Notes under the pieces: generated by a model | Databases searched by the model: none | The model's input: the letters and a program-made list of their open reading frames with translations, nothing else | Told to the model about the DNA's origin: nothing | Assembly: GCF_029490015.1 (NCBI RefSeq) | Contig: NZ_CP120468.1 | Coordinates: 1,116,001 to 1,180,000, forward strand | DNA: 64,000 nt | Source of the DNA: Halobaculum limi | GTDB lineage: Archaea > Halobacteriota > Halobacteria > Halobacteriales > Haloferacaceae | Direction of reading: 5' to 3' | Shown here: positions 1-64,000 of the stretch, piece after piece | How the letters are laid out: the number at the start of each line of letters is the position of its first letter | Position numbering within the stretch: position 1 is the stretch's first letter | Made by a program: the position numbers and the translations under genes

Positions 1-52
1 ACACAGTTCACGTCGCCGACCACTTTTTGTTCGTAGCCAGCGTGGATCAGGT

Positions 53-331
53 ATGCCCGAAGAAGTGCTGTTCAAAACCGAATCTCGCGAAGACCGCGCC
101 GCAATCGCCGCGCACCTCCGGAGCGTCGCCGACAAACTCGAGGCCGACGGGGAACTCACGCTGTCGGGTGCGGGCGACTCGCTAACGATGCAGGTGCCCG
201 CGTCGGCGACGTTCGAGGTGAAAGCCGAGCGTGAGACCGGGTCTGGCCCCGCCGAGTTGAGCGTCGAGTTCGAACTGGAGTGGAACGAGGGCGCTGACGC
301 TGACGACGCCGGTGGACTGTCGATCGAGTAA
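53..331 (+). CDS. amphi-Trp domain protein
   Basis: A 92-residue acidic protein. The N-terminal half holds the pattern EEVLFKTES, then a helix rich in Arg/Ala/Leu and the stretch FEVKAERE, as in the amphi-Trp family of small archaeal and bacterial proteins. The biochemical role of that family is not established. The ATG lies about 25 bases after a T-rich box (CTTTTTG near position 23-29), which fits a leaderless transcript. The last codons and the stop codon are duplicated in tandem just downstream. The family call rests on sequence pattern alone. Confidence 0.85.
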   Translation: MPEEVLFKTESREDRAAIAAHLRSVADKLEADGELTLSGAGDSLTMQVPASATFEVKAERETGSGPAELSVEFELEWNEGADADDAGGLSIE

Positions 332-362
332 GAGCGCCGGCGGACTGTCGATCGAGTAAGAG
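307..362. repeat. 28-base tandem duplication of a gene end
   Basis: Positions 307-334 and 335-362 are the same 28 bases, with one difference (T at 313, C at 341). The unit covers the last eight codons and the stop of the amphi-Trp gene plus three bases. The first copy ends the gene, so the second copy is an untranslated echo. It looks like a recent replication-slippage duplication. Confidence 0.93.
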
Positions 363-407
363 CCGCGTCGCTCGCTGATCTGTGCCTGTGACCTGAGAAC
401 GAACGGG

Positions 408-437
408 GGCACGCCGCGGAAACACCCACGGCGTGCC
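408..437. terminator. hairpin between convergent genes
   Basis: Positions 408-416 pair perfectly with 429-437 (9 bp, GC-rich) around a 12-base loop. It lies in the 205-base gap between the convergent amphi-Trp gene and the small gene at 537-683. It may act as a transcription terminator or 3'-end stabiliser. No T-run follows it directly, so the role is inferred from position. Confidence 0.5.
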
Positions 438-455
438 ACCCGGATCGGTCCCCGC

Positions 456-485
456 TGACGCTTCGGCCCTCCAGACGAAGCGTCA
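456..485. terminator. second hairpin between convergent genes
   Basis: Positions 456-465 pair perfectly with 476-485 (10 bp) around a 10-base loop. It is the second strong hairpin in the same convergent gap and lies on the side of the minus-strand gene. A bidirectional terminator pair is the simplest reading. The rest of the 332-536 gap shows no gene. Confidence 0.5.
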
Positions 486-536
486 AGTAGTTCTACCGCC
501 GGAATTGGGATAAAACTACCGGGGAATCGCTCCCGC

Positions 537-683
537 TCAGATGTACTCCTCCTCGAGGACCCACCCGAGCGCCCGCTTGTAGTGGGTGAACATCTGTCTG
601 ATACTCTCGTGGCGCATCTCCTCGTCATCCAACTGTTCTGCGAGGAACTCGTACTGCTCTCTGATCTCAGCCTCGTCGCGCAT
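537..683 (-). CDS. small hypothetical protein (48 aa)
   Basis: A complete frame of 48 residues from an ATG, beginning MRDEAEIREQYEFL and ending in an acidic EEEYI tail. It is charged, likely helical, and has no cysteine pair, signal peptide or membrane segment. Codon use is GC-rich at third positions like its neighbours, and the two hairpins downstream look like its terminator region. The gene is easily missed because of its size. I do not recognise a family and propose no function. Confidence 0.65.
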   Translation of the reverse strand: MRDEAEIREQYEFLAEQLDDEEMRHESIRQMFTHYKRALGWVLEEEYI

Positions 684-773
684 ACACAGTCGTACGCCGG
701 CGACGGACTTCAAACGTCGCCGCGGCGTCGTGACTCGGCGACGGGGAAGATGGGTAGAACGAAAGTGGCAGCC

Positions 774-1592
774 TTACGCGCCAAGTGCGGTCGGTGCGGC
801 GAGGGATGCGCTACTGTTGTCGCTGGAGCCGCTGGAGTCGCCGCCAGTCTGGTTGTCGACGAACTGGTCGTAGGTGGACTGGTCGACGACGATGACGGTG
901 AAGTACATCTTCGAGTGGGCGACGCCACAGTACTCAGTACAGTAGCCCTGGTAGACGCCGGTCTCCTGTGCGACCGTCTTGAGCGTGTTCTGCTGGCCGG
1001 GGATTGCGTCCTGCTTCAGGCCGAGGGCGGGAACGGAGAAGCCGTGGATGACGTCCTCGGAGGAGCTAGTGAAGTAGAGGTCCTGCCCCTCGGGGACGAC
1101 TATCACTGGTCCTTCAACTCCCTCGGCTTCCGGGATCAGCCGGGTGTTGATGTCGCTGGCGGTGAGTTGGGTGATGTTCGAGGTCTGGTAGTTCATCCGC
1201 CAGTTCCACTGGTAGGCGACGGTCTCGACGTGCACGTCACCGTCGGCGGCGTCGATTTCGCTGCCGGTGTAGGTCACGTCGGGGCTCGCCAACACGCCGT
1301 AGGAGGCGGCACCGACAAACAGCAGAACGATCGCGGTCGCGATCGTCCAGGTGATCTCGAGACGCCGATTCTCCCGGGTCGGTTTCGGCTCGTCGTTGTT
1401 CCTGAACTTCAGGACGGCGTAGATGAGAATGACCTCGACGAGGATCGTGATCGGGATCGCGACGTACAGCAGTCGACCGTTCAAATCGTTGATGAGTCCT
1501 GCTGTCGTGGAGGGCTGTGCGGCCGCCGGGACCGCGAACAACAGTAGCCCGACGAGCCCGACCAGCAGGCTCCCCAGTCGCGTAGCCTTCAT
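774..1592 (-). CDS. coxB: cytochrome c oxidase subunit II
   Basis: Subunit II of a heme-copper terminal oxidase, which takes electrons through the CuA centre. The 272 residues begin with a hydrophobic signal-like segment (about 5-25), followed by two membrane segments (about 41-62 and 80-101) and an exposed cupredoxin domain. All CuA ligands are visible: His183, Cys218, Glu220 (backbone), Cys222, His226 and Met229, in the string CTEYCGVAHSKM. The aromatic YQWNW motif for electron entry is at about 127-131. There is no fused cytochrome c domain, so a halocyanin-type donor is likely. The gene is divergent from heme O synthase. Subunit III lies far away at 61644-62510 and subunit I is not in the window. 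Confidence 0.96.
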   Translation of the reverse strand: MKATRLGSLLVGLVGLLLFAVPAAAQPSTTAGLINDLNGRLLYVAIPITILVEVILIYAVLKFRNNDEPKPTRENRRLEITWTIATAIVLLFVGAASYGVLASPDVTYTGSEIDAADGDVHVETVAYQWNWRMNYQTSNITQLTASDINTRLIPEAEGVEGPVIVVPEGQDLYFTSSSEDVIHGFSVPALGLKQDAIPGQQNTLKTVAQETGVYQGYCTEYCGVAHSKMYFTVIVVDQSTYDQFVDNQTGGDSSGSSDNSSASLAAPTALGA

Positions 1593-1595
1593 TAC

Positions 1596-1625
1596 AAGCG
1601 CGCTTAGCGCAGGCGACGTAAATAC
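1596..1625 (-). promoter_or_regulatory. coxB promoter with overlapping palindromes
   Basis: Read on the minus strand, GTATTTACG at 1617-1625 lies 25-33 bases before the coxB ATG, the spacing of a haloarchaeal TATA box for a leaderless mRNA. Between box and start lie two overlapping inverted repeats: AAGCGCGCTT (1596-1605) and GCGCT-T-AGCGC (1600-1610). They sit where a repressor could block transcription start, but this is inference. Confidence 0.5.
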
Positions 1626-1794
1626 CTACTGTTGTCGCTCGAACCACCAGACGAGACCACCGCCCACGCGGCCGGTACAGACCGGGTTCGAAGCGAGACT
1701 GTGGCCGAGCGTGTCGACCGATTTCGGTGCGTCAGGGCGACAGTCGAGCCCGGAAAACGCGGGGTTGATATGCGATCGGACGAATGTCGAACTA

Positions 1795-3228
1795 GTGACT
1801 TCGAAGCGGTTTCCGGGACTGCTCGCGGCCACCGCGATGGGCGTGTACCTGTTGCTGGTGGTCGGTGCGACGACGACAGTCACGGACGCGGCGGCGGCGT
1901 GTACCGCGTGGCCTGCCTGCGGCGACGGCTTCGCGCTTCCCACAGCGTCGGCTGGGTGGGTCGCGCTGGGCCATCGAGCCGTCGCGTTCGCTGTCGGTCT
2001 CCTCGTGGTAGCGACGGGCATCGCCGCGTGGCGGGCACGACCGGCCCGCCGGGTTCGGGCCGCTCTCGCCGTTTCGTTCCTGCTGTACCCCATCGAGTCG
2101 ATACTGGGTGCGTTCGTCGCGACGCGCGGGCCGACGACGCTCGCGACGCTTGCCGGCGTCGCCATTCCGCTGTCTACGGTCCACCTCGTCGGCGGCTTGG
2201 TCGTCTTCGGCGGCCTGCTCGCGGCGCTGGCGTGGGAACTGGAGGACCGAACCGGCGACCCCGACGAACGGCCCGCCGCCACGAGCGCTCCCGAGCCAGC
2301 GGCAGACCCCATCGAACAGGGTGAGCGTCCTCCGATTCCCTCCTGGAGCGAGGACCCGATTCGCCGGGGTCGGCTGACCGCCGCCGCGTACTTCCGGCTG
2401 ATGAAGCCCCGGCTGATGTGGCTGCTGTGCCTCGTCGCCAGCGCCGCGATGGCGCTCGCCGGTGGCCCCGGCCTCTCCGTTCCCGTCGTCGCGGCCACGC
2501 TCGCGGGCGGTGCGCTCTCTATTGGCGCGTCGGGAACGTTCAACCACGTCCTCGAACGCGACGTGGACCGCCGGATGCAACGAACCAGCGACCGCCCGCT
2601 GGCGGTCGACCTGGTCTCGGTTCGCAACGCCGTCGCGTTCGGCCTCCTACTCACCGTCGTCTCGCTGGCCCTGTTCGCGTGGGTGAACCTCCTCGCGGCG
2701 GTGCTGGGCCTCGTCGCCATCGTGTTCTACTCGGTCATCTACACGCTCGTGTTGAAGCCGAACACCGTCCAGAACACGGTCATCGGCGGCGCGGCTGGCG
2801 CGCTCCCGGCGCTCATCGGCTGGGCCGCCGTCACCGGCGAACTCGGCGTCGGGGGCATCGCGCTGGCGGCGCTCATCTTCCTGTGGACGCCCGCACACTT
2901 CTACAACCTCGCCCTCGCGTACAAGGACGACTACGAACGCGGTGGCTTCCCGATGATGCCCGTCGTGCGCGGGGAGACGACGACCCGTCGCCACATCGTC
3001 TGGTACTTCGGCGCGACACTCGCAGCCGGCGCGGCGATGGTCGGATTGGGACGACTGGACTGGCTGTACGCGCTGGCGGGCGTCGTCGTCGGCGGCGTCT
3101 TCCTGTGGACCATCGTCCGCCTCCACTACGAACGCGACGAGTCGGCGGCGTTCCGTGCGTTCCACGCCTCCAACGCCTACCTCGGCGTCGTCCTCCTCGC
3201 CATCGTCGTCGACACGCTGGCGGTGTGA
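1795..3228 (+). CDS. ctaB: heme O synthase with N-terminal CtaA-like half domain
   Basis: Protoheme IX farnesyltransferase, which makes heme O for the terminal oxidase. The C-terminal part (about 195-477) carries the UbiA-family prenyl-diphosphate/Mg motif NHVLERDVDRRM and the later YKDDYERGG loop among several membrane helices. The N-terminal part (about 10-150) resembles half of the heme A synthase/COX15 fold: a CTAWPACGDG cysteine motif, a GHR histidine, a second histidine in VHLVGG, and four membrane helices. GTG at 1795 is chosen because TTGATATG lies 23-32 bases upstream. ATG at 1837 is the alternative but would cut into the first helix. The 1593-1794 gap is the divergent promoter region. 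Confidence 0.92.
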   Translation: MTSKRFPGLLAATAMGVYLLLVVGATTTVTDAAAACTAWPACGDGFALPTASAGWVALGHRAVAFAVGLLVVATGIAAWRARPARRVRAALAVSFLLYPIESILGAFVATRGPTTLATLAGVAIPLSTVHLVGGLVVFGGLLAALAWELEDRTGDPDERPAATSAPEPAADPIEQGERPPIPSWSEDPIRRGRLTAAAYFRLMKPRLMWLLCLVASAAMALAGGPGLSVPVVAATLAGGALSIGASGTFNHVLERDVDRRMQRTSDRPLAVDLVSVRNAVAFGLLLTVVSLALFAWVNLLAAVLGLVAIVFYSVIYTLVLKPNTVQNTVIGGAAGALPALIGWAAVTGELGVGGIALAALIFLWTPAHFYNLALAYKDDYERGGFPMMPVVRGETTTRRHIVWYFGATLAAGAAMVGLGRLDWLYALAGVVVGGVFLWTIVRLHYERDESAAFRAFHASNAYLGVVLLAIVVDTLAV

Positions 3229-3229
3229 G

Positions 3230-3913
3230 ATGAGCGCGCACGTCTTTTCCGCGTCGGTCGCCGGTCGCGACCTCTCCGTCTCCCGGGGCGAACTACTCGC
3301 GGCGACGCTGCTCGTCAATCTGGAACTCGCGGGTGTCCTCGCGTACTTCACGCTCACGAACGCCACCGTCTCCTCACCGCTGTTCACTCTGTACGGCTTG
3401 CTGTGGGTGAACGTTGCACTGCTCGTGTTCGCGCGCTACCGCCCGCCCGCCGGCGACCAGTCCACCCGTCGCCGGGCACTCGTCGTCGCCGTCGGCTACG
3501 CGGCGCTGCTGGCCGTCTTCGGCGGCGTCGTCGGGGTCGCTCCACCTCGGACGACCCCGGGCGTCACCCTCGCCCTCCTCCCGCCGGGATGGGGCCCTGC
3601 GCCCATCGTGAACGTCGGCGTCGCCGCGGCCGTGTTGATGCCGGCGAAAGTGCTTGGCTACGCGGCGCTGGCGTACCTCCTGTACGGTACGGTCGTCGAC
3701 GCGGCGGGCGCGGGGGTCGCGGGACTCCTCGGCCTGTTCTCGTGTCTGTCGTGTTCGCTCCCAATCCTCGTGGGTGCGGCCGCGTCACTGGTTGGCGGGG
3801 GCGGGTTCGTCGCCGCCGCGGTGGTCGGCCTCGGGTACGGGCCGTCGACGCTCGTGTTCCTCCTCACGGTCGGCTTACTGTGGTGGCAACCGGGCGTCGA
3901 CATACTTCGATAG
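3230..3913 (+). CDS. conserved membrane protein of the oxidase cluster
   Basis: A 227-residue membrane protein with about six hydrophobic segments. Its ATG is one base past the ctaB stop, so the two are almost surely co-transcribed. A CLSC pair sits in a membrane-proximal segment (about residue 170), which suggests redox or metal handling. Haloarchaea often keep such a protein after ctaB, so a role in oxidase assembly or heme/copper delivery is a reasonable guess from context. I cannot name a characterised family. Confidence 0.8.
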   Translation: MSAHVFSASVAGRDLSVSRGELLAATLLVNLELAGVLAYFTLTNATVSSPLFTLYGLLWVNVALLVFARYRPPAGDQSTRRRALVVAVGYAALLAVFGGVVGVAPPRTTPGVTLALLPPGWGPAPIVNVGVAAAVLMPAKVLGYAALAYLLYGTVVDAAGAGVAGLLGLFSCLSCSLPILVGAAASLVGGGGFVAAAVVGLGYGPSTLVFLLTVGLLWWQPGVDILR

Positions 3914-3965
3914 CGGTCGGTCGATGATCATCGTCGTTGCCGCCGCTGCGATGCCTCTCTCGCGT

Positions 3966-4607
3966 TCACTCGATGAGTACCGCTTCGACGAGTTGTCGAA
4001 CGCCGCGACGGAATCGTTCGGAGGCGGCACTCTCTGAGACGCCGAGTTCCGCACCGAGGTCGGCCAACGACGACGCTCGCGGCACGTCGAGATACCCGCT
4101 CGTCGCGGCTGCGACGAGCGTCTCGTGTTGGGCGTCGGTGAGTCCAGCGTCGTTCGGGTCGAACAACTCCGACTCTTGGTACAGTCGGTTCAGCGAGAAC
4201 CCAATGTCGTGGTCGACACAGAATTCGTAGACGTGCTCTAACGCCGCCCGGTCGGGGAACCTCGTCCGCAGGTGCCACCCCTGCACGTCGGCAGTGATGA
4301 GTTGGTTGACGCCGCCGACCTCTGCGATGACGCCCCGCGTGCTCAGTCGCTGTGCCCGGCGGCTGAATCCGACGCGATACAGCCGACGACCCCGAGATTC
4401 GGTCAAGGAGATGGCATCCGACACGGACGGGTCCGCTCGAAGCGCCGCCTCGACGGCGTCGTCGTCGTCGCAGTCGATCCAGCCAGTCATGTACGTCTCG
4501 CCGTCGGCGTCCGTGAACGAGTCTTCCCAGTCGAGTTCCGCGTCGGGAACCGTCTGAAACGTCTGCCGCAGCAACGGGTGGTCCAGCGTGTAATGGGCGA
4601 TGAGCAT
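3966..4607 (-). CDS. BAT-type HTH transcription regulator
   Basis: A 213-residue regulator of the haloarchaeal bacterio-opsin-activator type. The N-terminal two thirds form the acidic BAT-associated sensory region. The C-terminal about 55 residues (from LTDAQHETLVAAA to the end) are the HTH_10 domain, with the typical recognition part ELGVSESAASERFRRG. There is no PAS or GAF domain, so the signal is unknown. It is divergent from the HTH gene at 4708. An AT-rich box, TATAAATT (4649-4656), lies about 42 bases before this start and 52 before the other, and may serve one or both. Confidence 0.9.
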   Translation of the reverse strand: MLIAHYTLDHPLLRQTFQTVPDAELDWEDSFTDADGETYMTGWIDCDDDDAVEAALRADPSVSDAISLTESRGRRLYRVGFSRRAQRLSTRGVIAEVGGVNQLITADVQGWHLRTRFPDRAALEHVYEFCVDHDIGFSLNRLYQESELFDPNDAGLTDAQHETLVAAATSGYLDVPRASSLADLGAELGVSESAASERFRRGVRQLVEAVLIE

Positions 4608-4707
4608 CGTCTACACCGTGGTGTGACGCCTCGATAGCGACGAAGATGTATAAATTGCAGGAATACTCCGGCATCAGTCACATTGGTCGTCCGGCCCAAG
4701 TAGTCGT

Positions 4708-5073
4708 ATGTCTGAGGCGAAGCGGCCGTCGAACGGTGGGGAATCGCTCACCCAGTTACTGGCCGCCCTCGCCGAATCGCAGTGCAGACGCGTCGTCTCT
4801 CACTTCCTCCACGACGACGACGGGCGTGCGACGCTTGAGGAGGTTGCGGCGGCGGTGGCCGCGATGGAACCTCGTCTCGACGAGAGCACCGTAGCGGTCA
4901 CGCTTCACCACACGACGCTTCCGAAACTGGCGGCGGTCGGTGTCGTCACGTACGACCCGGAGTCGCGTTGGGTTCGATACGAGGGTGAAACACTCGACGA
5001 CGACGCCCACGCACTCGTCGTCGAGGCGGCCACGCTCGAATCTGCCCGTGGAAACTCGCCGGTCGGGGCCTGA
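4708..5073 (+). CDS. HTH protein of the DUF7344 type
   Basis: A 121-residue protein with a predicted winged-helix fold: helix LTQLLAALAESQCRRVVSHFL, then LEEVAAAV, then HHTTLPKLAAVGVVTYDPE. The ending LPKLxxxGVVxYD is typical of the small haloarchaeal HTH proteins grouped as DUF7344. They are presumed DNA-binding regulators and targets are unknown. The gene converges with the DsrE-like gene, leaving only a 16-base gap. Confidence 0.8.
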   Translation: MSEAKRPSNGGESLTQLLAALAESQCRRVVSHFLHDDDGRATLEEVAAAVAAMEPRLDESTVAVTLHHTTLPKLAAVGVVTYDPESRWVRYEGETLDDDAHALVVEAATLESARGNSPVGA

Positions 5074-5089
5074 CGCGACTTTTCGCCGT

Positions 5090-5443
5090 TCAGAACGTGA
5101 GGATCTGGTAGTCGTCGTCCACTAGCGAGCGGATGCTTGGGTGTCCCTCGAACTCCGCGAGTCGCTCGATGCCCGCCTCCTCGACGGCCTCGTCGACGTC
5201 GAAGGCAGTGGCACAGTAGTCACAGACGGAGACCTCGTCTTCGACGGCCGCGAACAGGTCGTTGTACTGGTGGTCCGCTTCGGGGAGTTCCGCGAGCCAC
5301 TGCGTGCCCGCGCCGTCGAAGATGACTTCCACCTCGTCGTCGTTCTCGACGAACTCGCGTGCGCCCTCCAGAGCGTTCACGACGCGGCCCAGTCCTTCGT
5401 GTCCTTCGGTGCCTGCCAGAATTACGAATGCTGCTTTCGCCAT
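5090..5443 (-). CDS. DsrE family protein
   Basis: A 117-residue protein of the DsrE/DsrF-like fold. It begins AAFVILAGTEGHEGLGRVVNAL and has a central CDYCATAF segment with two cysteines at the place where family members carry a sulfur-relay cysteine. Such proteins are soluble and often handle persulfide sulfur, but single-gene haloarchaeal members are uncharacterised. GTATAGAG about 29 bases upstream of the ATG fits a leaderless promoter. It is divergent from the SelW-like gene, which shares the theme of thiol chemistry. Confidence 0.85.
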   Translation of the reverse strand: MAKAAFVILAGTEGHEGLGRVVNALEGAREFVENDDEVEVIFDGAGTQWLAELPEADHQYNDLFAAVEDEVSVCDYCATAFDVDEAVEEAGIERLAEFEGHPSIRSLVDDDYQILTF

Positions 5444-5586
5444 TGCGGCCGCCGGTTTGAGCGTCCCCGTATAGAGTGGCAGGTGGCTGTGCGCGGGCCG
5501 CGACCTTACATTGTGTTTGCAAAATCACCCACTGTCGGTGACCTCGGTCGTCGGATTTAGGTCACAGGCGCCCCGAGGCACGTCAT

Positions 5587-5829
5587 ATGACGACTGTCGA
5601 CATCGAGTACTGCGTACCGTGTGGAATGCTGGACCGCGCACAGGACGTCCAAGCAGCCATCCTCGAGGCGTTCGGACAGGAAGTGGAGTCGGTGTCGCTC
5701 GTGACCGGCGACAGCGGCGTGTTCGAGGTCCGCGCCGACGGCGACGTGGTCTTCGACAAGGAGTCCGACGAGTTCGACGTCGATGCCATCGTCGACGGCG
5801 TCGGCACGCACGTCGGCGCGACGGCGTAA
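5587..5829 (+). CDS. SelW/Rdx family thiol protein
   Basis: An 80-residue thioredoxin-like protein of the SelT/SelW/SelH (Rdx) family. The signature is the N-terminal beta strand followed by YCVPCGM, giving a CxxC pair at Cys9 and Cys12, where eukaryotic relatives carry Cys-x-x-Sec. The C-terminal half holds the short strand-helix DGDVVFDKESDEF. A GATTTA box at 5554-5559 lies 28-33 bases before the ATG. The partner and substrate are unknown. Confidence 0.88.
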   Translation: MTTVDIEYCVPCGMLDRAQDVQAAILEAFGQEVESVSLVTGDSGVFEVRADGDVVFDKESDEFDVDAIVDGVGTHVGATA

Positions 5830-5860
5830 CCAGGCGAGTCGACCGGGTCACACCACCACC

Positions 5861-6529
5861 TCAGTTCTCGTCGAGGACAGCGGTCAAAAGCGCCCAACTC
5901 CCGCCGTCGTCGTCGGACACCGTCTCTGCGAGCGTCCGATCGGCGGTCACCCGAAACCCGGCGTCGCGGAGTTGTGCGCGTGTCTCGGGTTGTCCAGGGA
6001 ACGACCACGCCATCAGTGCGCCGCTGTCGAGCCAATCGGGATTCGCGCCCGACCACCCCTCGTCGCCGGTCGCCGCCGTCACGAGGAGTCGTCCGCCAGG
6101 ACACAGCGCCCGCGCGAACTCGGCGTACACTGTCGGATGCTCTTCGACGGGGACGTGGATAGTCGACGTGATAGCGGTCACGGCGTCGACGCTGTCGGCG
6201 GCCACGGGAAGCCGAGTCATATCGCCCCGGAGGAGTGGCCCATCTGCTCGCTCGCGGGCGATGTCGAGCATCGACGCCGAGAGGTCGATGCCGATGCCCT
6301 CGACTCCGTCGGGCACCTGGTGCAATACGGGCGTCCCCTGTCCACATCCGGCGTCGAGGACGCGGTCGCCGACGGAACAGTCGTCGAGAAACGCCTCGAC
6401 GACGGATGCGGTGGTCAGTTCCTGCGACTCGCGTTCGCGTCGGTACGTCTCCGCCAGTTCGTCGTAGCCGTCGCGAACCGCTGCCCGCTGGATGTGTGGG
6501 TCCACGTCGGGGGAGGGGTCGTCCGTCAC
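5861..6529 (-). CDS. class I SAM-dependent methyltransferase
   Basis: A 222-residue Rossmann-fold methyltransferase. Motif I is VLDAGCGQGTPVL, followed by GIDLSASMLDIARE and the post-II string SVDAVTAITSTIHV. The C-terminal part carries LCPGGRLLVTA. The frame is open further upstream, but those residues lack conservation signs. GTG at 6529 is preferred because an AGATTCTT box lies 26-33 bases before it; GTG at 6538 is the alternative. The substrate cannot be told from sequence. Confidence 0.85.
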   Translation of the reverse strand: MTDDPSPDVDPHIQRAAVRDGYDELAETYRRERESQELTTASVVEAFLDDCSVGDRVLDAGCGQGTPVLHQVPDGVEGIGIDLSASMLDIARERADGPLLRGDMTRLPVAADSVDAVTAITSTIHVPVEEHPTVYAEFARALCPGGRLLVTAATGDEGWSGANPDWLDSGALMAWSFPGQPETRAQLRDAGFRVTADRTLAETVSDDDGGSWALLTAVLDEN

Positions 6530-6715
6530 GTTCGACACCTCCCAGTGACCAGACAAGAATCTTCGCCCGGTGCGTGGGGAGCCGGCACACCGGCCGTGAG
6601 GCGCGTTTTTGGTCGCGAGAGGGTGCGACGCACGAGGTGCGACCAACTTTCAATCACTGCTGAACAGCTGACAAAATCTTTTTCATCTTTCGGTTGTACA
6701 CCAGATGATACTCAA

Positions 6716-7063
6716 ATGGGGATCGAACTGCCTGGCTACTCGGCACGCTCCGCCGGCGCGGTGATGACGGTGTCGGCGACGGCCTCCGTTCCTGCCCTCC
6801 CGTCGGTGCTGGATCTGGCCGCCGGTATCGGACTCGCGGAGGGTGCCGTCGGCGCGGTCCTCGCGCTGGCGACGGCGATACGTATCGTCGTCGGCGTCGT
6901 CCTCTGTCTGCGCGACGCAGACGGCTGTGATTTCGACGTGCCTGGCGTGCCAGGCGTACCTGACGTTCCCGGCGTGCGGTCGATGCCCGACGTGATCCGA
7001 GGGAACGCCCGGCGTCGGCCGTCTCCGCCCGCGACGACGTACGCGCCGATTCCGGCGCGGTGA
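6716..7063 (+). CDS. hypothetical membrane protein with Pro-Gly-Val repeats
   Basis: A 115-residue frame with third positions as GC-rich as in neighbouring genes. Residues about 13-63 are strongly hydrophobic and could form two membrane helices. A proline/glycine/valine-rich segment (VPGVPGVPDVPGV, about 75-87) and a basic tail follow. The DNA of the repeat includes a perfect 7-bp inverted repeat (6940-6946 with 6949-6955). The T-rich, AT-rich run at 6670-6715 just before the ATG looks like a promoter region and supports this strand over the overlapping reverse frame. No family recognised. Confidence 0.55.
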   Translation: MGIELPGYSARSAGAVMTVSATASVPALPSVLDLAAGIGLAEGAVGAVLALATAIRIVVGVVLCLRDADGCDFDVPGVPGVPDVPGVRSMPDVIRGNARRRPSPPATTYAPIPAR

Positions 7064-7132
7064 TCGCGCGGCAGTCGCACGCCCGTCCGACGGCTTCGGC
7101 ACCCTTACTTCCGCGACGCTCGGAGCGTGGGT

Positions 7133-8164
7133 ATGAACGACGCGACGGTCGTCCGCGCCGTCGACGCCCGGAAACGATACGACGAGACGGTCGCACTCGA
7201 CGGCGTCTCGCTGTCGGTTCGCGAGGGCGAAGTGTTCGGCCTCATCGGGCCGAACGGCGCGGGCAAGACGACGCTCGTGCGCGCGCTCACCGGCACGACC
7301 GACGCCGACGGGACGCTGGAACTGTTCGGGACGCCCGCCCGCGAGTCCGACCGCTCGCGACTCGGTCTGCTCCCGCAGGAGTTCGGGCCGCCCGACCGCC
7401 TCACTGCCCGCGAGTTGGTCGCCTACTACGGCGGCCTCTACGACGAGTCGCGCCCCGTCGACGACGTCCTCGCGGACGTGGGCCTCGCCGCCGACACCTG
7501 GTACGAGCACCTCTCGGGCGGGCAGAAGCGCCGCGCCTGTGTCGCGACCGCCCTCGTCAACGACCCCGACGTGCTGTTTCTCGACGAACCGACGACGGGC
7601 ATCGACCCGGCTGGCCGGCGCTCGCTGTGGTCGCTGATCGAGTCGCTCGCGGACGGCGGCGTCACCGTCTTCCTCACGAGTCACTCGATGGAAGAGGTCG
7701 AGCGACTGGCCGACCGCGTGGGCCTGTTGCGCGACGGCGACCTCGTCGCGGTGGGGACGCCGGCCGAGTTGGTGGCCGACCACGGCGGCCCCACGCGACT
7801 GGTCGTCACCGGCCCGGCGGTGACCGCCGGCGCAGACCCACTCCGAGAGGCTGGATTCGCCGTCGAGGTGGGCGAGGAGGAACTCGTCGTCGGCGACGTG
7901 GCCCCCACCGATCTGGGAGCGGCGGTCACCGCTCTCGGCGACGCGGGCGTCGAGTACGACTCGCTGACGTGGACGGAACCGACGCTCGAAGACGTGTACC
8001 TCAGGCTGACGGGCGAGACGTTCGAGGGAGCGTACACGCCCGGCGCGAGCGCGGTACAGGCGACTGGCGGTGACGGCACCGAGGACGGTGCTTCCTCGAC
8101 CGCTGCCGACGATGCGTCCGGTGCTGCCGGTGGCGACGCCGCGACGACGGAGGTGGAACGATGA
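7133..8164 (+). CDS. ABC transporter ATP-binding protein
   Basis: The 343-residue ATPase subunit of an ABC-2 type exporter. It shows Walker A GPNGAGKTTL, Q-loop LLPQEF, signature LSGGQKRR, Walker B VLFLDEPTTGID and the switch His in TSHSMEE. After the ATPase core (about 1-220) there is a DrrA-like C-terminal region and a low-complexity Gly/Ala/Asp/Thr tail of about 35 residues. ATG at 7133 is preferred over GTG at 7127. The stop overlaps the permease start by ATGA, so the two form an operon. The cargo (drug, lipid or other) is unknown. Confidence 0.93.
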   Translation: MNDATVVRAVDARKRYDETVALDGVSLSVREGEVFGLIGPNGAGKTTLVRALTGTTDADGTLELFGTPARESDRSRLGLLPQEFGPPDRLTARELVAYYGGLYDESRPVDDVLADVGLAADTWYEHLSGGQKRRACVATALVNDPDVLFLDEPTTGIDPAGRRSLWSLIESLADGGVTVFLTSHSMEEVERLADRVGLLRDGDLVAVGTPAELVADHGGPTRLVVTGPAVTAGADPLREAGFAVEVGEEELVVGDVAPTDLGAAVTALGDAGVEYDSLTWTEPTLEDVYLRLTGETFEGAYTPGASAVQATGGDGTEDGASSTAADDASGAAGGDAATTEVER

Positions 8165-8940
8165 GTCGCGTCGGGCGGATTCGCGCGGAGACGGTCGCGG
8201 CCACGCGGTCGTTCCTCCGCCGCCGGACGGCGGTGTTCTTCACGTTCTTCTTCCCGCTCCTCCTCGTGCTCATCTTCGGCGTCCTCGTGCGGACGCAACC
8301 GGGCGGTGGCGGCCTGTTCGCGCAACCGGACGCCTACTACCTACCGGGGTATCTCGCGACGGTCGTGCTGTTCACGCCGCTGTCGCGTGTCGGCTCCGAA
8401 ATCGCCCGCCACCGCGACGGCCACCGCTTCGAGAAACTGGCGACGACGCCGCTGACCCGGGGAGAGTGGCTGCTGGCGCACACGCTCGTCAACGTCGGTG
8501 TCATCGGTCTCGCCTCGCTGTTGGTGTTCGCGCTCGTCACGCTCGTCACCGGCGCACAGATTCCCGTCTCCGCCGACCTGTTGTTGCTCGTCCCGTTCGT
8601 CGTCCTCGGCGTTGTGCTGTTTTGCGGCGTCGGCTCCGTCCTCGGGCGGGTGTCTGACACGCAAGACGGCGTCATCGCCGCCTCGAACTCGGTGGCGCTT
8701 CCCCTCCTCTTTCTCTCGGAGACGTTCGTCTCGCCAGACCTGCTCCCCGAGTGGTTCCTCCCGGTGGTGAATCTCTCGCCGCTCACCTACTTCGCTCGCG
8801 GCGTCCGTGCGCTCACGTTCGAAGCGCCGACGGGACCCGGACTGGCGGGGCTGAGTGCGGTCGGGAATCTGGCGATTCTGACGGCGTTGGCGCTCGTGGC
8901 GTTTGTCGTCGGCGCGGTCGCGGTGCCGCGCGGGGAGTGA
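8161..8940 (+). CDS. ABC-2 type transporter permease
   Basis: A 259-residue membrane subunit partnering the ATPase just upstream (4-base overlap). It has six hydrophobic segments, the first after a short basic N-terminus (RRRTAVFFTFFFPLLLVLIFGVLV). The late LPEWFLPVVNLSPLTYFARGVR segment is the usual ABC-2 membrane signature region. The pair would make a homodimeric exporter in the cell membrane. Confidence 0.92.
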   Translation: MSRVGRIRAETVAATRSFLRRRTAVFFTFFFPLLLVLIFGVLVRTQPGGGGLFAQPDAYYLPGYLATVVLFTPLSRVGSEIARHRDGHRFEKLATTPLTRGEWLLAHTLVNVGVIGLASLLVFALVTLVTGAQIPVSADLLLLVPFVVLGVVLFCGVGSVLGRVSDTQDGVIAASNSVALPLLFLSETFVSPDLLPEWFLPVVNLSPLTYFARGVRALTFEAPTGPGLAGLSAVGNLAILTALALVAFVVGAVAVPRGE

Positions 8941-9000
8941 CGCGTCGGGGGCGGATCGTGTCGGGGAAATGACTATTACGCCCACGGGAGAACGCTCGGT

Positions 9001-9567
9001 ATGGCCAACGACTTCCTCGACCGGTCCGTGCAGTACTACCGACGGTACGGACCTGGTCGGCTCCCGTTCGCTGGCCGCCGCGACGTCGGCGGCGGCTACG
9101 CCGGTGTCTACGCCGCGCTCGGCGGCTGCCTCCTGTTTGCCCTCGTGACGGCCGGCCTCGACCTCCTCAGCTTCGGGACGGGGTTCCTCGGAGTCGCAGC
9201 GCTGCTTGCACTCCCGTTCGTCCTCCCAGCGGCGTTCCTCGCGGGGGCCCTGACGTGGCGCGTCTTCCCGACGACTGTCCCCCGATTCGGCACGGTCGCC
9301 GGCGTCGTCGCCGCCACCCTCGCGTACGTCCTCGCGGGTACCGCCTTCGCGGTCGTGTTCGCAGTCGCCGAGACCGGCCGGACGGTCGGCACGACCGGCA
9401 AACTCGTCGCACCCGAAGTCGCTACGGGGGTGTTCGACGCGCTCGGATTCGGTGGACTCGTCGCACTCACGGCGCTGCTCGTCTCGGCGTGGCTTGTCGT
9501 CCCCATCGGTGCGCTAGTTGGGTCAGTTCACGAGCGAAGTCAGCGCGTCCACGCTGGCGCTCGGTAG
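9001..9567 (+). CDS. hypothetical membrane protein
   Basis: 188 residues with four strongly hydrophobic segments (about 36-58, 62-82, 98-122, 152-175) after a soluble N-terminus rich in Tyr and Arg. ACTATTAC about 21-30 bases before the ATG is a plausible TATA box, so it is probably transcribed apart from the ABC operon. No family, signal peptide or catalytic motif recognised. Confidence 0.75.
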   Translation: MANDFLDRSVQYYRRYGPGRLPFAGRRDVGGGYAGVYAALGGCLLFALVTAGLDLLSFGTGFLGVAALLALPFVLPAAFLAGALTWRVFPTTVPRFGTVAGVVAATLAYVLAGTAFAVVFAVAETGRTVGTTGKLVAPEVATGVFDALGFGGLVALTALLVSAWLVVPIGALVGSVHERSQRVHAGAR

Positions 9568-9635
9568 ACGTCCGAGGCGGGCTGGCTGTCGATTCGACCG
9601 GCGGCTGGGACGTCGACCGCCGGTTCGTACCGGAG

Positions 9636-10637
9636 CTATCGAACCGGCACGGTCCCGGCCGTCGCTGGCCGTTCGGCCAACTCGACCTCGATGGTCCGCG
9701 TGCCCGTTTCGTCCTCGCGGTACACCGACAGCGAGACGGTCGCGCCGGGTTCGCCGTGGAGGATGAGGTGCCGGACGAGTTCCTCGTGCGTTCGGACCGG
9801 TTCGTCGTCCGCGGCCACGACGATGTCGCCGCCGACGGGTATCTCGCGGTCGCCGAGGACAGCCGTTCGGCTACACGCTCGGAGGCCATCGTCGCCGCCG
9901 GCGGGGCCGCGCTTGCCGATGTCGACGACGAGGACGCCGCCCGTCTCCGCGAGGCCGTTCGCCTCCGCGACGACGGGCGTCACGTCCATCGTCCGCACCC
10001 GGAGGTACGGGTGGCGGTAGAGGCCGTCGGCGATGAGCGTCGGGACGACCCGCCGGATCAGCCGCGCCGAGATGGCGAAGCCGATGTTGTCGCCACCTTT
10101 CGCACGGTTGACGCCGATGACTTCGTACCTGCCGTCGGCGGTCGCAGCCACGAGGGGGCCACCGGAGTTCCCGGGATTGATCGCGGCGTCCGTCTGCACC
10201 ACATCGGGGACGGCGAACCCGCCGTGCATCGGCATCGAGCGGTTGACGCCCGAGACGATGCCAGCCGTAATCGACCCGTCGAGTCCCATCGGGTTCCCGA
10301 GTGCGGCGACCGGCCGCCCCGGAATCGACTCCTCGGTCGCGATGGGCAACGGTGCGGCGTCCATCCGGGGCACCTCGACCACCGCGAGGTCGGTGTAGGC
10401 GTCGACGCCGACGACCGTCCCCTCTAGCCACGACCCGTCTGCGAAGCGGACACGAACCGTCCGCCGGTCACCGACGACGTGGTCGTTCGTGACGACGTGC
10501 GCTTCGTCGTAGACGAACCCCGATCCCGCCCCTCGCGTCTCACCGCCGCCGTCGGCGTACACCGAGACGACGGAGGGAACGACGCTCCGATACAGTTCTT
10601 CGTAGTCGGGACCGCTCGCTCCCGTCTGCGTCTCCAT
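9636..10637 (-). CDS. HtrA/Deg-type serine protease (S1C)
   Basis: A 333-residue trypsin-fold protease with the full HtrA triad: His53 (VTNDHVVG), Asp83 (YTDLAVVEV) and Ser158 (NPGNSGGP). A C-terminal PDZ-like region follows (about 235-325), containing VLGDREIPVGGDIVVAADDEPV. No signal peptide, Tat motif or membrane anchor is visible at the chosen start, so the enzyme appears cytoplasmic. ATG at 10637 is chosen because a CATATCACC box lies about 23-31 bases upstream; the longer frame adds about 50 basic, unlikely residues. The likely role is protein quality control. Confidence 0.92.
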   Translation of the reverse strand: METQTGASGPDYEELYRSVVPSVVSVYADGGGETRGAGSGFVYDEAHVVTNDHVVGDRRTVRVRFADGSWLEGTVVGVDAYTDLAVVEVPRMDAAPLPIATEESIPGRPVAALGNPMGLDGSITAGIVSGVNRSMPMHGGFAVPDVVQTDAAINPGNSGGPLVAATADGRYEVIGVNRAKGGDNIGFAISARLIRRVVPTLIADGLYRHPYLRVRTMDVTPVVAEANGLAETGGVLVVDIGKRGPAGGDDGLRACSRTAVLGDREIPVGGDIVVAADDEPVRTHEELVRHLILHGEPGATVSLSVYREDETGTRTIEVELAERPATAGTVPVR

Positions 10638-10803
10638 CACCTCGGGGAAGTGTCGGGCGGTGATATGGCGCTCGCGGTTGGGTGTATGGCTCGCCCACAC
10701 GAATCCAGTCGTTCGGTTTCGTCGCGATTTCCGCGCGCTCGTGGGGAGTCTCGATTTGACCCCGAACCGAGCGACTGCGCGGCGAGACCCGCGCATCCAC
10801 CGG

Positions 10804-10810
10804 TTTTATT
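10804..10810 (+). promoter_or_regulatory. TATA box of the KDPG aldolase gene
   Basis: TTTTATT lies 25-31 bases before the ATG at 10835, the spacing expected for a leaderless haloarchaeal transcript. It sits in the 197-base divergent gap between this gene and the HtrA-type gene. Confidence 0.6.
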
Positions 10811-10834
10811 CTCCACCCGAATCGTTACTCGGGT

Positions 10835-11476
10835 ATGAGTACGAGTGATGCGTTCGCGGCGATGCGCGAGTCGGGTATCGTCGCGGTGATGCGCGGTGCG
10901 GAGCCGGAGACGGTCGTCGACACGGCCGAAGCGCTCGTCGCCGGCGGCGTGACGGCGCTGGAAGTGACTGCCGACACCGCGGGCGCGACCGAGATGATTG
11001 CGACGCTCTCGGAGGAACTGGGCGACGACGTCCTCGTCGGCGCGGGGACCGTCCTCGATTCGGAGACCGCACGGGCGGCTATCGCCGCCGGCGCGGAGTT
11101 CGTCGTCTCTCCGTCCTTCGACGCGGGCGTCGTCGAGACGTGCAACCGCTACGGCGTGCTGTGTGCGCCGGGCGTGATGACGCCGACGGAGGCCGTCGAG
11201 GCGTACGAGGCCGGTGCGGATATGGTGAAAGTGTTCCCCGCGAAGACGGTCGGCCCGTCACACGTCGCCGCGCTGAAGGGGCCACTCGGCCACATCGACA
11301 TTATGCCGACCGGCGGCGTCTCGCCCGACAACGCCGCCGACTACATCGAGGCGGGCGCGACGTGCGTCGGTGCTGGGTCGGCGCTGGTCGACCGCGAGTT
11401 GGTCGACGCCGGCGACTTCGACGCCATCACCGAGCGTGCGGAGACCTTCCGCACGGTCATCGAGGACGCGCGATAA
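10835..11476 (+). CDS. kdgA: KDPG aldolase (2-dehydro-3-deoxyphosphogluconate aldolase)
   Basis: A 213-residue class I aldolase of the bacterial KDPG/KHG type, cleaving 2-keto-3-deoxy-6-phosphogluconate to pyruvate and glyceraldehyde 3-phosphate. The Schiff-base Lys132 lies in MVKVFPAK, the catalytic Glu43 in ALEVTAD, and the phosphate loop is MPTGGVSPDN. Haloarchaea use this step in their semi-phosphorylative Entner-Doudoroff pathway. No other gene of the pathway is adjacent. The paralogue acting on 2-keto-4-hydroxyglutarate cannot be excluded by sequence. Confidence 0.93.
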   Translation: MSTSDAFAAMRESGIVAVMRGAEPETVVDTAEALVAGGVTALEVTADTAGATEMIATLSEELGDDVLVGAGTVLDSETARAAIAAGAEFVVSPSFDAGVVETCNRYGVLCAPGVMTPTEAVEAYEAGADMVKVFPAKTVGPSHVAALKGPLGHIDIMPTGGVSPDNAADYIEAGATCVGAGSALVDRELVDAGDFDAITERAETFRTVIEDAR

Positions 11477-11492
11477 GCGGGACGCACGCCGA

Positions 11493-11738
11493 CTACTCCT
11501 TCTCGTCGGACGAATCGAGCCTATAGTCCGCCGGATCGTACTCGTCGGTCAGCGAGAGGACAAGTAGCGCCCCGAACGCGACGAGCGACGCGTAGAACGG
11601 GTCGAACCGGACCGGCCCAATAGTTGCGACGTGGGCCCCCGGACGCGACAGTAGCACTGTCGCCGACAGGCCGCAGACGCCGACGACCGGGTAGAGGTAG
11701 TGGTGGAGGCGAGTCAGGGCTCGTAGCGCAGACGGCAC
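11493..11738 (-). CDS. small hypothetical membrane protein
   Basis: 81 residues from a GTG start, with two hydrophobic segments (about 14-32 and 45-62) and an acidic tail ending DSSDEKE. It converges with the KDPG aldolase gene with a 16-base gap. Codon use matches real genes in the window. No family recognised. Confidence 0.6.
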   Translation of the reverse strand: MPSALRALTRLHHYLYPVVGVCGLSATVLLSRPGAHVATIGPVRFDPFYASLVAFGALLVLSLTDEYDPADYRLDSSDEKE

Positions 11739-11845
11739 ACCCGCTCGTTCGTCGCCGGCGACACAAGTGTCTGACTGCTGTCCACACTGGCGACACGGTC
11801 ACTCTCGACCCGAAAGGATTCGGCCCCGGCGGACGAGCGCCGTGT

Positions 11846-12211
11846 ATGTCTCACCCTGGCGGCCTCGTCTTCTTCCGCACTGCGAACCGCGACCGTGTCG
11901 TCGACTGGTACTGCGAGACGGTCGGCGCGACCGTGTGGCTCGAACAGCCTGGCTGTACCATCCTCGACCACGGCGGCTTCCGCTTCGGCTTCTGTGAGGT
12001 GGACGACGAGGCGGACACCGAAACCGAGGGTATTCTCACGTTCGTCTACGACGACCGCGCCGGCGTCGACCGGATGCACGACCGCGTCGGTGACGCCGCC
12101 CGCGAGGACCCGCACGTCAACGAGCGATACGACATCTACCAGTTCTTCGCGGACGACCCCGACGGACGTACCGCGGAGTTCCAGACGTTCCTCCACGAGT
12201 TGCCCGAGTGA
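11846..12211 (+). CDS. VOC (glyoxalase/bleomycin-resistance fold) family protein
   Basis: A 121-residue single-module protein of the vicinal oxygen chelate superfamily. It begins GGLVFFRTANRDRVVDWYCETVGATVWLE, has a FRFGFCEVDD strand in the middle and ends DPDGRTAEFQTFL, where the Glu is the usual metal ligand of the fold. Members range from lyases to dioxygenases and antibiotic-binding proteins, so substrate and reaction are open. Start at ATG 11846; the upstream open frame lacks conservation. Confidence 0.87.
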   Translation: MSHPGGLVFFRTANRDRVVDWYCETVGATVWLEQPGCTILDHGGFRFGFCEVDDEADTETEGILTFVYDDRAGVDRMHDRVGDAAREDPHVNERYDIYQFFADDPDGRTAEFQTFLHELPE

Positions 12212-12232
12212 GGTCCGACCGACCGCGGGCGC

Positions 12233-12748
12233 TCACTCGCCGGACTCCACCCGGTGGACCGAGTCTTCGGTCACCCAGTAGACCCACGTCTGCGTAAAGT
12301 AGTCGGCGTGCACGACGGTCGACGTGCCGGTGCCGTTCTCCCGTGGCCCGCCGCCGGTGTTGGAGTAGGCCGTGCAGGTGACGACCGCGCGCCACGCACC
12401 CGACTCGCGGGTGACCGAGTCGACCTCACACTCGGCGTCGACCTCGGTGGTGTCGTCGTACCACAGCGAGTTGTAGACGTAGCGGTACTCGGTGGTGTTC
12501 ACGAACTCGCGGACGCTCGACTCGGTAAGCGTCTCGGGCCGATCCGGGCGTTTCTTCGGGCCGTCCGGCCAGTCGAGCGGCGTGCCCGGAACGGTCGTCG
12601 CGGACGCAGCGGTCGAGGTGGCCGCGTCGGGCGATGCCTCGGTCGGAGAGTCGGTCGGCGTCGACGGCCCGCCGGGCGTGGAGACGCATCCGGCAGTCAC
12701 GAGAAGGAGGGCCGTCGCCGCCGCGAGGAGGGCGCTGCGGGGACGCAT
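12233..12748 (-). CDS. putative lipoprotein
   Basis: 171 residues with an N-terminal signal (RSALLAAATALLLV) ending in the lipobox VTAGC, so the protein is probably lipid-anchored outside the cell. A Ser/Thr/Pro/Ala-rich linker (about 22-60) follows, then an 80-residue domain with two cysteines (CEVDS and VTCTAY) that may form a disulfide. The linker is typical of glycosylated haloarchaeal surface lipoproteins. Function unknown. Confidence 0.82.
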   Translation of the reverse strand: MRPRSALLAAATALLLVTAGCVSTPGGPSTPTDSPTEASPDAATSTAASATTVPGTPLDWPDGPKKRPDRPETLTESSVREFVNTTEYRYVYNSLWYDDTTEVDAECEVDSVTRESGAWRAVVTCTAYSNTGGGPRENGTGTSTVVHADYFTQTWVYWVTEDSVHRVESGE

Positions 12749-12790
12749 CGATCGGACCTCCCGTGACGCCCGTAAAGTGCCTTGTGGGGG

Positions 12791-13534
12791 TCAGTCAGCG
12801 TCGACGACGGGAATGTCGACCGCGCGGCCACGGTCGCTGGTCGCGTCGGTGTCGAGACGCCGGATGCGGTCTGCGGTCACGTCCGCGCCGGGCGAGTAGT
12901 GGAGGATGGGGTCATCCGTCGGTTCGGCAAAGCCGTTAGCCGCGAACAGGTCGTTTGTCCGTACCTCCCACTCCGCAGGCGCAAGCGGCCACGGATCGTG
13001 GTCGATGTCGCCGTAGTAGATGGTGCCGCGGCCCTCTGTGTAGAAGCGGTAGTTCTCGACGAGGAACGCCTCCAGACTCCCCGGTTCGGGCGTGACTGCC
13101 TCGCCGGTCGGCCAGTACGTCGCGTCGAAGTCGGCCGGGTGGTCGCGCCGACCCGTCCGTTCACTCCTGACGCGAACCCGGTCGCCGTCGCGCGTCACGT
13201 CCATCGACGCGCGGTAGTACGGCAGTCGAAACAGCGACCGCGCGACGCCGACGCCGACGGGGTCGGCGGCATCGAGGCTGAAGAAGTACACCCCGCTCAC
13301 GTCGCCGTCCGTGACGTACGTACGGAGGTTGAGTTCGGGGAACGACAGGCCGACGGGCGACCCACGCGGGCGAATGTCGGTCATATCGAACGGGACGACG
13401 CCGAGGTACGCGTCGCCGTCGTACGTCGCCACCGAGAGGGGATCTGGCAGGCGGGCGGCGACCGTCTCGGGGTCGACGGCCCAGTGGGCGAACAGGGCGT
13501 CGCGCCACCGCATCGACAGCAGGCGTCGCTTCAT
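12791..13534 (-). CDS. DUF2071 (YqjF-like) protein
   Basis: 247 residues. The N-terminal MRWRDALFAHWAVDPETVAARLP and the following SFPELNLRTYV and GVYFFSLDA strings are typical of the DUF2071/YqjF family, related to the acetoacetate-decarboxylase-like fold. No catalytic lysine can be assigned with confidence. The frame runs on upstream into the divergent lipoprotein gene, which is rejected as an extension. ATG at 13534 is chosen and ATG at 13513 is possible. Function of the family is not established. Confidence 0.85.
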   Translation of the reverse strand: MKRRLLSMRWRDALFAHWAVDPETVAARLPDPLSVATYDGDAYLGVVPFDMTDIRPRGSPVGLSFPELNLRTYVTDGDVSGVYFFSLDAADPVGVGVARSLFRLPYYRASMDVTRDGDRVRVRSERTGRRDHPADFDATYWPTGEAVTPEPGSLEAFLVENYRFYTEGRGTIYYGDIDHDPWPLAPAEWEVRTNDLFAANGFAEPTDDPILHYSPGADVTADRIRRLDTDATSDRGRAVDIPVVDAD

Positions 13535-13621
13535 ATGGGAAGAACGGGCCGCACAGTGAAGGGTCAAACGGCCTTTTGAGCGTACCGAGCAATTACGGAG
13601 AGGGGCGTGGAAGCGGGTCGT

Positions 13622-14515
13622 ATGCGACGTGGTCCACTCGCGGTCGTGTGTCTCGCCCTCCTCGTCGTCCTCGCCGGGTGTGCCGGCGCGGGCGGCGGTT
13701 CGAACGCCGCCGACGGCGGCGCAGACGTCGGGGCTACCGGTGGTAGCGAAGCCGCCGCGGAGTCGACGCCCGCAGACGCCTCCGCCGGCGGTGACGACGG
13801 TGCCGGCGGCGTGAACGCACAGGTACAGAATCGCGCCATCATCTACGAAGCGACGGTCGAACTCCGAGTCGAGAACTTCTCGACCGCCCGGTCGTCGCTC
13901 GTCGCCCTCGCGAACGACCGCGGCGGCTACGTCGGAAGCACGAACCAGGTCGTCCGCGGCGAGGGCAACCAGACGTGGACCGAGGGCCGCATCGTCCTCC
14001 GAATTCCGTCGGGCAACTACTCGGGGGCCGTCGAGGGGGTCAGAGGCACCGGCGAGGTGCGCTCGTTCGACGAGTCGACGCGCGACGTGACCAACCAGGT
14101 GGTCGATCTGGAGGCGCGACTGGAGAGCCTCCGCGCCGAACGCGACCGCCTGCGTGAACTGTACGACGAGGCCAACGACACCGAGGACGTCCTCGCGGTC
14201 CAGCGGGAACTCTCGGACGTGCAAACCGAAATCGAGCGCACGGAGGCACAACTCCAGAACCTGGAGCGACAGGTCGCCTACTCGACCATCGTGGTCGAAC
14301 TGCGGGAGCCACGGCCTGACTACGAACCGCCCGAGCAGAGTCAGTGGTACGACACGCCCGTGACCGAGGCGTTTCTCGAATCGGTCAACGGCGTCATCGT
14401 CCTCGGCCGAGGGTTGATCGTCGTGACGGCGTACGCTCTGCCGTACCTCGCGGTCCTCGCGGTGCCGGCGCTCGGTGGGGTGCTCGGCTTCCGCTACCTC
14501 CGGAATCGACCGTAG
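13622..14515 (+). CDS. DUF4349 lipoprotein with coiled coil
   Basis: 297 residues. The N-terminal signal ends in the lipobox VVLAGC. A Gly/Ala/Asp-rich linker (about 22-70) leads to the DUF4349 domain (about 75-265): IIYEATVELRVENF, a TNQVV core, and a long coiled coil (about 160-225) with repeated Leu and Glu/Arg. A C-terminal membrane helix (about 265-290) ends in basic residues. It would be anchored at both ends on the outer face of the membrane. The family role is unknown. Confidence 0.88.
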   Translation: MRRGPLAVVCLALLVVLAGCAGAGGGSNAADGGADVGATGGSEAAAESTPADASAGGDDGAGGVNAQVQNRAIIYEATVELRVENFSTARSSLVALANDRGGYVGSTNQVVRGEGNQTWTEGRIVLRIPSGNYSGAVEGVRGTGEVRSFDESTRDVTNQVVDLEARLESLRAERDRLRELYDEANDTEDVLAVQRELSDVQTEIERTEAQLQNLERQVAYSTIVVELREPRPDYEPPEQSQWYDTPVTEAFLESVNGVIVLGRGLIVVTAYALPYLAVLAVPALGGVLGFRYLRNRP

Positions 14516-14555
14516 CGCAGCGAGTCACTCGCCGCCGCTTGCGACGTCGTGACGC

Positions 14556-15380
14556 TCACTCGGTCGCGTGCGCCGGAAGCGACTCGACGAGTGCGTCCAG
14601 CGTCTCCTCGTCGACCGCGCCGACGTAGTAGCCGTCCGTGCTCGTGGAGACGACGCCAGCCTCACTCGCGAGCAGTTCGCCCGCTTCCTGTTCGAACGGG
14701 TCGGGATACGCACAGACGATGCCAGCGATGCTCCCCCGGGCGAGCAGCCCCCAGTCGACACACGGCGACCACGTCTCGAGTACCCGTTTACAGCGCTCTG
14801 TCAGCGCCGTGCGGACCGCCCGCGTCTCCGCGTGGAGGGCGTCGTCGCGGACGGCGGGCAGGCCGACCACCAGCGAGACAGTCGAACGGTCCAGCGGGCG
14901 GTCCCGCGGCGTCGTCGTCAGCGGGTCGCCGTCGAGCGTCGCGCCGTCGCCCTGTACCGCCACGTAGCAGTCGTCGACAAGCGGTTCGTAGATGGCCGCC
15001 ACGAGCGTCTCGTCGTCGACGCGCGCCGCCGCCGCCGTCGCGATGGAGGGGTAGTCGATGGCGTAGTTGTTCGTCCCGTCCAACGGGTCGACGACCCACT
15101 CGACGGGCCCCTCGCCCGGCCGCCCGGACTCCTCGCCGTGCAGCGAGTGGGTCGGGAAGTCCTCGTGGATGCGGTCGAACACGCGTCGTTCGGCCGCCTC
15201 GTCGGCCTCCGCTTTCACGTCGTCCGTCTGGAAGTCACCGACCGTCCCGCCGTCGCGAAACCGCTCGGCGAGGTAGTCGCCGGCTGCCCGCACCGCCGCC
15301 TCCGCCGTCGCGGTGAGCGCCTCGGGCGTCGGCACGCCCGACCGCTCCCACGCGTCGGCGTCGACACGCTCGTCGTTCAT
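14556..15380 (-). CDS. inositol monophosphatase / fructose-bisphosphatase family enzyme
   Basis: A 274-residue Mg-dependent sugar-phosphate phosphatase. The metal-binding residues are visible: Glu83-Glu84 in HGEESG, Asp98 and Asp101 in WVVDPLDGTNNY, and a CVDWGLLARG motif near the C-terminus in the place of the family WDxAAG. Archaeal members often hydrolyse both inositol-1-phosphate and fructose-1,6-bisphosphate, so the substrate is not settled. Start at ATG 15380; the longer upstream frame has no family similarity. It overlaps no neighbour. Confidence 0.92.
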   Translation of the reverse strand: MNDERVDADAWERSGVPTPEALTATAEAAVRAAGDYLAERFRDGGTVGDFQTDDVKAEADEAAERRVFDRIHEDFPTHSLHGEESGRPGEGPVEWVVDPLDGTNNYAIDYPSIATAAAARVDDETLVAAIYEPLVDDCYVAVQGDGATLDGDPLTTTPRDRPLDRSTVSLVVGLPAVRDDALHAETRAVRTALTERCKRVLETWSPCVDWGLLARGSIAGIVCAYPDPFEQEAGELLASEAGVVSTSTDGYYVGAVDEETLDALVESLPAHATE

Positions 15381-15490
15381 ACCGACGAGTGTGCCTGTCA
15401 CCGCTTTGAGACCGTCGGTTCGCGAGTCGACTCCCGGCCGAGGCAACCGGATGGCGAACGTATTTCCGGCGGCGACCGAACCCACGGAGC

Positions 15491-17632
15491 ATGTCGGAAC
15501 TCCCGCTCGAGGCGTACTACGACCTGACGCAGGTCGGCGAGGTGGCTGTCTCGCCGACGGGCGACCGGGTCGCGTTCACGACCACCGAGTACGACGCCGA
15601 GGCCGACGAACCGGTCGGTTCGCTGTTCGTCGCGCCCGCCGATGGCTCGCGCGACCCACACCGCCTCACCCGCGTTTCTGGGGCGTCTTCGCCCACCTGG
15701 GCCCCCGATGGTGACCGCCTCGCGTTCGTCGCCGCCCGCGATGAGGACACCGACCGGAGGGTCGGCCGCGACGACGAGGACGACGACGAGGACGACGACG
15801 CGGACGAGGAAGACGCCGAAGCGGCCGCAAACGGCGGTGGCAACGGTGACGACGAACCCACCTCGCAGGTGTGGCTGTTCGACCTCGCACTCGGCGGCGA
15901 CGCCCGGCAGGTCACCGACTTCGACGAGGGTGCGGAGGAACTCGACTGGGGGCCGGACGGCGACCGCCTCGTCGTCGCCGCGCGCGACCCGACCGACGCA
16001 CAGCAGGCGTATCTCGACGGCCGCAAGGAGGGCAAGCCAGTCGAGACGGAGCGCCTTCAGCACAAACTCGACGGCGTCGGCTACACCGACACCGTCCGCA
16101 CGTACCTCCACGTCGTCGACGCCGAGACGGGCGAGGCGGAGCGACTCGACGACGCCCACGGCGGCGGCGCCTACCAAGACCTCTCGGGCCTCCAGCCGAA
16201 CTGGGGCGCGAACGACCGCATCGCGTTCACCTCCTGCCGGGAGGATAACCCCGACGACACGCTCGTTCGCGACGTGTTCTCCATCGCACCCGACGGCACG
16301 GGCCTGCGAAAACTCACCGACGGCGACCTCTCGGCCAACACGCCGGTGTGGTCCCCCGACGGCGAGCGACTGGCCTTCCTCGGCGGCGACCCCGTCAACT
16401 GGTGTATCCCGACGCAGGTGTACCTGTACGAGGGCGGCGAGTACGAGTCGCTGACGGCGGATCTAGACCGGACGGTCGCCCGCGGCGGCACGCCGGTCTG
16501 GAGCGACGACGACACGCTGTACTCGCTGTTCGCAGACGAGGCCCGCACGCGCCTGATGCGCCTCGACGCGACGGCCGACGGCGGCGACGCCACCGAGCGC
16601 ACCTTCGAGGCACAGGGTGACGACCGCGCGATGGGCGCGTTCGACCTCTCCGCAGACGGCGAGCGAGCGGCGTTCGTCTTCTCCCAGCCGAGCGACGGCC
16701 AGGACGTGTACGGCGTCGACGCGGCGGACCTCGGCGCGGACGAAGAGAGCGAGGCCGCGTCGCTGACGCGCCTCTCCGAGGTGAACGACGACCTCACCGA
16801 CGAGTACGCGATGCCCGAATCCCGGCGTATCGAGTGGGAGAGTGACGGCGAGACCATCTCGGGCATCGTCTACCACGACCCCGACGTGGACTTGGACGAC
16901 GGCGACCACCCGCTGGTCGTCGCCATCCACGGCGGGCCCATCAGTTACGACGAACCCGTGTTCAGTTTCGACCACGCGGCGCTGACGAGTCGTGGCTACG
17001 TCGTCCTCCGTCCGAACTACCGCGGTGGCTCCTCGTACGGCCGCGAGTTCGCCGAGTCGCTGAAGGGGCAGTGGGGCACCCACGAGGTGACCGACATCGC
17101 CAACGGCGTCGCGGACGTGGTCGACCGTGGCTGGGTCGACGACGACCGCGTGTTCGGCTACGGCTTCTCCTACGGCGGCATCGCGCAGGGCTTCCTCGTC
17201 ACGCAGGAACCTGACCTATTCACCGCGGCCGCGCCCGAACACGGCATCTACGACCTCCGCTCGGCGTACGGGACGGACGACTCACACATCTGGATGGAGA
17301 ACGAGTACGGCCTCCCGTGGGAGAACCCGGAGGGTATCGACGCATCGTCGTCCATCACGGACGTGGGGAACGTCGAGACGCCGTTGCTCGTCACCGCCGG
17401 GCAGGAGGACTGGCGGTGCCCGCCGAGTCAAAGCGAGCAGTTGTACGTCGCCGCCAAGAAGCAGGGCGTCGAGGCCCGCTTGGTCCTCTACGAGAACGAA
17501 CACCACAACATCGGCACGCCCGACCGTGCCATCCACCGCCTCGAAGAACTCACCGCGTGGTACGAGCGCCACGACCCCGCCGTCGACGACCCCGAGGCGG
17601 TGGACCCGCACGGCCGCGAGGACGCGGAGTAG
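15491..17632 (+). CDS. S9 family prolyl-oligopeptidase-type peptidase
   Basis: 713 residues. The first about 430 form a TolB/PD40-like beta-propeller with repeats such as GDRVAF, PDGERLAFLG and WSPDG. The C-terminal alpha/beta-hydrolase holds the triad Ser560 (GYGFSYGG), Asp640 (EDWRCP) and His672 (NEHHNIG). This is the acylaminoacyl-peptidase/DPP-type layout. A very acidic insert (about 84-127, many Asp/Glu, then Gly/Asn) interrupts the propeller between blades and is probably a surface loop. There is no signal peptide, so it likely acts in the cytoplasm on short peptides. Confidence 0.93.
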   Translation: MSELPLEAYYDLTQVGEVAVSPTGDRVAFTTTEYDAEADEPVGSLFVAPADGSRDPHRLTRVSGASSPTWAPDGDRLAFVAARDEDTDRRVGRDDEDDDEDDDADEEDAEAAANGGGNGDDEPTSQVWLFDLALGGDARQVTDFDEGAEELDWGPDGDRLVVAARDPTDAQQAYLDGRKEGKPVETERLQHKLDGVGYTDTVRTYLHVVDAETGEAERLDDAHGGGAYQDLSGLQPNWGANDRIAFTSCREDNPDDTLVRDVFSIAPDGTGLRKLTDGDLSANTPVWSPDGERLAFLGGDPVNWCIPTQVYLYEGGEYESLTADLDRTVARGGTPVWSDDDTLYSLFADEARTRLMRLDATADGGDATERTFEAQGDDRAMGAFDLSADGERAAFVFSQPSDGQDVYGVDAADLGADEESEAASLTRLSEVNDDLTDEYAMPESRRIEWESDGETISGIVYHDPDVDLDDGDHPLVVAIHGGPISYDEPVFSFDHAALTSRGYVVLRPNYRGGSSYGREFAESLKGQWGTHEVTDIANGVADVVDRGWVDDDRVFGYGFSYGGIAQGFLVTQEPDLFTAAAPEHGIYDLRSAYGTDDSHIWMENEYGLPWENPEGIDASSSITDVGNVETPLLVTAGQEDWRCPPSQSEQLYVAAKKQGVEARLVLYENEHHNIGTPDRAIHRLEELTAWYERHDPAVDDPEAVDPHGREDAE

Positions 17633-17713
17633 GCCGACACCTTCACCGACCGCGACGGGACTGATCCCAGCCTCGGATCAACGTTTTCACTCGCGAGGTC
17701 CGACTTGGCGGAT

Positions 17714-18214
17714 ATGGAGTTCACCGTCATCCAAGGCGACATCGCCGACGAGTCCGCCGATGCGTTGGTGAACGCCGCGGGCACGAGCCTCCACATGGGG
17801 AGCGGCGTCGCTGGGGCACTCCGCCGCGTCAGCGGCGAGGAACTCCAGGAGGCAGCCGTCGCCGCCGGCCCGGTCCACCTCGGTGAGACGGCCGTGACGG
17901 GGGCGTTCGACCTCGACGCCGAGTACGTCATCCACGCCGCGGCGATGCCACACTACGGCGACGGGGAGGCGACCGAAGCGAGCATCCGCGACGCGGCGCG
18001 AAACGCCCTCGAAGCCGCCGACGCCCGCGACTGCGAGTCGCTCGTGATCCCTGCGCTCGGAGCGGGTGTCGCGGGCTACGACCTCGCGGAGGGCGCACGG
18101 GTCATCGCTGAGGAGATACGCGCGTTCGACGCCGACTCGCTGTCGGACGTGCGCTTCATCGCCTACTCAGACGAGGAGTACGAGACCGTCCGCCAGGCTG
18201 TCGACGCGGCGTAG
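17714..18214 (+). CDS. macro-domain protein
   Basis: A 166-residue stand-alone macro domain. The ADP-ribose motifs are visible: IQGDIADESADALVNAAG near the start, GSGVAGALRR, HAAAMPHYG and the GAGVAGYD loop. Relatives hydrolyse O-acetyl-ADP-ribose or remove ADP-ribose from proteins or nucleic acids. No ADP-ribosyltransferase or sirtuin gene is adjacent. Start at ATG 17714; a TTG nine bases earlier is less likely. Confidence 0.92.
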   Translation: MEFTVIQGDIADESADALVNAAGTSLHMGSGVAGALRRVSGEELQEAAVAAGPVHLGETAVTGAFDLDAEYVIHAAAMPHYGDGEATEASIRDAARNALEAADARDCESLVIPALGAGVAGYDLAEGARVIAEEIRAFDADSLSDVRFIAYSDEEYETVRQAVDAA

Positions 18215-18284
18215 ACTCGACGTGGCGTACTGACGACGCAGGTGGCCGAAACGCCGAAGCCCCCGCCGTCGCTATCGGCGGGTG

Positions 18285-18929
18285 ATGCCCTCCCTGCTCG
18301 AACGCTTGCTCGGATCGGAGACGCCGGACGAACAGGTCGACCTCGAATCTCGCCAGGAGGCGGCCGACGAGGCGCTCCGCGAGGCTGTCGACGCAAGCGC
18401 CCGGTCGGTCGACGACTGCGGCGTCACCGGCGTCGCCGTGGTCAACGAGGGACCAGACGGCGAACCGGTCGTCGTGCCTATCGCGCGCTTCTCGCTCGGT
18501 GAAGAAGTCGAGAACCCCGATATGGACCGCGTGTGGGACCTGGTCGGCCTCGCGGCCGAGGCGGTGCAGGGGCCGTTCGACGACGTGTTCGTCCGCCACT
18601 ACGACGTGCAGTTCACCTTCGACGGTGACGAACTGTTTGAGGCCGAAGCGTGCCGGCGCGTCCTCCTGACCGACGCCCTCGTGGACCGCTACGCGACGGA
18701 CGCTGGGTTCTCGCTCGCGGACCTCCGCCGCGCCGTCGAGGACGCCGACGACATCGACGACGAGGTGGCCCCCGTCGCGTGGGGTGAGCCCGAAGATTAC
18801 AGCCGAACTGCAAACGCCGCCGTCGTCACCGGCGGGAGCACCGCGGCGATGGCCGCCGCCGCGGGGGCCGCGGGCGCGTCCTGTGCGGGAGCAGGGGCGG
18901 CCGGCGGTGCGGGCGGTGGGGCCTGCTGA
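18285..18929 (+). CDS. hypothetical protein with Gly/Ala/Cys tail
   Basis: 214 residues. The body (about 1-165) is acidic, soluble and helical, with the segment VRHYDVQFTFDGDELFEAEACRR. The last about 40 residues change to an Ala/Gly low-complexity tail with two cysteines, one of them the very last residue. The tail could be a flexible anchor or a metal/thiol tether, but this is speculation. The start is ATG 18285, overlapping a GTG three bases earlier. No family recognised. Confidence 0.7.
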   Translation: MPSLLERLLGSETPDEQVDLESRQEAADEALREAVDASARSVDDCGVTGVAVVNEGPDGEPVVVPIARFSLGEEVENPDMDRVWDLVGLAAEAVQGPFDDVFVRHYDVQFTFDGDELFEAEACRRVLLTDALVDRYATDAGFSLADLRRAVEDADDIDDEVAPVAWGEPEDYSRTANAAVVTGGSTAAMAAAAGAAGASCAGAGAAGGAGGGAC

Positions 18930-18996
18930 GCGTCACGCGCTGTCTGTCCACGGCCACCGGCGAACCGCTTTTCGCTACCGCGCCCATCGTTCACTC

Positions 18997-19206
18997 GTGC
19001 GCGTCCCCGACGACGCTCCCGCGACGTGCCCGACCTGCGGGGCCGACTACGACTCCGTCTCCGTCCACGACGCCGGCCTGTTGGTGAATCTCCTCGACAA
19101 CGAGCGGTATCGCCGGGTCTGCTTCGAACCCGTCGCTGGCGACGACGGGAAGCCGGTGGTGCAGTTCTACCACCACACACACGAACAGGTCGGCGACGCG
19201 GAGTGA
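18997..19206 (+). CDS. small zinc-ribbon-like protein
   Basis: 69 residues from GTG 18997. It begins MRVPDDAPATCPTCGADYDS, with a CPTC pair, a third Cys in YRRVCFEP and a His-rich end YHHTHEQ, so one zinc site is possible. It reads like the small conserved haloarchaeal zinc-finger-like proteins of unknown role. The open frame upstream overlaps the end of the preceding gene and is rejected. The following 19207-19368 stretch (162 bases) holds no gene that I can support. Confidence 0.7.
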   Translation: MRVPDDAPATCPTCGADYDSVSVHDAGLLVNLLDNERYRRVCFEPVAGDDGKPVVQFYHHTHEQVGDAE

Positions 19207-19368
19207 GCGGTCGCGGGCGGCCGTGGGGAGACTCGATCGCAGTCGCTCGCTCACGGCTCACTTCGTTCGCCGTTCGCATCGAGGCACTCGCAATGCTCGT
19301 GCCTCGCGCTCAGGCCCAGGGCCGTCTTGTTCGAACCGACCGTGAGGGACGGCGCACGCGAGGTGCGC

Positions 19369-20466
19369 CTACGCCCACGGTCGCTCCGAAAACTCCCCGC
19401 TGTCGATCTCTCGCTGAATCTCGGCGGCCGTCTCCTCGTCGACGCTCACGAGGTGACACAGCGGGTGGCCGGGCGCGGCGACGGGGTTCTGCAACGCGCC
19501 GACGACGAGGCCGGTGAACGGTGCGCGGATCGCCCGTTCGCGCGTCTTGAAGTGGTCGGTGATGGTGCAGACCGTGTCGCCCTCGTACACCAGCGGCGCG
19601 TCGTACTCCATATCGACGAGTCCCCCGGTGTCCGCGCGGAGCCACGTCTTGTCGTTCGCGGCGTCGACGATGCGGCGCCACCCGGGATAGATGACCGACC
19701 TGTTGGGGAGCACGTCGAACTCGGCGAGGACGCTCTCGACGCCCTCGAGTCCGCGCTCGATCAGTTCCGGCTGGAAGCGGTGGGCCCGACCCATCTCGAT
19801 GGTGATGGTCGGGATTCCGGCGGTGGAGGCGACGCTGCGCAGGCTCCCGCCGTCGGCCTCTCCTGAGAGGACGACGTTGCTCCCGAACGCCCGCGCGAGG
19901 CGAGCGACTTCGGGGCGGTTCATATCGGCGCGAACGTGATACATCGTCGTTCGCCCGCGCGTGGACGTGTGGAAGTCCAGTCCCAGGTCGCACTGCTTGA
20001 TGAACGTCTCGTAGATGGCGTTGGCCATCCGCTCGGCCGTGTTCGACCGCGGCTTTCCGGGGAACGAGCGATTGAGGTCCTGATCGTAGATGGGGAGATA
20101 CCGCTGTTGGGCGAGGTAGCCAGGGACGTTGCAGACGTGGAGACACACGAGCGTCCCGTGGATCTGTGCGGGGGCGTAGCCGTCGGCTACCTCCTGCAAC
20201 ACCTTCACCCCGTTGAGTTCGTCGCCGTGGATGGCCGCCGTCAGAAACACCGTCGGGCCGTCGTGTTCGCCGTTGATCACGGTGACGGGTATCTCGACGG
20301 AGTCGCCCAGGTACGTCTCGCCGACCTCGTGGCGGAAGTGGCGTGTCTCGCCGGGGTCGACCTCCGCTTGGTAGCGAAACGGCGTCGGGCCGGGGCTGTC
20401 GTCCGTCGGTTCTGTCGCGTTCGTGTCGTCGCCGAGGCCGTTCGAGGGGGCGCTGTCGCCGGGCAT
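19369..20466 (-). CDS. succinylglutamate desuccinylase / aspartoacylase family protein
   Basis: A 365-residue zinc-dependent hydrolase of the M14-like AstE/ASPA family. Zinc ligands appear in HGDELNG (His and Glu) and in the LDFHTS His. The Arg-containing DQDLNRSFPG motif that grips the substrate carboxylate is present. The C-terminal beta domain begins around APLVYEGD. An N-terminal disordered Asp/Thr/Pro stretch (about 1-30) precedes the fold. Family members remove acyl groups from amino acids or act on peptides. In haloarchaea they often sit by RimK-like ligases, which is not the case here, so the substrate is open. Confidence 0.9.
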   Translation of the reverse strand: MPGDSAPSNGLGDDTNATEPTDDSPGPTPFRYQAEVDPGETRHFRHEVGETYLGDSVEIPVTVINGEHDGPTVFLTAAIHGDELNGVKVLQEVADGYAPAQIHGTLVCLHVCNVPGYLAQQRYLPIYDQDLNRSFPGKPRSNTAERMANAIYETFIKQCDLGLDFHTSTRGRTTMYHVRADMNRPEVARLARAFGSNVVLSGEADGGSLRSVASTAGIPTITIEMGRAHRFQPELIERGLEGVESVLAEFDVLPNRSVIYPGWRRIVDAANDKTWLRADTGGLVDMEYDAPLVYEGDTVCTITDHFKTRERAIRAPFTGLVVGALQNPVAAPGHPLCHLVSVDEETAAEIQREIDSGEFSERPWA

Positions 20467-20557
20467 ACTCCCCCTGCCGACGCGGGCCCGATGAACCTGC
20501 CGACGCGTTCGACGTGTCGGGCGAGCGTTCTTGTCGGTGAGCGTGGTACGAGTTTAC

Positions 20558-21889
20558 GTGCCGCACCTCACCGACTCCCTCGACGTCGGGGGCGTCACGC
20601 TCCCCAACCGTCTCTATCGCGCTCCCCTCCTCGAACACGCGGGCAACGGCCCCGACGCGGTCGACACGTTGATCGCGGATCTGGAACCCGCCGCGGCCGC
20701 CGGTGCGGGACTCGTCTGTCAGGGCGCAACCATCGTCCGTGGCGAGGGCGGGTGTGCAGCGCCGGGGATGACTCGCGTCCACGACCCCGAGTTCGTCGCC
20801 GACCTCTCGCGTCTCACGGACGCGATCCACGACCACGGCGGTCGGATCGCGATCCAGTTGGAACACGGCGGTCTGCGCTCGATGGAGACGTGGCACGCGG
20901 GCTACCGTGACCGAAATCCCGACGTGCGGCAACTCGCGGTGTCGGACCCGCCGCGACCGTTGCGCCTACTCGACCGCCTCGGCTTCCTCGCGTACGACGC
21001 GCACGTCCTCTCGACGGCGGAGTGTCACGAACTCGCCGCCGACTTCGGGCGGGCGGCGGCCGCCGCCGTCGACGCCGGGTACGACCTGATCCACGTCGCG
21101 GGCGCGAATATGGGCATCGTCCACCAGTTCGCCTCTCCGTTCTACAACCGCCGTGACGACGAGTTCGGCGACCCTGCGCGTTTCTTCGAGGTACTCCTCG
21201 CGGCTATCCGCGATCGCACGGGCGACATTCCGGTGATGACGAAAGTGCCCGCCGAGACGGAGGCTCCACCGGGAATCGGGGCGGCGCTATCGGCCGCCGA
21301 CTGTGTTCGCCTGTGCCAACGACTGGAGGCGGCGGGCTACGACGCCCTCGTCCCGGTGAACGGCTCCGTCTTCTGGGACATGAGCATCATCCGCGGGGCG
21401 TTCCCCGGTCGCTCGTGGCGCGACGAACGCTTCCGCGAGGGGTACGTCGACGCCTTCGGGTCGCGCCCGCGGGCGGCGCTCGTCGCCGCCGCAAACTGGG
21501 CCGAGTCACTCGTCTACACGCGGGAGACGGCGTGGAACGCCGACCTCTGTCAGCGCGTTCGAAACCGAGTCGACGTGCCCGTGTTCTGCGAGGGCGGGAT
21601 CCGCGACCGACCGACTATCGAGGGGCTTCTCGGTGAGGAGGACGACCACGGCCGCGCCGTCGCAACCGACGCCGCGGCCGACGCCGTCGGGATGGCGCGG
21701 CCGTTCTACGCCGAACCGGGCCTCCCGGCGCGACTGCTGGCCGAGGCAGACGCACGCGTCGTCTGTGAAGACTGCAACAACTGCGTCGTCCCGCAGGCGG
21801 CCGGCGAATCTGGCGTCTGCCGCACCCCGAGCGTCCTCGAACGGGCGGGCGAACTGCGAAAGGCGGGCGCGTACGAGCGAGGAGAGTGA
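20558..21889 (+). CDS. NADH:flavin oxidoreductase (Old Yellow Enzyme family) with Fe-S motif
   Basis: A 443-residue TIM-barrel flavoenzyme. The FMN barrel begins LPNRLYRAPLLEHAG and includes the IQLEHGG strand and the YDLIHVAGAN region. Near the C-terminus lie Cys403, Cys406, Cys409 and Cys421 (CEDCNNC then C after 11 residues), the [4Fe-4S] motif of the 2,4-dienoyl-CoA reductase/trimethylamine dehydrogenase branch. The extra C-terminal FAD/NAD domains of those enzymes are missing, so another protein must supply electrons. GTG at 20558 fits the start of the conserved fold. Confidence 0.88.
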   Translation: MPHLTDSLDVGGVTLPNRLYRAPLLEHAGNGPDAVDTLIADLEPAAAAGAGLVCQGATIVRGEGGCAAPGMTRVHDPEFVADLSRLTDAIHDHGGRIAIQLEHGGLRSMETWHAGYRDRNPDVRQLAVSDPPRPLRLLDRLGFLAYDAHVLSTAECHELAADFGRAAAAAVDAGYDLIHVAGANMGIVHQFASPFYNRRDDEFGDPARFFEVLLAAIRDRTGDIPVMTKVPAETEAPPGIGAALSAADCVRLCQRLEAAGYDALVPVNGSVFWDMSIIRGAFPGRSWRDERFREGYVDAFGSRPRAALVAAANWAESLVYTRETAWNADLCQRVRNRVDVPVFCEGGIRDRPTIEGLLGEEDDHGRAVATDAAADAVGMARPFYAEPGLPARLLAEADARVVCEDCNNCVVPQAAGESGVCRTPSVLERAGELRKAGAYERGE

Positions 21890-21895
21890 CGCCGC

Positions 21896-23854
21896 TCAGA
21901 GTCTCGCCCGCGTCGACGAGAACGCCGGCATCGACACGCCGACCACCTCGGCGAGGGCGTCCGCGGCACCGAGCAGCCACTCTGCACGCTCGATCCGCGA
22001 TTCGAGGTCGCCCGGCCCGATGCGGTAGGCGTCGACCAGTTCCTCGACGCTCGCGCCTTCGACCCACTCGCGGAGGATGCGGGCGGTCTTCACCGACTCG
22101 AGCCACCCCTCGAAGTCGTCGGCCTCCATCATCTCCGTCGTGAGGTGCGCCGCGTTGGATCGTGCGTACTGGTAGATGTCCGCGCGTTCGGCGTTTCCGA
22201 GATACGTGTCCACCATATCGGGCGTGTCGCAGACGATCTCCAGCGCGGTGAGTTCAGTCACGTCGTCGGGGTCCATCGCCTCGACCGTCCGCAGGCCCTC
22301 GACGATACGAACCCCGGTCTCGGGAGTGACGTACTGCCGGGACACCTGTTCGCCGAGCGGCGTCGCCTCGATGCCGTCGTCGGTGGGTGCGAGGAGGCCG
22401 TCGTCGATGAGCGACGCGATGGCGTCGCCGACGACGCCGCCCAGGTCCGGGTTCGGCGTGCGCGAGGCGTAGAACGTGCCTGCAAACGCGTCGAGTACCT
22501 CCGCCTGTGACCCCGCGAAGCCGGTGGCGACGAGCGCCAGCGTGTGGGTTCGCAGCGCACCTCTGTCCCTGAGTTTCGACTCGACTCGCTCGGCGTCGGC
22601 GGTGACGTACCGCTCCCACAGGTCCTCGCGGCCCTCGTCGTCGCCGGCGACGAGGACCGCCTCGCCGTACGGGTCGAGGTGGGGGCGACCCGCCCGCCCG
22701 CACATCTGGTGGACTTCGAGGACGGGCAGCCACTCGGTTCCCGACCCGGTGTACCGCTGTTGGTCGCGGACGACCACCCGCCGTGCGGGGACGTTCACGC
22801 CCGCCGCGAGCGTCGGCGTCGCGCAGATGACCGCGAGACGGCGCTCGCGGAACGCCCGCTCGACGAGCGCCCGGTGGTCAGACGAGAGGCCGGCGTGGTG
22901 GAACGCGACGCCCCACGCGGCCGACTCCGCGAGTCGCTCGCCGGTGCCGGTTGCGCCCGCCTCGCGGACTTCCTCTGCCACCTCCGCGGCCGCCATCGCG
23001 GGGTCGTCGGTCGCGCCGTCGGGGACGACAGCGTTCGAGAGGCGCTCCTCGCGCAGGCGGTCAGCCAGCGCCTCCGCCTCCCGGCGCGAGCGGACGAACG
23101 CCAGCGCCTGGCCGCCGTCTTCGACCGCTCCGCGAACCAGTTCGGCCGTCACCTCGGTGTCGGCGTTCGTCTCCGGGTCGGCTGTGTCGACCGGCACGCG
23201 GAGGTCGGTACCGTCGTCGAAGCGGACGGTGTCATCCGCGTGGACGCCCACTCGGAGGTCGACCGGCCGCCACGTCGACTCGACCAGGTCCGCGTCCAGC
23301 CAGTCTGCGATGTCCTCGGGGTTGTCGACGGTGGCAGACAGCGCGACGATCTGCACGTCAGGTGCCTGCCGCCGGAGCGTCGCCAGCGTCACTTCAAGCG
23401 TCGGGCCGCGTCCGGCCGCGCCGAGCAGGTGGACCTCGTCGACGACGACGCACGCCAAGTCCGCCACCCACTCCGCGCCGTTGCGGATGGCGGAGTCGAC
23501 TTTCTCGCTGGTGGCGACGACGATGTCGTTGCTGGCGAGGTCGCTCGCGGCCGAGTCGTAGTCGCCCGTCGAGATGCCAGCATCGACGCCGGGCAAGGCG
23601 TCGAACTCCTCGTACTTCTCGCGTGCCAGCGCCCGAAGCGGGCAGACGTACAGGCCCGGCCCGTCGGCGGTGAGGAGCGCCAACTCCGCGACGAACGTCT
23701 TCCCGGAGGCCGTCGGCACCGCGGCGACGACGTTGTCGCCGTCGCACACGCCAGCCTCGACCGCCGCCGCCTGCGGGGGGTACAACTCCTCGATCCCCTG
23801 TGCGGCGAAGTGGTCGACGTACTCGGGGGCGAGCGGGAGGTCGGCGACGCGCAT
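21896..23854 (-). CDS. hel308: Hel308-type Ski2-like DNA helicase
   Basis: A 652-residue superfamily 2 helicase. Walker A is PTASGKT (about 47-53), motif II DEVH (139-142), motif III LSATVDN, motif VI QMCGRAGRP, followed by a winged-helix and a ratchet-like helical region and a short C-terminal domain (about 590-650). This is the Hel308 layout, acting on stalled or recombining forks. Haloarchaea often carry more than one such paralogue, so the exact copy is uncertain. Start at ATG 23854, 27-34 bases after GTTATATG. The gene converges with the flavin oxidoreductase, leaving a 6-base gap. Confidence 0.9.
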   Translation of the reverse strand: MRVADLPLAPEYVDHFAAQGIEELYPPQAAAVEAGVCDGDNVVAAVPTASGKTFVAELALLTADGPGLYVCPLRALAREKYEEFDALPGVDAGISTGDYDSAASDLASNDIVVATSEKVDSAIRNGAEWVADLACVVVDEVHLLGAAGRGPTLEVTLATLRRQAPDVQIVALSATVDNPEDIADWLDADLVESTWRPVDLRVGVHADDTVRFDDGTDLRVPVDTADPETNADTEVTAELVRGAVEDGGQALAFVRSRREAEALADRLREERLSNAVVPDGATDDPAMAAAEVAEEVREAGATGTGERLAESAAWGVAFHHAGLSSDHRALVERAFRERRLAVICATPTLAAGVNVPARRVVVRDQQRYTGSGTEWLPVLEVHQMCGRAGRPHLDPYGEAVLVAGDDEGREDLWERYVTADAERVESKLRDRGALRTHTLALVATGFAGSQAEVLDAFAGTFYASRTPNPDLGGVVGDAIASLIDDGLLAPTDDGIEATPLGEQVSRQYVTPETGVRIVEGLRTVEAMDPDDVTELTALEIVCDTPDMVDTYLGNAERADIYQYARSNAAHLTTEMMEADDFEGWLESVKTARILREWVEGASVEELVDAYRIGPGDLESRIERAEWLLGAADALAEVVGVSMPAFSSTRARL

Positions 23855-23880
23855 TCGATACGCCACATCCGTCGCTCTCG

Positions 23881-23888
23881 CATATAAC
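23881..23888 (-). promoter_or_regulatory. TATA box of the Hel308-type gene
   Basis: On the minus strand GTTATATG lies 27-34 bases before the ATG at 23854, as for a leaderless gene. A perfect 12-bp palindrome CTCTCCGGAGAG (23910-23921) sits further upstream, between this promoter and the end of the aminotransferase gene, and may be the terminator of that gene. Confidence 0.6.
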
Positions 23889-23981
23889 TTCCAGCACGGA
23901 TGCGGGTCTCTCTCCGGAGAGTGGAACGCGGAGAATGGAGTTAGAACGGGTGTTCGTGTAAGAAACGCTCGCCCCGATCGC

Positions 23982-25148
23982 TCAGTCGTCGCCGAGCAGT
24001 CCTTCGTCGACGAGCCGCTGGACGCCCTCACGCAGTCGCTCCTCGCTCGCGGCGTAACTGATCCGGGCGTAGCCGGGCGCGCCGAACGCCGACCCCGGAA
24101 CGGTCGCGACGTGCGCCTCTTGGATCGCCTCCTCGGCCCACGTCGAGTCGTCGTCGTCGACGGGGAGCATCATGTAGAACGCACCGTCGGGCACTGCCAC
24201 GTCGACGCCGTGCTCCGCCAGCAGGTCCACGAGCATATCGCGCCGCTGTTCGAACGCTGCGCGCATCTCCTCGACTGCCTCGTCGGTATTGCGGAGCGCC
24301 TCGATACCCGCTCGCTGGACGAAGTTCGTCGCACACGAGACGGAGTGGCTGTGGAGTTTGCCCGCCTGCCCGATCAGGTCGCCCTTCGCGTGCAGGTAGC
24401 CGAGTCGCCACCCGGTCATCGAGTACGCCTTCGAGAAGCCGTTGATCGTGACCGTGCGGTCGGCCATCCCGTCGAGGCTAGCGAGGCTCGTCTGCTCGAC
24501 GTCGTACACGATCTCGTCGTAGATTTCGTCGGAGATAACCGCGAAGTCGTGGTCGACGGCGAGGTCGCGCACGCCCTCCAGTGCGGCGTCGGAGTACACT
24601 GCGCCCGTGGGGTTCGACGGCGAGTTGACGACGAGCAGCGCCGTCTCGTCGGAGACGGCGGCCGCGAGGCCGTCGAGGCTCTTCTCCAGCGAGAAGCCGT
24701 ACGCCGACGTGTCGACGCGGGTGAGGTCGCCACCCGCGAGTTTCACCATCGCCTCGTAGGACACCCACGCGGGGTCCAACAGGACCACTTCGTCGCCGTC
24801 GTCGATGAGCGTCTGGACCGTCTCGTACAGCGCCTGCTTCGCGCCGGGCGTGACGATGACCTCGTCGGCGTCGGCGTCGATGTCGTCGGCGCGGAGTTTC
24901 TCGGCGATTGCCTCTTTCAGTTCGGGGACGCCGTTCGAGGAGGTGTAGCCGGTGTGCCCGGCGTCCATCGCGGCCTTGCCCGCCTCGGTGACGTTCTCCG
25001 GCGTCGGGAAGTCCGGTGCGCCGACCGACAGGTCGACGACGTCGTGGCCCTCCGCCTCCAGTTCGCTCGCGGCGTTGGAGATGGCGAGCGTCGCCGATGG
25101 CTCCACGCGACCGACGCGGTCGGCGAAGTCGTAACTGAACTCGCTCAC
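23982..25148 (-). CDS. PLP-dependent class I/II aminotransferase
   Basis: 388 residues of fold-type I. The PLP Lys240 is in NGFSKAYSMTGWRLGY, the cofactor loop has SNPTGAVY and the later ISDEIYDEIVYD. The ending RISYA holds the substrate-carboxylate Arg. This is the archaeal aspartate aminotransferase-like subgroup, though amino-acid preference cannot be read from sequence. The start overlaps the end of ribH by four bases (25145-25148), so the two genes share an mRNA. Confidence 0.93.
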   Translation of the reverse strand: MSEFSYDFADRVGRVEPSATLAISNAASELEAEGHDVVDLSVGAPDFPTPENVTEAGKAAMDAGHTGYTSSNGVPELKEAIAEKLRADDIDADADEVIVTPGAKQALYETVQTLIDDGDEVVLLDPAWVSYEAMVKLAGGDLTRVDTSAYGFSLEKSLDGLAAAVSDETALLVVNSPSNPTGAVYSDAALEGVRDLAVDHDFAVISDEIYDEIVYDVEQTSLASLDGMADRTVTINGFSKAYSMTGWRLGYLHAKGDLIGQAGKLHSHSVSCATNFVQRAGIEALRNTDEAVEEMRAAFEQRRDMLVDLLAEHGVDVAVPDGAFYMMLPVDDDDSTWAEEAIQEAHVATVPGSAFGAPGYARISYAASEERLREGVQRLVDEGLLGDD

Positions 25149-25573
25149 GCGGCCACCTCCGGTTCCGGGAGGCTCTCAGCCAGGTCTACGGCCGCGTCTG
25201 CGGCCTCGGCACCCTTCTGTACGCGGTCGCGTGCCTCCGCACCGCTCTGTCCGGGGCCGGAGACACCGAACGTGACGGGCGTGTCGCGGTCGATGCTCAC
25301 GTCCGCGAGTTTACTCGCGGTGGCCTGTCCGATCACCTGGTCGTGGTCGGTGTCGCCGGAGACGATGGTGCCGACGACGGCGACGGCGTCGATGTCGTCG
25401 CGGCGGGCGAGGCGGTCGGCCGCCAGCGGCGCATCGTACGCACCGGGCACGTCGACGGTCTCGGTGATCCGTGCGTTGCGGGCCGCGACGGCCTCGCGTG
25501 CGGACTCTTCCATCGCCTCGGCGATGGACGCGTAGTATCGCGCGACCACCAGGCCGAGTGTAGTCTCGGTCAT
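25145..25573 (-). CDS. ribH: 6,7-dimethyl-8-ribityllumazine synthase
   Basis: A 142-residue enzyme of the penultimate riboflavin step, joining the pyrimidine amine and dihydroxybutanone phosphate. Recognised by TLGLVVARYYASI, the VPGAYDAPLAA loop, and VVGTIVSGDTDHDQV with the catalytic His77. Length fits the archaeal form, which assembles as a pentamer or icosahedron. First gene of a pair with the aminotransferase. The 25574-25745 gap (172 bases) separates it from divergent agl23 and should hold both promoters. Confidence 0.95.
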   Translation of the reverse strand: MTETTLGLVVARYYASIAEAMEESAREAVAARNARITETVDVPGAYDAPLAADRLARRDDIDAVAVVGTIVSGDTDHDQVIGQATASKLADVSIDRDTPVTFGVSGPGQSGAEARDRVQKGAEAADAAVDLAESLPEPEVAA

Positions 25574-25745
25574 TACCGAGGACGATGGTCGGGGCAGTCA
25601 AATGCGTACCGCTCGTGGCCGATGTGACCACTCCCGATTCTCCCCGTGTGTTCGCCGTCCACGTCGACGCCGCGTGGGTCCGACGCCTGCCGAGACACAA
25701 GCGGAAACACAAGAGTTGTTACCGGCGGCGTGTGACCGCTCGGCA

Positions 25746-27884
25746 ATGAGTGACCCCGCCGGCGGGTCCGACCCCGCCCCCGACGGGACGCCCGCCGACG
25801 GCGGGGCGGCCGACGCCGACGCTGGCCCCGACGCCGCCGCCGGCACCGGTGAGTGCGATACCTCCCCGGCCGATTCCGAGTCGACCGCACCGACGCCCGA
25901 CCCGGCAGCGACGGCGAGCACACCCGCGGGGTCGCCGCTCGACCGCCTGACCGCCGCTATCGACGACCGCGTGGGCGACCCGACGACCGTCGCCGTCGTC
26001 CTCATCGTCGTCGGGGGACTCCTCCTCCGGACGGTCGAACTCGGTGCGCGAATCTTCCACTGGGACGAGGGACGCGTCGGCTACTGGATCCTCCGGTTCG
26101 ACGCCACCGGCGAGTTCTTCTACCGACCGATCATCCACGGGCCGTTCCTGCCCGTCGTCAACAACGTCTTGTTCGACATCATCGGAGCCTCGGATTTCGC
26201 CGCTCGTCTCCCGGTCGCCGTCGTCGGCGGGTTACTGCCGCTGTCGGTGCTGTTGCTCCGCGACCGCCTCCGAGGCCGCGAACAGGTCGCGCTGGCGCTG
26301 TTGCTGGCAGTCGATCCCCTGCTCGTCTACTACGGGCGGTTTATGCGCGGGGACGTCCTCGTCGGGTCGTTCTGTGTCGCTGCGTTCGTCCTCGTCGTCT
26401 ACGCCGTCGACTCCAAGCGGACGCTCCCGCTGTTCGGTTCGGCCGTGTTGCTGGGGTTGGGCTTCACCGCGAAGGAGAACGCGCTGGTGTACCTCGCGTG
26501 CTTCCTCGGTGCGGGATTCCTCCTCCTCGACCACCGCGTGCTCCGCTCGGCGCGGCGTACCGGGTCGCTGGTGGACGCACTGATCGGTGAGGTCGTCGCA
26601 CTCGGTCACTATCTCGACGACTGGACCGCAGGGTCGCGGACGCGAGGTGTCATCGAACGCCTGGTTCGCAAGCGCGACCCCGACGCCGCGTACGTCTCGG
26701 AGGCGGGCTATCTCGGCCACCTCGCCGTCTGGATTCCGCTCGGCGCGGTCGGCGTCGCCGCGACGTTCCTGCTGACGACGGCGTTCTTCTACGCGCCGCG
26801 ACCGGACGTGTGGCAGGCGCTCGGCCTCGCGTCGGTACCCGCGGGGACGACGCCGCCGACGCTCGGTGGCGTCTGGTACGAGGCGACGTGGGGCGCGGGC
26901 GAGAAGTTCTGGGGCACGTGGGCGTCGGGCAACCACTCGGGCCACCCGTATGCACCGTTCCTGTACGACATTCTCGAGACGATGGCGTACGGGTCGGGCG
27001 TCCTCGTCGTATTCGCGGCCGTTGGCTTCCTCGCCGACGGCTACGGAACCGAGCGTGGAACCCGCCCGCTGGTCGCGTTCGCGACGTACTGGGGGCTGGC
27101 GTCGGTCGTCGGCTACCCCGTCGCCACCGACATTCAAGCGCCGTGGGCAGCGGTCCATATCACGCTCCCGCTGGCGATTCCGGCCGCGGTCGGTCTGACG
27201 TACATCGTCGACACGCTCGACGTGTCGATAACGCGCGACGACGCCGTGACGGCGGCGCTCGCGGGTGTCATCGTCCTCGCGGCCGTCGCGGGCGTCGTCG
27301 CTCCTACCGCCGACTACTGGAACTCTGCGTCGGCAGAGGACAAACAGGTGCTCCAGTGGGCGCAACCGGAGAACGCCTACAAGCAGGCGTTACAGGACGC
27401 CGGCGCAGTCGCCCGCAACAACGAGGGGACGGACGTGCTGTGGGTCGGGACGTCCACGACGCGCGGCACCAGACTGTATGTCTCCGACGAGTCGAGCGTC
27501 GACCGGATGCCCCCCGGCGGCCCGAGTTGGCACTCGCGGCTCCCGACGCCGTGGTACCTCGAACTCCACGACGCGGAGGTGACGTCGACGCCGCCGGAGG
27601 CTCGCTTCGATGGACTGCCGCCCGCCGACGAGATGCCGCCGGTCGTCATCGCAAAGCCGCAGGACGCCGACCGCCTCACCACGATGCTCGACGGGTACAC
27701 CGCCCGCGAGTACGACTATCGCCTCTGGACCGAACACATCGTCGTGTTCATCGACGACGAGGCGTTGGCGAACGCGCGCAGTGGGTCCGGTGCGTCGGCG
27801 AGCGTCGACGTCGCTACCGACGACACCGCACCCGACGGCGACCGTCGGGGTGCACTGGCCGGTCGTCCGCTGACGCCCGCGTGA
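25746..27884 (+). CDS. agl23: flippase activity-associated protein Agl23 (TIGR03663 family)
   Basis: A 712-residue polytopic membrane protein. After a disordered Asp/Ala/Pro/Thr N-terminus (about 1-65) come about ten membrane helices with the GT-C-like first loop (IFHWDEGRVGYW, FYRPIIHGPFLP, LVYYGRFMRGD). The motif string matches the TIGR03663 proteins, one of which, Agl23, is linked in haloarchaea to flipping of lipid-linked glycans for N-glycosylation. A soluble C-terminal domain (about 520-690) follows. Start at ATG 25746; the open frame upstream is basic and unlikely. No other agl gene is in the window. Confidence 0.88.
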   Translation: MSDPAGGSDPAPDGTPADGGAADADAGPDAAAGTGECDTSPADSESTAPTPDPAATASTPAGSPLDRLTAAIDDRVGDPTTVAVVLIVVGGLLLRTVELGARIFHWDEGRVGYWILRFDATGEFFYRPIIHGPFLPVVNNVLFDIIGASDFAARLPVAVVGGLLPLSVLLLRDRLRGREQVALALLLAVDPLLVYYGRFMRGDVLVGSFCVAAFVLVVYAVDSKRTLPLFGSAVLLGLGFTAKENALVYLACFLGAGFLLLDHRVLRSARRTGSLVDALIGEVVALGHYLDDWTAGSRTRGVIERLVRKRDPDAAYVSEAGYLGHLAVWIPLGAVGVAATFLLTTAFFYAPRPDVWQALGLASVPAGTTPPTLGGVWYEATWGAGEKFWGTWASGNHSGHPYAPFLYDILETMAYGSGVLVVFAAVGFLADGYGTERGTRPLVAFATYWGLASVVGYPVATDIQAPWAAVHITLPLAIPAAVGLTYIVDTLDVSITRDDAVTAALAGVIVLAAVAGVVAPTADYWNSASAEDKQVLQWAQPENAYKQALQDAGAVARNNEGTDVLWVGTSTTRGTRLYVSDESSVDRMPPGGPSWHSRLPTPWYLELHDAEVTSTPPEARFDGLPPADEMPPVVIAKPQDADRLTTMLDGYTAREYDYRLWTEHIVVFIDDEALANARSGSGASASVDVATDDTAPDGDRRGALAGRPLTPA

Positions 27885-27960
27885 ACGACCGGCCGCATCC
27901 GGCGACCACCGAACCGCGGAGGTATGCGCGTTCGTGCCTATTCGCCGGCGTCTGAGACAA

Positions 27961-27968
27961 GATTTATT
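27961..27968 (+). promoter_or_regulatory. TATA box of purK
   Basis: GATTTATT lies 25-32 bases before the GTG at 27993. It supports that start over the ATG at 27924 and points to a leaderless purK-purE transcript. Confidence 0.65.
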
Positions 27969-27992
27969 CGAGGAGGTGCCGAACCGCCGTCC

Positions 27993-29213
27993 GTGAACCC
28001 GACGTGTCCAGGTCCGACGCTCGGCGTCGTCGGCGGCGGTCAACTCGGCCGGATGCTCGCGGAGGCGGCCTCCCCGATGGGCGTCGACGTGGTCGTCCTC
28101 GACCCGACGCCCGACTGCCCCGCATCGCGGGTCGCCGACCAGATCGAAGGGTCGTTCGACGACCCCGACGCGGTCCGCGAACTCGCCGACCGCGCCGACG
28201 CACTGACGCTCGAGATCGAACTCGCCGACCCCGACCTCCTCGAAGCCGTCGAGGCGGAGTTCGACGTGCCGGTCAATCCCTCGCCGGCGGCGCTGCGAAC
28301 GATCCAAGACAAACTCGTGCAGAAGCGGGCGTTCGCCGACGCGGGCGTCCCGGTCCCGGAGTTCGTCGCTGTCGACGACGCCGCCGACCTCGCCGACGCC
28401 GTGGAGCGATTCGACGGCTGTATGCTGAAAGCCCGCACCGGTGGCTACGACGGCCGCGGGAACGTCCCCGTCCACCCGGGCGACGACTACGCCGCGAAAC
28501 TCGCGGAGGTCGGCGCGGGCGAGGATGGCGCGATGGCCGAGGAACTGATCGACTTCGAGCGGGAACTGTCGGTCGTCGCGGTGCGTGGCGACGACGAGCG
28601 ACGGGCGTTCCCCGTCGTCGAGAACGTCCACCGCGAGGAGATACTTCGCGAGACGGTCGCGCCCGCCCGGTGTTCGGCGGCGGTCGCCGAGCGTGCTCGC
28701 GAGGTAGCGTTCGACACCTTAGAGACGCTTGACGGGCGCGGCGTGTTCGCGATGGAGTTGTTCGAGGTGAGCGAGGCGCGGAGCGCCTCGGACGCGAGCG
28801 GGGAGCGAAGCGACCCGCGAGCCGCGGGCGACGTGCTGGTCAACGAGGTCGCCCCGCGCCCGCACAACTCCGGCCACTGGACCATCGAGGGCGCGACGGC
28901 CTCGCAGTTCCAGCAACACGTCCGTGCGGCGCTCGGATGGCCGCTGGCGACTGCGGAGGCACGGTCCCCAACCGTGATGGCGAACGTCCTCGGCGACGTA
29001 GCCGAACCGACTGCGGCCCGACTCTCGGGCGTCGAGGACGTGTTGGCCGCGCCGAACGCCACTCTCCACTGGTACGGCAAACACGAGGCCCGGCCCCTGC
29101 GGAAGATGGGCCACCTGACGCTCATCGGCGACGGCGACGACCGTGACGCCGACCGCGACGAACTACTCGCTCGGGCCCGCGACCTGCGCGACGGCCTGAC
29201 GTTCGAGGAGTGA
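27993..29213 (+). CDS. purK: 5-(carboxyamino)imidazole ribonucleotide synthase
   Basis: A 406-residue ATP-grasp enzyme that carboxylates aminoimidazole ribonucleotide with bicarbonate and ATP in purine synthesis. It begins TLGVVGGGQLGRMLAEAA. The ATP-grasp core has QDKLVQKRAFADAGVPVPEF and KARTGGYDGRG, and the active-site end NEVAPRPHNSGHWT. Between FELFEV-like strand residues and DVLVNEVAPR there is a 20-residue insertion (260-279) that the family normally lacks. GTG 27993 is chosen from the TATA spacing and the family N-terminus. It forms an operon with purE. Confidence 0.95.
   Translation: MNPTCPGPTLGVVGGGQLGRMLAEAASPMGVDVVVLDPTPDCPASRVADQIEGSFDDPDAVRELADRADALTLEIELADPDLLEAVEAEFDVPVNPSPAALRTIQDKLVQKRAFADAGVPVPEFVAVDDAADLADAVERFDGCMLKARTGGYDGRGNVPVHPGDDYAAKLAEVGAGEDGAMAEELIDFERELSVVAVRGDDERRAFPVVENVHREEILRETVAPARCSAAVAERAREVAFDTLETLDGRGVFAMELFEVSEARSASDASGERSDPRAAGDVLVNEVAPRPHNSGHWTIEGATASQFQQHVRAALGWPLATAEARSPTVMANVLGDVAEPTAARLSGVEDVLAAPNATLHWYGKHEARPLRKMGHLTLIGDGDDRDADRDELLARARDLRDGLTFEE
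28770..28829. repeat. 60-base in-frame palindromic insertion in purK
   Basis: These 60 bases encode 20 residues (Ser, Arg, Ala, Asp and Glu only, plus Gly and Pro) between two conserved purK strands. They contain a perfect 8-bp inverted repeat, CGAGGCGC (28772-28779) with GCGCCTCG (28783-28790), and GC-rich GCGA/GCGAAGCG-like words often seen in haloarchaeal intergenic repeats. It looks like a small repeat element that entered the gene and kept the frame. Confidence 0.65.
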
Positions 29214-29262
29214 GTCGAGCGACTGCGACACTACCGACGACATCACCGACGACACACCCACT

Positions 29263-29889
29263 ATGACGACCGTAGCCGACCTCATCGACCGACTCGAATC
29301 GGAGGCGAACAGCGACGCCGACCCCGCGACGACGCCCGACGTAGGCGTGATTATGGGGTCGGACTCGGATCTGGACGTGATGCAGGGGGCGTTCGACGCC
29401 CTCGACGAACTCGGATTCGCCGAGCAGACCGACTTTCACGACGTGCCCGACGCTCGCTTCACCTACGAGGCGTACGTCGTCTCCGCCCACCGGACGCCCG
29501 AACTGCTGTACGCGTATGGGGAGACGGCCGACGACCGCGGCCTCGACGTGATCATCGCGGGTGCAGGCGGCAAGTCTGCGGACCTCCCGAATATGACCGC
29601 GAGCATCGCGTATCCGATCCCAGTGATCGGTGTGCCGGTGCAGGAGAAGTCGGTCGACTCGGTCATCGGGATGCCGACGGGCGCGCCCATCGTCGCCGTT
29701 GACGCGGGCAAGTCGTTCAACGCGGGGCTGTCGGCCGCGCAGGTGCTCGCGCGGGAACACGACGTGATTGAAGAGCGACTCGTCGACTACCACGAGAACC
29801 TGAAGGGCGGCGTCGCCGACGTCTCCGCTGCCCTCCACGATCTGGGGGTCGCGGGCTTTCGCGAGTCACGCCGAGACGACGGCCGATAG
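29263..29889 (+). CDS. purE: N5-carboxyaminoimidazole ribonucleotide mutase
   Basis: 208 residues; converts the PurK product to carboxyaminoimidazole ribonucleotide. The phosphate/CO2 site is VIMGSDSDLDVM, the catalytic His76 is in SAHRTPE, and the AGAGGKSADLPNMTAS loop is complete, as in class I PurE. A 25-residue N-terminal extension and an extended C-terminal helix are usual in haloarchaea. The gene lies 49 bases after purK in the same direction. Confidence 0.96.
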   Translation: MTTVADLIDRLESEANSDADPATTPDVGVIMGSDSDLDVMQGAFDALDELGFAEQTDFHDVPDARFTYEAYVVSAHRTPELLYAYGETADDRGLDVIIAGAGGKSADLPNMTASIAYPIPVIGVPVQEKSVDSVIGMPTGAPIVAVDAGKSFNAGLSAAQVLAREHDVIEERLVDYHENLKGGVADVSAALHDLGVAGFRESRRDDGR

Positions 29890-29977
29890 CGGGCGGGCGA
29901 GTGGCGATTCTCGTCGGTTCAGATCCGACGGACGCCACCGTGTTAGCGCTCCACGCGGCGGTCCGCGCGGGCACGCG

Positions 29978-29995
29978 TAAGTGAAGCACTTATCT
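29978..29995 (+). promoter_or_regulatory. promoter of the nuo operon with inverted repeat
   Basis: ACTTATCT (29988-29995) lies 41-48 bases before the nuoA ATG, so the mRNA would have a short leader of roughly 15 bases. The box is the right arm of a perfect inverted repeat TAAGTG-AAG-CACTTA (29978-29992), which may be an operator. A GGAG lies about nine bases before the ATG. Confidence 0.5.
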
Positions 29996-30035
29996 GTGGG
30001 GGCTCCAAACCGACGTACGATACGGAGAACCCGGT

Positions 30036-30455
30036 ATGAATCCATGGATAGCGATCGGCGCGTTGGCGGTGATGGGCGTGGGCATCCCACTAGGGATGAT
30101 GACCGTGTCCGCGATCCTCCGTCCGAGCGTGCCAGAGCAAGGCAAGAGCGCCACCTACGAGTCCGGTGAGATCCCGACGGGATCGGCGACGGGCATCCAG
30201 TTCAACATCCAGTACTACATGGTTGCACTGCTGTTCGTCGTGTTCGACATCGAGACCGTCCTGATCTTCCCGTGGACGGTGATTTACCAGTCCGCGCTTG
30301 CGTCGGGTGTGGGCCTCGCGACGGTACTGCTCCCGATGCTGATTTTCATCGGGATCCTCGTCGTCGGTCTCGTGTGGGCGTGGCGACAGGGCGCTGTGAA
30401 GTGGGCATCTAGCCCGCGTGCAGCGAGACAGAAGACGGAGCGTACGAACCAATGA
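30036..30455 (+). CDS. nuoA: complex I subunit NuoA
   Basis: A 139-residue membrane subunit of the complex I-like oxidoreductase. It has three membrane helices, the loop KSATYESGEIPTGSA, and the acidic LLFVVFDIETVLIFPW helix that is the NuoA hallmark. First gene of the nuo cluster. Its stop overlaps the nuoB start as ATGA, indicating translational coupling. Confidence 0.95.
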   Translation: MNPWIAIGALAVMGVGIPLGMMTVSAILRPSVPEQGKSATYESGEIPTGSATGIQFNIQYYMVALLFVVFDIETVLIFPWTVIYQSALASGVGLATVLLPMLIFIGILVVGLVWAWRQGAVKWASSPRAARQKTERTNQ

Positions 30456-31153
30456 GCAGCGACAACAGACCGTTCGTCACGGACGACAGCGACGTACTGA
30501 CCGACACCCGGGACGCCCGGATGACGGGCGAGGACAACCGCTTCAACTCGAAGCTGCGTGAAGCGTTCGGCTCCTCGCCGTTCATCCTCACCAAGTTCGA
30601 CAAGTTCATGAACTGGGTGCGCGGCTCCTCGATGTTTATGCTGCAGTTCGGTATCGCGTGCTGCAGCATCGAGATGATGCACACCTACGCGGTGAAACAC
30701 GACCTCGACCGCTTCGGCGCGGGTGTCCCGCGCGCGTCGCCGCGACAGGCGGACGTGATCATCGTTCCCGGGACCATCGTCTCGAAGTTCGCGCCGCGGA
30801 TGAAGCGCGTGTACGACCAGATGCCCGAGCCGAAGTTCGTCATCGGCATGGGCTCGTGTACCATCTCCGGCGGTCCGTTCCAGGAGGGGTATAACGTGAT
30901 CAAGGGCGCCGAGGAGGTCATCCCGGTGGACATCCACGTCCCCGGCTGCCCGCCCCGGCCCGAGGCGCTGGTGTACGGCGTCGCCAAACTGCAGGAGCGC
31001 ATCGCCAACGGCGAGTCGTCGCCGGTGACGGTGAAGCCGTACGAACTCGAACAGTTCGGTGACCTCGACCGCGACGAGATCGTCCAGCAACTCGCCAAGG
31101 AAATCAACGAGGACGACCTCGTGATGCGCTACAACTGGGCGGACTCCCCATAA
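30452..31153 (+). CDS. nuoB: complex I subunit NuoB
   Basis: A 233-residue hydrophilic subunit that carries the last Fe-S cluster (N2) before quinone. Ligands are in GIACCSIEMM, MGSCTISGGP and VPGCPPRPEAL, the full set of four cysteines. The N-terminal about 50 residues are an acidic extension. It overlaps nuoA by four bases and is followed two bases later by nuoCD. Confidence 0.96.
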   Translation: MSSDNRPFVTDDSDVLTDTRDARMTGEDNRFNSKLREAFGSSPFILTKFDKFMNWVRGSSMFMLQFGIACCSIEMMHTYAVKHDLDRFGAGVPRASPRQADVIIVPGTIVSKFAPRMKRVYDQMPEPKFVIGMGSCTISGGPFQEGYNVIKGAEEVIPVDIHVPGCPPRPEALVYGVAKLQERIANGESSPVTVKPYELEQFGDLDRDEIVQQLAKEINEDDLVMRYNWADSP

Positions 31154-31155
31154 CC

Positions 31156-32826
31156 ATGAGTCTGGAAGAACCAGAGCCGGACGTTCCGGCGACCGTCGAG
31201 GCACAGACCGCCGACGAGATCGCCGAGTTGCTCGGCGACCACGTCATCGGCCGCGAGGAGCACCTGAACGCGCCCGGCTACGTCGTCCGACCCGACGAGG
31301 TGCAGGCAGTCCTCTCCACGCTGAAGAACGACGCCGGCTTCGACCACCTCTCGTGTGTCACGGCCCAGGAGTACGAGGACCGCTACGAGTCCATCTACCA
31401 CCTGAAGAAGTACGACGACCCGACCCAGGAAGTCAGCATCGTCGTTCCCGCCGACCGCGAGAACCCCGTCTCGCAGTCCGGCGAAGCGGTGTTCCGCACC
31501 GCCGACTGGCACGAGCGAGAGGCGTACGACCTCGTCGGCATCGAGTACGACGACCACCCGGACCTGCGTCGCATCCTCCTGCCCGAGACGTGGCAGGGCC
31601 ACCCCCTGGCCGAAGACTACGACCAGGACCGACCGCAGGTCGTCCCCCTGCGCGAGCACGCGAACCCGCTCAACCCGGACCAGCGCGACGAACAGGACAC
31701 CGACACGATGTACCTCAACATCGGGCCGCACCACCCCGCGACCCACGGTGTCCTCCACCTGAAAACCGTCCTTGACGGCGAACAGGTCGCCGACGTCGAG
31801 AGCGACATCGGCTACCTCCACCGCTGTGAGGAGCAGATCTGTCAGAACGGCACCTATCGTCACCAGATTATGCCGTACCCCGACCGCTGGGACTACATCT
31901 CGGCAGGCCTGCTCAACGAGTGGGCGTACGCGCGTGCGGCCGAGGATATGGCTGACATCGAGGTGCCCGAGTACGCACAGGTCATCCGGACGATGGGCGC
32001 GGAACTGTGCCGTATCGCGGCGCACATGCTCGCGGTCGGGACGTTCGCGCTCGACGTGTACGGCGACTTCACCGCCATCTTCATGTACGCGATCCGGGAC
32101 CGCGAGAAGACCCAGAACATCCTCGAAGACCTCACTGGTCAGCGGCTGATGTTCAACTACTTCCGCCTGGGCGGGGTCGTCTGGGACCTGCCCGAACCCC
32201 GCGAGGAGTTCTTCGAGAAGACCCGCGACTTCCTCGAGGACCTGCCGGAGGCGCTGGAGGAGTACCACGACCTCATCTCGTCGAACGAGATCCTCCAGAT
32301 GCGCACCATCGACACCGGCGTCCTGCCTCCGGAGGTCGCGAAGTCGTACGGTGCGACGGGCCCGGTCGCCCGTGGCTCCGGCGTCGACTACGACCTGCGC
32401 CGCGACGACCCGTACGGCTACTACGACGAACTCGACTGGGACGTCGTCACCGAGGACGGCTGTGACAACTACAGCCGCCTGCTCGTGCGCCTGCGCGAGG
32501 TTGAGGAGTCCGCGAAGATCATCGAGCAGTGTATCGACCTGCTCGAAGACTGGCCCGAGGAGGACCGCACCATCCAGGCCAACGTCCCGCGGACGCTCAA
32601 GCCCGACGACGACACCGAGATCTACCGCGCAGTCGAGGGCGCGAAGGGTGAACTCGGCATCTACATGCGCTCGGACGGCACGGACAAGCCGGCTCGGTTC
32701 AAGATCCGGTCGCCGTGCTTCTCGAACCTCCAGACGCTGCCGGAGATGGCGGAGGGCGAGTACGTGCCCGACCTCATCGCCGCACTCGGCAGCCTGGACA
32801 TTGTCCTCGGTGAGGTGGACAGATGA
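31156..32826 (+). CDS. nuoCD: complex I fused subunit NuoCD
   Basis: 556 residues that join the 30-kDa subunit (NuoC, about 1-175; WHEREAYDLVGIEYDDHPDLRRIL) to the 49-kDa subunit (NuoD, about 178-556; NIGPHHPATHGVL, the quinone-site His/Pro segment, and YLHRCEEQI). The end RFKIRSPCFSNLQTLPEMAEG is the conserved NuoD C-terminus. The fusion is also known from some bacteria and is usual here. It overlaps nuoH by four bases. Confidence 0.96.
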   Translation: MSLEEPEPDVPATVEAQTADEIAELLGDHVIGREEHLNAPGYVVRPDEVQAVLSTLKNDAGFDHLSCVTAQEYEDRYESIYHLKKYDDPTQEVSIVVPADRENPVSQSGEAVFRTADWHEREAYDLVGIEYDDHPDLRRILLPETWQGHPLAEDYDQDRPQVVPLREHANPLNPDQRDEQDTDTMYLNIGPHHPATHGVLHLKTVLDGEQVADVESDIGYLHRCEEQICQNGTYRHQIMPYPDRWDYISAGLLNEWAYARAAEDMADIEVPEYAQVIRTMGAELCRIAAHMLAVGTFALDVYGDFTAIFMYAIRDREKTQNILEDLTGQRLMFNYFRLGGVVWDLPEPREEFFEKTRDFLEDLPEALEEYHDLISSNEILQMRTIDTGVLPPEVAKSYGATGPVARGSGVDYDLRRDDPYGYYDELDWDVVTEDGCDNYSRLLVRLREVEESAKIIEQCIDLLEDWPEEDRTIQANVPRTLKPDDDTEIYRAVEGAKGELGIYMRSDGTDKPARFKIRSPCFSNLQTLPEMAEGEYVPDLIAALGSLDIVLGEVDR

Positions 32827-33908
32827 CCGGTGGGGCACTGCTCCAGGGGTCCTCGATGACCCCGCTGCCGGATATCATCGTGAACCTGCTCCCGTTCGGC
32901 GGCCTCGCGGCCGACGTGGTCGCGGCGCTACTGGGGGCGTTCCTCATCGCCAACTTCCTGCTCATCAACACGGCCTTCGCGGGCCCGTGGGCGAAACGGA
33001 AGATCACGGCGGCGTTCACCGACCGCATCGCGGTCAACCGGATCGGGCCGTTCGGCCTGTTCGTCATCGTCGCCGACGCGGTGCGCCTCCTCTCGAAGGA
33101 GTTGATCGTGCCGGAGGGCGTGGACCGTCCCGCGTGGGATCTGGGTCCGCTCCTCATTCCGTTCTCGGCGCTGCTCGGCTTCGCGGTCATCCCGATGGGG
33201 AGCGGCATCCACCTCGCCGACCCCGAGACGGGACTCGCGTTCGCGTTCGCCGCCTCCTCCATCGCTTCGCTGGGGCTGATTATGATGGGGTACGCGTCGA
33301 ACAACAAGTACAGCCTGCTCGGCGGCCTGCGCGCCGTCGCGTCCAACATCGCCTACGAGATTCCCCTCATCGTCACCGGCATCTCGGTGGTGCTGTTCAC
33401 CGGATCGATCCGGATGAGCGAAATCGTCGCGGCACAGCAGGCGACGTTCATCAGCGTCGCCGGGATCGCGATCCCGCAGTGGTTCGCGCTCGTGAACCCG
33501 TTCGCGTTCGTGCTGTTCGTCGTGGCGAACGTCGCGGAGGTCGGGCGGAACCCGTTCGACATCCCCGAAGCGCCGACAGAGATTGTCGCCGGGTACCAGA
33601 CAGAGTACTCCTCCGTCTACTTCGTGCTCATCTACCTGGGTGAGTTCATCCACATCTTCCTCGGCGGCGCTATCGCGGCGACGCTGTTCCTCGGTGGCCC
33701 GGCCGGGCCTGGCCCGGAGGCGCTGGGGATCGTCTGGTTCACCGCGAAGATCTGGGCGTTCTTCCTGCTCACGCAGTGGCTCCGCTCTGCGGTGCCGCGG
33801 CTTCGCGTTGACCAGTTCATCGAGATCGGTTGGAAGGGCATGCTGGTGCTCTCGTTCGCGAACCTCGTCCTCACCGCAGTCATCGTGGGGGTGCTCCAAA
33901 CGCTATGA
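32823..33908 (+). CDS. nuoH: complex I subunit NuoH
   Basis: A 361-residue membrane subunit forming part of the quinone chamber. About eight helices are visible. Signature loops are RIGPFGLFVIVADAVRLLSKE and the acidic NPFDIPEAPTEIVAGYQTEYSS. Its stop overlaps the nuoI ATG. It sits between the NuoB/CD module and the membrane arm. Confidence 0.96.
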   Translation: MTGGALLQGSSMTPLPDIIVNLLPFGGLAADVVAALLGAFLIANFLLINTAFAGPWAKRKITAAFTDRIAVNRIGPFGLFVIVADAVRLLSKELIVPEGVDRPAWDLGPLLIPFSALLGFAVIPMGSGIHLADPETGLAFAFAASSIASLGLIMMGYASNNKYSLLGGLRAVASNIAYEIPLIVTGISVVLFTGSIRMSEIVAAQQATFISVAGIAIPQWFALVNPFAFVLFVVANVAEVGRNPFDIPEAPTEIVAGYQTEYSSVYFVLIYLGEFIHIFLGGAIAATLFLGGPAGPGPEALGIVWFTAKIWAFFLLTQWLRSAVPRLRVDQFIEIGWKGMLVLSFANLVLTAVIVGVLQTL

Positions 33909-34366
33909 TCGGACTACTCAAAGGAATGGCAACGACGATGAAGCACGCGCTGGACGGCAAGACGTTCACGGTCGAGTACCCGGACGTCGCGCCCGAGGTC
34001 AGCCCGCGGTTCCGCGGGGTCCACAAGTTCTCTCAGGAGCGGTGCATCTGGTGCCGCCAGTGTGAGAACGTCTGTCCGAACGACACGATCCAGATCGTGC
34101 AGGACGACCAGCGCAACGGCGAACAGTACAACCTCCACATCGGGCAGTGCATCTACTGCCGCCTGTGCGAGGAGGTGTGTCCGGTGGACGCCATCCTGCT
34201 GACGCAGAACTTCGAGTTCACCGCCGACACGAAAGACGACTTCGTCTACAACAAAGAGCAGTTGAAGAACGTTCCCTGGTACAAGGGGATCGACCCGCTC
34301 AACTCCCGCAACCCCGACCGCAACGCGTGGATCGGCGAGGGCGACGGCGAAGTCGACTACCAGTAA
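33905..34366 (+). CDS. nuoI: complex I 2x[4Fe-4S] subunit NuoI
   Basis: 153 residues with two ferredoxin motifs, CIWCRQCENVCP and CIYCRLCEEVCP, that carry clusters N6a and N6b. As NuoE, F and G are absent from the cluster, this subunit is the likely entry point for electrons from a soluble donor. Start at ATG 33905, overlapping nuoH by four bases. The gene is followed by a hairpin and a 302-base gap. Confidence 0.96.
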   Translation: MIGLLKGMATTMKHALDGKTFTVEYPDVAPEVSPRFRGVHKFSQERCIWCRQCENVCPNDTIQIVQDDQRNGEQYNLHIGQCIYCRLCEEVCPVDAILLTQNFEFTADTKDDFVYNKEQLKNVPWYKGIDPLNSRNPDRNAWIGEGDGEVDYQ

Positions 34367-34668
34367 TCGTCGACGACGCGGTCGTCGACCATCCGGGTTC
34401 TCCACCCGTTCACCGTGCTTCGACAGCGACGCGGCCACCGCGGCACTCGTCTCGCCGCTCGATTCGGGTCGACGCCGAACCCCCGCGCTCCACGTATCAC
34501 TCGATAGACGCCGTATCAGTGTCTGTTTGCTGCTGTTCGGTGTCACACACGTAGTCGTGAGTGCCCGTTTGTCCGACCGATCATCCCGGTCCCTGCACGC
34601 GCATTACGCCGCACACGCGCGAAGCGTTCTCGAAACCTTCAAACGGACTCCGCCGGGAGTGTCGGGTA
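34367..34668 (+). other. 302-base gap inside the nuo cluster
   Basis: No supported gene is present on either strand. Besides the hairpin at its start it holds a weak TATA-like CTTCAAACGG (34637-34646), 23-32 bases before nuoJ1, so the second half of the cluster may have its own leaderless promoter. Every other nuo junction overlaps or is within three bases, which makes this gap unusual. Confidence 0.7.
34369..34389 (+). terminator. hairpin just after nuoI
   Basis: A perfect 9-bp inverted repeat GTCGACGAC-GCG-GTCGTCGAC starts three bases after the nuoI stop. It may terminate or attenuate the nuoA-I transcript, or protect its 3' end after processing. There is no T-run behind it. Confidence 0.45.
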
Positions 34669-34944
34669 ATGGTTGTAGAGACTATCGCGTTCGCGCTGTT
34701 CGCCATCGTCACGGTGGGGAGCAGTCTGGGCGTGGTGCTCGCGGAGGACGTGTGGCACTCCGCACTCTTCCTCGGGGCCGCGCTGCTCAGCGTCGCGGTG
34801 CACTACGTGATGTTACAGGCGGAGTTCCTGGCCGCCATGCAGATCCTCGTCTACGTTGGCGGGGTTCTCATCCTCATCACGTTCGCCGTGATGCTGGTGC
34901 GCAGGGAGGGTGAACCGGAGGCAATGGAGGTGTTCGAGGCGTGA
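34669..34944 (+). CDS. nuoJ1: complex I subunit NuoJ, N-terminal part
   Basis: A 91-residue membrane protein matching the first three helices of NuoJ: VETIAFALFAIVTVGSSLGVVL, the conserved HSALFLGAALLSVAVHYVMLQAEF, and AAMQILVYVGGVLILITFAVML. It ends before the last helices, which are encoded by the next gene, so NuoJ is split. The overlap with nuoJ2 is four bases (GTGA). ATG 34669 is chosen since the residues before it are unlike NuoJ. Confidence 0.92.
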   Translation: MVVETIAFALFAIVTVGSSLGVVLAEDVWHSALFLGAALLSVAVHYVMLQAEFLAAMQILVYVGGVLILITFAVMLVRREGEPEAMEVFEA

Positions 34945-35324
34945 GCGACGGCTCGAGCACGCGACCGCGCCTGAAACTCGGGGGGCACCTCGTTCCCGGG
35001 TTGGCGGCGGTGGCGCTGTTCGCCGTCCTCGCGGCCGTGTTCCTGCAGGCCTCCTTCGGGGAGGCTGCCGGGTTCACGAGCGGGGCGTCGATCACCGCGA
35101 GTATCGGCTACGCGATGTTCAACATCGATGCCGAGGTCATCTCCGGGGCCGTCGTCTCCGGAGAAGGCTTCGTCGTCGCGTTCATCCTGATCGCCATCGC
35201 GCTCGACGTCGCCATCGACGGCGCGGTATTCCTCGCCAAGCGCGACGACGAGCAGGGCATCGGCGACGTCCTCGCCGACGGCGGTCGAGAGATCAAAGAG
35301 ACGTTCCGGGGGGGTGACGACTGA
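34941..35324 (+). CDS. nuoJ2: complex I subunit NuoJ, C-terminal part
   Basis: A 127-residue protein with two or three membrane helices. It supplies the missing C-terminal half of NuoJ: the segment FVVAFILIAIALDVAIDGAVFLAKRD near the end and a helix after LKLGGHLVPGLAAVALF. It starts at GTG within the nuoJ1 stop and its own stop overlaps nuoK as TGATG. A two-gene NuoJ is the usual haloarchaeal state rather than a frameshift, as both parts are coupled and intact. Confidence 0.88.
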   Translation: MSDGSSTRPRLKLGGHLVPGLAAVALFAVLAAVFLQASFGEAAGFTSGASITASIGYAMFNIDAEVISGAVVSGEGFVVAFILIAIALDVAIDGAVFLAKRDDEQGIGDVLADGGREIKETFRGGDD

Positions 35325-35629
35325 TGTTCGCTCCGCCCGAAGCGTACCTGGTGATGTCGGCGGCCGTGTTCTGCATCGGCGTGTTCGGCCTGCTGACGCG
35401 CAAGAACGCGCTGTTGTTCCTGATGTCCGTCGAGTTGATGCTCAACGCGGCGAACATCAACCTCGTGGCGTTCTCCTTCTACTGGGGCAACGTCACGGGG
35501 CAGACGTTCAGTCTGTTCACGATGGCGCTCGCGGCCGCCGAGGTCGCGATCGGTATCGGGATCATCCTCGTGCTGTACCGGAACTTCAAGGACGTGGACG
35601 TGACCGAAGCGACGACGATGAGGTGGTAA
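35324..35629 (+). CDS. nuoK: complex I subunit NuoK
   Basis: A 101-residue membrane subunit with three helices. The key acidic residues of the proton path are in the second and third helices: LFLMSVELMLNAANINLV and AAAEVAIGIGIILVL. It starts at ATG within the nuoJ2 stop. nuoL follows after three bases. Confidence 0.95.
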   Translation: MFAPPEAYLVMSAAVFCIGVFGLLTRKNALLFLMSVELMLNAANINLVAFSFYWGNVTGQTFSLFTMALAAAEVAIGIGIILVLYRNFKDVDVTEATTMRW

Positions 35630-35632
35630 CTT

Positions 35633-37681
35633 ATGGCAGGAATCTTCGACTTCGCACCGGCCATCGTACTGCTCCCGTTCCTCTCGTTCCTGATCGCAGT
35701 CGGGGTCGGCCTCTCGGGCCGTGACCTGCTGCCGAAAGGCGGTGCCATCCCCGGCATCGCCGCGACCGCCGGTTCGCTGGTCCTCTCCATCGCGATGGCC
35801 GCGACGGTCGCCGGGGGCGAGACGTACGACGAAACACTCTACACGTGGGCCGTCGGGGCCGTCCCCGGCGCGGAAGCGCCGCTGGAACTGACGTTCGGCG
35901 TCCTCATCGACCCGCTGTCGTCGATGATGCTCGTCATCGTGACGCTCGTCGCCCTCCTGGTCCACGTCTTCTCGCTCGGCTACATGAACGACGACGGCGA
36001 GACGGGCCTCCCCCGGTACTACGCCGGCCTCGGCCTGTTCACCGCCTCGATGCTCGGGTTCGTCGTCGCCGACAACCTGCTGATGGCGTTCATGTTCTTC
36101 GAACTGGTGGGGCTGTGCTCGTACCTCCTCATCGGCTTCCACTTCCGCGAACCCGGCCCGCCGTCGGCGGCGAAGAAGGCGTTCCTGGTCACCCGCTTCG
36201 GTGACTACTTCTTCCTCGTCGGCGTCGTCGCCGTCTTCGCGACGTTCGGCACCGCCCAGTTCGGCGGGGCCGAGTCGTTCCCCGTCCTCGCCGAACAGGC
36301 GCTCGCGGGCGAACACACGGTCAACACGTTCCTCGGCCTCGGTGAGCAGGCGTGGTTCACCGTCGTCGGCCTCCTCGTCCTCGGCGGGGTCATCGGCAAG
36401 TCCGCGCAGTTCCCGCTGCACACGTGGCTCCCCGACGCGATGGAAGGCCCGACGCCGGTCTCCGCGCTCATCCACGCGGCCACGATGGTCGCTGCGGGTG
36501 TCTTCCTCGTCGCCCGGATGTACGGCTTCTACGCTATCTCGCCGACCGCACTCGGCATCATCGCGCTCGTGGGCGGCTTCACGGCGCTGTTCGCCGGGAC
36601 GATGGGCCTTGTGAAGCGCGAACTCAAGCAGGTGCTCGCGTACTCCACCATCTCGCAGTACGGCTATATGATGCTCGCGCTCGGCGCGGGCGGGTACGTG
36701 GCTGCGACCTTCCACCTGCTGACTCACGCGTTCTTCAAGGCGCTGCTGTTCCTCGGCGCTGGGTCGGTCATCCTCGCGATGCACCACAACGAAAATATGT
36801 GGGACATGGGCGGGCTGAAAGACAAGATGCCCGTCACCTACTACTCGTTCCTCGCCGGGTCGCTGGCGCTGGCGGGTATCTTCCCGTTCGCTGGCTTCTG
36901 GTCGAAAGACGAGATTCTCTTCGAGACGCTCATCCACGGCTTGGACGGGTCGCCGCTGCTGTTGGTCGGCTACGCGTTCGGCCTGCTTGCGGTGCCCGTG
37001 ACGGCCTTCTACACCTTCCGGATGGTGTTCCTCACCTTCCACGGTGAGCCACGCACCGAGCAGGCAGCCGACCCCGACGGGGTCCGGTGGAACGTGAAGG
37101 GGCCGCTGGCGGTGCTGGGCATCCTTGCGACGGTCGCGGGCGCGGTCAACCTCGCGCCGGTGAAGTATCTCACGGGCCTCGAGGTGGACTTCCTGCACTC
37201 GTGGCTCGACTTGGGCCCGACGCCGCTGACGGTCCACCACTACGCGGAGATCGACCCGTACTCCTCGGCGTACATCGGCGGCAGCTCAGTGACGACGGTG
37301 CTCGTGGGCGCGGCCGTCTCGCTCGGCCTCGCGCTGTTGGGACTGCTCGTCGCCCGTCGCCTGTACGCGGTGCCGGAACCGGTCGAGCACACGCAGAAGC
37401 TCGGTGGGTTCGCGGACCTGCTGTACGACAACTACTACCAGGACGAGTATCAGGTGTTCATCGCGAATCGGGTCGTGCTCCCGTTGGCCCGCGTCGCTGA
37501 CACCTTCGACCAGGGCGTCGTCGACGGCGCGGTCAACGCCATCTCCAGCGTGAGCCTGTTCTCCGGCTCGCGCATCCGGCGCATCCAGACCGGCGTGGTG
37601 AGCAACTACGCCGCGATGGTGACACTCGGACTGACCGTCCTGCTTGTGCTGTTCGGAGTTCTCGGGGGGTGGTTACTGTGA
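35633..37681 (+). CDS. nuoL: complex I antiporter-like subunit NuoL
   Basis: A 682-residue membrane subunit, one of the three antiporter-like proton channels. Landmarks are DPLSSMMLVIVTLVALLVHVFS, FFELVGLCSYLLIGFH, the channel Lys/His region KSAQFPLHTWLPDAMEGPTPVSALIHAATMV, and LVKRELKQVLAYSTISQYGYM. The C-terminal lateral helix region (about 540-682) is present as in true NuoL. It overlaps nuoM by four bases. Confidence 0.96.
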   Translation: MAGIFDFAPAIVLLPFLSFLIAVGVGLSGRDLLPKGGAIPGIAATAGSLVLSIAMAATVAGGETYDETLYTWAVGAVPGAEAPLELTFGVLIDPLSSMMLVIVTLVALLVHVFSLGYMNDDGETGLPRYYAGLGLFTASMLGFVVADNLLMAFMFFELVGLCSYLLIGFHFREPGPPSAAKKAFLVTRFGDYFFLVGVVAVFATFGTAQFGGAESFPVLAEQALAGEHTVNTFLGLGEQAWFTVVGLLVLGGVIGKSAQFPLHTWLPDAMEGPTPVSALIHAATMVAAGVFLVARMYGFYAISPTALGIIALVGGFTALFAGTMGLVKRELKQVLAYSTISQYGYMMLALGAGGYVAATFHLLTHAFFKALLFLGAGSVILAMHHNENMWDMGGLKDKMPVTYYSFLAGSLALAGIFPFAGFWSKDEILFETLIHGLDGSPLLLVGYAFGLLAVPVTAFYTFRMVFLTFHGEPRTEQAADPDGVRWNVKGPLAVLGILATVAGAVNLAPVKYLTGLEVDFLHSWLDLGPTPLTVHHYAEIDPYSSAYIGGSSVTTVLVGAAVSLGLALLGLLVARRLYAVPEPVEHTQKLGGFADLLYDNYYQDEYQVFIANRVVLPLARVADTFDQGVVDGAVNAISSVSLFSGSRIRRIQTGVVSNYAAMVTLGLTVLLVLFGVLGGWLL

Positions 37682-39210
37682 TAATCGAAGCACTCATCGG
37701 ATTCACGTTCCTCGCCGCGCTGGTCGTGATGCTGGCGCCCGACAAGTACGCCGGGAAGCTCGCCTTCGGGCTGAGCCTCCTCCCGGTCGTCGGGAGTCTG
37801 TACATGTGGGCCGGCTTCGACGCCGGCGGGAACGCACTTATGGCTGGGAGCATCGCCTATCAGACACAGATCGAGTGGCTCACCGCCTTCGGCTACGAAC
37901 TCCAGTGGTTCGTCGGCGTCGACGGTATCAGCCTGCCGCTGGTCGTTCTCTCGACGGTGCTGACCTCGCTGGCTATCTTGTCGGCGTGGACGCCCATCGA
38001 CGCGCGCCAGTCGCAGTTCTACGGCCTGATGCTGTTCATGGAGGCGAACCTCATCGGCGTGTTCACCGCGCTGGACTTCTTCCTGTGGTTCGTCTTCTGG
38101 GAGGCCGTGCTGGTCCCGATGTACTTCCTCATCGGCGTGTGGGGCGGCCCGCGCCGGAAGTACGCCGCGATCAAGTTCTTCGTGTACACGAACATCGCCA
38201 GCCTCGCGATGTTCATCGCGTTCATGGCGTTAGTGTTCAACCTCCCCGTCAGTTCGTTCGGACTGCCGGAGATCACCCAGTCGCTGCAGGCGGGTGAACT
38301 GAGCGGCTTCGTCGGCCTCGACCCGGCGACGCTGAAACTCGCGGCGTTCGTGGCGATGTTCGCGGGCTTCGCGGTGAAGGTGCCCGTCGTCCCGGTCCAC
38401 ACGTGGCTGCCGGACGCCCACGTCGAAGCACCGACGCCGGTGTCGGTGATGCTGGCGGGCGTCCTCCTGAAGATGGGGACGTACGCCCTACTGCGGTTCA
38501 ACTTCACGATGCTGCCGGACGTGGCGACTCGCCCGCTCGTGGCGGGTGCAATCGCCGCGGTGGCGGTCATCTCGGTTATCTACGGTGCGATGCTCGCGCT
38601 GGCCCAACAGGATCTCAAGCGCATCGTCGCGTACTCCTCCGTCTCGTCGATGGGGTACGTCATCCTCGGCCTCGTCGCGTACACCGCACTCGGCGTCGGC
38701 GGCGCGACGTTCCAGATGATCGCACACGGCCTCATCTCGGGGCTGATGTTCATGGCGGTCGGCGTCATCTACAACGTCACCCACACGCGGATGGTTGGCG
38801 ACATGTCCGGGATGGCCGACCGGATGCCCATCACGGTGGGCATCCTCATCGCCGGCGCGTTCGGCTACATGGGCCTCCCGCTCATGGCCGGGTTCGCCGC
38901 CGAGTACTTCATCTTCCAGGGCGCGTTCGCCTCGACGGTTATCCCGTCGGCACCGCTGTTCACGGCGGCGTCGATGTTCGGCATCGTCATCGTGGCGGGC
39001 TACCTCCTGTTCGCGATGCAGCGGACGCTGTTCGGAGAGTTCCGCCTGGAGACCGACTACGAGGTGTCGCGCGCGGCGTTCCACGACGTGGCACCGCTGG
39101 CGGTGCTGCTGCTGTGTACCATCGCGCTGGGCGTCGCACCCAGCATCTTCTTCGAGATGATCACTGACGCAATCGAGCCGGTCGTCGCGGTCGTCGGGGG
39201 TGGTGCCTGA
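37678..39210 (+). CDS. nuoM: complex I antiporter-like subunit NuoM
   Basis: A 510-residue membrane subunit. Landmarks are FVGVDGISLPLVVLSTVLTSLAIL, FFLWFVFWEAVLVPMYFLIG (with the key Glu), VHTWLPDAHVEAPTPVSVML and AQQDLKRIVAYSSVSSMGYV. GTG at 37678 is taken because it overlaps the nuoL stop (GTGA); the GTG nine bases earlier lies deeper in nuoL. Its stop overlaps the nuoN ATG. Confidence 0.96.
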   Translation: MIIEALIGFTFLAALVVMLAPDKYAGKLAFGLSLLPVVGSLYMWAGFDAGGNALMAGSIAYQTQIEWLTAFGYELQWFVGVDGISLPLVVLSTVLTSLAILSAWTPIDARQSQFYGLMLFMEANLIGVFTALDFFLWFVFWEAVLVPMYFLIGVWGGPRRKYAAIKFFVYTNIASLAMFIAFMALVFNLPVSSFGLPEITQSLQAGELSGFVGLDPATLKLAAFVAMFAGFAVKVPVVPVHTWLPDAHVEAPTPVSVMLAGVLLKMGTYALLRFNFTMLPDVATRPLVAGAIAAVAVISVIYGAMLALAQQDLKRIVAYSSVSSMGYVILGLVAYTALGVGGATFQMIAHGLISGLMFMAVGVIYNVTHTRMVGDMSGMADRMPITVGILIAGAFGYMGLPLMAGFAAEYFIFQGAFASTVIPSAPLFTAASMFGIVIVAGYLLFAMQRTLFGEFRLETDYEVSRAAFHDVAPLAVLLLCTIALGVAPSIFFEMITDAIEPVVAVVGGGA

Positions 39211-40718
39211 TGGAGCCAGTCCTTTTGCAAGGCAGTTCGCTCCCCGAGTGGACCGCACTCGCGCCGGCGCTGGCGCTCGCACTGACCGGGCTGCTGTTGA
39301 TCGTGATCGACAGCGTGAACCCCGAAGACTCCAACCCAGCGCTGCTCGCAGGCGTCGGCACGGTCGGTGCGCTGGCGTCGCTCGGCCTCGCCGGATGGTT
39401 CCTCGGGGCCGGCACCGGACAGCCAGGAACCGGTGGCACCATCTCGCTGTACGGCGACTCGCTCGTCGTCGACGGGATGACGCTGTTCTTCCAGGCGCTG
39501 TTCGCCTCTGTCACCGCGCTGGTGGTGGTGGCGAGTTTCGACTACCTCAGCGACAAGGCGTACCAGGCGGAGTTCTACTCGCTGGTGCTGTTCGCCGCGA
39601 CCGGGATGGCGCTGATGGCGGCCGCCAACTCGCTGGCGGTCGCGTTCGTCGCGCTGGAACTCGCCTCGCTGCCGTCGTACGCACTGGTCGCGTTCCTCAA
39701 GCGTGACACCGGCAGCGTCGAGGCGGGCCTGAAGTACTTCCTCATCGGCGCGCTGTCGTCGGCGGTGTTCGCCTTCGGTATCTCGCTGGTGTACGCCGCG
39801 ACGGGCAGCCTCCTGCTGCCGGACGTGTACGAGGCACTCTCGGGCGGGATGGAAGGTCTCTCGGGCGTCGCCGGCGTCGGCATCCTGATGATCGCCGGCG
39901 GCTTCGCGTTCAAGACGGCTTCCGTCCCGTTCCACTTCTGGGCGCCGGAGGCGTACGAGGGCGCGCCCGCACCCGTTTCCGGGTTCCTCTCGTCGGCCTC
40001 GAAGGCCGCCGGGTTCGCGGTGGCGTTCCGCGTGTTCGTCACCGGCTTCCCGGTCGACGTCGGCATCGACTGGGTGCTGTTGTTCCAGATTCTCGCGGTC
40101 GTCACGATGACGCTCGGGAACTTCGCCGCCGCGACCCAGGAGAACGTCAAGCGGATGCTGGCGTACTCCTCGGTCGGGCACGCGGGCTACGCACTCATCG
40201 GCCTCGCCGCCTTCACTGGCGGCGCGGGCGGCAACGTGCTTGGTGCGTCGATGGCGCACCTCCTCGTGTACGGCTTTATGAACACGGGTGCGTTCCTGTT
40301 CGTCGCACTGGCGGAACACTGGGGCATCGGCCGCACGTTCGACGACTACTCGGGGCTGGCGAGTAAGGCGCCGCTGGCGTGCGTCGCGATGACCGTGTTC
40401 ATGTTCTCGCTGGCGGGCCTGCCGCCGTTCGGCGGGTTCTTCTCGAAGTACTTCCTGTTCGCCGGCGCGGTCGAGGCCGGCTTCTGGTGGCTCGCCGCCG
40501 TGGGCGCGGTCAACAGCGCGCTGTCGCTGTTCTACTACAGCCGCGTCGTGAAGGCGCTGTGGCTCAACGACCCGGTCACCGAGTTCGAACTCGGCTCGAC
40601 GCCGACGGCGCTGTACGCTGCCGTCGTGTTCGCCGCGGTCGCGACCGTCCTCTTGTTGCCCGGCTTCCCGCCGGTCATCGAGACGGCACAGGCGGCCGCG
40701 ACGACCATCCTCCCGTAA
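39210..40718 (+). CDS. nuoN: complex I antiporter-like subunit NuoN
   Basis: A 502-residue membrane subunit, last in the cluster. It has the typical VAFVALELASLPSYALVAFLKRD and LKYFLIGALSSAVFAFGISLVYAATGS segments, the channel loop PFHFWAPEAYEGAPAPVSGFL and TQENVKRMLAYSSVGHAGYAL. It starts within the nuoM stop. The following 159 bases hold the promoter of the phosphoesterase gene and no further nuo gene, so E, F and G are missing from the locus. Confidence 0.96.
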   Translation: MEPVLLQGSSLPEWTALAPALALALTGLLLIVIDSVNPEDSNPALLAGVGTVGALASLGLAGWFLGAGTGQPGTGGTISLYGDSLVVDGMTLFFQALFASVTALVVVASFDYLSDKAYQAEFYSLVLFAATGMALMAAANSLAVAFVALELASLPSYALVAFLKRDTGSVEAGLKYFLIGALSSAVFAFGISLVYAATGSLLLPDVYEALSGGMEGLSGVAGVGILMIAGGFAFKTASVPFHFWAPEAYEGAPAPVSGFLSSASKAAGFAVAFRVFVTGFPVDVGIDWVLLFQILAVVTMTLGNFAAATQENVKRMLAYSSVGHAGYALIGLAAFTGGAGGNVLGASMAHLLVYGFMNTGAFLFVALAEHWGIGRTFDDYSGLASKAPLACVAMTVFMFSLAGLPPFGGFFSKYFLFAGAVEAGFWWLAAVGAVNSALSLFYYSRVVKALWLNDPVTEFELGSTPTALYAAVVFAAVATVLLLPGFPPVIETAQAAATTILP

Positions 40719-40877
40719 GGGAGTCGAAGCGAAGCCTCTGCCCGCTGCAGTTCGGTTTCTTCACGCGAGTACGTCGACACACGCTCCCAGCGACGCGGGT
40801 AGCGGCCCACGCGAATCATTCTCAGTGTGTCGGCGGACGATAGCGTTTTTCCCGGCCGGGACCGATTCACGGCTGTA

Positions 40878-42335
40878 ATGCGCCGGCTGGTGTTGGGGTG
40901 TGGCAGCCTCGGAACCCACATAATCGAGGAGTTGTCCGGTCGGCAGGGAGAACTCCACGTCATCACCGACGAAAGTGGTCGAGCGACTGCCCTCCGCGAG
41001 GAACACGTCTCGGCGGCCGAAGCCGACCCGTTAGACCCCACGAACTACCCCGACCACGCCGACATCGTCTTCGTCGCTGGCCCGTCCGCGACGGACAACC
41101 TCTCGGCGGCCGACCACGCGCACCGACACTTTCCGGACGCGATGCTCGTCGCGTACGCCGGCGAGGACGCCACCGAGGCCGACCTCCGAGCGATGCGAGA
41201 GCTCGCCGACCGCGTCATCGACCCGATCGGAATCCAATCCGACCGCATCCTCGACGTGTCGACGGGCGTTCGCGCCGACCGCCTCCGTCGGATGGCGCGG
41301 GCGTTGCGGTCGGTCGACGGCAAACTGGCCGTCGTCGCTCACGACAACCCCGACCCCGACGCCATCGCCGCGGCGGTCGCACTCGTTCGCGTCGCACAGT
41401 TCGCTGGCACAGACGCGCAGGCGTGCTACTACGGCGACATCTCTCACCAGGAGAACCGTGCGTTGGTGAACCTCCTCGACATCGGGATGCGCCGACTCGA
41501 CCCCGACGACGACCCACGCGAAGAGTTCGACGCGTTCGCGCTCGTCGACCACTCGCGACCGGGCGTCAACGACAGTCTCCCCGACGACATCGAACCGATC
41601 ATCGTCGTCGACCACCACCCACCGCGAGAGCCGGTCGACGCGGGCTTCATCGACCTCCGTGACGGCGTGGGGTCGACGTCCACGCTGCTCGTCGAGTACC
41701 TCGATCGCTTCGGGCTGACGCCCGACTCACGCCTCGCGACGGCGCTGTTGTACGGCATCCGAATCGACACGAAAGAGTTCACCCGTGAGGTGGCAGAAGC
41801 CGACTTCGACGCCGCCGCGTACCTGATGCCGATGGTCGACACCGACGTGCTCGCACGGGTCGAGTCTCCCAGCGTCGACCCCGCGGTGTTCGACGTGTTG
41901 GCGCGGGCTATCGAGAACCGCGACCAGCGAGGGACGGCACTGGCCTCCGGCGTCGGTGAGATACGCAACCGCGACGCCCTCGCGCAGGCGGCCGAACACC
42001 TCCTAAATATGGAGGGCGTGAACACGACCGTCGTGTACGGCTATCAGGACGGCGTGATATACGTCTCCGGTCGGACGCGCGGGGCCGACCTCGATTTGGG
42101 TGAGACGCTCCGCGACGCCCTCTCTCAGATCGGTTCTGCGGGCGGGCACGCGGATATGGCCGGTGCGCAGATTCCGCTCGGTATCCTCGCGGACGTGGAG
42201 GACGGGTCGAAAGAGACGCTCGCTGATATCGTCGACGACATCATCGCCGGACGACTCTTCGAGACGCTCGCAGACGCGCCATCTGCGCCCGTGCGAACCG
42301 CCGAGCGTGAACTGCGGTTCCCCGACGAAGATTGA
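40878..42335 (+). CDS. Rossmann (TrkA-N-like) plus DHH/DHHA1 phosphoesterase
   Basis: 485 residues in three parts. Residues about 1-130 form a Rossmann-like nucleotide-binding domain (RRLVLGCGSLGTHIIEEL; GxGxxG), as in TrkA-N/RCK regulators. Residues about 140-325 are a DHH phosphoesterase with VAHDNPDPDAIAAAVAL, a second metal Asp in FALVDHSRPG and VVDHHPP. The end (about 330-485) is DHHA1-like, with the nucleic acid/nucleotide-binding GSAGGHADMAGAQIP. DHH-DHHA1 enzymes of this kind split nanoRNA, pAp or cyclic dinucleotides. The RCK-like front makes a cyclic-di-AMP phosphodiesterase an attractive but unproven idea. Start ATG 40878, with a GCGTTTTT box about 26 bases upstream. Confidence 0.85.
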   Translation: MRRLVLGCGSLGTHIIEELSGRQGELHVITDESGRATALREEHVSAAEADPLDPTNYPDHADIVFVAGPSATDNLSAADHAHRHFPDAMLVAYAGEDATEADLRAMRELADRVIDPIGIQSDRILDVSTGVRADRLRRMARALRSVDGKLAVVAHDNPDPDAIAAAVALVRVAQFAGTDAQACYYGDISHQENRALVNLLDIGMRRLDPDDDPREEFDAFALVDHSRPGVNDSLPDDIEPIIVVDHHPPREPVDAGFIDLRDGVGSTSTLLVEYLDRFGLTPDSRLATALLYGIRIDTKEFTREVAEADFDAAAYLMPMVDTDVLARVESPSVDPAVFDVLARAIENRDQRGTALASGVGEIRNRDALAQAAEHLLNMEGVNTTVVYGYQDGVIYVSGRTRGADLDLGETLRDALSQIGSAGGHADMAGAQIPLGILADVEDGSKETLADIVDDIIAGRLFETLADAPSAPVRTAERELRFPDED

Positions 42336-42381
42336 TTCTGGTGAGGAACCCTTACCACGTCGCCCGCCGAAGCGCCGACGA

Positions 42382-43221
42382 ATGAGCGACACCCGGCACA
42401 CGGCGTCGAAGCCGAAGGTGAAGGCGTACATGACCCGTGACGTGGCGACGGTGTCGCCCGACGACACGGTTCGCGAGGCGGCCGAGCGAATCATCGACAG
42501 CAACCACAACGGCTTCCCCGTCACCGACGGGCGGACGGTCGTCGGCTTCGTCTCCGCGCGTGACCTCCTGTTGACCGACACCGACGCGCCGGTGTTCACC
42601 GTGATGAGCGACGACATCATCGTCGCGCACCCGGAGATGAACGTCAACGACGCCGCCCGGGTCATCCTGCGGTCGGGCATCCAGAAACTCCCCGTCGTCG
42701 ACGATGCGGGCAACCTCGTCGGCATCATCTCTAACACAGACGTGATCCGCTCACAGATCGAACGAGCGACGCCTGAGAAGGTTGGGAAACTGATGCGGAC
42801 GCTCGAAGAGATTCACGGCGTCGGCACGACCGAGGAGCGCCGAACAGTGTCGCTCAGTGCGCTGTTACCGACGCAGGCGCGCGTGTACGCCGACGAGTTG
42901 GAGGGTCGCCGCTACGAACTCGAACGCGGACTGGCGGAACCCCTCGTCGTCATCGACAACCCCAACGAGAGCGGCGAACTCGAAGACGACGGCACGCTCG
43001 TCCTCGCCGACGGTCACCACCGCGTGATGGCGGCCCACCGCCTCGGCATCGAGGAGATGGACGCGTACGTCATCGTCATCGCCGACCACGTCGACTTGGG
43101 GATGGCTAAGACCGCCCGCAAGGAGGGACTCGGTTCGATCACCGACATCGAGGTGGTCGACTACGCGCGCCACCCACTTGTCGAGACGACCAAACGCTTC
43201 CAGTCCGAGGACGGCGACTGA
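42382..43221 (+). CDS. CBS-pair protein with ParB-like domain
   Basis: 279 residues. Two CBS motifs (about 16-125) are seen as YMTRDVATVSPDDTVREAAERI...GFVSARDLL and VMSDDIIVAHPEMNVNDAARVIL...GIISNTDVI. A C-terminal ParB/Srx-like domain follows, with VSLSALLPTQARVY and the nucleotide motif LADGHHRVMAAHRLG. CBS pairs usually bind adenine nucleotides and tune a partner domain. ParB-type domains bind CTP or act as nucleases. No ParA or origin is adjacent, so a chromosome-partition role is unproven. It lies 46 bases after the DHH gene in the same direction. Confidence 0.87.
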   Translation: MSDTRHTASKPKVKAYMTRDVATVSPDDTVREAAERIIDSNHNGFPVTDGRTVVGFVSARDLLLTDTDAPVFTVMSDDIIVAHPEMNVNDAARVILRSGIQKLPVVDDAGNLVGIISNTDVIRSQIERATPEKVGKLMRTLEEIHGVGTTEERRTVSLSALLPTQARVYADELEGRRYELERGLAEPLVVIDNPNESGELEDDGTLVLADGHHRVMAAHRLGIEEMDAYVIVIADHVDLGMAKTARKEGLGSITDIEVVDYARHPLVETTKRFQSEDGD

Positions 43222-43253
43222 CGACGACGGTCCTCAACTGCGGTCGCCCCCGG

Positions 43254-43490
43254 TTACGCCGCGTCGTCGCGGTCGAACTCGACTTTCCACTCCGCGAGCA
43301 ACGCCTCGGCGTCCGTTCGGTCCTCGACACGCTGACGGCGGTACGCTCGCCCGTCTGGTGCCTGTTCGAGTCTGTCCACACGGACGACGACGCTCCCGTC
43401 TGCGTGTTCGCGGAGACGGATCGTCGCGAGTCCGTCCGCACGCTCCCACTCGTCGTACCGGTCGGTCGTCTCGACGGGGCTCCAACCCAT
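43254..43490 (-). CDS. small conserved haloarchaeal protein
   Basis: A 78-residue acidic protein starting MGWSPVETTDRYDEWERADG and running through IRLREHADGSVVVRVDRLEQAP to a Glu/Asp-rich end. The pattern suggests one small alpha-beta domain; role unknown. ATG at 43490 is favoured by protein pattern and a TTAAT box 26-30 bases upstream. However, an in-frame ATG at 43559 overlaps the stop of the upstream zinc-ribbon gene as ATGA and would add 23 Gly/Thr/Arg-rich residues, so the longer form may be made by coupling. Confidence 0.75.
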   Translation of the reverse strand: MGWSPVETTDRYDEWERADGLATIRLREHADGSVVVRVDRLEQAPDGRAYRRQRVEDRTDAEALLAEWKVEFDRDDAA

Positions 43491-43555
43491 ACCGACCGTT
43501 CGCGTGCTCCGGGTGTTAATTCGGGGGGTTTGCCCGCCCTCGTTGCTCCCCTCGG

Positions 43556-43768
43556 TCATTGGATGGCTCCTCCTGCGGCGAACCGCAAGCCCGTCAGCGG
43601 ACTTTGCGTCGCCCCACACTCCGGGCAGATACTGTACCCGAGTATGTCGTAGTCGACCCACGTTGACGGCACGCGCGTCCGGCAGCAGGAACACTCGAAC
43701 GTCGACTGCTTGGGGAGTGCTTGGGTCACCGACTCGTGCATAGCCGGGGTTGTGACGGGGTCGTCCAT
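43556..43768 (-). CDS. small zinc-ribbon protein
   Basis: A 70-residue protein with two cysteine knuckles, CSCC (about 26-29) and CPEC (about 48-51), as in a single zinc ribbon. The middle VPSTWVDYDILGYSI and the end LTGLRFAAGGAIQ show no catalytic motif. It ends four bases inside a possible start of the next gene. Function unknown; small haloarchaeal zinc-finger proteins often act in regulation. The 43769-43970 gap (202 bases) between its start and the subtilisin end holds no gene. Confidence 0.75.
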   Translation of the reverse strand: MDDPVTTPAMHESVTQALPKQSTFECSCCRTRVPSTWVDYDILGYSICPECGATQSPLTGLRFAAGGAIQ

Positions 43769-43970
43769 AGTTGTACGGCGACTAACCAGGCCATACGTGG
43801 CCGTTTGGGCCCTCTCGATCGCTCGACGGGTTCTGGTCAGTCGGAGCGAGTGGCCGAACGAGCGTCCTCGCGTCGGTCGGTGACGTCGTACGCGAACGGC
43901 GGGTACATACGTCGACCAGAAGGAATTTGCGACGGGATTCGTGGAGGGGACTCGGTCGGAAGCGGCCGAG

Positions 43971-45317
43971 TTACAGCGCGTCGACGATGTTGAGGTAGCC
44001 CGACCCGTAGTACGTCTTGTCGTACCCGTCGGGGACGTCGGCGGCCCGTTTTAGTGCGCTCTCGAGTTGGTTCGCGTTGTAGTCGGGGTTCACGCTCTTG
44101 ACGAGGGCGGCCGCGCCCGCGACGTTCGGCGCGGCCATCGAGGTGCCGGCCTTCCAGGCGTATCCCGGTTCGGAGCCGACGTAGTTGCCGTCGTCGTCGG
44201 TCAGGGGAGTCGAGACAGTGTTGAACACGAGGTCCCACGCGTACGCAGGGATCTCATCGACGAGTGGAGCGAGGTACCTGTCGTTGATACGGTAGTCACC
44301 GCCGGGGGCGGCGAGATCGACTGCGTTTGTCCCGTAGTTCGTGTAGTTCGACGGTGACTCCGGCGATGCTTCGAGGTCTTCCCCCGCGAACAGCGCGTAG
44401 CCGTAGCCGACCGGGCCGGTCGCTGCCACAGAGAGTGCCTGTGCGCCCTCGTTCGGCAGGCTGATCACGTTCCCGTCGTGTTGGAGGTCGGCGGCTTCGT
44501 TGCCCGCGGAGATGACGAGGAGCGTGCCTTCCTTGTTCGCGTACGTCATCGCCTTGTTGACCATCCCGCCGTAGAAGCTCCCGAGTCCCTCTCGAGGGAT
44601 CGGGTACGCGCCGAGAGATAGGTTCGCCACGTCACAGTCGTCCCGGGCCGCCTGTACGACGGCGGCGAGGAGGATAGAGAACGCGCCGTTCGTGCCACCG
44701 AAGTCGGAGAACACACGATAATCGACTAAGTCCGTCGCCGGAGCGGTTCCGGCGACACCGGTCGTCCCTGCCGTCTGTGCCGCGGCGATGCCCGCGACGT
44801 GGGTCCCGTGGTCGCCACCACCGGGGACACCCGCACCGAGGCTGTCTCCGGTGAAGTCCCGAGACAGGTCGGTATTCACTTCGAGATCGGGGTGGCTGGC
44901 GTCGACGCCCGAGTCGATGACCGCGAGCCGCGTCCCTTCACCTTTCGTAGTCTGGTGAGCGGTCGGGACGTCGAGGTCCTGCTTGTCCCACTGGTACGCA
45001 TAGGACTCGTCGTCTACGGCCTCACCTTCGTACGCTTGTGACTTCACAGAGGGATCTGCGGTCTCGATTTCGAGGTCCGGTGCGTACGACTTCACCGCCC
45101 TCGACTGTTGCACGTCCGACTCGCTGCCGCGGACGACAGCACAGCCAATCTCGGGGAGGTCGAAGACGATGTCGAGGTCGGAGAGTCGTTTCTCCTCCTC
45201 CGTCTTCACGATGAACCGATCCGACCGCTCCGCCGCTACCACAGTCGACCCGGCGAAGGCGCCGCCGAGTACACTGCCGCTGAGCTTCAGGAAGGTCCGT
45301 CGGTTATGGCCTGCCAT
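43971..45317 (-). CDS. subtilisin-like serine protease (S8, halolysin type)
   Basis: 448 residues. The twin-arginine signal (NRRTFLKLSGSVLGGAFAG) sends the folded enzyme out by the Tat route. A propeptide (about 30-105) precedes the mature domain. The catalytic residues are Asp135 (VIDSGVDASH), His170 (DHGTHVAG), oxyanion Asn273 (ISAGNEA) and Ser393 (AGTSMAAP). There is no C-terminal PPC or other extension, so it is shorter than classical halolysins. ACTTATA lies 24-30 bases before the start. An imperfect hairpin (43951-43970) right after the stop may end the transcript. Confidence 0.95.
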   Translation of the reverse strand: MAGHNRRTFLKLSGSVLGGAFAGSTVVAAERSDRFIVKTEEEKRLSDLDIVFDLPEIGCAVVRGSESDVQQSRAVKSYAPDLEIETADPSVKSQAYEGEAVDDESYAYQWDKQDLDVPTAHQTTKGEGTRLAVIDSGVDASHPDLEVNTDLSRDFTGDSLGAGVPGGGDHGTHVAGIAAAQTAGTTGVAGTAPATDLVDYRVFSDFGGTNGAFSILLAAVVQAARDDCDVANLSLGAYPIPREGLGSFYGGMVNKAMTYANKEGTLLVISAGNEAADLQHDGNVISLPNEGAQALSVAATGPVGYGYALFAGEDLEASPESPSNYTNYGTNAVDLAAPGGDYRINDRYLAPLVDEIPAYAWDLVFNTVSTPLTDDDGNYVGSEPGYAWKAGTSMAAPNVAGAAALVKSVNPDYNANQLESALKRAADVPDGYDKTYYGSGYLNIVDAL

Positions 45318-45606
45318 ACCACATCCTCGATTTTGTCATCTATAAGTATTTGTAACTAATGTAGAATAGTATCCAAATTTATGCTATATATCAATACTGT
45401 GTGTACCCGACCACGCTGGTAGGTGAGGCGTGGCGTCGGTGACGAACGTTGGCAGCGTGACGGCCGAGTTCTCGACGACCGGGGTGCGTCGTCTCCTCAC
45501 CCGACACAGTGGAAGCCATCGCCGACGAACGAGAAGATCCACGTGACCTGACGACTTCGTCGTAATCCTCCGAAACAGTCGCTGGTCCCGCTACCGAGTG
45601 TACGGG
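45318..45606. other. AT-rich intergenic region upstream of the subtilisin gene
   Basis: No gene supported. Positions about 45330-45405 are clearly AT-rich (runs such as ATGCTATATATCAATA), in sharp contrast to the GC-rich surroundings, and form the upstream control region of the protease. The rest is GC-rich, with a small inverted repeat GACGA-CT-TCGTC (45550-45561) that could end the aldo/keto reductase transcript. Confidence 0.7.
45341..45347 (-). promoter_or_regulatory. TATA box of the subtilisin gene
   Basis: Minus-strand ACTTATA at 24-30 bases before the ATG at 45317, the spacing of a leaderless haloarchaeal promoter. It sits at the edge of a strongly AT-rich island. Confidence 0.65.
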
Positions 45607-46584
45607 TTACTCGTGGCCCGAGACGCGAACCGGCTGATACGGCTCTTCTAAGTACTCCATCTCCGAGGTGGACAGCGAGATGTCGAGCGCCTCCACCGCA
45701 TCCTCGAGGTGTTCGACGCTCGTGGTCCCGACGATGGGCGCGTCTACCTCCTCTTGTTCGAACAGCCACGCCAACGCGATCTGTGCCATCTTCACGCCCT
45801 TCTCGTCGGCCAACTTCTCGACGCGGGCGTTGATCTCGTCGCCGCCACCCTCCAGGTACGGGTGGCGACGGGCGTGTTCTTCGCTCTCGCCGCGCGTCGT
45901 GGAGTCCAGTTCCGCGACGGGACGCGTGAGCCACCCACGCGCGAGCGGCGACCACGGGATGACGCCGACGCTCTCTCGATCGCACAACGGGAGCATCTCC
46001 CGTTCCTCCTCGCGATACAGCAGGTTGTAGTGATTCTGCATCGTCGCGTACCGCTCCAGTCCGAGGCGGTCGGCGGCGTGTAGCGCCTCCGCGAACTGGT
46101 GGGCCCACATCGACGACGCGCCGACGTAGCGAGCCTTCCGGTGGCGGACGGCCTCGTCGAGTGCCTCGATGGTCGCCTCGATGGGCGTGTCGTAGTCCCA
46201 GCGGTGTGTCTGGTACAGGTCGACCGTGTCCATCCCCAGTCGCTCTAGAGAGTTGTCGAGTTCCTGTTGGATGGCCTTGCGCGAGAGACCGCCGGAGTTG
46301 GGGTCTCCGTCGCGCATCTGGAAGTACCCCTTCGTCGCGACGACGAACTCGTCGCGGTCGTACTCGCCCAACGCTTCCCCGAGCACTCGCTCGGACTCGC
46401 CCGCCGAGTACATGTTGGCGGTGTCGAAGAAGTTGACCCCCAACTCGACCGCGCGGTCGACGAGTTCCGTCCCCTCCTCCTCGCCGAGGACCCAGTCGCG
46501 CCAGTCGGGGTCGCCGAAGCTCATACAGCCCAGGCAGATGCGCGAGACGGTCATTCCCGTGTCTCCGAGGGTGGTGTACTCCAT
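45607..46584 (-). CDS. aldo/keto reductase
   Basis: A 325-residue NADPH-dependent TIM-barrel reductase. The family pattern is complete: ICLGCMSFGDP, the catalytic Asp/Tyr in NFFDTANMYSAGESE, Lys in VATKGYF, His in QTHRWDYDTP, and the cofactor end PIVGTTSVEHLEDAV. It belongs to the YajO/AKR-type group with the CMSFG opening. Start at ATG 46584; the long upstream open frame overlaps two plus-strand genes and is rejected. Substrate unknown. Confidence 0.93.
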   Translation of the reverse strand: MEYTTLGDTGMTVSRICLGCMSFGDPDWRDWVLGEEEGTELVDRAVELGVNFFDTANMYSAGESERVLGEALGEYDRDEFVVATKGYFQMRDGDPNSGGLSRKAIQQELDNSLERLGMDTVDLYQTHRWDYDTPIEATIEALDEAVRHRKARYVGASSMWAHQFAEALHAADRLGLERYATMQNHYNLLYREEEREMLPLCDRESVGVIPWSPLARGWLTRPVAELDSTTRGESEEHARRHPYLEGGGDEINARVEKLADEKGVKMAQIALAWLFEQEEVDAPIVGTTSVEHLEDAVEALDISLSTSEMEYLEEPYQPVRVSGHE

Positions 46585-46719
46585 ACGCGAGGCTCTCGGG
46601 GGGAGGACAAAAACCCGCGTGCCAGTGGTGACTGCCGCCGTCGGTAGCCGAGTCGTCCGACGGTCCCCCCAGTTGTCGACCGCCCAAGACTTATTCCGTC
46701 CCCCGCGGAAGCCGCGACT

Positions 46720-46944
46720 ATGGCATCCGAGCCCTCCACCGGTGGCGACCACGGCTGTCCGAAGTGCGACCACACCGATGCCGAGGTCGGCACCATCTCG
46801 ACGACTGGCGGCGGTCTGAGCAAGATGTTCGACATCCAGACGAACAAGTTCCGGGTCGTCTCGTGTACGAACTGCGGCTACTCGGAACTGTACCGCGACA
46901 CCGGGTCGAGCGGCAGCGACATCGTCGACGTGTTCTTCGGGTAG
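46720..46944 (+). CDS. zinc-ribbon protein (DUF2082-like)
   Basis: A 74-residue protein with CPKC and CTNC knuckles around GTISTTGGGLSKMFDIQTNKF, ending GSDIVDVFFG. This closely fits the zinc-ribbon nucleic-acid-binding-type family DUF2082. No function is established for it. CTTATTC at 46690-46696 lies 24-30 bases before the ATG, so it is probably leaderless. The next small gene begins at the base after its stop. Confidence 0.88.
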   Translation: MASEPSTGGDHGCPKCDHTDAEVGTISTTGGGLSKMFDIQTNKFRVVSCTNCGYSELYRDTGSSGSDIVDVFFG

Positions 46945-47109
46945 ATGGCGGCTGTCGGCATCGCGTCCGTCGTCTTCCTCCTGCTCGCGCTCGCCGTGCC
47001 GCTGGCGCTGTACCTCCTCGTGCGCGAGGAACGGGAGCGCGACGCCGCAGACGTCCGCGACCGCGAGTCCGCAGAGCGGGCCGCACGCCGCGACACCCGC
47101 GAGCGGTAA
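46945..47109 (+). CDS. small single-pass membrane protein (54 aa)
   Basis: 54 residues: one hydrophobic helix (about 5-26, SVVFLLLALAVPLALYLLV) followed by a highly charged Arg/Glu/Asp tail. The ATG directly abuts the stop of the zinc-ribbon gene, so the two are co-transcribed. No family recognised. The 47110-47259 stretch behind it is a pyrimidine-rich leader region of the photolyase gene without a further gene. Confidence 0.65.
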   Translation: MAAVGIASVVFLLLALAVPLALYLLVREERERDAADVRDRESAERAARRDTRER

Positions 47110-47259
47110 CCGGGGTGGCGACGCCCCCCTAGGCGCACATCTGCCACAACGGCCTTTGTCGATGCCGCCGTAGTTGATCACACGCGATCCGACCGACAGC
47201 ACCGCTTTCACAGCAGCACGCCCATCCGTTCCCGCACTCATCACTCACCACACACCACT

Positions 47260-48792
47260 ATGACCGTCTGGCTCCTCGGCGACCAACTGTACCCGGACGC
47301 CGCACCGCTGCAGTCTGCCGACCACGTCCTACTGATCGAGGCACACGGCTTCGCCGAGCGGATGCCGTACCACCCGCAGAAACTCACGCTCGTCTTCTCC
47401 GCGATGCGACACGTCCGCGACGACCTTCGCGACGCAGGCTACGACGTGACGTACATCGAGGCGGAGTCGTTCGGCGACGGCCTCGACGCCTACTTCGAGG
47501 CGAACCCTGGCGACTCGTTGGTGCTCCAGCGACCGCCGAGCCACGGCGCGGGTGAGCGACTGAAGCGACTGGTCGAGGAACGTGGCGGCGACTGCACGCT
47601 CGTCGAGAACGACTGCTTCCTCACGACACCCGCCGAGTGGGACGACTGGACCGACGCGGACGGCGGGTCGGGCGCGACGTATCGCCAGGAGCACTGGTAC
47701 CGGCACGTCCGCCGGGAGACGGGCATCCTGATGGACGACGGTAACCCCGTCGGCGGCGAGTGGAACTACGACGACGAGAATCGCGAGACGCCGCCCGACG
47801 ACTGGTCGCCGCCGCCGATACCGGAGTTCGAGGCCGACGAGACGACGCGAGAGGTCCACGAGTTCGTCACCGACCGCTACGACGACCACTGGGGGAGTGC
47901 CGACCTCGCGGAGTTCGTGTGGCCGGTCACTCGCGAGGAGGCGTTGCAGGCGCTGGAGCAGTTCGTCGCCGTCCGCCTCCCGGAGTTTGGGCCGTATCAG
48001 GACGCGATGGTGGAGGGTGAGTGGGCGCTTGATCACTCGCTGCTGTCGCCCGCCATCAACCTCGGCCTCCTGCACCCGCGTGAGGTGGTCGACGCGGTAG
48101 TGGAGGCGTACCACGACGGCGTCGACGGCGACGGTCCCGAGATTCCGCTCAACTCCGTGGAGGGGTTCGTCCGGCAGGTCATCGGGTGGCGGGAGTTCAT
48201 GCGCCACGTCTACCGCGAGGCGATGCCGGAGATGGCCGAGGCGAACCAACTCGACCAGACCGAACCGCTCCCGGAGGCGTACTGGACCGGTGAGACCGAC
48301 ATGACGTGTCTCTCGGAGTCGGTCGGACACGTCCGCGACCACGGCTACGCGCACCACATCGAGCGCCTGATGGTGCTATCGAACTTCGCGCTCGTGTACG
48401 GGGCGGACCCGCAGGAACTGAACCGCTGGTTCCACCTGGGCTTCGTCGACGCCTTCCACTGGGTGACGACGCCGAACGTCGTCGGGATGGGGTCGTTCGC
48501 GACGGACGTCCTCTCCTCGAAGCCGTACGCCTCCTCTGGGAACTACGTCAACAAGATGAGCGACTACTGCTCGTCGTGCCCGTACTACCACACCAAGACA
48601 ACCGGCGAGGGCGCGTGCCCGTTCAACGCCCTCTACTGGGACTTCCTCAAGCGCAACGAGGAAGTCCTGCGCGGCACCGGGCGGATGGGGCTGATGTACT
48701 CCCACGTCGACGGGAAAGACGACGAGGAGTGGGACGCGATCCGTGAACGAGCAGACGACCTCCGCGAGATGGGCGCGAACGGGACGCTGTAA
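47260..48792 (+). CDS. Fe-S photolyase/cryptochrome-related protein (PhrB type)
   Basis: A 510-residue member of the deoxyribodipyrimidine photolyase-related family (FeS-BCP/CryPro). The N-terminal alpha/beta domain begins TVWLLGDQLYPD. The C-terminal helical FAD domain carries QVIGWREFMRHVYRE and NRWFHLGFVDAFHWV. Cys350, Cys437, Cys440 and Cys453 (MTCLSES; CSSCPYY; GACPF) match the spacing of the [4Fe-4S] ligands known in bacterial PhrB, a (6-4) photolyase. Light-driven DNA repair is the likely role; a photoreceptor role cannot be excluded. It is preceded by a 150-base pyrimidine-rich gap. Confidence 0.93.
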   Translation: MTVWLLGDQLYPDAAPLQSADHVLLIEAHGFAERMPYHPQKLTLVFSAMRHVRDDLRDAGYDVTYIEAESFGDGLDAYFEANPGDSLVLQRPPSHGAGERLKRLVEERGGDCTLVENDCFLTTPAEWDDWTDADGGSGATYRQEHWYRHVRRETGILMDDGNPVGGEWNYDDENRETPPDDWSPPPIPEFEADETTREVHEFVTDRYDDHWGSADLAEFVWPVTREEALQALEQFVAVRLPEFGPYQDAMVEGEWALDHSLLSPAINLGLLHPREVVDAVVEAYHDGVDGDGPEIPLNSVEGFVRQVIGWREFMRHVYREAMPEMAEANQLDQTEPLPEAYWTGETDMTCLSESVGHVRDHGYAHHIERLMVLSNFALVYGADPQELNRWFHLGFVDAFHWVTTPNVVGMGSFATDVLSSKPYASSGNYVNKMSDYCSSCPYYHTKTTGEGACPFNALYWDFLKRNEEVLRGTGRMGLMYSHVDGKDDEEWDAIRERADDLREMGANGTL

Positions 48793-48795
48793 GCC

Positions 48796-51384
48796 TTAGC
48801 GGAACCGCTTGAGGATGCGGTACCGCTCGTCCGGGTCGTACGACCGGAATACGAGGCTGTTCGCCAGCACGGAGACGCTGGAGAACGCCATCGCACCCGC
48901 CGCGAGGACTGGCTGAAGCAGGCCCAGCGACGCCAGCGGGATCATCGCGGTGTTGTAGCCGAGCGCCCAGAACAGGTTCTGTTTGATCTTCGCGAGCGTC
49001 CCCTCGGAGACGTTGATGGCTTTCACCACGTCGAACGGGTCCGAGCGCATCAGCGTCACGTCGGCGGCTTCGATGGCCACGTCGGTTCCCGATCCGATGG
49101 CGACGCCGACGAACGCCGACGCCAGCGCCGGCGCGTCGTTGACGCCGTCGCCGACCATCATCGCCCGTGAGCCGTCGGCCTGGATGGCTTCGACCGCGTC
49201 GGCTTTGTCCTCCGGGAGGACGCCGGCGCGAACGTTGTCGGGGTCGACGCCGACCTGTTCGGCGACCGCGCGGGCGGTCCGCTCGTTGTCGCCGGTGATC
49301 ATGTGGACGGCGATGCCACGGTCGCGCAGGGCGGCGACGGCCTGCTTCGCGGACTCCCGAACCTCGTCGGCGACCGCGAGGACGCCCAGCAGTTCGCCGT
49401 CACAGGCGACCAGCATCGCGGTCTTCCCCTCAGACTCCAGTTCGGCCATCGCGTCCATCGCGGGGTCGGGGTCGACGTCGTTCTCTCGGAGCAACTCCGG
49501 CTTTCCGACGACGACCGTGCCGTGTTCCGTCCGGGCACGGATGCCCTTCCCGGAGACGTTCTGGAGTACCTGCAACTCGCCGGGGTCGACGCCGCGGTCG
49601 CGCGCGCCGGCGACGACGGCCTCGGCGATGGGGTGTTCGCTCCCGTGTTCGGCGGTCGCAGCGGCCGCTAGCAGGCGCTCCTCTGCGGTGCGCTCGTCGT
49701 CGTCGACGGCGTCCTCGTCGGCGTCGGCAGGCACGGCGCCGTCGGTCGCGGCCGTCACGGGCCGGGCGTCGGTGAGCGTCATCTCACCGCGCGTCAGCGT
49801 GCCCGTCTTGTCGAAGACGACCGTGTCCGTGTCGCGCACCCGTTCGAGGACGTCGCCACCCTCGAACAGGACGCCGTGTTGCGCGCCGATGCTCGTGCCC
49901 ACCATCGTCGCCGCGGGCGTCGCGAGACCCAACGCGCAGGGACACGCGATGAGCACCGCCGACGCGAACACCAGCACCGCGAACTCCGTCACGCCGACAG
50001 CGGCGGGGCCGCCGGCGGCGAGGCCCCACAGCGGCAGCGACGAGATGAAGGTGGCGAGCGTCTCGGGCGCGAGGTACCACACGCCGCCCCACAGCAGAGC
50101 GTTGGCGATGACGGCGGGGACGAAGTACGCGGAGATGCGGTCGGCCACGCGTTGGATGTCTGGCTGGCGCGACTGCGCCTCTTTGACGCGCTTGACGATC
50201 TGTTGGATCGCCGTCTCCTCGCCCACCTTCGTCGCCTCGACGACGAGGACGCCCGTCTCGTTGACGGTCGACCCGATGACCTCGTCGCCCTCCGTCTTCT
50301 CGACGGGGACGGACTCGCCGGTGACCATCGACTCGTCGACGGCGGACTCGCCCTCGACGACCACCGCGTCGGTCGGCACCTTCTCGCCGGGCTTCACCTT
50401 CAGATGGTCGCCGACCTCGACGTCTTCCAGCGGCACCTCCGCTTCGGTGCCGTCCTCGCGGACGACCGTCGCGGTGTCGGCCTCCATCTCCAGCAGCGAC
50501 CGGATCGCTTCTCCTGCCTGCGATTTGGAGCGGGCTTCGAGGTAGTTGCCGAGCGTGATGAACACGAGGATGAGCGCGGCGGTGTCGAAGTACAGGCCCG
50601 CCTGCGGCAACACGCCCAGCAACGCGACGACCGAGTAGCCGTACGCCGTCGACGACCCCAGCGCGATGAGGACGTCCATATTGGCGCGGCGGTTCACCAC
50701 GAGCGCCGTGTAGGAGTTCTCATAGAACTCACGGCCCAAGATGACCTGCACGGGCGTCGCCAGGGCGAACGCGACCCAGCCGACGTGGAGGCTCGTGCCC
50801 GGTATCTCGTCGGGGATGACGCCCGGCGCGAACAGTTCGAGGACGAGCATCGCGAGGAGGGGCGCAGACAGCGCCGCACCGAACAGCGTCAGACGGCGCT
50901 GGCGGCGCAGTTCGGCCGACCGCGCGGCGTCTTTCGCGGACTCGCCGCCGTCGCCATCCTCGTCGCGGATGGGTTCGTACCCCGCCGCCTCGATGGCGTC
51001 GTACACGTCGTCGAGGTTCGTGACAGACGGAACGTACCGGACGGTCGCCTCGTCGGTCGCGAAGTTGGCGTCGACGTCGATGACGCCCGGTAGATCGCCG
51101 ACGGCGTCCTCGATGGTCGCCGAGCAGTTCGCACACGTCATCCCAGTGATGCCGACGCTGACCGTCTCGGCGATAGGGTCGTACCCCGCCGACTCGACCG
51201 CGTCGAAAAGGGTAGACAGTGAGACGCGGTCGGGGTCGAATGCGACGGTCGCCTCGTCGGTGGCGTAGTTGGCGCTCACCTCGCCCACGCCGTCGAGGTC
51301 GCCGACGGCGTCCTCGATGGTTGCAGCGCAGTTGGCGCACGTCATCCCGCCGATGTCGATAGTCACTCGGTGCTGATCACTCAT
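48796..51384 (-). CDS. copA: Cu+-exporting P1B-type ATPase
   Basis: 862 residues. Two N-terminal HMA domains carry GMTCANC (Cys16/Cys19 and Cys84/Cys87). The membrane metal site is CPC in ACPCALGLATPAA, the phosphorylation site DKTGTLT and the hinge GDGVNDAPALA. CPC with late-helix Asn and Met/Ser residues is the CopA subgroup that exports Cu+ (or Ag+). It is divergent from the CopZ-like chaperone across a 179-base region. A palindrome and a TATA-like box lie just before its ATG. Confidence 0.95.
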   Translation of the reverse strand: MSDQHRVTIDIGGMTCANCAATIEDAVGDLDGVGEVSANYATDEATVAFDPDRVSLSTLFDAVESAGYDPIAETVSVGITGMTCANCSATIEDAVGDLPGVIDVDANFATDEATVRYVPSVTNLDDVYDAIEAAGYEPIRDEDGDGGESAKDAARSAELRRQRRLTLFGAALSAPLLAMLVLELFAPGVIPDEIPGTSLHVGWVAFALATPVQVILGREFYENSYTALVVNRRANMDVLIALGSSTAYGYSVVALLGVLPQAGLYFDTAALILVFITLGNYLEARSKSQAGEAIRSLLEMEADTATVVREDGTEAEVPLEDVEVGDHLKVKPGEKVPTDAVVVEGESAVDESMVTGESVPVEKTEGDEVIGSTVNETGVLVVEATKVGEETAIQQIVKRVKEAQSRQPDIQRVADRISAYFVPAVIANALLWGGVWYLAPETLATFISSLPLWGLAAGGPAAVGVTEFAVLVFASAVLIACPCALGLATPAATMVGTSIGAQHGVLFEGGDVLERVRDTDTVVFDKTGTLTRGEMTLTDARPVTAATDGAVPADADEDAVDDDERTAEERLLAAAATAEHGSEHPIAEAVVAGARDRGVDPGELQVLQNVSGKGIRARTEHGTVVVGKPELLRENDVDPDPAMDAMAELESEGKTAMLVACDGELLGVLAVADEVRESAKQAVAALRDRGIAVHMITGDNERTARAVAEQVGVDPDNVRAGVLPEDKADAVEAIQADGSRAMMVGDGVNDAPALASAFVGVAIGSGTDVAIEAADVTLMRSDPFDVVKAINVSEGTLAKIKQNLFWALGYNTAMIPLASLGLLQPVLAAGAMAFSSVSVLANSLVFRSYDPDERYRILKRFR

Positions 51385-51387
51385 TGG

Positions 51388-51413
51388 GTACTAGTACGGG
51401 GGGACTATTGATG
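51388..51413 (-). promoter_or_regulatory. copA promoter with GTACTAGTAC palindrome
   Basis: On the minus strand TCAATAGT (51404-51411) lies 20-27 bases before the copA ATG and can serve as TATA box. The perfect 10-bp palindrome GTACTAGTAC (51388-51397) lies between it and the ATG, four bases from the start codon, where a metal-sensing repressor could sit. No regulator gene is adjacent. Confidence 0.5.
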
Positions 51414-51563
51414 CGGTTTTCCCCTTCGAAGTATCGGCTCAGAGCGCCTTTTGATCTTTGGAAGCAAAGTAGAGATCAGTCAGAACGACTCGATCGAAAC
51501 CCCCTCTACGGATCCGAATCCGATACCGAAATTGGCATCACCCCCGATCGACTACGGCGACGT

Positions 51564-51764
51564 ATGACGACGACAATGACCGTTAGCGGGATGACGTGTG
51601 GTGGGTGTGAGGACAACGTCGTGACTGCACTGAAGGCCATCGAGGGCGTTTCGAGCGTCACCGCCGACCACGAGGACAACGTCGTGACCGTCGACGGCGA
51701 CGCCGACCCGCTTGACCTGATCGCAGCGGTTCCGGACCAGTACGACGTCGAGTCGACCGCCTGA
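51564..51764 (+). CDS. copZ: CopZ-like copper chaperone (single HMA domain)
   Basis: A 66-residue heavy-metal-associated domain. The metal loop is VSGMTCGGCEDN, with the CxxC pair near residues 12-15, followed by LKAIEGVSSVTAD and a short C-terminal strand. It would carry Cu+ to CopA. Start at ATG 51564; the ATG at 51576 would also keep the domain. Upstream residues in frame are AT-rich and non-coding in character. The ACCGAAATTGGC stretch about 30 bases upstream may hold its promoter. Confidence 0.9.
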   Translation: MTTTMTVSGMTCGGCEDNVVTALKAIEGVSSVTADHEDNVVTVDGDADPLDLIAAVPDQYDVESTA

Positions 51765-51790
51765 GTGCGACACGGCCGACGGACGCTTCG

Positions 51791-52384
51791 CTACCGCCCC
51801 ATCGTGTAGAACTCCTCGTTGGGTCGCCAGTCGGCGAACGTCGCCATCCGGTTGGAGAAGTTGAAGAACGCGGCGACCATCCCGATGTCCCACACCTCCT
51901 CTTCGGAGTAGCCAGCCTCCAGTAGCAACGCGAGGTCGTCACTCGTCACGGCGTCGGGTTCCTCCGTCAGTTTCACCGCCACCTCCAGCATCGCCATCCG
52001 CTCGTCGGTCACGTCGGCGGTGCGGTGGTTCGAGGTCAGTTGGTCCGCGAGGTGGGGGTCGTTCGCGTAGATGCGCACGAGTGCGCCGTGGGCGACGTTG
52101 CAGTACAGGCAGTTGTTCCGCCCGGAGACGGCGACGATGATCATCTCCACCTCCTCGCGGTCGAGGGTCGTGTCGTCGACGAACGCGTCGTGGAAGTCCA
52201 AGAACGCCCGGAAGTGACTCGGCTTGTACGCCAGTGCGCTCATCACGTTCGGCGTGAACCCGGCGCGGTCGGTCTCCTCGTCCAGTCGTTCTTGGATGTC
52301 CGCCGGCAGTTCCTCGTAGTCGGGGACGGGGAAGCGTCGCTGGGCGTCGTCGAGTAAGTCGGCCTGAACGGAGTCGTCGCTCAT
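51791..52384 (-). CDS. peroxidase-related (AhpD/carboxymuconolactone decarboxylase-like) protein
   Basis: A 197-residue all-alpha protein of the AhpD-like superfamily. The active pair is in NNCLYCNVAHGAL (CxxC followed by His), with the proton-relay Glu in REEVEMIIVAVSGR just before. Relatives of this subgroup are annotated as peroxidase-related enzymes. It converges with copZ, 26 bases apart. Start at ATG 52384. Substrate unknown. Confidence 0.9.
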   Translation of the reverse strand: MSDDSVQADLLDDAQRRFPVPDYEELPADIQERLDEETDRAGFTPNVMSALAYKPSHFRAFLDFHDAFVDDTTLDREEVEMIIVAVSGRNNCLYCNVAHGALVRIYANDPHLADQLTSNHRTADVTDERMAMLEVAVKLTEEPDAVTSDDLALLLEAGYSEEEVWDIGMVAAFFNFSNRMATFADWRPNEEFYTMGR

Positions 52385-52448
52385 ACCTCGGCGTTCGGCG
52401 ACCGGGACTAAATCCCTACCCCCGAGCCGAGGACGGGTCGACCCGGCG

Positions 52449-52649
52449 TCAGTTCCGGCCGAGCAGGAAGTAGAGGACGAGACCGAGCAACGGCGCGAGG
52501 AACACGACGATGGCCCACAGGAACGCGGGGTGACTGCTGTTGCGCTGGGCGTCTTTGTACGTCCAGTACACCATATAGATGAACAGCGCCGTGAACACCA
52601 GCCAGATGACGAACGCGAGGGCACCGCCTGCGTTTTGGAGGAGGACCAT
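52449..52649 (-). CDS. small membrane protein, PLD nuclease N-terminal type
   Basis: A 66-residue protein with two membrane helices (about 10-30 and 42-62). Between them lies YWTYKDAQRNSS, and the second helix ends LLGLVLYFLLGRN, the pattern of the phospholipase D-nuclease N-terminal domain (PLDc_N) standing alone. Such proteins are of unknown role. ATG 52649 is chosen because a CATATTTCC box lies 23-30 bases upstream; ATG 52664 is the alternative. Confidence 0.8.
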   Translation of the reverse strand: MVLLQNAGGALAFVIWLVFTALFIYMVYWTYKDAQRNSSHPAFLWAIVVFLAPLLGLVLYFLLGRN

Positions 52650-52748
52650 ATCCCGACGCCTCACGGCGCGGAAATATGTCTTGTGGTGAGTCCTCGCGTC
52701 GCCGTCACAGTCGGAGCGTCGTCGGACGATTGGATAACGGCCTGCCGC

Positions 52749-53249
52749 TCAGATCGGCAGTCCCTGCACCGCGAGGACGACCGACGCCGCCATCGCGAAC
52801 ACGCCGAGGCCGAACAGCCCCCAGTTCCACACCGTCGAGTCGGCGGTCGTCAGGTACAGCGACCACTCCTTCGGGTACGGCCACAGGAAGTTGACGCCGG
52901 CGGGTGTGATCACGTCGCCAAGCAGGTGGGCGACGACCGCGCCGAACCCGAGCAGGAAGCCGAACACGGGCATCGGCAGGCCGCCGGGGACGGCGACCGA
53001 GAAGATCGGTTCGACCAGCGTCGCCGCGCCCGCGAACACCGCGCCGACGACGCCCGCGAACAGCAGCGAGTGGGTCGGCCCGCGGTGCGGGACGCCCGGA
53101 ATGCGGTGGTCGACGTCGGGCAACATCGCGAGGTACAACACCGTTCCGGCGACGAGTGCGGCGAACACGAGATAGCCGGTCGCGATCAGGAGGAACGTGA
53201 TCGGTGCGAGCGTCAACATCGCGACGCCGAGGTGGCCCCGTCGGTACAC
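52749..53249 (-). CDS. membrane-bound metal-dependent hydrolase (YdjM/DUF457 type)
   Basis: A 166-residue polytopic protein with about four helices. The metal-binding pattern of the family is present: LPDVDHR, the HRGPTHSLLF motif, and HLLGDVITPAG. Family members are called metal-dependent hydrolases after these His/Asp residues; real substrates are unknown. It is divergent from the MscS-like gene, with the promoters in the 81 bases between them. Confidence 0.88.
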   Translation of the reverse strand: MYRRGHLGVAMLTLAPITFLLIATGYLVFAALVAGTVLYLAMLPDVDHRIPGVPHRGPTHSLLFAGVVGAVFAGAATLVEPIFSVAVPGGLPMPVFGFLLGFGAVVAHLLGDVITPAGVNFLWPYPKEWSLYLTTADSTVWNWGLFGLGVFAMAASVVLAVQGLPI

Positions 53250-53330
53250 GCTCGTCGGAACGACCGCCCCCGGTAAGAGCCCTCGGGCCGAGCGGCGGAG
53301 TTATCTCATCGGGTATCCATCCGGTCGCTA

Positions 53331-54458
53331 ATGGATGCACTCGCCACGCTCGACTCGTTCGCGCCGTGGGAGGCGGCCGCGGTCGTGGTGGCTGTCTCGC
53401 TCGGGGCCGCACTCCTCGCAGAGTTCGTCGTCCTCCGGGCCGCCCAGCGGTTCGTCACGCGAACCGAGACCAAACTCGACGAGATCGTTCTCGCCGAACT
53501 CCGGGTGCCGTTGGTCGCCTCGTTCGCACTCGCAGGCGTGTTCCTCCTCACACGACTCGACGGCGTCGTCGCCGCGGTCCCGGTGTCGGAGCGCGCGTTG
53601 GAGGCGTTCTTCGGCGACCCCGCGCTGACGCTGGTCGTCGTCCTGTGGGCGTGGGCGCTCAACGAGACGGTCAACCGTGGCGTCGACTACCTCCAGGAGT
53701 CGGGCGCGCGCTACGACTTCGCGCCCGTCTTCTCGAACGTCTGGACGCTCGTCGTCGCCGTCGGCACCGTCGGGACCGTCCTCTACATCTGGGAGATAGA
53801 CGTGACGCCCCTGCTGGCGGGTGCGGGCATCGCCGGCATCGCGGTCGGGTTCGCCGCGAAAGACACCGTTGCCAACTTCTTCGGTGGCGTCGCGCTGTAC
53901 TTCGACGACACCTACCGCGTCGGCGACTTCATCGAACTCGACTCCGGCGAGACCGGGACGGTCGTGAAGGTGGGCGTCCGCTCGACGACGCTGCTCACGC
54001 GCGACGAGGTGATGGTCACCGTCCCCAACTCCGTGCTGAACGCGACGAAGGTGATCAACCAGTCCGCGCCATCGCGCCGCCGCCGCGTTCGCGTCCCGGT
54101 CGGCGTCGCCTACGGCACCGACCTCGACGAACTCGAGGAGTTGCTCGTCGACATCGCACTCTCGGAGTCGCTCGTCCTCGACTCGCCCAAGCCGCGGTGT
54201 CGCTTCCGCCGATTCGGCGACTCGGCGCTGGAGTACGAACTGCTGTGTTGGGTGGCCGCACCGACGCGCCGCGCGAAGGCGACGCACCGACTCAACCGTG
54301 CGATCCACGACCGCTTCGCCGAGGCCGGGATCGAGATTCCGTACCCACAGCGGGAGATATCCGTGCTCCGCGACGCAGACGCCGCGGTCGCCCCGAGTGA
54401 GCCGCCCGCCCCCGACAACGGATCGCCGCACGCGACGGACGGCGGCGACGGACCGTAG
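53331..54458 (+). CDS. mechanosensitive channel (MscS family)
   Basis: 375 residues. Three membrane helices (about 15-35, 60-80, 95-115), then a helix leading to the pore helix LLAGAGIAGIAVGFAAKDTVANFFGG, which is the MscS TM3 pattern, then the beta domain (VGDFIELDSGETGTVVKVGVRSTTLLTRD) and the C-terminal vestibule. It opens under membrane tension at hypo-osmotic shock. The tail after about 345 is Pro/Asp-rich. Confidence 0.93.
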   Translation: MDALATLDSFAPWEAAAVVVAVSLGAALLAEFVVLRAAQRFVTRTETKLDEIVLAELRVPLVASFALAGVFLLTRLDGVVAAVPVSERALEAFFGDPALTLVVVLWAWALNETVNRGVDYLQESGARYDFAPVFSNVWTLVVAVGTVGTVLYIWEIDVTPLLAGAGIAGIAVGFAAKDTVANFFGGVALYFDDTYRVGDFIELDSGETGTVVKVGVRSTTLLTRDEVMVTVPNSVLNATKVINQSAPSRRRRVRVPVGVAYGTDLDELEELLVDIALSESLVLDSPKPRCRFRRFGDSALEYELLCWVAAPTRRAKATHRLNRAIHDRFAEAGIEIPYPQREISVLRDADAAVAPSEPPAPDNGSPHATDGGDGP

Positions 54459-54473
54459 TGAGTCTCCCGCGGC

Positions 54474-54480
54474 GTTTAAC
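54474..54480 (+). promoter_or_regulatory. TATA box of the 43-residue gene
   Basis: GTTTAAC lies 24-30 bases before the GTG at 54504, the leaderless spacing found at many genes here. Confidence 0.55.
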
Positions 54481-54503
54481 CCTGCACGGGTCCAATCGCG
54501 CCC

Positions 54504-54635
54504 GTGCAACTCGGGCCGATAGACGCGCTGGTGTCGGTGTTCGGGCCGTTCGTGTTTCCGGTCCTCCTGTTCGCCGCGGGCGTCGTCGGCTATCTCGCCT
54601 TGCTGACGCTGAACCGACTCGGGATCGAGTTTTGA
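54504..54635 (+). CDS. very small membrane protein (43 aa)
   Basis: 43 residues from GTG to TGA: a short N-terminus, one long hydrophobic stretch (about 9-36; VSVFGPFVFPVLLFAAGVVGY) and the end LTLNRLGIEF. It has its own TATA-like box, GC-rich third positions and sits cleanly between the MscS-like gene and the convergent aldo/keto reductase. It may be a single-pass membrane microprotein. No family recognised. Confidence 0.6.
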   Translation: MQLGPIDALVSVFGPFVFPVLLFAAGVVGYLALLTLNRLGIEF

Positions 54636-54648
54636 CGGTCCCGGCCGC

Positions 54649-55452
54649 TCACTGGTTCCACGCCGCGCCGTCGGGGTCGATGAACCGTTCGCGGGCGTCG
54701 TAGGCGGCGATGCGGTCGAGGTCCTCCTCGTCTAACTCCAACTCCTGTGCCTCGTAGTTCGCGCGGACGTGGTCACCGGTCGCCTTCGGAATGGGTACGA
54801 GCGCCTCCTGTGCGAACGCCCACGCGAGACACACCGCCGCGGTCGACGTGTCGTGCTTCTCCGCGATCTCCGTGAGTAGCGGGTCGTCTAGCGCCTCGCC
54901 GCGACCCAGCGGCGAGTAGCCGACGAGGTAGTGGTCGTTCTCGACCGCGTACTCGCGCAGTTCGTCCTGCGGGAGCAGGGGGTGACACTCGACCTGGTGA
55001 GCGGCGACGGGCGCATCGAGGATGTCGCGCGCCTCGTCGAGCAACTCGGGCGTGAAGTTCGACAGACAGACGTACTCACACAAGCCCTCGTCGTGGAGTT
55101 CGTCCATCGCGCGAAGCGTCTCCTCGGGGTCGTACGCCGAGATGGGCCAGTGGACGTACAGCATCTCCACGGCGTCGAGGCCGAGTCGCTCCAGCGACTC
55201 GCGAGCGGTGCGCTTCGCGTCGTCGTACGCGAGGTTGTCGGGGTGCACCTTCGTCGCCACGACGACGTCCTCGCGGGGCACGTCCGCCCGGCGGATGCCC
55301 TCGCCGACGGCCGCTTCGTTGTCGTACATCTGCGCGGTGTCGACGTGGCGGTAGCCCAGTTCCAGTGCCTGTTTCACGGTCTCGGCACACTCCTCGAAGT
55401 CGTCGTTCTGTGAGGTGCCGAGTCCCAGCGCCGGGAGTCGTAGATCGGTCAT
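54649..55452 (-). CDS. aldo/keto reductase (2,5-diketogluconate reductase-like)
   Basis: 267 residues of the shorter AKR branch: LPALGLGTSQND, GYRHVDTAQMYDNEAAVGEGI with the catalytic Asp/Tyr, VVVATKVHPDN with Lys, and MLYVHWPISAY with His. The end VPIPKATGDHVRANYEA binds NADPH. Start at ATG 55452; the frame continues upstream without family similarity. It is a different subfamily from the enzyme at 45607. Substrate unknown. Confidence 0.93.
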   Translation of the reverse strand: MTDLRLPALGLGTSQNDDFEECAETVKQALELGYRHVDTAQMYDNEAAVGEGIRRADVPREDVVVATKVHPDNLAYDDAKRTARESLERLGLDAVEMLYVHWPISAYDPEETLRAMDELHDEGLCEYVCLSNFTPELLDEARDILDAPVAAHQVECHPLLPQDELREYAVENDHYLVGYSPLGRGEALDDPLLTEIAEKHDTSTAAVCLAWAFAQEALVPIPKATGDHVRANYEAQELELDEEDLDRIAAYDARERFIDPDGAAWNQ

Positions 55453-55579
55453 CGTCCGGAGTGGGTCCGTCGAGGTGGAAAGCGTTCGGGAGGCGGAACC
55501 GTAGGCGTCGTCCGTGTCGAGCGTGAGCGACACCACGCCTGTCCCGACGTATTTGGCGTTCGCACCCGTACTGTCTCGT

Positions 55580-55927
55580 ATGCCGACCGTTCGATTCCGC
55601 GGCGAGACCGTCGAGTGCGACCGCGGCGACACCCTCCGGGACGTGTTGCTCGCGGCGGGGCTGACGCCGCACAACGGCGGCGCGGACACGCTGAACTGTC
55701 ACGGCTTCGGATCGTGTGGCACCTGTGCGGTGCGCGTCGACGGCGCGGTCTCCGACCCGACGCGCCGGGAGCGTCTTCGCCTGCGGGTGCCGCCGCACGA
55801 CCCCGAGTCGGGCCTCCGACTCGCGTGCCAGACGACCGTCGAGGGCGACGTGACCGTCGAGAAGTTCCCGGGCTTCTGGGGCCAACACGTCGGCGCAGAC
55901 GAGGATGACGGCTCGAGCGACGACTGA
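55580..55927 (+). CDS. 2Fe-2S ferredoxin
   Basis: A 115-residue plant-type ferredoxin domain. The cluster ligands are Cys40, Cys46 and Cys49 (NCHGFGSCGTCAV) and Cys83 (LACQTTV). The first spacing is five residues rather than the usual four. It is smaller and less acidic than the main halobacterial ferredoxin and lacks its inserted acidic domain, so it is a second type. A GTATTT box lies 26-31 bases before the ATG. Redox partners are unknown. Confidence 0.92.
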   Translation: MPTVRFRGETVECDRGDTLRDVLLAAGLTPHNGGADTLNCHGFGSCGTCAVRVDGAVSDPTRRERLRLRVPPHDPESGLRLACQTTVEGDVTVEKFPGFWGQHVGADEDDGSSDD

Positions 55928-56026
55928 CGACGACGCCCCACGCTGTCGCCCTGCCAACAGACTCCACTCTTCGCACGTTCGTTCCCGTGGGACAACGACC
56001 ATGTACTCCGGCGCACACCCACGGGT

Positions 56027-56632
56027 ATGTCCGTCTCTCGTCACCGCGTCGCCGCCGTCTCCGGCGTCGGTGCGTCCGCGCTCTCGTTCGGCGGCATCGT
56101 CCTCGCGGTCGCACTCGCGCCGTGGTTTTCCCTGACCGACAACGCCCTCTCGGATCTGGGCGTCGCCGACAGCGCCGCCGTCGCGACGGCGTTCAACTGG
56201 GGGCTGATCCTCGCGGGTCTCGTCGCCCTCCCGTACGCATGGGTGCTGTGGACGTCGGCGAGTGGGTCGCGCGGCCGCGTCGACAGCCTCGTCGCTCGCG
56301 CTGTCGCCGTCGGATTCGCACTCGCGGCGCTGTTGATGTCGGCCGTCGGCGTGTTCCCCTCGGGCGACCCGCTACACTTCCCGGTCGCTGCGGGCTTCTA
56401 CCTCGCGCTCACCGCCGTCGTCGGCGTCGACGGCCTCCGACGCTGGCGAACCACGACCGGGAAAGCCGCCGTCGCGGGCGCGGTCGGCCACTTGGGACAG
56501 TGGTGGCTCTACGTCGAGGGCGTGCGTCTCGGGCCGGGACTGGCTATCCCCGAGTTGGTCGGCGCTGGCTTGCTCGTCGCGTGGGTGGTCGCCGGGTCGC
56601 CCGTCGCGCCGCTGGGTCGGGCGGGGCGGTGA
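56027..56632 (+). CDS. DUF998 membrane protein
   Basis: A 201-residue protein with six hydrophobic segments. The start VSGVGASALSFGGIVLAVALAPWFSLTDNALSDLG and the loop VGVFPSGDPLHFPVAAGFY are the usual DUF998 pattern. Role unknown. It stands alone between the ferredoxin and GH13-type genes. Confidence 0.88.
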   Translation: MSVSRHRVAAVSGVGASALSFGGIVLAVALAPWFSLTDNALSDLGVADSAAVATAFNWGLILAGLVALPYAWVLWTSASGSRGRVDSLVARAVAVGFALAALLMSAVGVFPSGDPLHFPVAAGFYLALTAVVGVDGLRRWRTTTGKAAVAGAVGHLGQWWLYVEGVRLGPGLAIPELVGAGLLVAWVVAGSPVAPLGRAGR

Positions 56633-56714
56633 GCAGGTCACGTCGCTGAGACGACCGCGCAACGCCTGACGCGACACGGTGCAATCAAGCCGATGGCGGT
56701 ACTGCGGGCGAGTA

Positions 56715-59234
56715 ATGAGTCTCGATTCCATCGGAGCGGCGACGCTGCACCCAGCCGAGACTGCGGCGCTCGTCGACCGACACGAGTCGGTGACGGCGAC
56801 ACACGACGACGAGTTCGCGGCGGCGAAGGAACTCTTGCCCGAGTTGGGCGCGCACGTCCACGACGACCACGCGACCGTCGGTATCTGGACGCCCGGTCTC
56901 GCAGACCACGGCGTGCCCGCCGACGCGGTGTACCTAGAGGTACTGACACCGCCCGCAGACACCGACCCTGGCGAGACGGACCTTCGGGCCGTCGAGTTCG
57001 ACCGGTCGCTCGTCGAGACGCGCCGCGCGGGCGAGGTGACGTACGCCGCCGTCGAGGGGATGGTCGCTGGCACGCGCGACCGTCTCGGGTCGCTGTACCA
57101 GTTGGTGTACGAGGTCGACGCCGCCGACAGCGACGCCGACCCCGAGGACCTCCCCGGACAGGTCGGCCCCGACGGCCTCGGGACGGTACAGGACCCGCTC
57201 GCAGACTCCGTCCCCTTCGGCGCGTTCGCCCCCGCGGAACTGTACGACCGCGCCCGCCTCGACCGCGAACGCGACGACCGCGACTACTTCGAGGCGCTCG
57301 GAACCGACGAGGAACGCGTCTCGACCTCCGAAGACGACGGCCTCCCCCGGGTCGACCCTGCGACGAGTATGGTCGAGATTCACCCCGGAACCGCGACCGC
57401 ATCTGAGTCGCTCGGCGGCCTCGCCGACTTCGTCGAGAGTGTCGGGGAAAAACAGCGCTCGGGCGAGTCGCTGTCGGCGTTCGAGCAGACGTTCGCCGGC
57501 TACGACGCCATCCAGTTGATGCCGGTCGAACCCATCACCGAACGCTCGGACACCGAGGGCGACTGGCGCGACCTGACCCGCGAGGGCGAGACGGCGACCG
57601 CGACGGTCGCCCGCCCGGACAAGGTGAACTGGGGGTACGACATCGTCGTTCGCGCGTTCTCCGCGCCCGCGCCGACCATCTTGGAGTCGGGCCGCCCGGA
57701 CGAACTCGTGGACTTCATCGCCGCCTGTCACTCGCTCCCGAACCCGGTGAAAGTCGTCTTCGACGTGGCGCTTGGCCACGCCGACAACGGTGGCCTCGAA
57801 GTCCTGCCCGACCGCTTCTTCCACGGACCCGGGATGTACGGGCAGCACCTCGACTACCTAGAGCCGATGGTCCGCGCGCACGTCCTCGACCTCCAGCGAC
57901 GCAAGATGGACTGGGGCGCAGACGGCATCCGCGTCGACGGCGCACAGGACTTCCGCAACTGGAATCCCGAGACCGAGGAGATGGAACACGACGACGCGTT
58001 CCTCGCGGAGATGGACGCCGTCACGCAGGAGGTCGCGGGCACGGAGTACCGCCCGTGGATGATCTACGAGGACGGCCGGCCGTGGCCGCGCCACGACTGG
58101 GAACTCGCGTCCACCTACCGCACGCTCATCGACCAACACCCCCACTCGTTCCAGTGGTCGCCAATCACGTTCGCGCACAACAAGCCCGCGATGCTCACCT
58201 TCTGGGCGTCGAAGTGGTGGCGCGTCCGGGAGGTGGCGGACATGGGCGGCAACTGGATCACCGGCGTCGCCAACCACGACACCGTCCGCCGCGGGACACA
58301 GGTTGACGTCCCCGAGTCGTGGGAGGGCGACCCGATCAACCGCTATCTGGGCGACTCCGCCCCGGAGATTATCGACCGCGCGTACGACAACCCCGCGACG
58401 AACGCCCTGCTACACTGCCTGTTGCCGGGCGTCCCGATGGACTTCCTCAACGCCAACGCCCGCGGGCCGTGGGGGTTCATCCGCGACACCGACGCCGCCT
58501 GGAACGTGAAGGTCGTCGCCGACGAACACAACCTCGTCGACTGGCAGGTCCGCGAGGAGGACTACGACGACGACCGCTTCTTCCAGCGGTTGAAGGCGAT
58601 GGGCTTCGAGACGCGCGAGGAGTTGGACGACTTCGTGAAGGCGCTGGCGTCGACGGTCGACCCGACCGACTACGACCGCGAGACGATGGCGACGATGCTG
58701 TCGGCGCTCGACTTGGCGATCGAACCCGACGCGGAGGACCTCGATCGGTTCGCCGACGCGTGGATGCGCGACGTGGCCGACTTCGCCAACCTCGCGAACT
58801 GGACGGACGACCAGGACGCCGAGCGGACGGCGTTCAACCGCCGCGTTCGCGAGTTCCGGCAGGACCGCCCGTGGCTCCGCGAGTCGATGCGCCTCCCCGA
58901 CGCCCCCGACGAGGAGGGGCCGGGCATCGCGCCCGCAGACGCCGAGGCGACCGACCGCTTCGGCTACCGCAACCCCGCGAACGGGTCGGTCGTCTACTAC
59001 GGCCTGCGGGAGTCGCCCAACGGCGACGAGCGTGTGCTGTTCGTCGGAAATATGGAAGGTGCACCGGAGTCGGTCACGCCCGCCGACCTCGTCGACGCAG
59101 AACTGGACCCGGCGGCGTTCGAGGCGGAACTCGTCGCACCGGGTGTCGCAGCAGAGCGTGAGACGCCGCCCGCGGTCGACGAGGCGGTGACGCTGGCGAA
59201 CGGGCAGGCGGTCGTGTTCGTCGACGCAGAGTGA
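56715..59234 (+). CDS. GH13-type glycoside hydrolase, possibly glucosylglycerol hydrolase
   Basis: 839 residues. The alpha-amylase-superfamily core shows the nucleophile Asp408 (GIRVDGAQDF), the acid/base Glu452 (MIYEDGRP) and the third acid Asp522 (GVANHDTVRRG). An about 200-residue N-terminal domain precedes it, and the C-terminus has a beta domain (VYYGLRESPNGDERVLFVGN). The GAQDFR and surrounding pattern recalls proteins annotated as glucosylglycerol hydrolases, which would break down the osmolyte glucosylglycerol. That substrate is only a suggestion. Start ATG 56715. Confidence 0.75.
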   Translation: MSLDSIGAATLHPAETAALVDRHESVTATHDDEFAAAKELLPELGAHVHDDHATVGIWTPGLADHGVPADAVYLEVLTPPADTDPGETDLRAVEFDRSLVETRRAGEVTYAAVEGMVAGTRDRLGSLYQLVYEVDAADSDADPEDLPGQVGPDGLGTVQDPLADSVPFGAFAPAELYDRARLDRERDDRDYFEALGTDEERVSTSEDDGLPRVDPATSMVEIHPGTATASESLGGLADFVESVGEKQRSGESLSAFEQTFAGYDAIQLMPVEPITERSDTEGDWRDLTREGETATATVARPDKVNWGYDIVVRAFSAPAPTILESGRPDELVDFIAACHSLPNPVKVVFDVALGHADNGGLEVLPDRFFHGPGMYGQHLDYLEPMVRAHVLDLQRRKMDWGADGIRVDGAQDFRNWNPETEEMEHDDAFLAEMDAVTQEVAGTEYRPWMIYEDGRPWPRHDWELASTYRTLIDQHPHSFQWSPITFAHNKPAMLTFWASKWWRVREVADMGGNWITGVANHDTVRRGTQVDVPESWEGDPINRYLGDSAPEIIDRAYDNPATNALLHCLLPGVPMDFLNANARGPWGFIRDTDAAWNVKVVADEHNLVDWQVREEDYDDDRFFQRLKAMGFETREELDDFVKALASTVDPTDYDRETMATMLSALDLAIEPDAEDLDRFADAWMRDVADFANLANWTDDQDAERTAFNRRVREFRQDRPWLRESMRLPDAPDEEGPGIAPADAEATDRFGYRNPANGSVVYYGLRESPNGDERVLFVGNMEGAPESVTPADLVDAELDPAAFEAELVAPGVAAERETPPAVDEAVTLANGQAVVFVDAE

Positions 59235-59267
59235 GGCCATCGACGCGGTCGCCGCTGCCGTGACCGC

Positions 59268-60890
59268 TCACGCGAACAGTTCGTTGAAGCGGTTCACCGC
59301 GTCGTCGGTGCCGGCGACGACAAGCGTGTCGCCCTCGACGACTTTCGTGTCGGGGCCGATGTCCGTCAGCAGGTCGCCGTCGCGTTCGATAGCGACGACG
59401 GTGCACCCGGTTCGCGCGCGAACGTCGGCGTCTGCGAGGCCACGCCCCTCCAGTGCGGGGGCGGCGGTGCGGACGAGGTCGACCTGCGTCTCCGGGCGAA
59501 GCACTTCCTCGTCGAGGAGGTGGGAGGCGAGGAGGCGACCGGAGACGGTCGACAGCGCGAGGACGTACTCTGCGCCCGCACGATAGAGTTTCGGCACGGA
59601 GTCGGCGTCGTTCGCGCGGACGATGACCTCCGCACGCGGAGCGACCTGCTTCACCGCCAGCGTCGCGAAGATGGTCGTCGTGTCCGAGTCGAGTGCGAGG
59701 ACGACCGCGCGGGCGTCCTCGACGCCCGCCTCCTTCAACGTCTCGCGGTCGGTCGCGTCGCCGACCACGTCGACGCCCGGCTTGTCGACCTCGTCGACGA
59801 CGACCACGTCGTCGGTCGGCCGGAGTTCGTCGGCGGCGCTGTGGCCGACCATCCCATAGCCGGCGACGAGGACGCGCCCGCGGCGGCGCTGTCGGGTCTC
59901 CGAGAGGGTCAGTTGCTTGAGCGCCTCCAGTTCGGACTCGTTGCCGACGACAAGCAAGACGGTGTGTTCGTCGATGACGCGTTCCGGGCGCGGCGGCGAC
60001 TCGAACTCGCCGTCGTCCCACGCGCCGAGGACGTTCGCGCCGGTTCGCTCGCCGATGCCCGACTCGGCGACTGTCCCGCCGACCAGTGGACTCCCGTGGT
60101 GGACGAGCAGTTCTGCGATCTGGAAGTCCTCGCCAATCTCGACGCCGTCGCCGAGTTCGTCCGCGACGCTGGCGGTGGCTTTCGCGCCGAGGCTCTCCCC
60201 GAGCAGACGGCGCGGCGAGATGACGCGGTCTGCCCCGGCGTACCGGTGGTAGTCGGCCACGTCCTCGTCTTCGACGAGGCTGACCACTCGGAGGTCCTCC
60301 GAACACTCACGCGCCGAGAGGACGACGCTTGCGTTCGTCTCGTCGTCTGCGTCGGCGACGAGCGCCCGTGCGTTCGCGGTGTTCGCGCGTTCGAGCGTCT
60401 CGACCTCTTCGGGGTCACCGTGGACCACGTCGTAGTCGTCCGAGAGGTCGATCGCCTGTTCCCGGTCGTCGACGACGACCACGTACGACTGGTCGCGTGC
60501 GTCGAGTTCCCGCGCGAGCGTCGCGCCGCGAGGGGTGAACGAACAGATGACGACGTGGTCGCGTTTCGTCGTCGCCCGCGGCGGCGACGTGGATATCGCC
60601 TCGTTCACCAGCGGGACGATGATCGCCGGCAACGCGAGGAAGATGATACCGACGCCAGCCAACTGCATCCCCACCATCAGCAGTAACATTCCGTCTGCGT
60701 CCCACTGGTTCACGTCGATGCCGAACCCGGTCGTCGTGAACGTCTCCACGACCACGTACAGCGAGTGCGCGTAGCCCACCTGCTCGCCCTCGAAGGCGGC
60801 GAACCCCCACTGGTAGACGAACGCGAGTAGGAGCATCACGCCGAACACGCCGAGGAGGTACTCGGCGGCGCGGCGGGTCGTGGATACCAT
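59268..60890 (-). CDS. two-helix K+ channel with two RCK (TrkA) modules
   Basis: 540 residues. A first helix (about 11-33), the pore loop with the filter TTTGFG (52-57) and a second helix (about 66-96) form a minimal channel. Two tandem RCK modules follow: Rossmann domains at about 108-230 (HVVICSFTPRGATLAREL) and about 328-450 (RVLVAGYGMVGHSAADEL), each with a TrkA-C domain (ending LLVVGNESELEAL and LVVAGTDDAVNRF). The first Rossmann lacks the standard glycine signature while the second is canonical. Nucleotides or cyclic di-AMP may gate it. It converges with the GH13-type gene. Confidence 0.93.
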   Translation of the reverse strand: MVSTTRRAAEYLLGVFGVMLLLAFVYQWGFAAFEGEQVGYAHSLYVVVETFTTTGFGIDVNQWDADGMLLLMVGMQLAGVGIIFLALPAIIVPLVNEAISTSPPRATTKRDHVVICSFTPRGATLARELDARDQSYVVVVDDREQAIDLSDDYDVVHGDPEEVETLERANTANARALVADADDETNASVVLSARECSEDLRVVSLVEDEDVADYHRYAGADRVISPRRLLGESLGAKATASVADELGDGVEIGEDFQIAELLVHHGSPLVGGTVAESGIGERTGANVLGAWDDGEFESPPRPERVIDEHTVLLVVGNESELEALKQLTLSETRQRRRGRVLVAGYGMVGHSAADELRPTDDVVVVDEVDKPGVDVVGDATDRETLKEAGVEDARAVVLALDSDTTTIFATLAVKQVAPRAEVIVRANDADSVPKLYRAGAEYVLALSTVSGRLLASHLLDEEVLRPETQVDLVRTAAPALEGRGLADADVRARTGCTVVAIERDGDLLTDIGPDTKVVEGDTLVVAGTDDAVNRFNELFA

Positions 60891-60942
60891 ACCACGCGTT
60901 CCGGGTCGGGCGGATTAAACGCCACGCACCCGGATCGGTCGT

Positions 60943-61341
60943 GTGAACTCCTGGCACCGTGACGCCGTCCTCGCGGCGGGTGCAACTGTGGCTCTCCTCG
61001 TGGCGACGCGACTGCTCGGCCTCACGTTCTGGTCGTTCGGCACTCGCCCAGCGCTCGTGGCCGCCGCCGTCGGCGTCGCAGGCGCGGTCGCACTCGAACT
61101 CGTGATGGCCCGCAACCCTGGGCGAGCGCGACGCCTGTGGGCCGATCGGCGGGTGCGCTGGGGCGGGACGCTCCTCGTCGCCGTCGGTGGGCCACTCGCG
61201 GCGGCCGTGGGCGGGCGGGCGCTCGCACCGCTCGTTCTCGCGTGCTTGCTCGGCGGCCTGTTCGCGTACTTCCTATTGTTGACGGGTGTACTGTCGGGTG
61301 TGCTCGCGCCGCCGGAGACGTGGTTCGCGCGAGAGGAGTGA
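60943..61341 (+). CDS. hypothetical membrane protein
   Basis: 132 residues from GTG, with four hydrophobic segments and a basic loop RNPGRARRLWADRRVRWGG in the middle. GGATTAAAC about 25-33 bases upstream fits a leaderless start. It is divergent from the K+ channel gene. No family recognised. Confidence 0.72.
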   Translation: MNSWHRDAVLAAGATVALLVATRLLGLTFWSFGTRPALVAAAVGVAGAVALELVMARNPGRARRLWADRRVRWGGTLLVAVGGPLAAAVGGRALAPLVLACLLGGLFAYFLLLTGVLSGVLAPPETWFAREE

Positions 61342-61385
61342 CTCGGCGGGGTGAGAGTGAAGCGTCCGGCCTCCCAACGACGACC

Positions 61386-61640
61386 GTGCGCGAAGTCACG
61401 CTCGATGCGACCGGCCCGGTCAAGTTCGACGCAGACGACCTCGACGAGAAGCACAGCGACATCGCCGTCTGTCGCTGCGGGCTGAGCGACGAATTTCCGC
61501 TGTGTGACGGCTCACACCGACAGACGGAAGCCGAGGAAGAGGGCGTCCGCTACAAGTACGTCGACGGGGAGCGCCGAGTAGTCGAGGAGATTCGCTTCGC
61601 TGAAGAATCGACGGACGAACGGAAAACGGACGAGTCGTAG
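61386..61640 (+). CDS. CDGSH iron-sulfur domain protein
   Basis: An 84-residue single CDGSH domain. The [2Fe-2S] ligands are Cys29, Cys31, Cys40 and His44 in CRCGLSDEFPLCDGSH, the 3Cys-1His set of the mitoNEET-like family. The acidic C-terminus is disordered. Electron transfer or Fe-S transfer is the likely role. GTG 61386 is chosen because the domain begins directly after it. It converges with coxC. Confidence 0.92.
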   Translation: MREVTLDATGPVKFDADDLDEKHSDIAVCRCGLSDEFPLCDGSHRQTEAEEEGVRYKYVDGERRVVEEIRFAEESTDERKTDES

Positions 61641-61643
61641 TCG

Positions 61644-62510
61644 TTACGCGCCGACCTCGGCACCGACGTACAGCGCGATGACGAGGAAGATCCAGACGGC
61701 GTCGACGAAGTGCCAGTACATCGAGGCGGTCGTCACGGAGACGTGCCGCTCTGCGGAGTACTGCCCCTGCAGGCCGCGGATGAACACGATGCCGAGCAGC
61801 ACCGCGCCCATCGAGACGTGGAGACCGTGGAGGCCGGTGAGGCCGTAGAACGCCGACCCGAACAGCCCGGAGGTGAGGGTGAAGCCTTCGTCGATGATGA
61901 ACACGTAGTACTCGTACACCTGGCCACCGATGAAGACGATACCGAGCAACAGCGTCACGGCGAGCCAGCCGAGGAACTTCTTGCGGTCGTTCTTGCGGAT
62001 CGCACCGTGGGCGAAGTGCAGCGTCACCGACGAGAGGATCAACAGCCCCGTGTTGATGATGACGAGCGACCCTAGCAGGTGCGGAAGGTCGCTGGCGATC
62101 TCCACCCACGCGTCCTGCGAGCGGATGAAGAAGAAGTACGTGAAGCCAGCGCTGAAGGTGGCGATCTCGGAGCCGAGGAACGCGAGCATTCCCCACCTGA
62201 GTTTGTTCGCGCTGTGTTCGTCTGCGCCGCGTTCCCAGAAGTGGACGACGAACGCGTGGTACATCCAGCCGTAGAGGCCGACGAGGAACAGGCCGATGCT
62301 GCCGACGATGACGGCGGGACCGACCATCGGCCCCACGAGGTTGCGGTCGCCGACAGCCATCAGGTATAGTGCTGCACCGATGTAGATGCCAGCGCCCCCG
62401 AGCGCCGTGACGAACGGCCACCACGACGCCTCCCCGAACCCGCGCGGCCAGTCTTCGACCGCCGGGAGGTGGTGCCCGTCGTCGTGGGCGCCTTCCGTTT
62501 CTGTAGCCAT
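61644..62510 (-). CDS. coxC: cytochrome c oxidase subunit III
   Basis: A 288-residue membrane subunit of the heme-copper oxidase with seven helices. Family landmarks are the region WGMLAFLGSEIATFSAGFTYFFF, the HFAHGAIRKNDRKKF loop and the final TGLHGLHVSMGAVLL...YWHFVDAVWIFLVIALYV. An N-terminal His/Asp-rich stretch precedes the first helix. Start ATG 62510, with GATTTTTG 22-31 bases upstream. It is separated from coxB by 60 kb in this window, and no subunit I gene is here. Confidence 0.94.
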   Translation of the reverse strand: MATETEGAHDDGHHLPAVEDWPRGFGEASWWPFVTALGGAGIYIGAALYLMAVGDRNLVGPMVGPAVIVGSIGLFLVGLYGWMYHAFVVHFWERGADEHSANKLRWGMLAFLGSEIATFSAGFTYFFFIRSQDAWVEIASDLPHLLGSLVIINTGLLILSSVTLHFAHGAIRKNDRKKFLGWLAVTLLLGIVFIGGQVYEYYVFIIDEGFTLTSGLFGSAFYGLTGLHGLHVSMGAVLLGIVFIRGLQGQYSAERHVSVTTASMYWHFVDAVWIFLVIALYVGAEVGA

Positions 62511-62657
62511 AAGCGCGGGTAGCCGACGAGGAGACAAAAATCCTCCCACACGCGCCGGCGGTCGTGGCGCGGCGCGACCGATCGAACGACAAGATTCCGA
62601 CTAGTTTCCACAAACGGCCGATACACATACTACCGTAGCGCACACACAACAGGTTGT

Positions 62658-62813
62658 ATGCCGGAGTGTAGGAACTGCAGTTCGTTCGTCACCGAGCGGT
62701 ACGTTCGAGTGTTCGCCCCCGAGGGGATGAACAACGTCCGTGTCTGTCCGTCGTGTGAGGACATGGTCCGAGAGGGTGCCGAAGTGCGAGAGGCCCGTTC
62801 GAAACGCGTCTGA
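62658..62813 (+). CDS. small zinc-finger protein (51 aa)
   Basis: 51 residues with a CRNC pair at Cys4/Cys7 and a CPSC pair near Cys33/Cys36, the pattern of the short haloarchaeal zinc-finger proteins grouped as DUF7563 (my assignment by pattern). A basic tail RSKRV follows. ATACACATA about 29-37 bases upstream is a plausible promoter box. Divergent from coxC. Function unknown; nucleic-acid or protein binding is likely. Confidence 0.8.
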   Translation: MPECRNCSSFVTERYVRVFAPEGMNNVRVCPSCEDMVREGAEVREARSKRV

Positions 62814-62887
62814 TCGCGACTCGGTCTGCGGCTTCCTTCTGCTCGCTCGCCGGGATGCTTTTCACTGCGCAGCGTCCCGCTTCGTCG

Positions 62888-63316
62888 ATGGCACTGTTCG
62901 ACACGTACGTCGCCGCGCTACAGCGCAACCGGGTCGACCTGCCCGACGGGACGCGACTCATCGGGGTGGTCCGCCGGCCGACGCGATGGCTCCACGCCGC
63001 GGTCGACGAGAACTGCCCGGCGCTCGCGCCACCGTCGGACCTCCTCGACGACCACGCCGACGCCGCCGAGTCGTTCCGTATCGACGGCCTCTGCGCGGAC
63101 GGCGCACACAACGCCGCGTGGGACCGCGTCGAGTTCGCGTCCCGGTACCGCGAGTATCTCGCCACTGACCCCGACGCCCGCGATGCGGTTCGCGACCTCC
63201 GTTCGGCACTCGCATCCGGCGAGGACGTCGCACTCGTCTGCTTCGAGAACACCGAGAAGAAGCGGTGTCACAGGACGGTGTTGCGGTCGGTGGTGACCGA
63301 GGAAGACGCCGACTGA
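62888..63316 (+). CDS. DUF488 family protein
   Basis: 142 residues. The end region ALVCFENTEKKRCHRTVL carries the Cys...CHR pattern typical of DUF488, a family with conserved cysteines that may bind a metal or anion. The N-terminus is ALFDTYVAALQR. Biochemical role unknown. Start ATG 62888; CTTTTCAC about 30 bases upstream may be its TATA box. Confidence 0.82.
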   Translation: MALFDTYVAALQRNRVDLPDGTRLIGVVRRPTRWLHAAVDENCPALAPPSDLLDDHADAAESFRIDGLCADGAHNAAWDRVEFASRYREYLATDPDARDAVRDLRSALASGEDVALVCFENTEKKRCHRTVLRSVVTEEDAD

Positions 63317-63386
63317 CGGCCGAGTCGCTGGCCCCCCGCGTCGACGTTTCGCAAGCTACTCCTTTGGGCTACGCCTAGCGACACCG

Positions 63387-64000
63387 ATGCGTCGGCCTCT
63401 TCGACTACGTCGACTCGTGCGCCGGGTGACACCGGCGCTCGCGCTGGTCGTCCTCGCGCTAGCGACGGCCGGGCGCGCCACCGCCCACGCTGGCGGCATC
63501 CGCGCGGCCGCCCGCGAGACGGTGACGGTCCCGACGTGGCTGTTTCTCGCGACTGGCGGCGCCGTCGTCGGCGCGTCGTTCCTGCTTGCGTCGACGGTCA
63601 CCGACCGCTCGTACATCCGCCTGATCGACACGTGGGGGCGTTCGCTCCCGGCGGTCGGCACCCTCGCACGTCGACTCGGGCGGGCTGTCGGCCTCCTCGC
63701 ACTCGCGGTGACGCTCGTGGCGGGCGTTCTCGGCCCCCTGGATCCGATCCGAAACGCGGCCGTCCTCATCGTGTGGGTCGGTTGGTGGGGGCTGTTCGTC
63801 CTCTCGGCGTACCTCGTCGGTAACGCGTGGCCGGCGGTCGACCCGTTCCGCGCCGTCGCGAGCGTCGTCCCGTCGCTGAACCGACCCTATCCCGACCGTC
63901 TCGGGTCGTGGCCGGCGGTCGTCGGTCTCCTCGCGCTGGTGTACCTAGAGGTGGTGACGCCGCTTGCAGACGACCCACGCCTGCTCACGAGCGTCGTCGT
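63387..64000 (+). CDS. hypothetical membrane protein, cut by the window end
   Basis: An open frame of at least 204 residues from ATG 63387 that runs off the window. After a basic N-terminus (RRPLRLRRLVRR) comes a signal-like or first membrane helix (TPALALVVLALATAGRATA), then three or more further helices with the loop STVTDRSYIRLIDTW. Third positions are GC-rich as in real genes. It is partial, so no family is assigned. Confidence 0.72.
   Translation, partial: MRRPLRLRRLVRRVTPALALVVLALATAGRATAHAGGIRAAARETVTVPTWLFLATGGAVVGASFLLASTVTDRSYIRLIDTWGRSLPAVGTLARRLGRAVGLLALAVTLVAGVLGPLDPIRNAAVLIVWVGWWGLFVLSAYLVGNAWPAVDPFRAVASVVPSLNRPYPDRLGSWPAVVGLLALVYLEVVTPLADDPRLLTSVV

Follow-up and report, generated by a model that had tools for sequence, protein, structure and literature searches.

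The RCK-DHH-DHHA1 protein of Halobaculum limi, a candidate cyclic di-AMP phosphodiesterase, and its CBS-ParB-fold neighbour

The two genes described in this work, A and B, encode an RCK-like Rossmann-DHH-DHHA1 fusion protein and a protein composed of two CBS domains and a ParB-like domain. The joint reading which we consider reasonably probable is that the copy of A present at this locus (A1) is an intact enzyme degrading cyclic di-AMP (c-di-AMP) or pApA, and that B is a CBS-sensed, nucleotide-binding protein of the ParB fold which is neither a DNA clamp nor an enzyme with the SerK mechanism and is no dedicated partner of c-di-AMP. In mechanistic terms, A would be a two-metal DHH/DHHA1 phosphodiesterase of a family acting on c-di-AMP and/or its product pApA, A1 would be the catalytically intact haloarchaeal copy, and the enzyme may be regulated through binding of NAD(H) or an adenine nucleotide to the N-terminal Rossmann lobe. 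The predicted nucleotide-binding protein B has its place beside A within a haloarchaeal nuoL-M-N-A-B block.

Both the phosphodiesterase prediction for A and the CBS-ParB fusion were already known (PMC8305020 and PMC12704722). The domains, the fold and the intact catalytic residues of A, the co-loss of its family with the diadenylate cyclase and the two complementary haloarchaeal copies were computed here, and it is the co-loss and the complementary copies which make the pre-existing prediction directly testable. A previous sequence-only reading had proposed that the two genes form a cyclic-dinucleotide or nucleotide-signal pair; the enzyme half of that interpretation is supported and strengthened by the present data, the paired-signal half is not.

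The locus in Halobaculum limi and its relatives

The window, to which all coordinates refer, is a stretch of 64,000 nucleotides of the Halobaculum limi genome (NZ_CP120468.1, positions 1,116,001 to 1,180,000). The features of the locus are the following:

35633..40718, + strand: nuoL, nuoM and nuoN, end of a complex-I-like operon and conserved neighbour upstream of A and B
40878..42335, + strand: gene A (copy A1), predicted phosphodiesterase with RCK-like Rossmann, DHH and DHHA1 domains, 485 aa, ATG start
42336..42381, + strand: intergenic gap between A and B, 46 nt
42382..43221, + strand: gene B, CBS-CBS-ParB-fold protein, 279 aa, ATG start

An alternative in-frame GTG is present for gene A at 40827. 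Both open reading frames were confirmed by Pfam and family profiles as what they had been taken for, i.e. an RCK/TrkA-N-like domain fused to DHH-DHHA1, followed by a CBS-CBS-ParB protein.

An A-type match and B are present in all of the 116 sampled haloarchaea, B nearly always in single copy and typically with 65-88% identity (lowest 61%). Eighty named haloarchaeal loci were compared. In 72 of them B immediately follows A on the same strand, the median distance being 70 nt, so that the pairing is not due to chance. The gap is of 100 nt or less in 49 loci, and the block order nuoL-nuoM-nuoN-A-B is found in most of the named loci. The 46-nt gap of the window, together with the median of 70 nt in the 72 relatives, makes co-transcription of A and B a plausible prediction. 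At one haloarchaeal locus A is located 4-5 kb from B on the opposite strand, and in the Halorubrum loci the two genes are separated from each other and from nuo, yet both are retained. Methanogens have both B (about 45-57% identity) and an A-type gene (34-42%), but in the methanogen genomes compared the two are not adjacent, and no gene is common to most of the methanogen neighbourhoods of B or of A. Neighbours identified there by Pfam include an NTP transferase and a presenilin-type protease, and these surroundings gave no clue to function. Conservation of the pair, the check proposed with the sequence-only reading, is thus found in most haloarchaeal loci and breaks down in Halorubrum and in the methanogens compared; as both genes are kept there, the adjacency is a haloarchaeal feature and not an essential one.

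The RCK-gated channel which had been named as a natural effector of the pair is real (59268..60890, minus strand) and has two TrkA_N and two TrkA_C stretches. It lies 16 kb from A and B, and nothing was found that links it to the pair.

The RCK-DHH-DHHA1 protein and the diadenylate cyclase

Three domains were recognised in the protein encoded by gene A:

40887..41225, + strand: TrkA_N / RCK N-lobe Rossmann domain, aa 4-116, with GCGSLG motif (Pfam TrkA_N, E=2.9e-8)
41325..41759, + strand: DHH domain, aa 150-294, with motifs I HDNPDPD, II VDHS and III VDHH (Pfam; motifs invariant in haloarchaeal orthologs)
41940..42218, + strand: DHHA1 domain, aa 355-447, with AGGH motif (Pfam; G422, G423 and H424 invariant)

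All three score above the Pfam cut-offs (TrkA_N 34.5 bits, cut-off 23.8; DHH 41.8, cut-off 28.1; DHHA1 53.1, cut-off 25.9), and motif IV (IDT at aa 297) is located just past the DHH domain. In an alignment of 80 A1 sequences, one of them partial, the metal ligands and DHH residues H155, D159, D161, D224, D245, H246, H247 and D297 are kept in 79-80 sequences, and the DHHA1 residues G422, G423 and H424 in all 80. The model of the N-lobe matches the RCK domain of MthK (Z 16.8, 2.2 Å, 124 residues). No TrkA_C domain was found in A by Pfam, and the protein has the RCK N-lobe only, not the full RCK domain of TrkA, KtrA and Kch, which joins the N-lobe to TrkA_C. The TrkA_C C-lobe is the usual c-di-AMP site of RCK domains.

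The closest matches of A among solved sequences, with E about 1e-16, are a cyclic-di-AMP phosphodiesterase and the catalytic domain of GdpP. A fold search with the AlphaFold2 model of A (mean pLDDT 89) gave the Thermotoga maritima phosphodiesterase (Z 27.0, 3.0 Å, 305 residues) and GdpP (Z 26.4), the phosphodiesterase matches spanning 305-312 residues; RecJ structures score below these (Z 17-19), and the NCBIfam RecJ model gives 7.9 bits against a cut-off of 396.9. With GdpP (YybT) and the T. maritima enzyme TM1595, A shares the DHH-DHHA1 core, the two-metal ligands and the fold (Z 26-27, 20-24% identity); unlike these two, A has no membrane, PAS or GGDEF parts and carries the N-terminal RCK-like Rossmann lobe. 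DHH-DHHA1 enzymes are promiscuous and act on c-di-AMP, pApA, nanoRNA and pAp. Among the top structures are also the Bacteroides fragilis nanoRNase (Z 25.7) and Bacillus NrnA (Z 23.0), and because the former almost equals GdpP the fold alone does not tell these substrates apart.

The distribution of the family was compared with that of the diadenylate cyclase (PF02457), which is present in 116 of 116 haloarchaea. The cyclase and the methanogen RCK-DHH protein were searched for in 391 genomes of Methanobacteriota with a completeness of 90% or more. Both were found in 353 genomes and neither in 28, while six carry the fusion only (G149, G137, G196, G267, G274, G328) and four the cyclase only (G121, G161, G337, G435), giving a phi of 0.83. 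Some absences were obtained by subtraction, the absence of the fusion and the family of those genomes being then confirmed directly. Two of the discordant genomes consist of one contig: G137, with the fusion and no detectable cyclase, and G121, with the cyclase and no fusion.

The 28 double absences are made up of 23 genomes of one family (f25, 8 genera) and five of one genus (g58). In a closer view of the genus, two genomes have the cyclase together with the fusion and the remaining eight have neither; in the tree of protein B the sampled genomes of g58 with the loss form one clade (99/96). As the absences fall in one clade and one family, they amount to only about two independent joint losses, and the Fisher value for the co-occurrence, 1e-32, overstates the evidence, the genomes being related. 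The matches remaining in f25 are Rossmann-only proteins and stand-alone DHH-DHHA1 proteins, mostly of about 320-350 aa and with 25-37% identity; since the latter survive, the loss in f25 concerns the fusion and not all DHH-DHHA1 proteins. Co-loss with the diadenylate cyclase supports a c-di-AMP role of the RCK-DHH family, and it does so independently of the earlier listing of such proteins as candidate c-di-AMP-degrading enzymes. This co-loss was scored on the family in its entirety and, all sampled haloarchaea having the cyclase, A1 is not separable within it; the extension of the result to A1 goes via paralogy, the sister of the methanogen genes being A2, the second haloarchaeal copy, and not A1. 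Fold, active site and co-loss together uphold the earlier suggestion that A is a phosphodiesterase of the c-di-AMP pathway, as a predicted activity.

In Haloferax volcanii HVO_0990, HVO_0756 and HVO_1690 are listed as predicted c-di-AMP phosphodiesterases, and the archaeal c-di-AMP-degrading enzyme is described as not yet identified, with candidates only (PMC8305020). The gene of the window is very probably the ortholog of HVO_0990, a locus-tag link which we infer because A follows nuo in the Haloferax loci and HVO_0979 is nuoB. In the literature examined on these candidates we found neither a co-loss test nor a description of the changed active-site residues in the copy of the HVO_1690 type. 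The HVO_0990 and HVO_1690 proteins both increase under hypochlorite, HVO_0990 being grouped under DNA recombination/repair (PMC10294847).

This grouping would fit a different function, in which A is mainly a nanoRNase or pAp phosphatase, a housekeeping enzyme of the NrnA type unconnected to signalling. Such an enzyme would share the same fold and catalytic motifs, as the two nanoRNase-type structures do, and would explain why the fusion is kept in G137, where no cyclase is detectable. We regard it as unlikely, since a housekeeping enzyme should not be lost along with the cyclase, whereas f25 and the g58 clade lack both cyclase and fusion, and f25 still has stand-alone DHH-DHHA1 proteins; two independent, specific joint losses argue against a general housekeeping role.

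The CBS-ParB-fold protein

The features of protein B are given below:

42418..42570, + strand: CBS domain 1, aa 13-63 (Pfam; D61 invariant)
42583..42753, + strand: CBS domain 2, about aa 68-124 (Pfam; D120 invariant)
42844..43098, + strand: ParB-like domain, about aa 155-239 (Pfam and family profile)
42874..42876, + strand: Q165, invariant, aligned with Glu30 of SerK
43009..43023, + strand: DGHHR motif, aa 210-214, also present in SerK; within it lies GxxR, the phosphate-binding motif typical of ParB-CTPase folds

The Pfam CBS model matches B in two stretches (100.5 bits). D61 and D120, the conserved ribose-binding Asp of CBS domains, are invariant in 59 sequences, and by this motif the CBS pair is predicted to be an adenosine-nucleotide sensor. 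The single sequence of B scores 17.2 bits against ParBc_2, below the cut-off of 23.6; among members of the family domain 25 of 25 match ParBc_2 and 16 of 25 match ParB_N at E<=0.1. Against solved structures the family profile finds ParB/Spo0J (E=2.2e-5 and 5.4e-3) and SerK (0.016), the matches to SerK and SbnI structures being weak throughout (E 0.016-0.37). The ParB domain of B alone had no phmmer match in the PDB, where the family profile did match, and in a fold search with the full model of B (mean pLDDT 78.5) the matches were all taken up by CBS structures. Profile match and GxxR P-motif point to a ParB-CTPase fold in B. The DGHHR motif is invariant in 25 diverse B sequences, and the blocks PTQ...DELEGR and GLAEP are also kept.

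Neither an HTH nor a ParB C-terminal dimerisation domain was detected in B, whose 279 aa hold CBS and ParB-like domains only. A DNA-segregation clamp of the ParB type was rejected on these grounds, and the DNA-binding output which had been suggested for the pair finds no support in the domain content.

According to a survey of ParB-CTPase fusions (PMC12704722), CBS is the most frequent fusion partner in archaea, mainly in Methanobacteriota and haloarchaea, and GxxR defines the P-motif of the fold; B has exactly the architecture of these proteins and keeps the GxxR P-motif. Neither the neighbour A nor the distribution of the cyclase is mentioned in the survey text examined. Most likely B is a nucleotide-binding switch or enzyme of the ParB fold, predicted to be gated by its adenylate-sensing CBS pair, which agrees with the survey.

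The free serine kinase SerK (TK0378) shares with B both the ParB fold and the DGHHR motif (SerK residues 69-73). B could accordingly be a free-serine kinase like SerK and SbnI which uses ADP or ATP and is controlled by its CBS domains, and the weak profile matches to SerK and SbnI structures go in the same direction. B differs from SerK in the added CBS pair and at the position aligned with Glu30, which we take to be the catalytic residue of SerK. This position is an invariant Gln in all homologs of B examined, on account of which B was rejected as a SerK, and a SerK chain with Gln at position 30 (5x0j) scores better against the B profile than the Glu form (5x0b). These two observations make SerK-type catalysis by B unlikely, and we consider a CBS-regulated serine kinase very improbable.

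The distribution of B does not follow that of c-di-AMP. B persists in the g58 genomes which have lost the cyclase and A, and at the threshold used it is absent from the genomes of family f11, which have both. A role as c-di-AMP effector was rejected on this distribution, which likewise speaks against the proposal that B is half of a c-di-AMP pair and separates the CBS-ParB neighbour from this nucleotide. B is a member of the haloarchaeal nuoL-M-N-A-B block and not a dedicated c-di-AMP partner.

A and B might still form one regulatory unit, with B as a CBS module acting in trans and tuning A by the AMP/ATP state. The frequent same-strand adjacency with its short median gap is what such a unit would lead one to expect, and several NCBIfam models of CBS-containing DHH enzymes (PRK14869 series, A-tRNAntase) weakly match both proteins. 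There is also a parallel in the CBS-domain family II pyrophosphatases, which bring DHH chemistry and CBS sensing together in one chain, the CBS domains acting in cis on the DHH enzyme, whereas here the DHH and CBS parts are on two adjacent genes. We find this unit quite improbable: Halorubrum keeps both genes apart, methanogens have them non-adjacent, g58 has B in genomes which lack A, f11 has A but no B, and the adjacency may merely reflect the conserved nuo-A-B block.

The two haloarchaeal copies

Besides A1, the Halobaculum limi genome encodes another RCK-DHH fusion protein (A2, locus L228) as well as two DHH-DHHA1 proteins which lack the RCK part (L229, L230). Every haloarchaeon among the matches listed has at least two fusion-type matches. 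In a quick tree with SH-aLRT support, long branches and an uncertain root, the haloarchaeal A1 and A2 sequences fall into separate clades (99 and 100, respectively), and the methanogen genes group as the sister of A2 (94).

The two copies differ in what they conserve. In A1 the catalytic residues are intact and the Rossmann GxGxxG motif is complete in only 48 of 80 sequences. In A2 this motif is complete in all 32, whereas 30 of these sequences have another residue in place of the second DHH His and all 32 have Glu instead of the motif-IV Asp. The single-copy proteins of methanogens have GxGxxG in 20 of 23 and DHH in 23 of 23, with Glu at motif IV in 6 of 23. New in this work are two diverged haloarchaeal copies which, judged from their motifs, have an intact active site in A1 and an altered one in A2; catalysis would be carried by A1 and not by A2. 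The eroded Rossmann motif weakens the nucleotide-regulation part of the proposal for A1, where an Asp one residue further on (T30-D31) may serve as the beta-2 acid. As a side observation, A2 keeps several metal ligands and the Glu could stand in for the Asp.

The simplest reading of these motifs is that an ancestral regulated enzyme was divided in haloarchaea into a catalytic A1 and an A2 which would retain the nucleotide-binding lobe. A1 and A2 might accordingly be the subunits of one hetero-oligomer, with A2 as nucleotide sensor, A1 as catalyst and the ancestral chain split in haloarchaea. We hold this arrangement to be possible, though short of probable. It would account for the complementary conservation, the Rossmann motif in A2 and the catalytic motifs in A1, and for the presence of at least two fusion-type matches in each haloarchaeon among those listed. 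On the other hand the Rossmann lobe of A1 is still folded in the model, Glu at motif IV is also seen in six of the 23 methanogen proteins, and A2, with its remaining metal ligands and a Glu which could replace the Asp, may be active on another substrate. Taken further, and here we are rather doubtful, an ancestral one-chain, RCK-regulated c-di-AMP phosphodiesterase would have been split into the catalytic A1, encoded where the nuo operon ends, and a sensor A2 without active site. As a sensor-enzyme pair the two would tie c-di-AMP turnover to redox or adenylate state in cells living at molar K+.

Because its active site is altered, A2 allows the three published candidates to be ranked: for catalysis the HVO_0990 type comes first, and the HVO_1690 type may be a sensor. 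That A2 is of the HVO_1690 type is a locus-tag link which we infer from its spacing to the cyclase gene, which fits the tags HVO_1690 and HVO_1660 (dacZ): in Haloferax genomes A2 is not far from the cyclase gene, at a distance of about 26-27 kb.

Second RCK-DHH copy and cyclase genes

The genome of Halobaculum limi carries a second RCK-DHH-DHHA1 fusion (A2), in which GxGxxG is intact and both DHH and motif IV are altered, about 16 kb from the only diadenylate cyclase gene of this genome.

C1, near 1,797,700-1,799,200 (L228:4682-6178), (+), A2
C1:1781398-1781757, single cyclase gene

Many haloarchaeal genomes show a second match to the DAC domain (e.g. G014:C3:2244207-2244443). Such second matches are weaker and partial, lie for the most part in short proteins (about 150-250 aa) and are possibly divergent cyclase-like paralogs. 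Within the Methanobacteriota, cyclase and RCK-DHH fusion have been lost together naturally in one genus (g58) and one family (f25). The link between the two is broken in opposite directions in G137 (fusion, no detectable cyclase) and G121 (cyclase, no fusion), both genomes being one contig.

Distribution of the CBS-ParB protein

Three Haloferax-type genomes harbour a second CBS-ParB copy (48-50% identical). In two of the three, this copy shares its contig with both the cyclase gene and A2, all lying within about 37 kb.

G040:C3:94159-94941, second CBS-ParB copy
G111:C22:7176-7943, second CBS-ParB copy
G078:C1:1790917-1791693, second CBS-ParB copy

At the threshold used, the CBS-ParB protein was not found in the genomes G117, G126, G135, G144, G152, G164 and G169 of family f11, in which cyclase and RCK-DHH fusion are both present. 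Genomes of this family are as large as 5.8 Mb.

Neighbouring genes in the window

59268-60890, (-), potassium-channel-like protein carrying TrkA_N and TrkA_C stretches, two of each
43254-43541, (-), DUF7543 gene

For the potassium-channel-like protein, which the sequence-only reading had proposed as a natural effector, no connection to the RCK-DHH and CBS-ParB pair was found. The DUF7543 gene is convergent to the CBS-ParB gene, which it often adjoins in Haloferacaceae.
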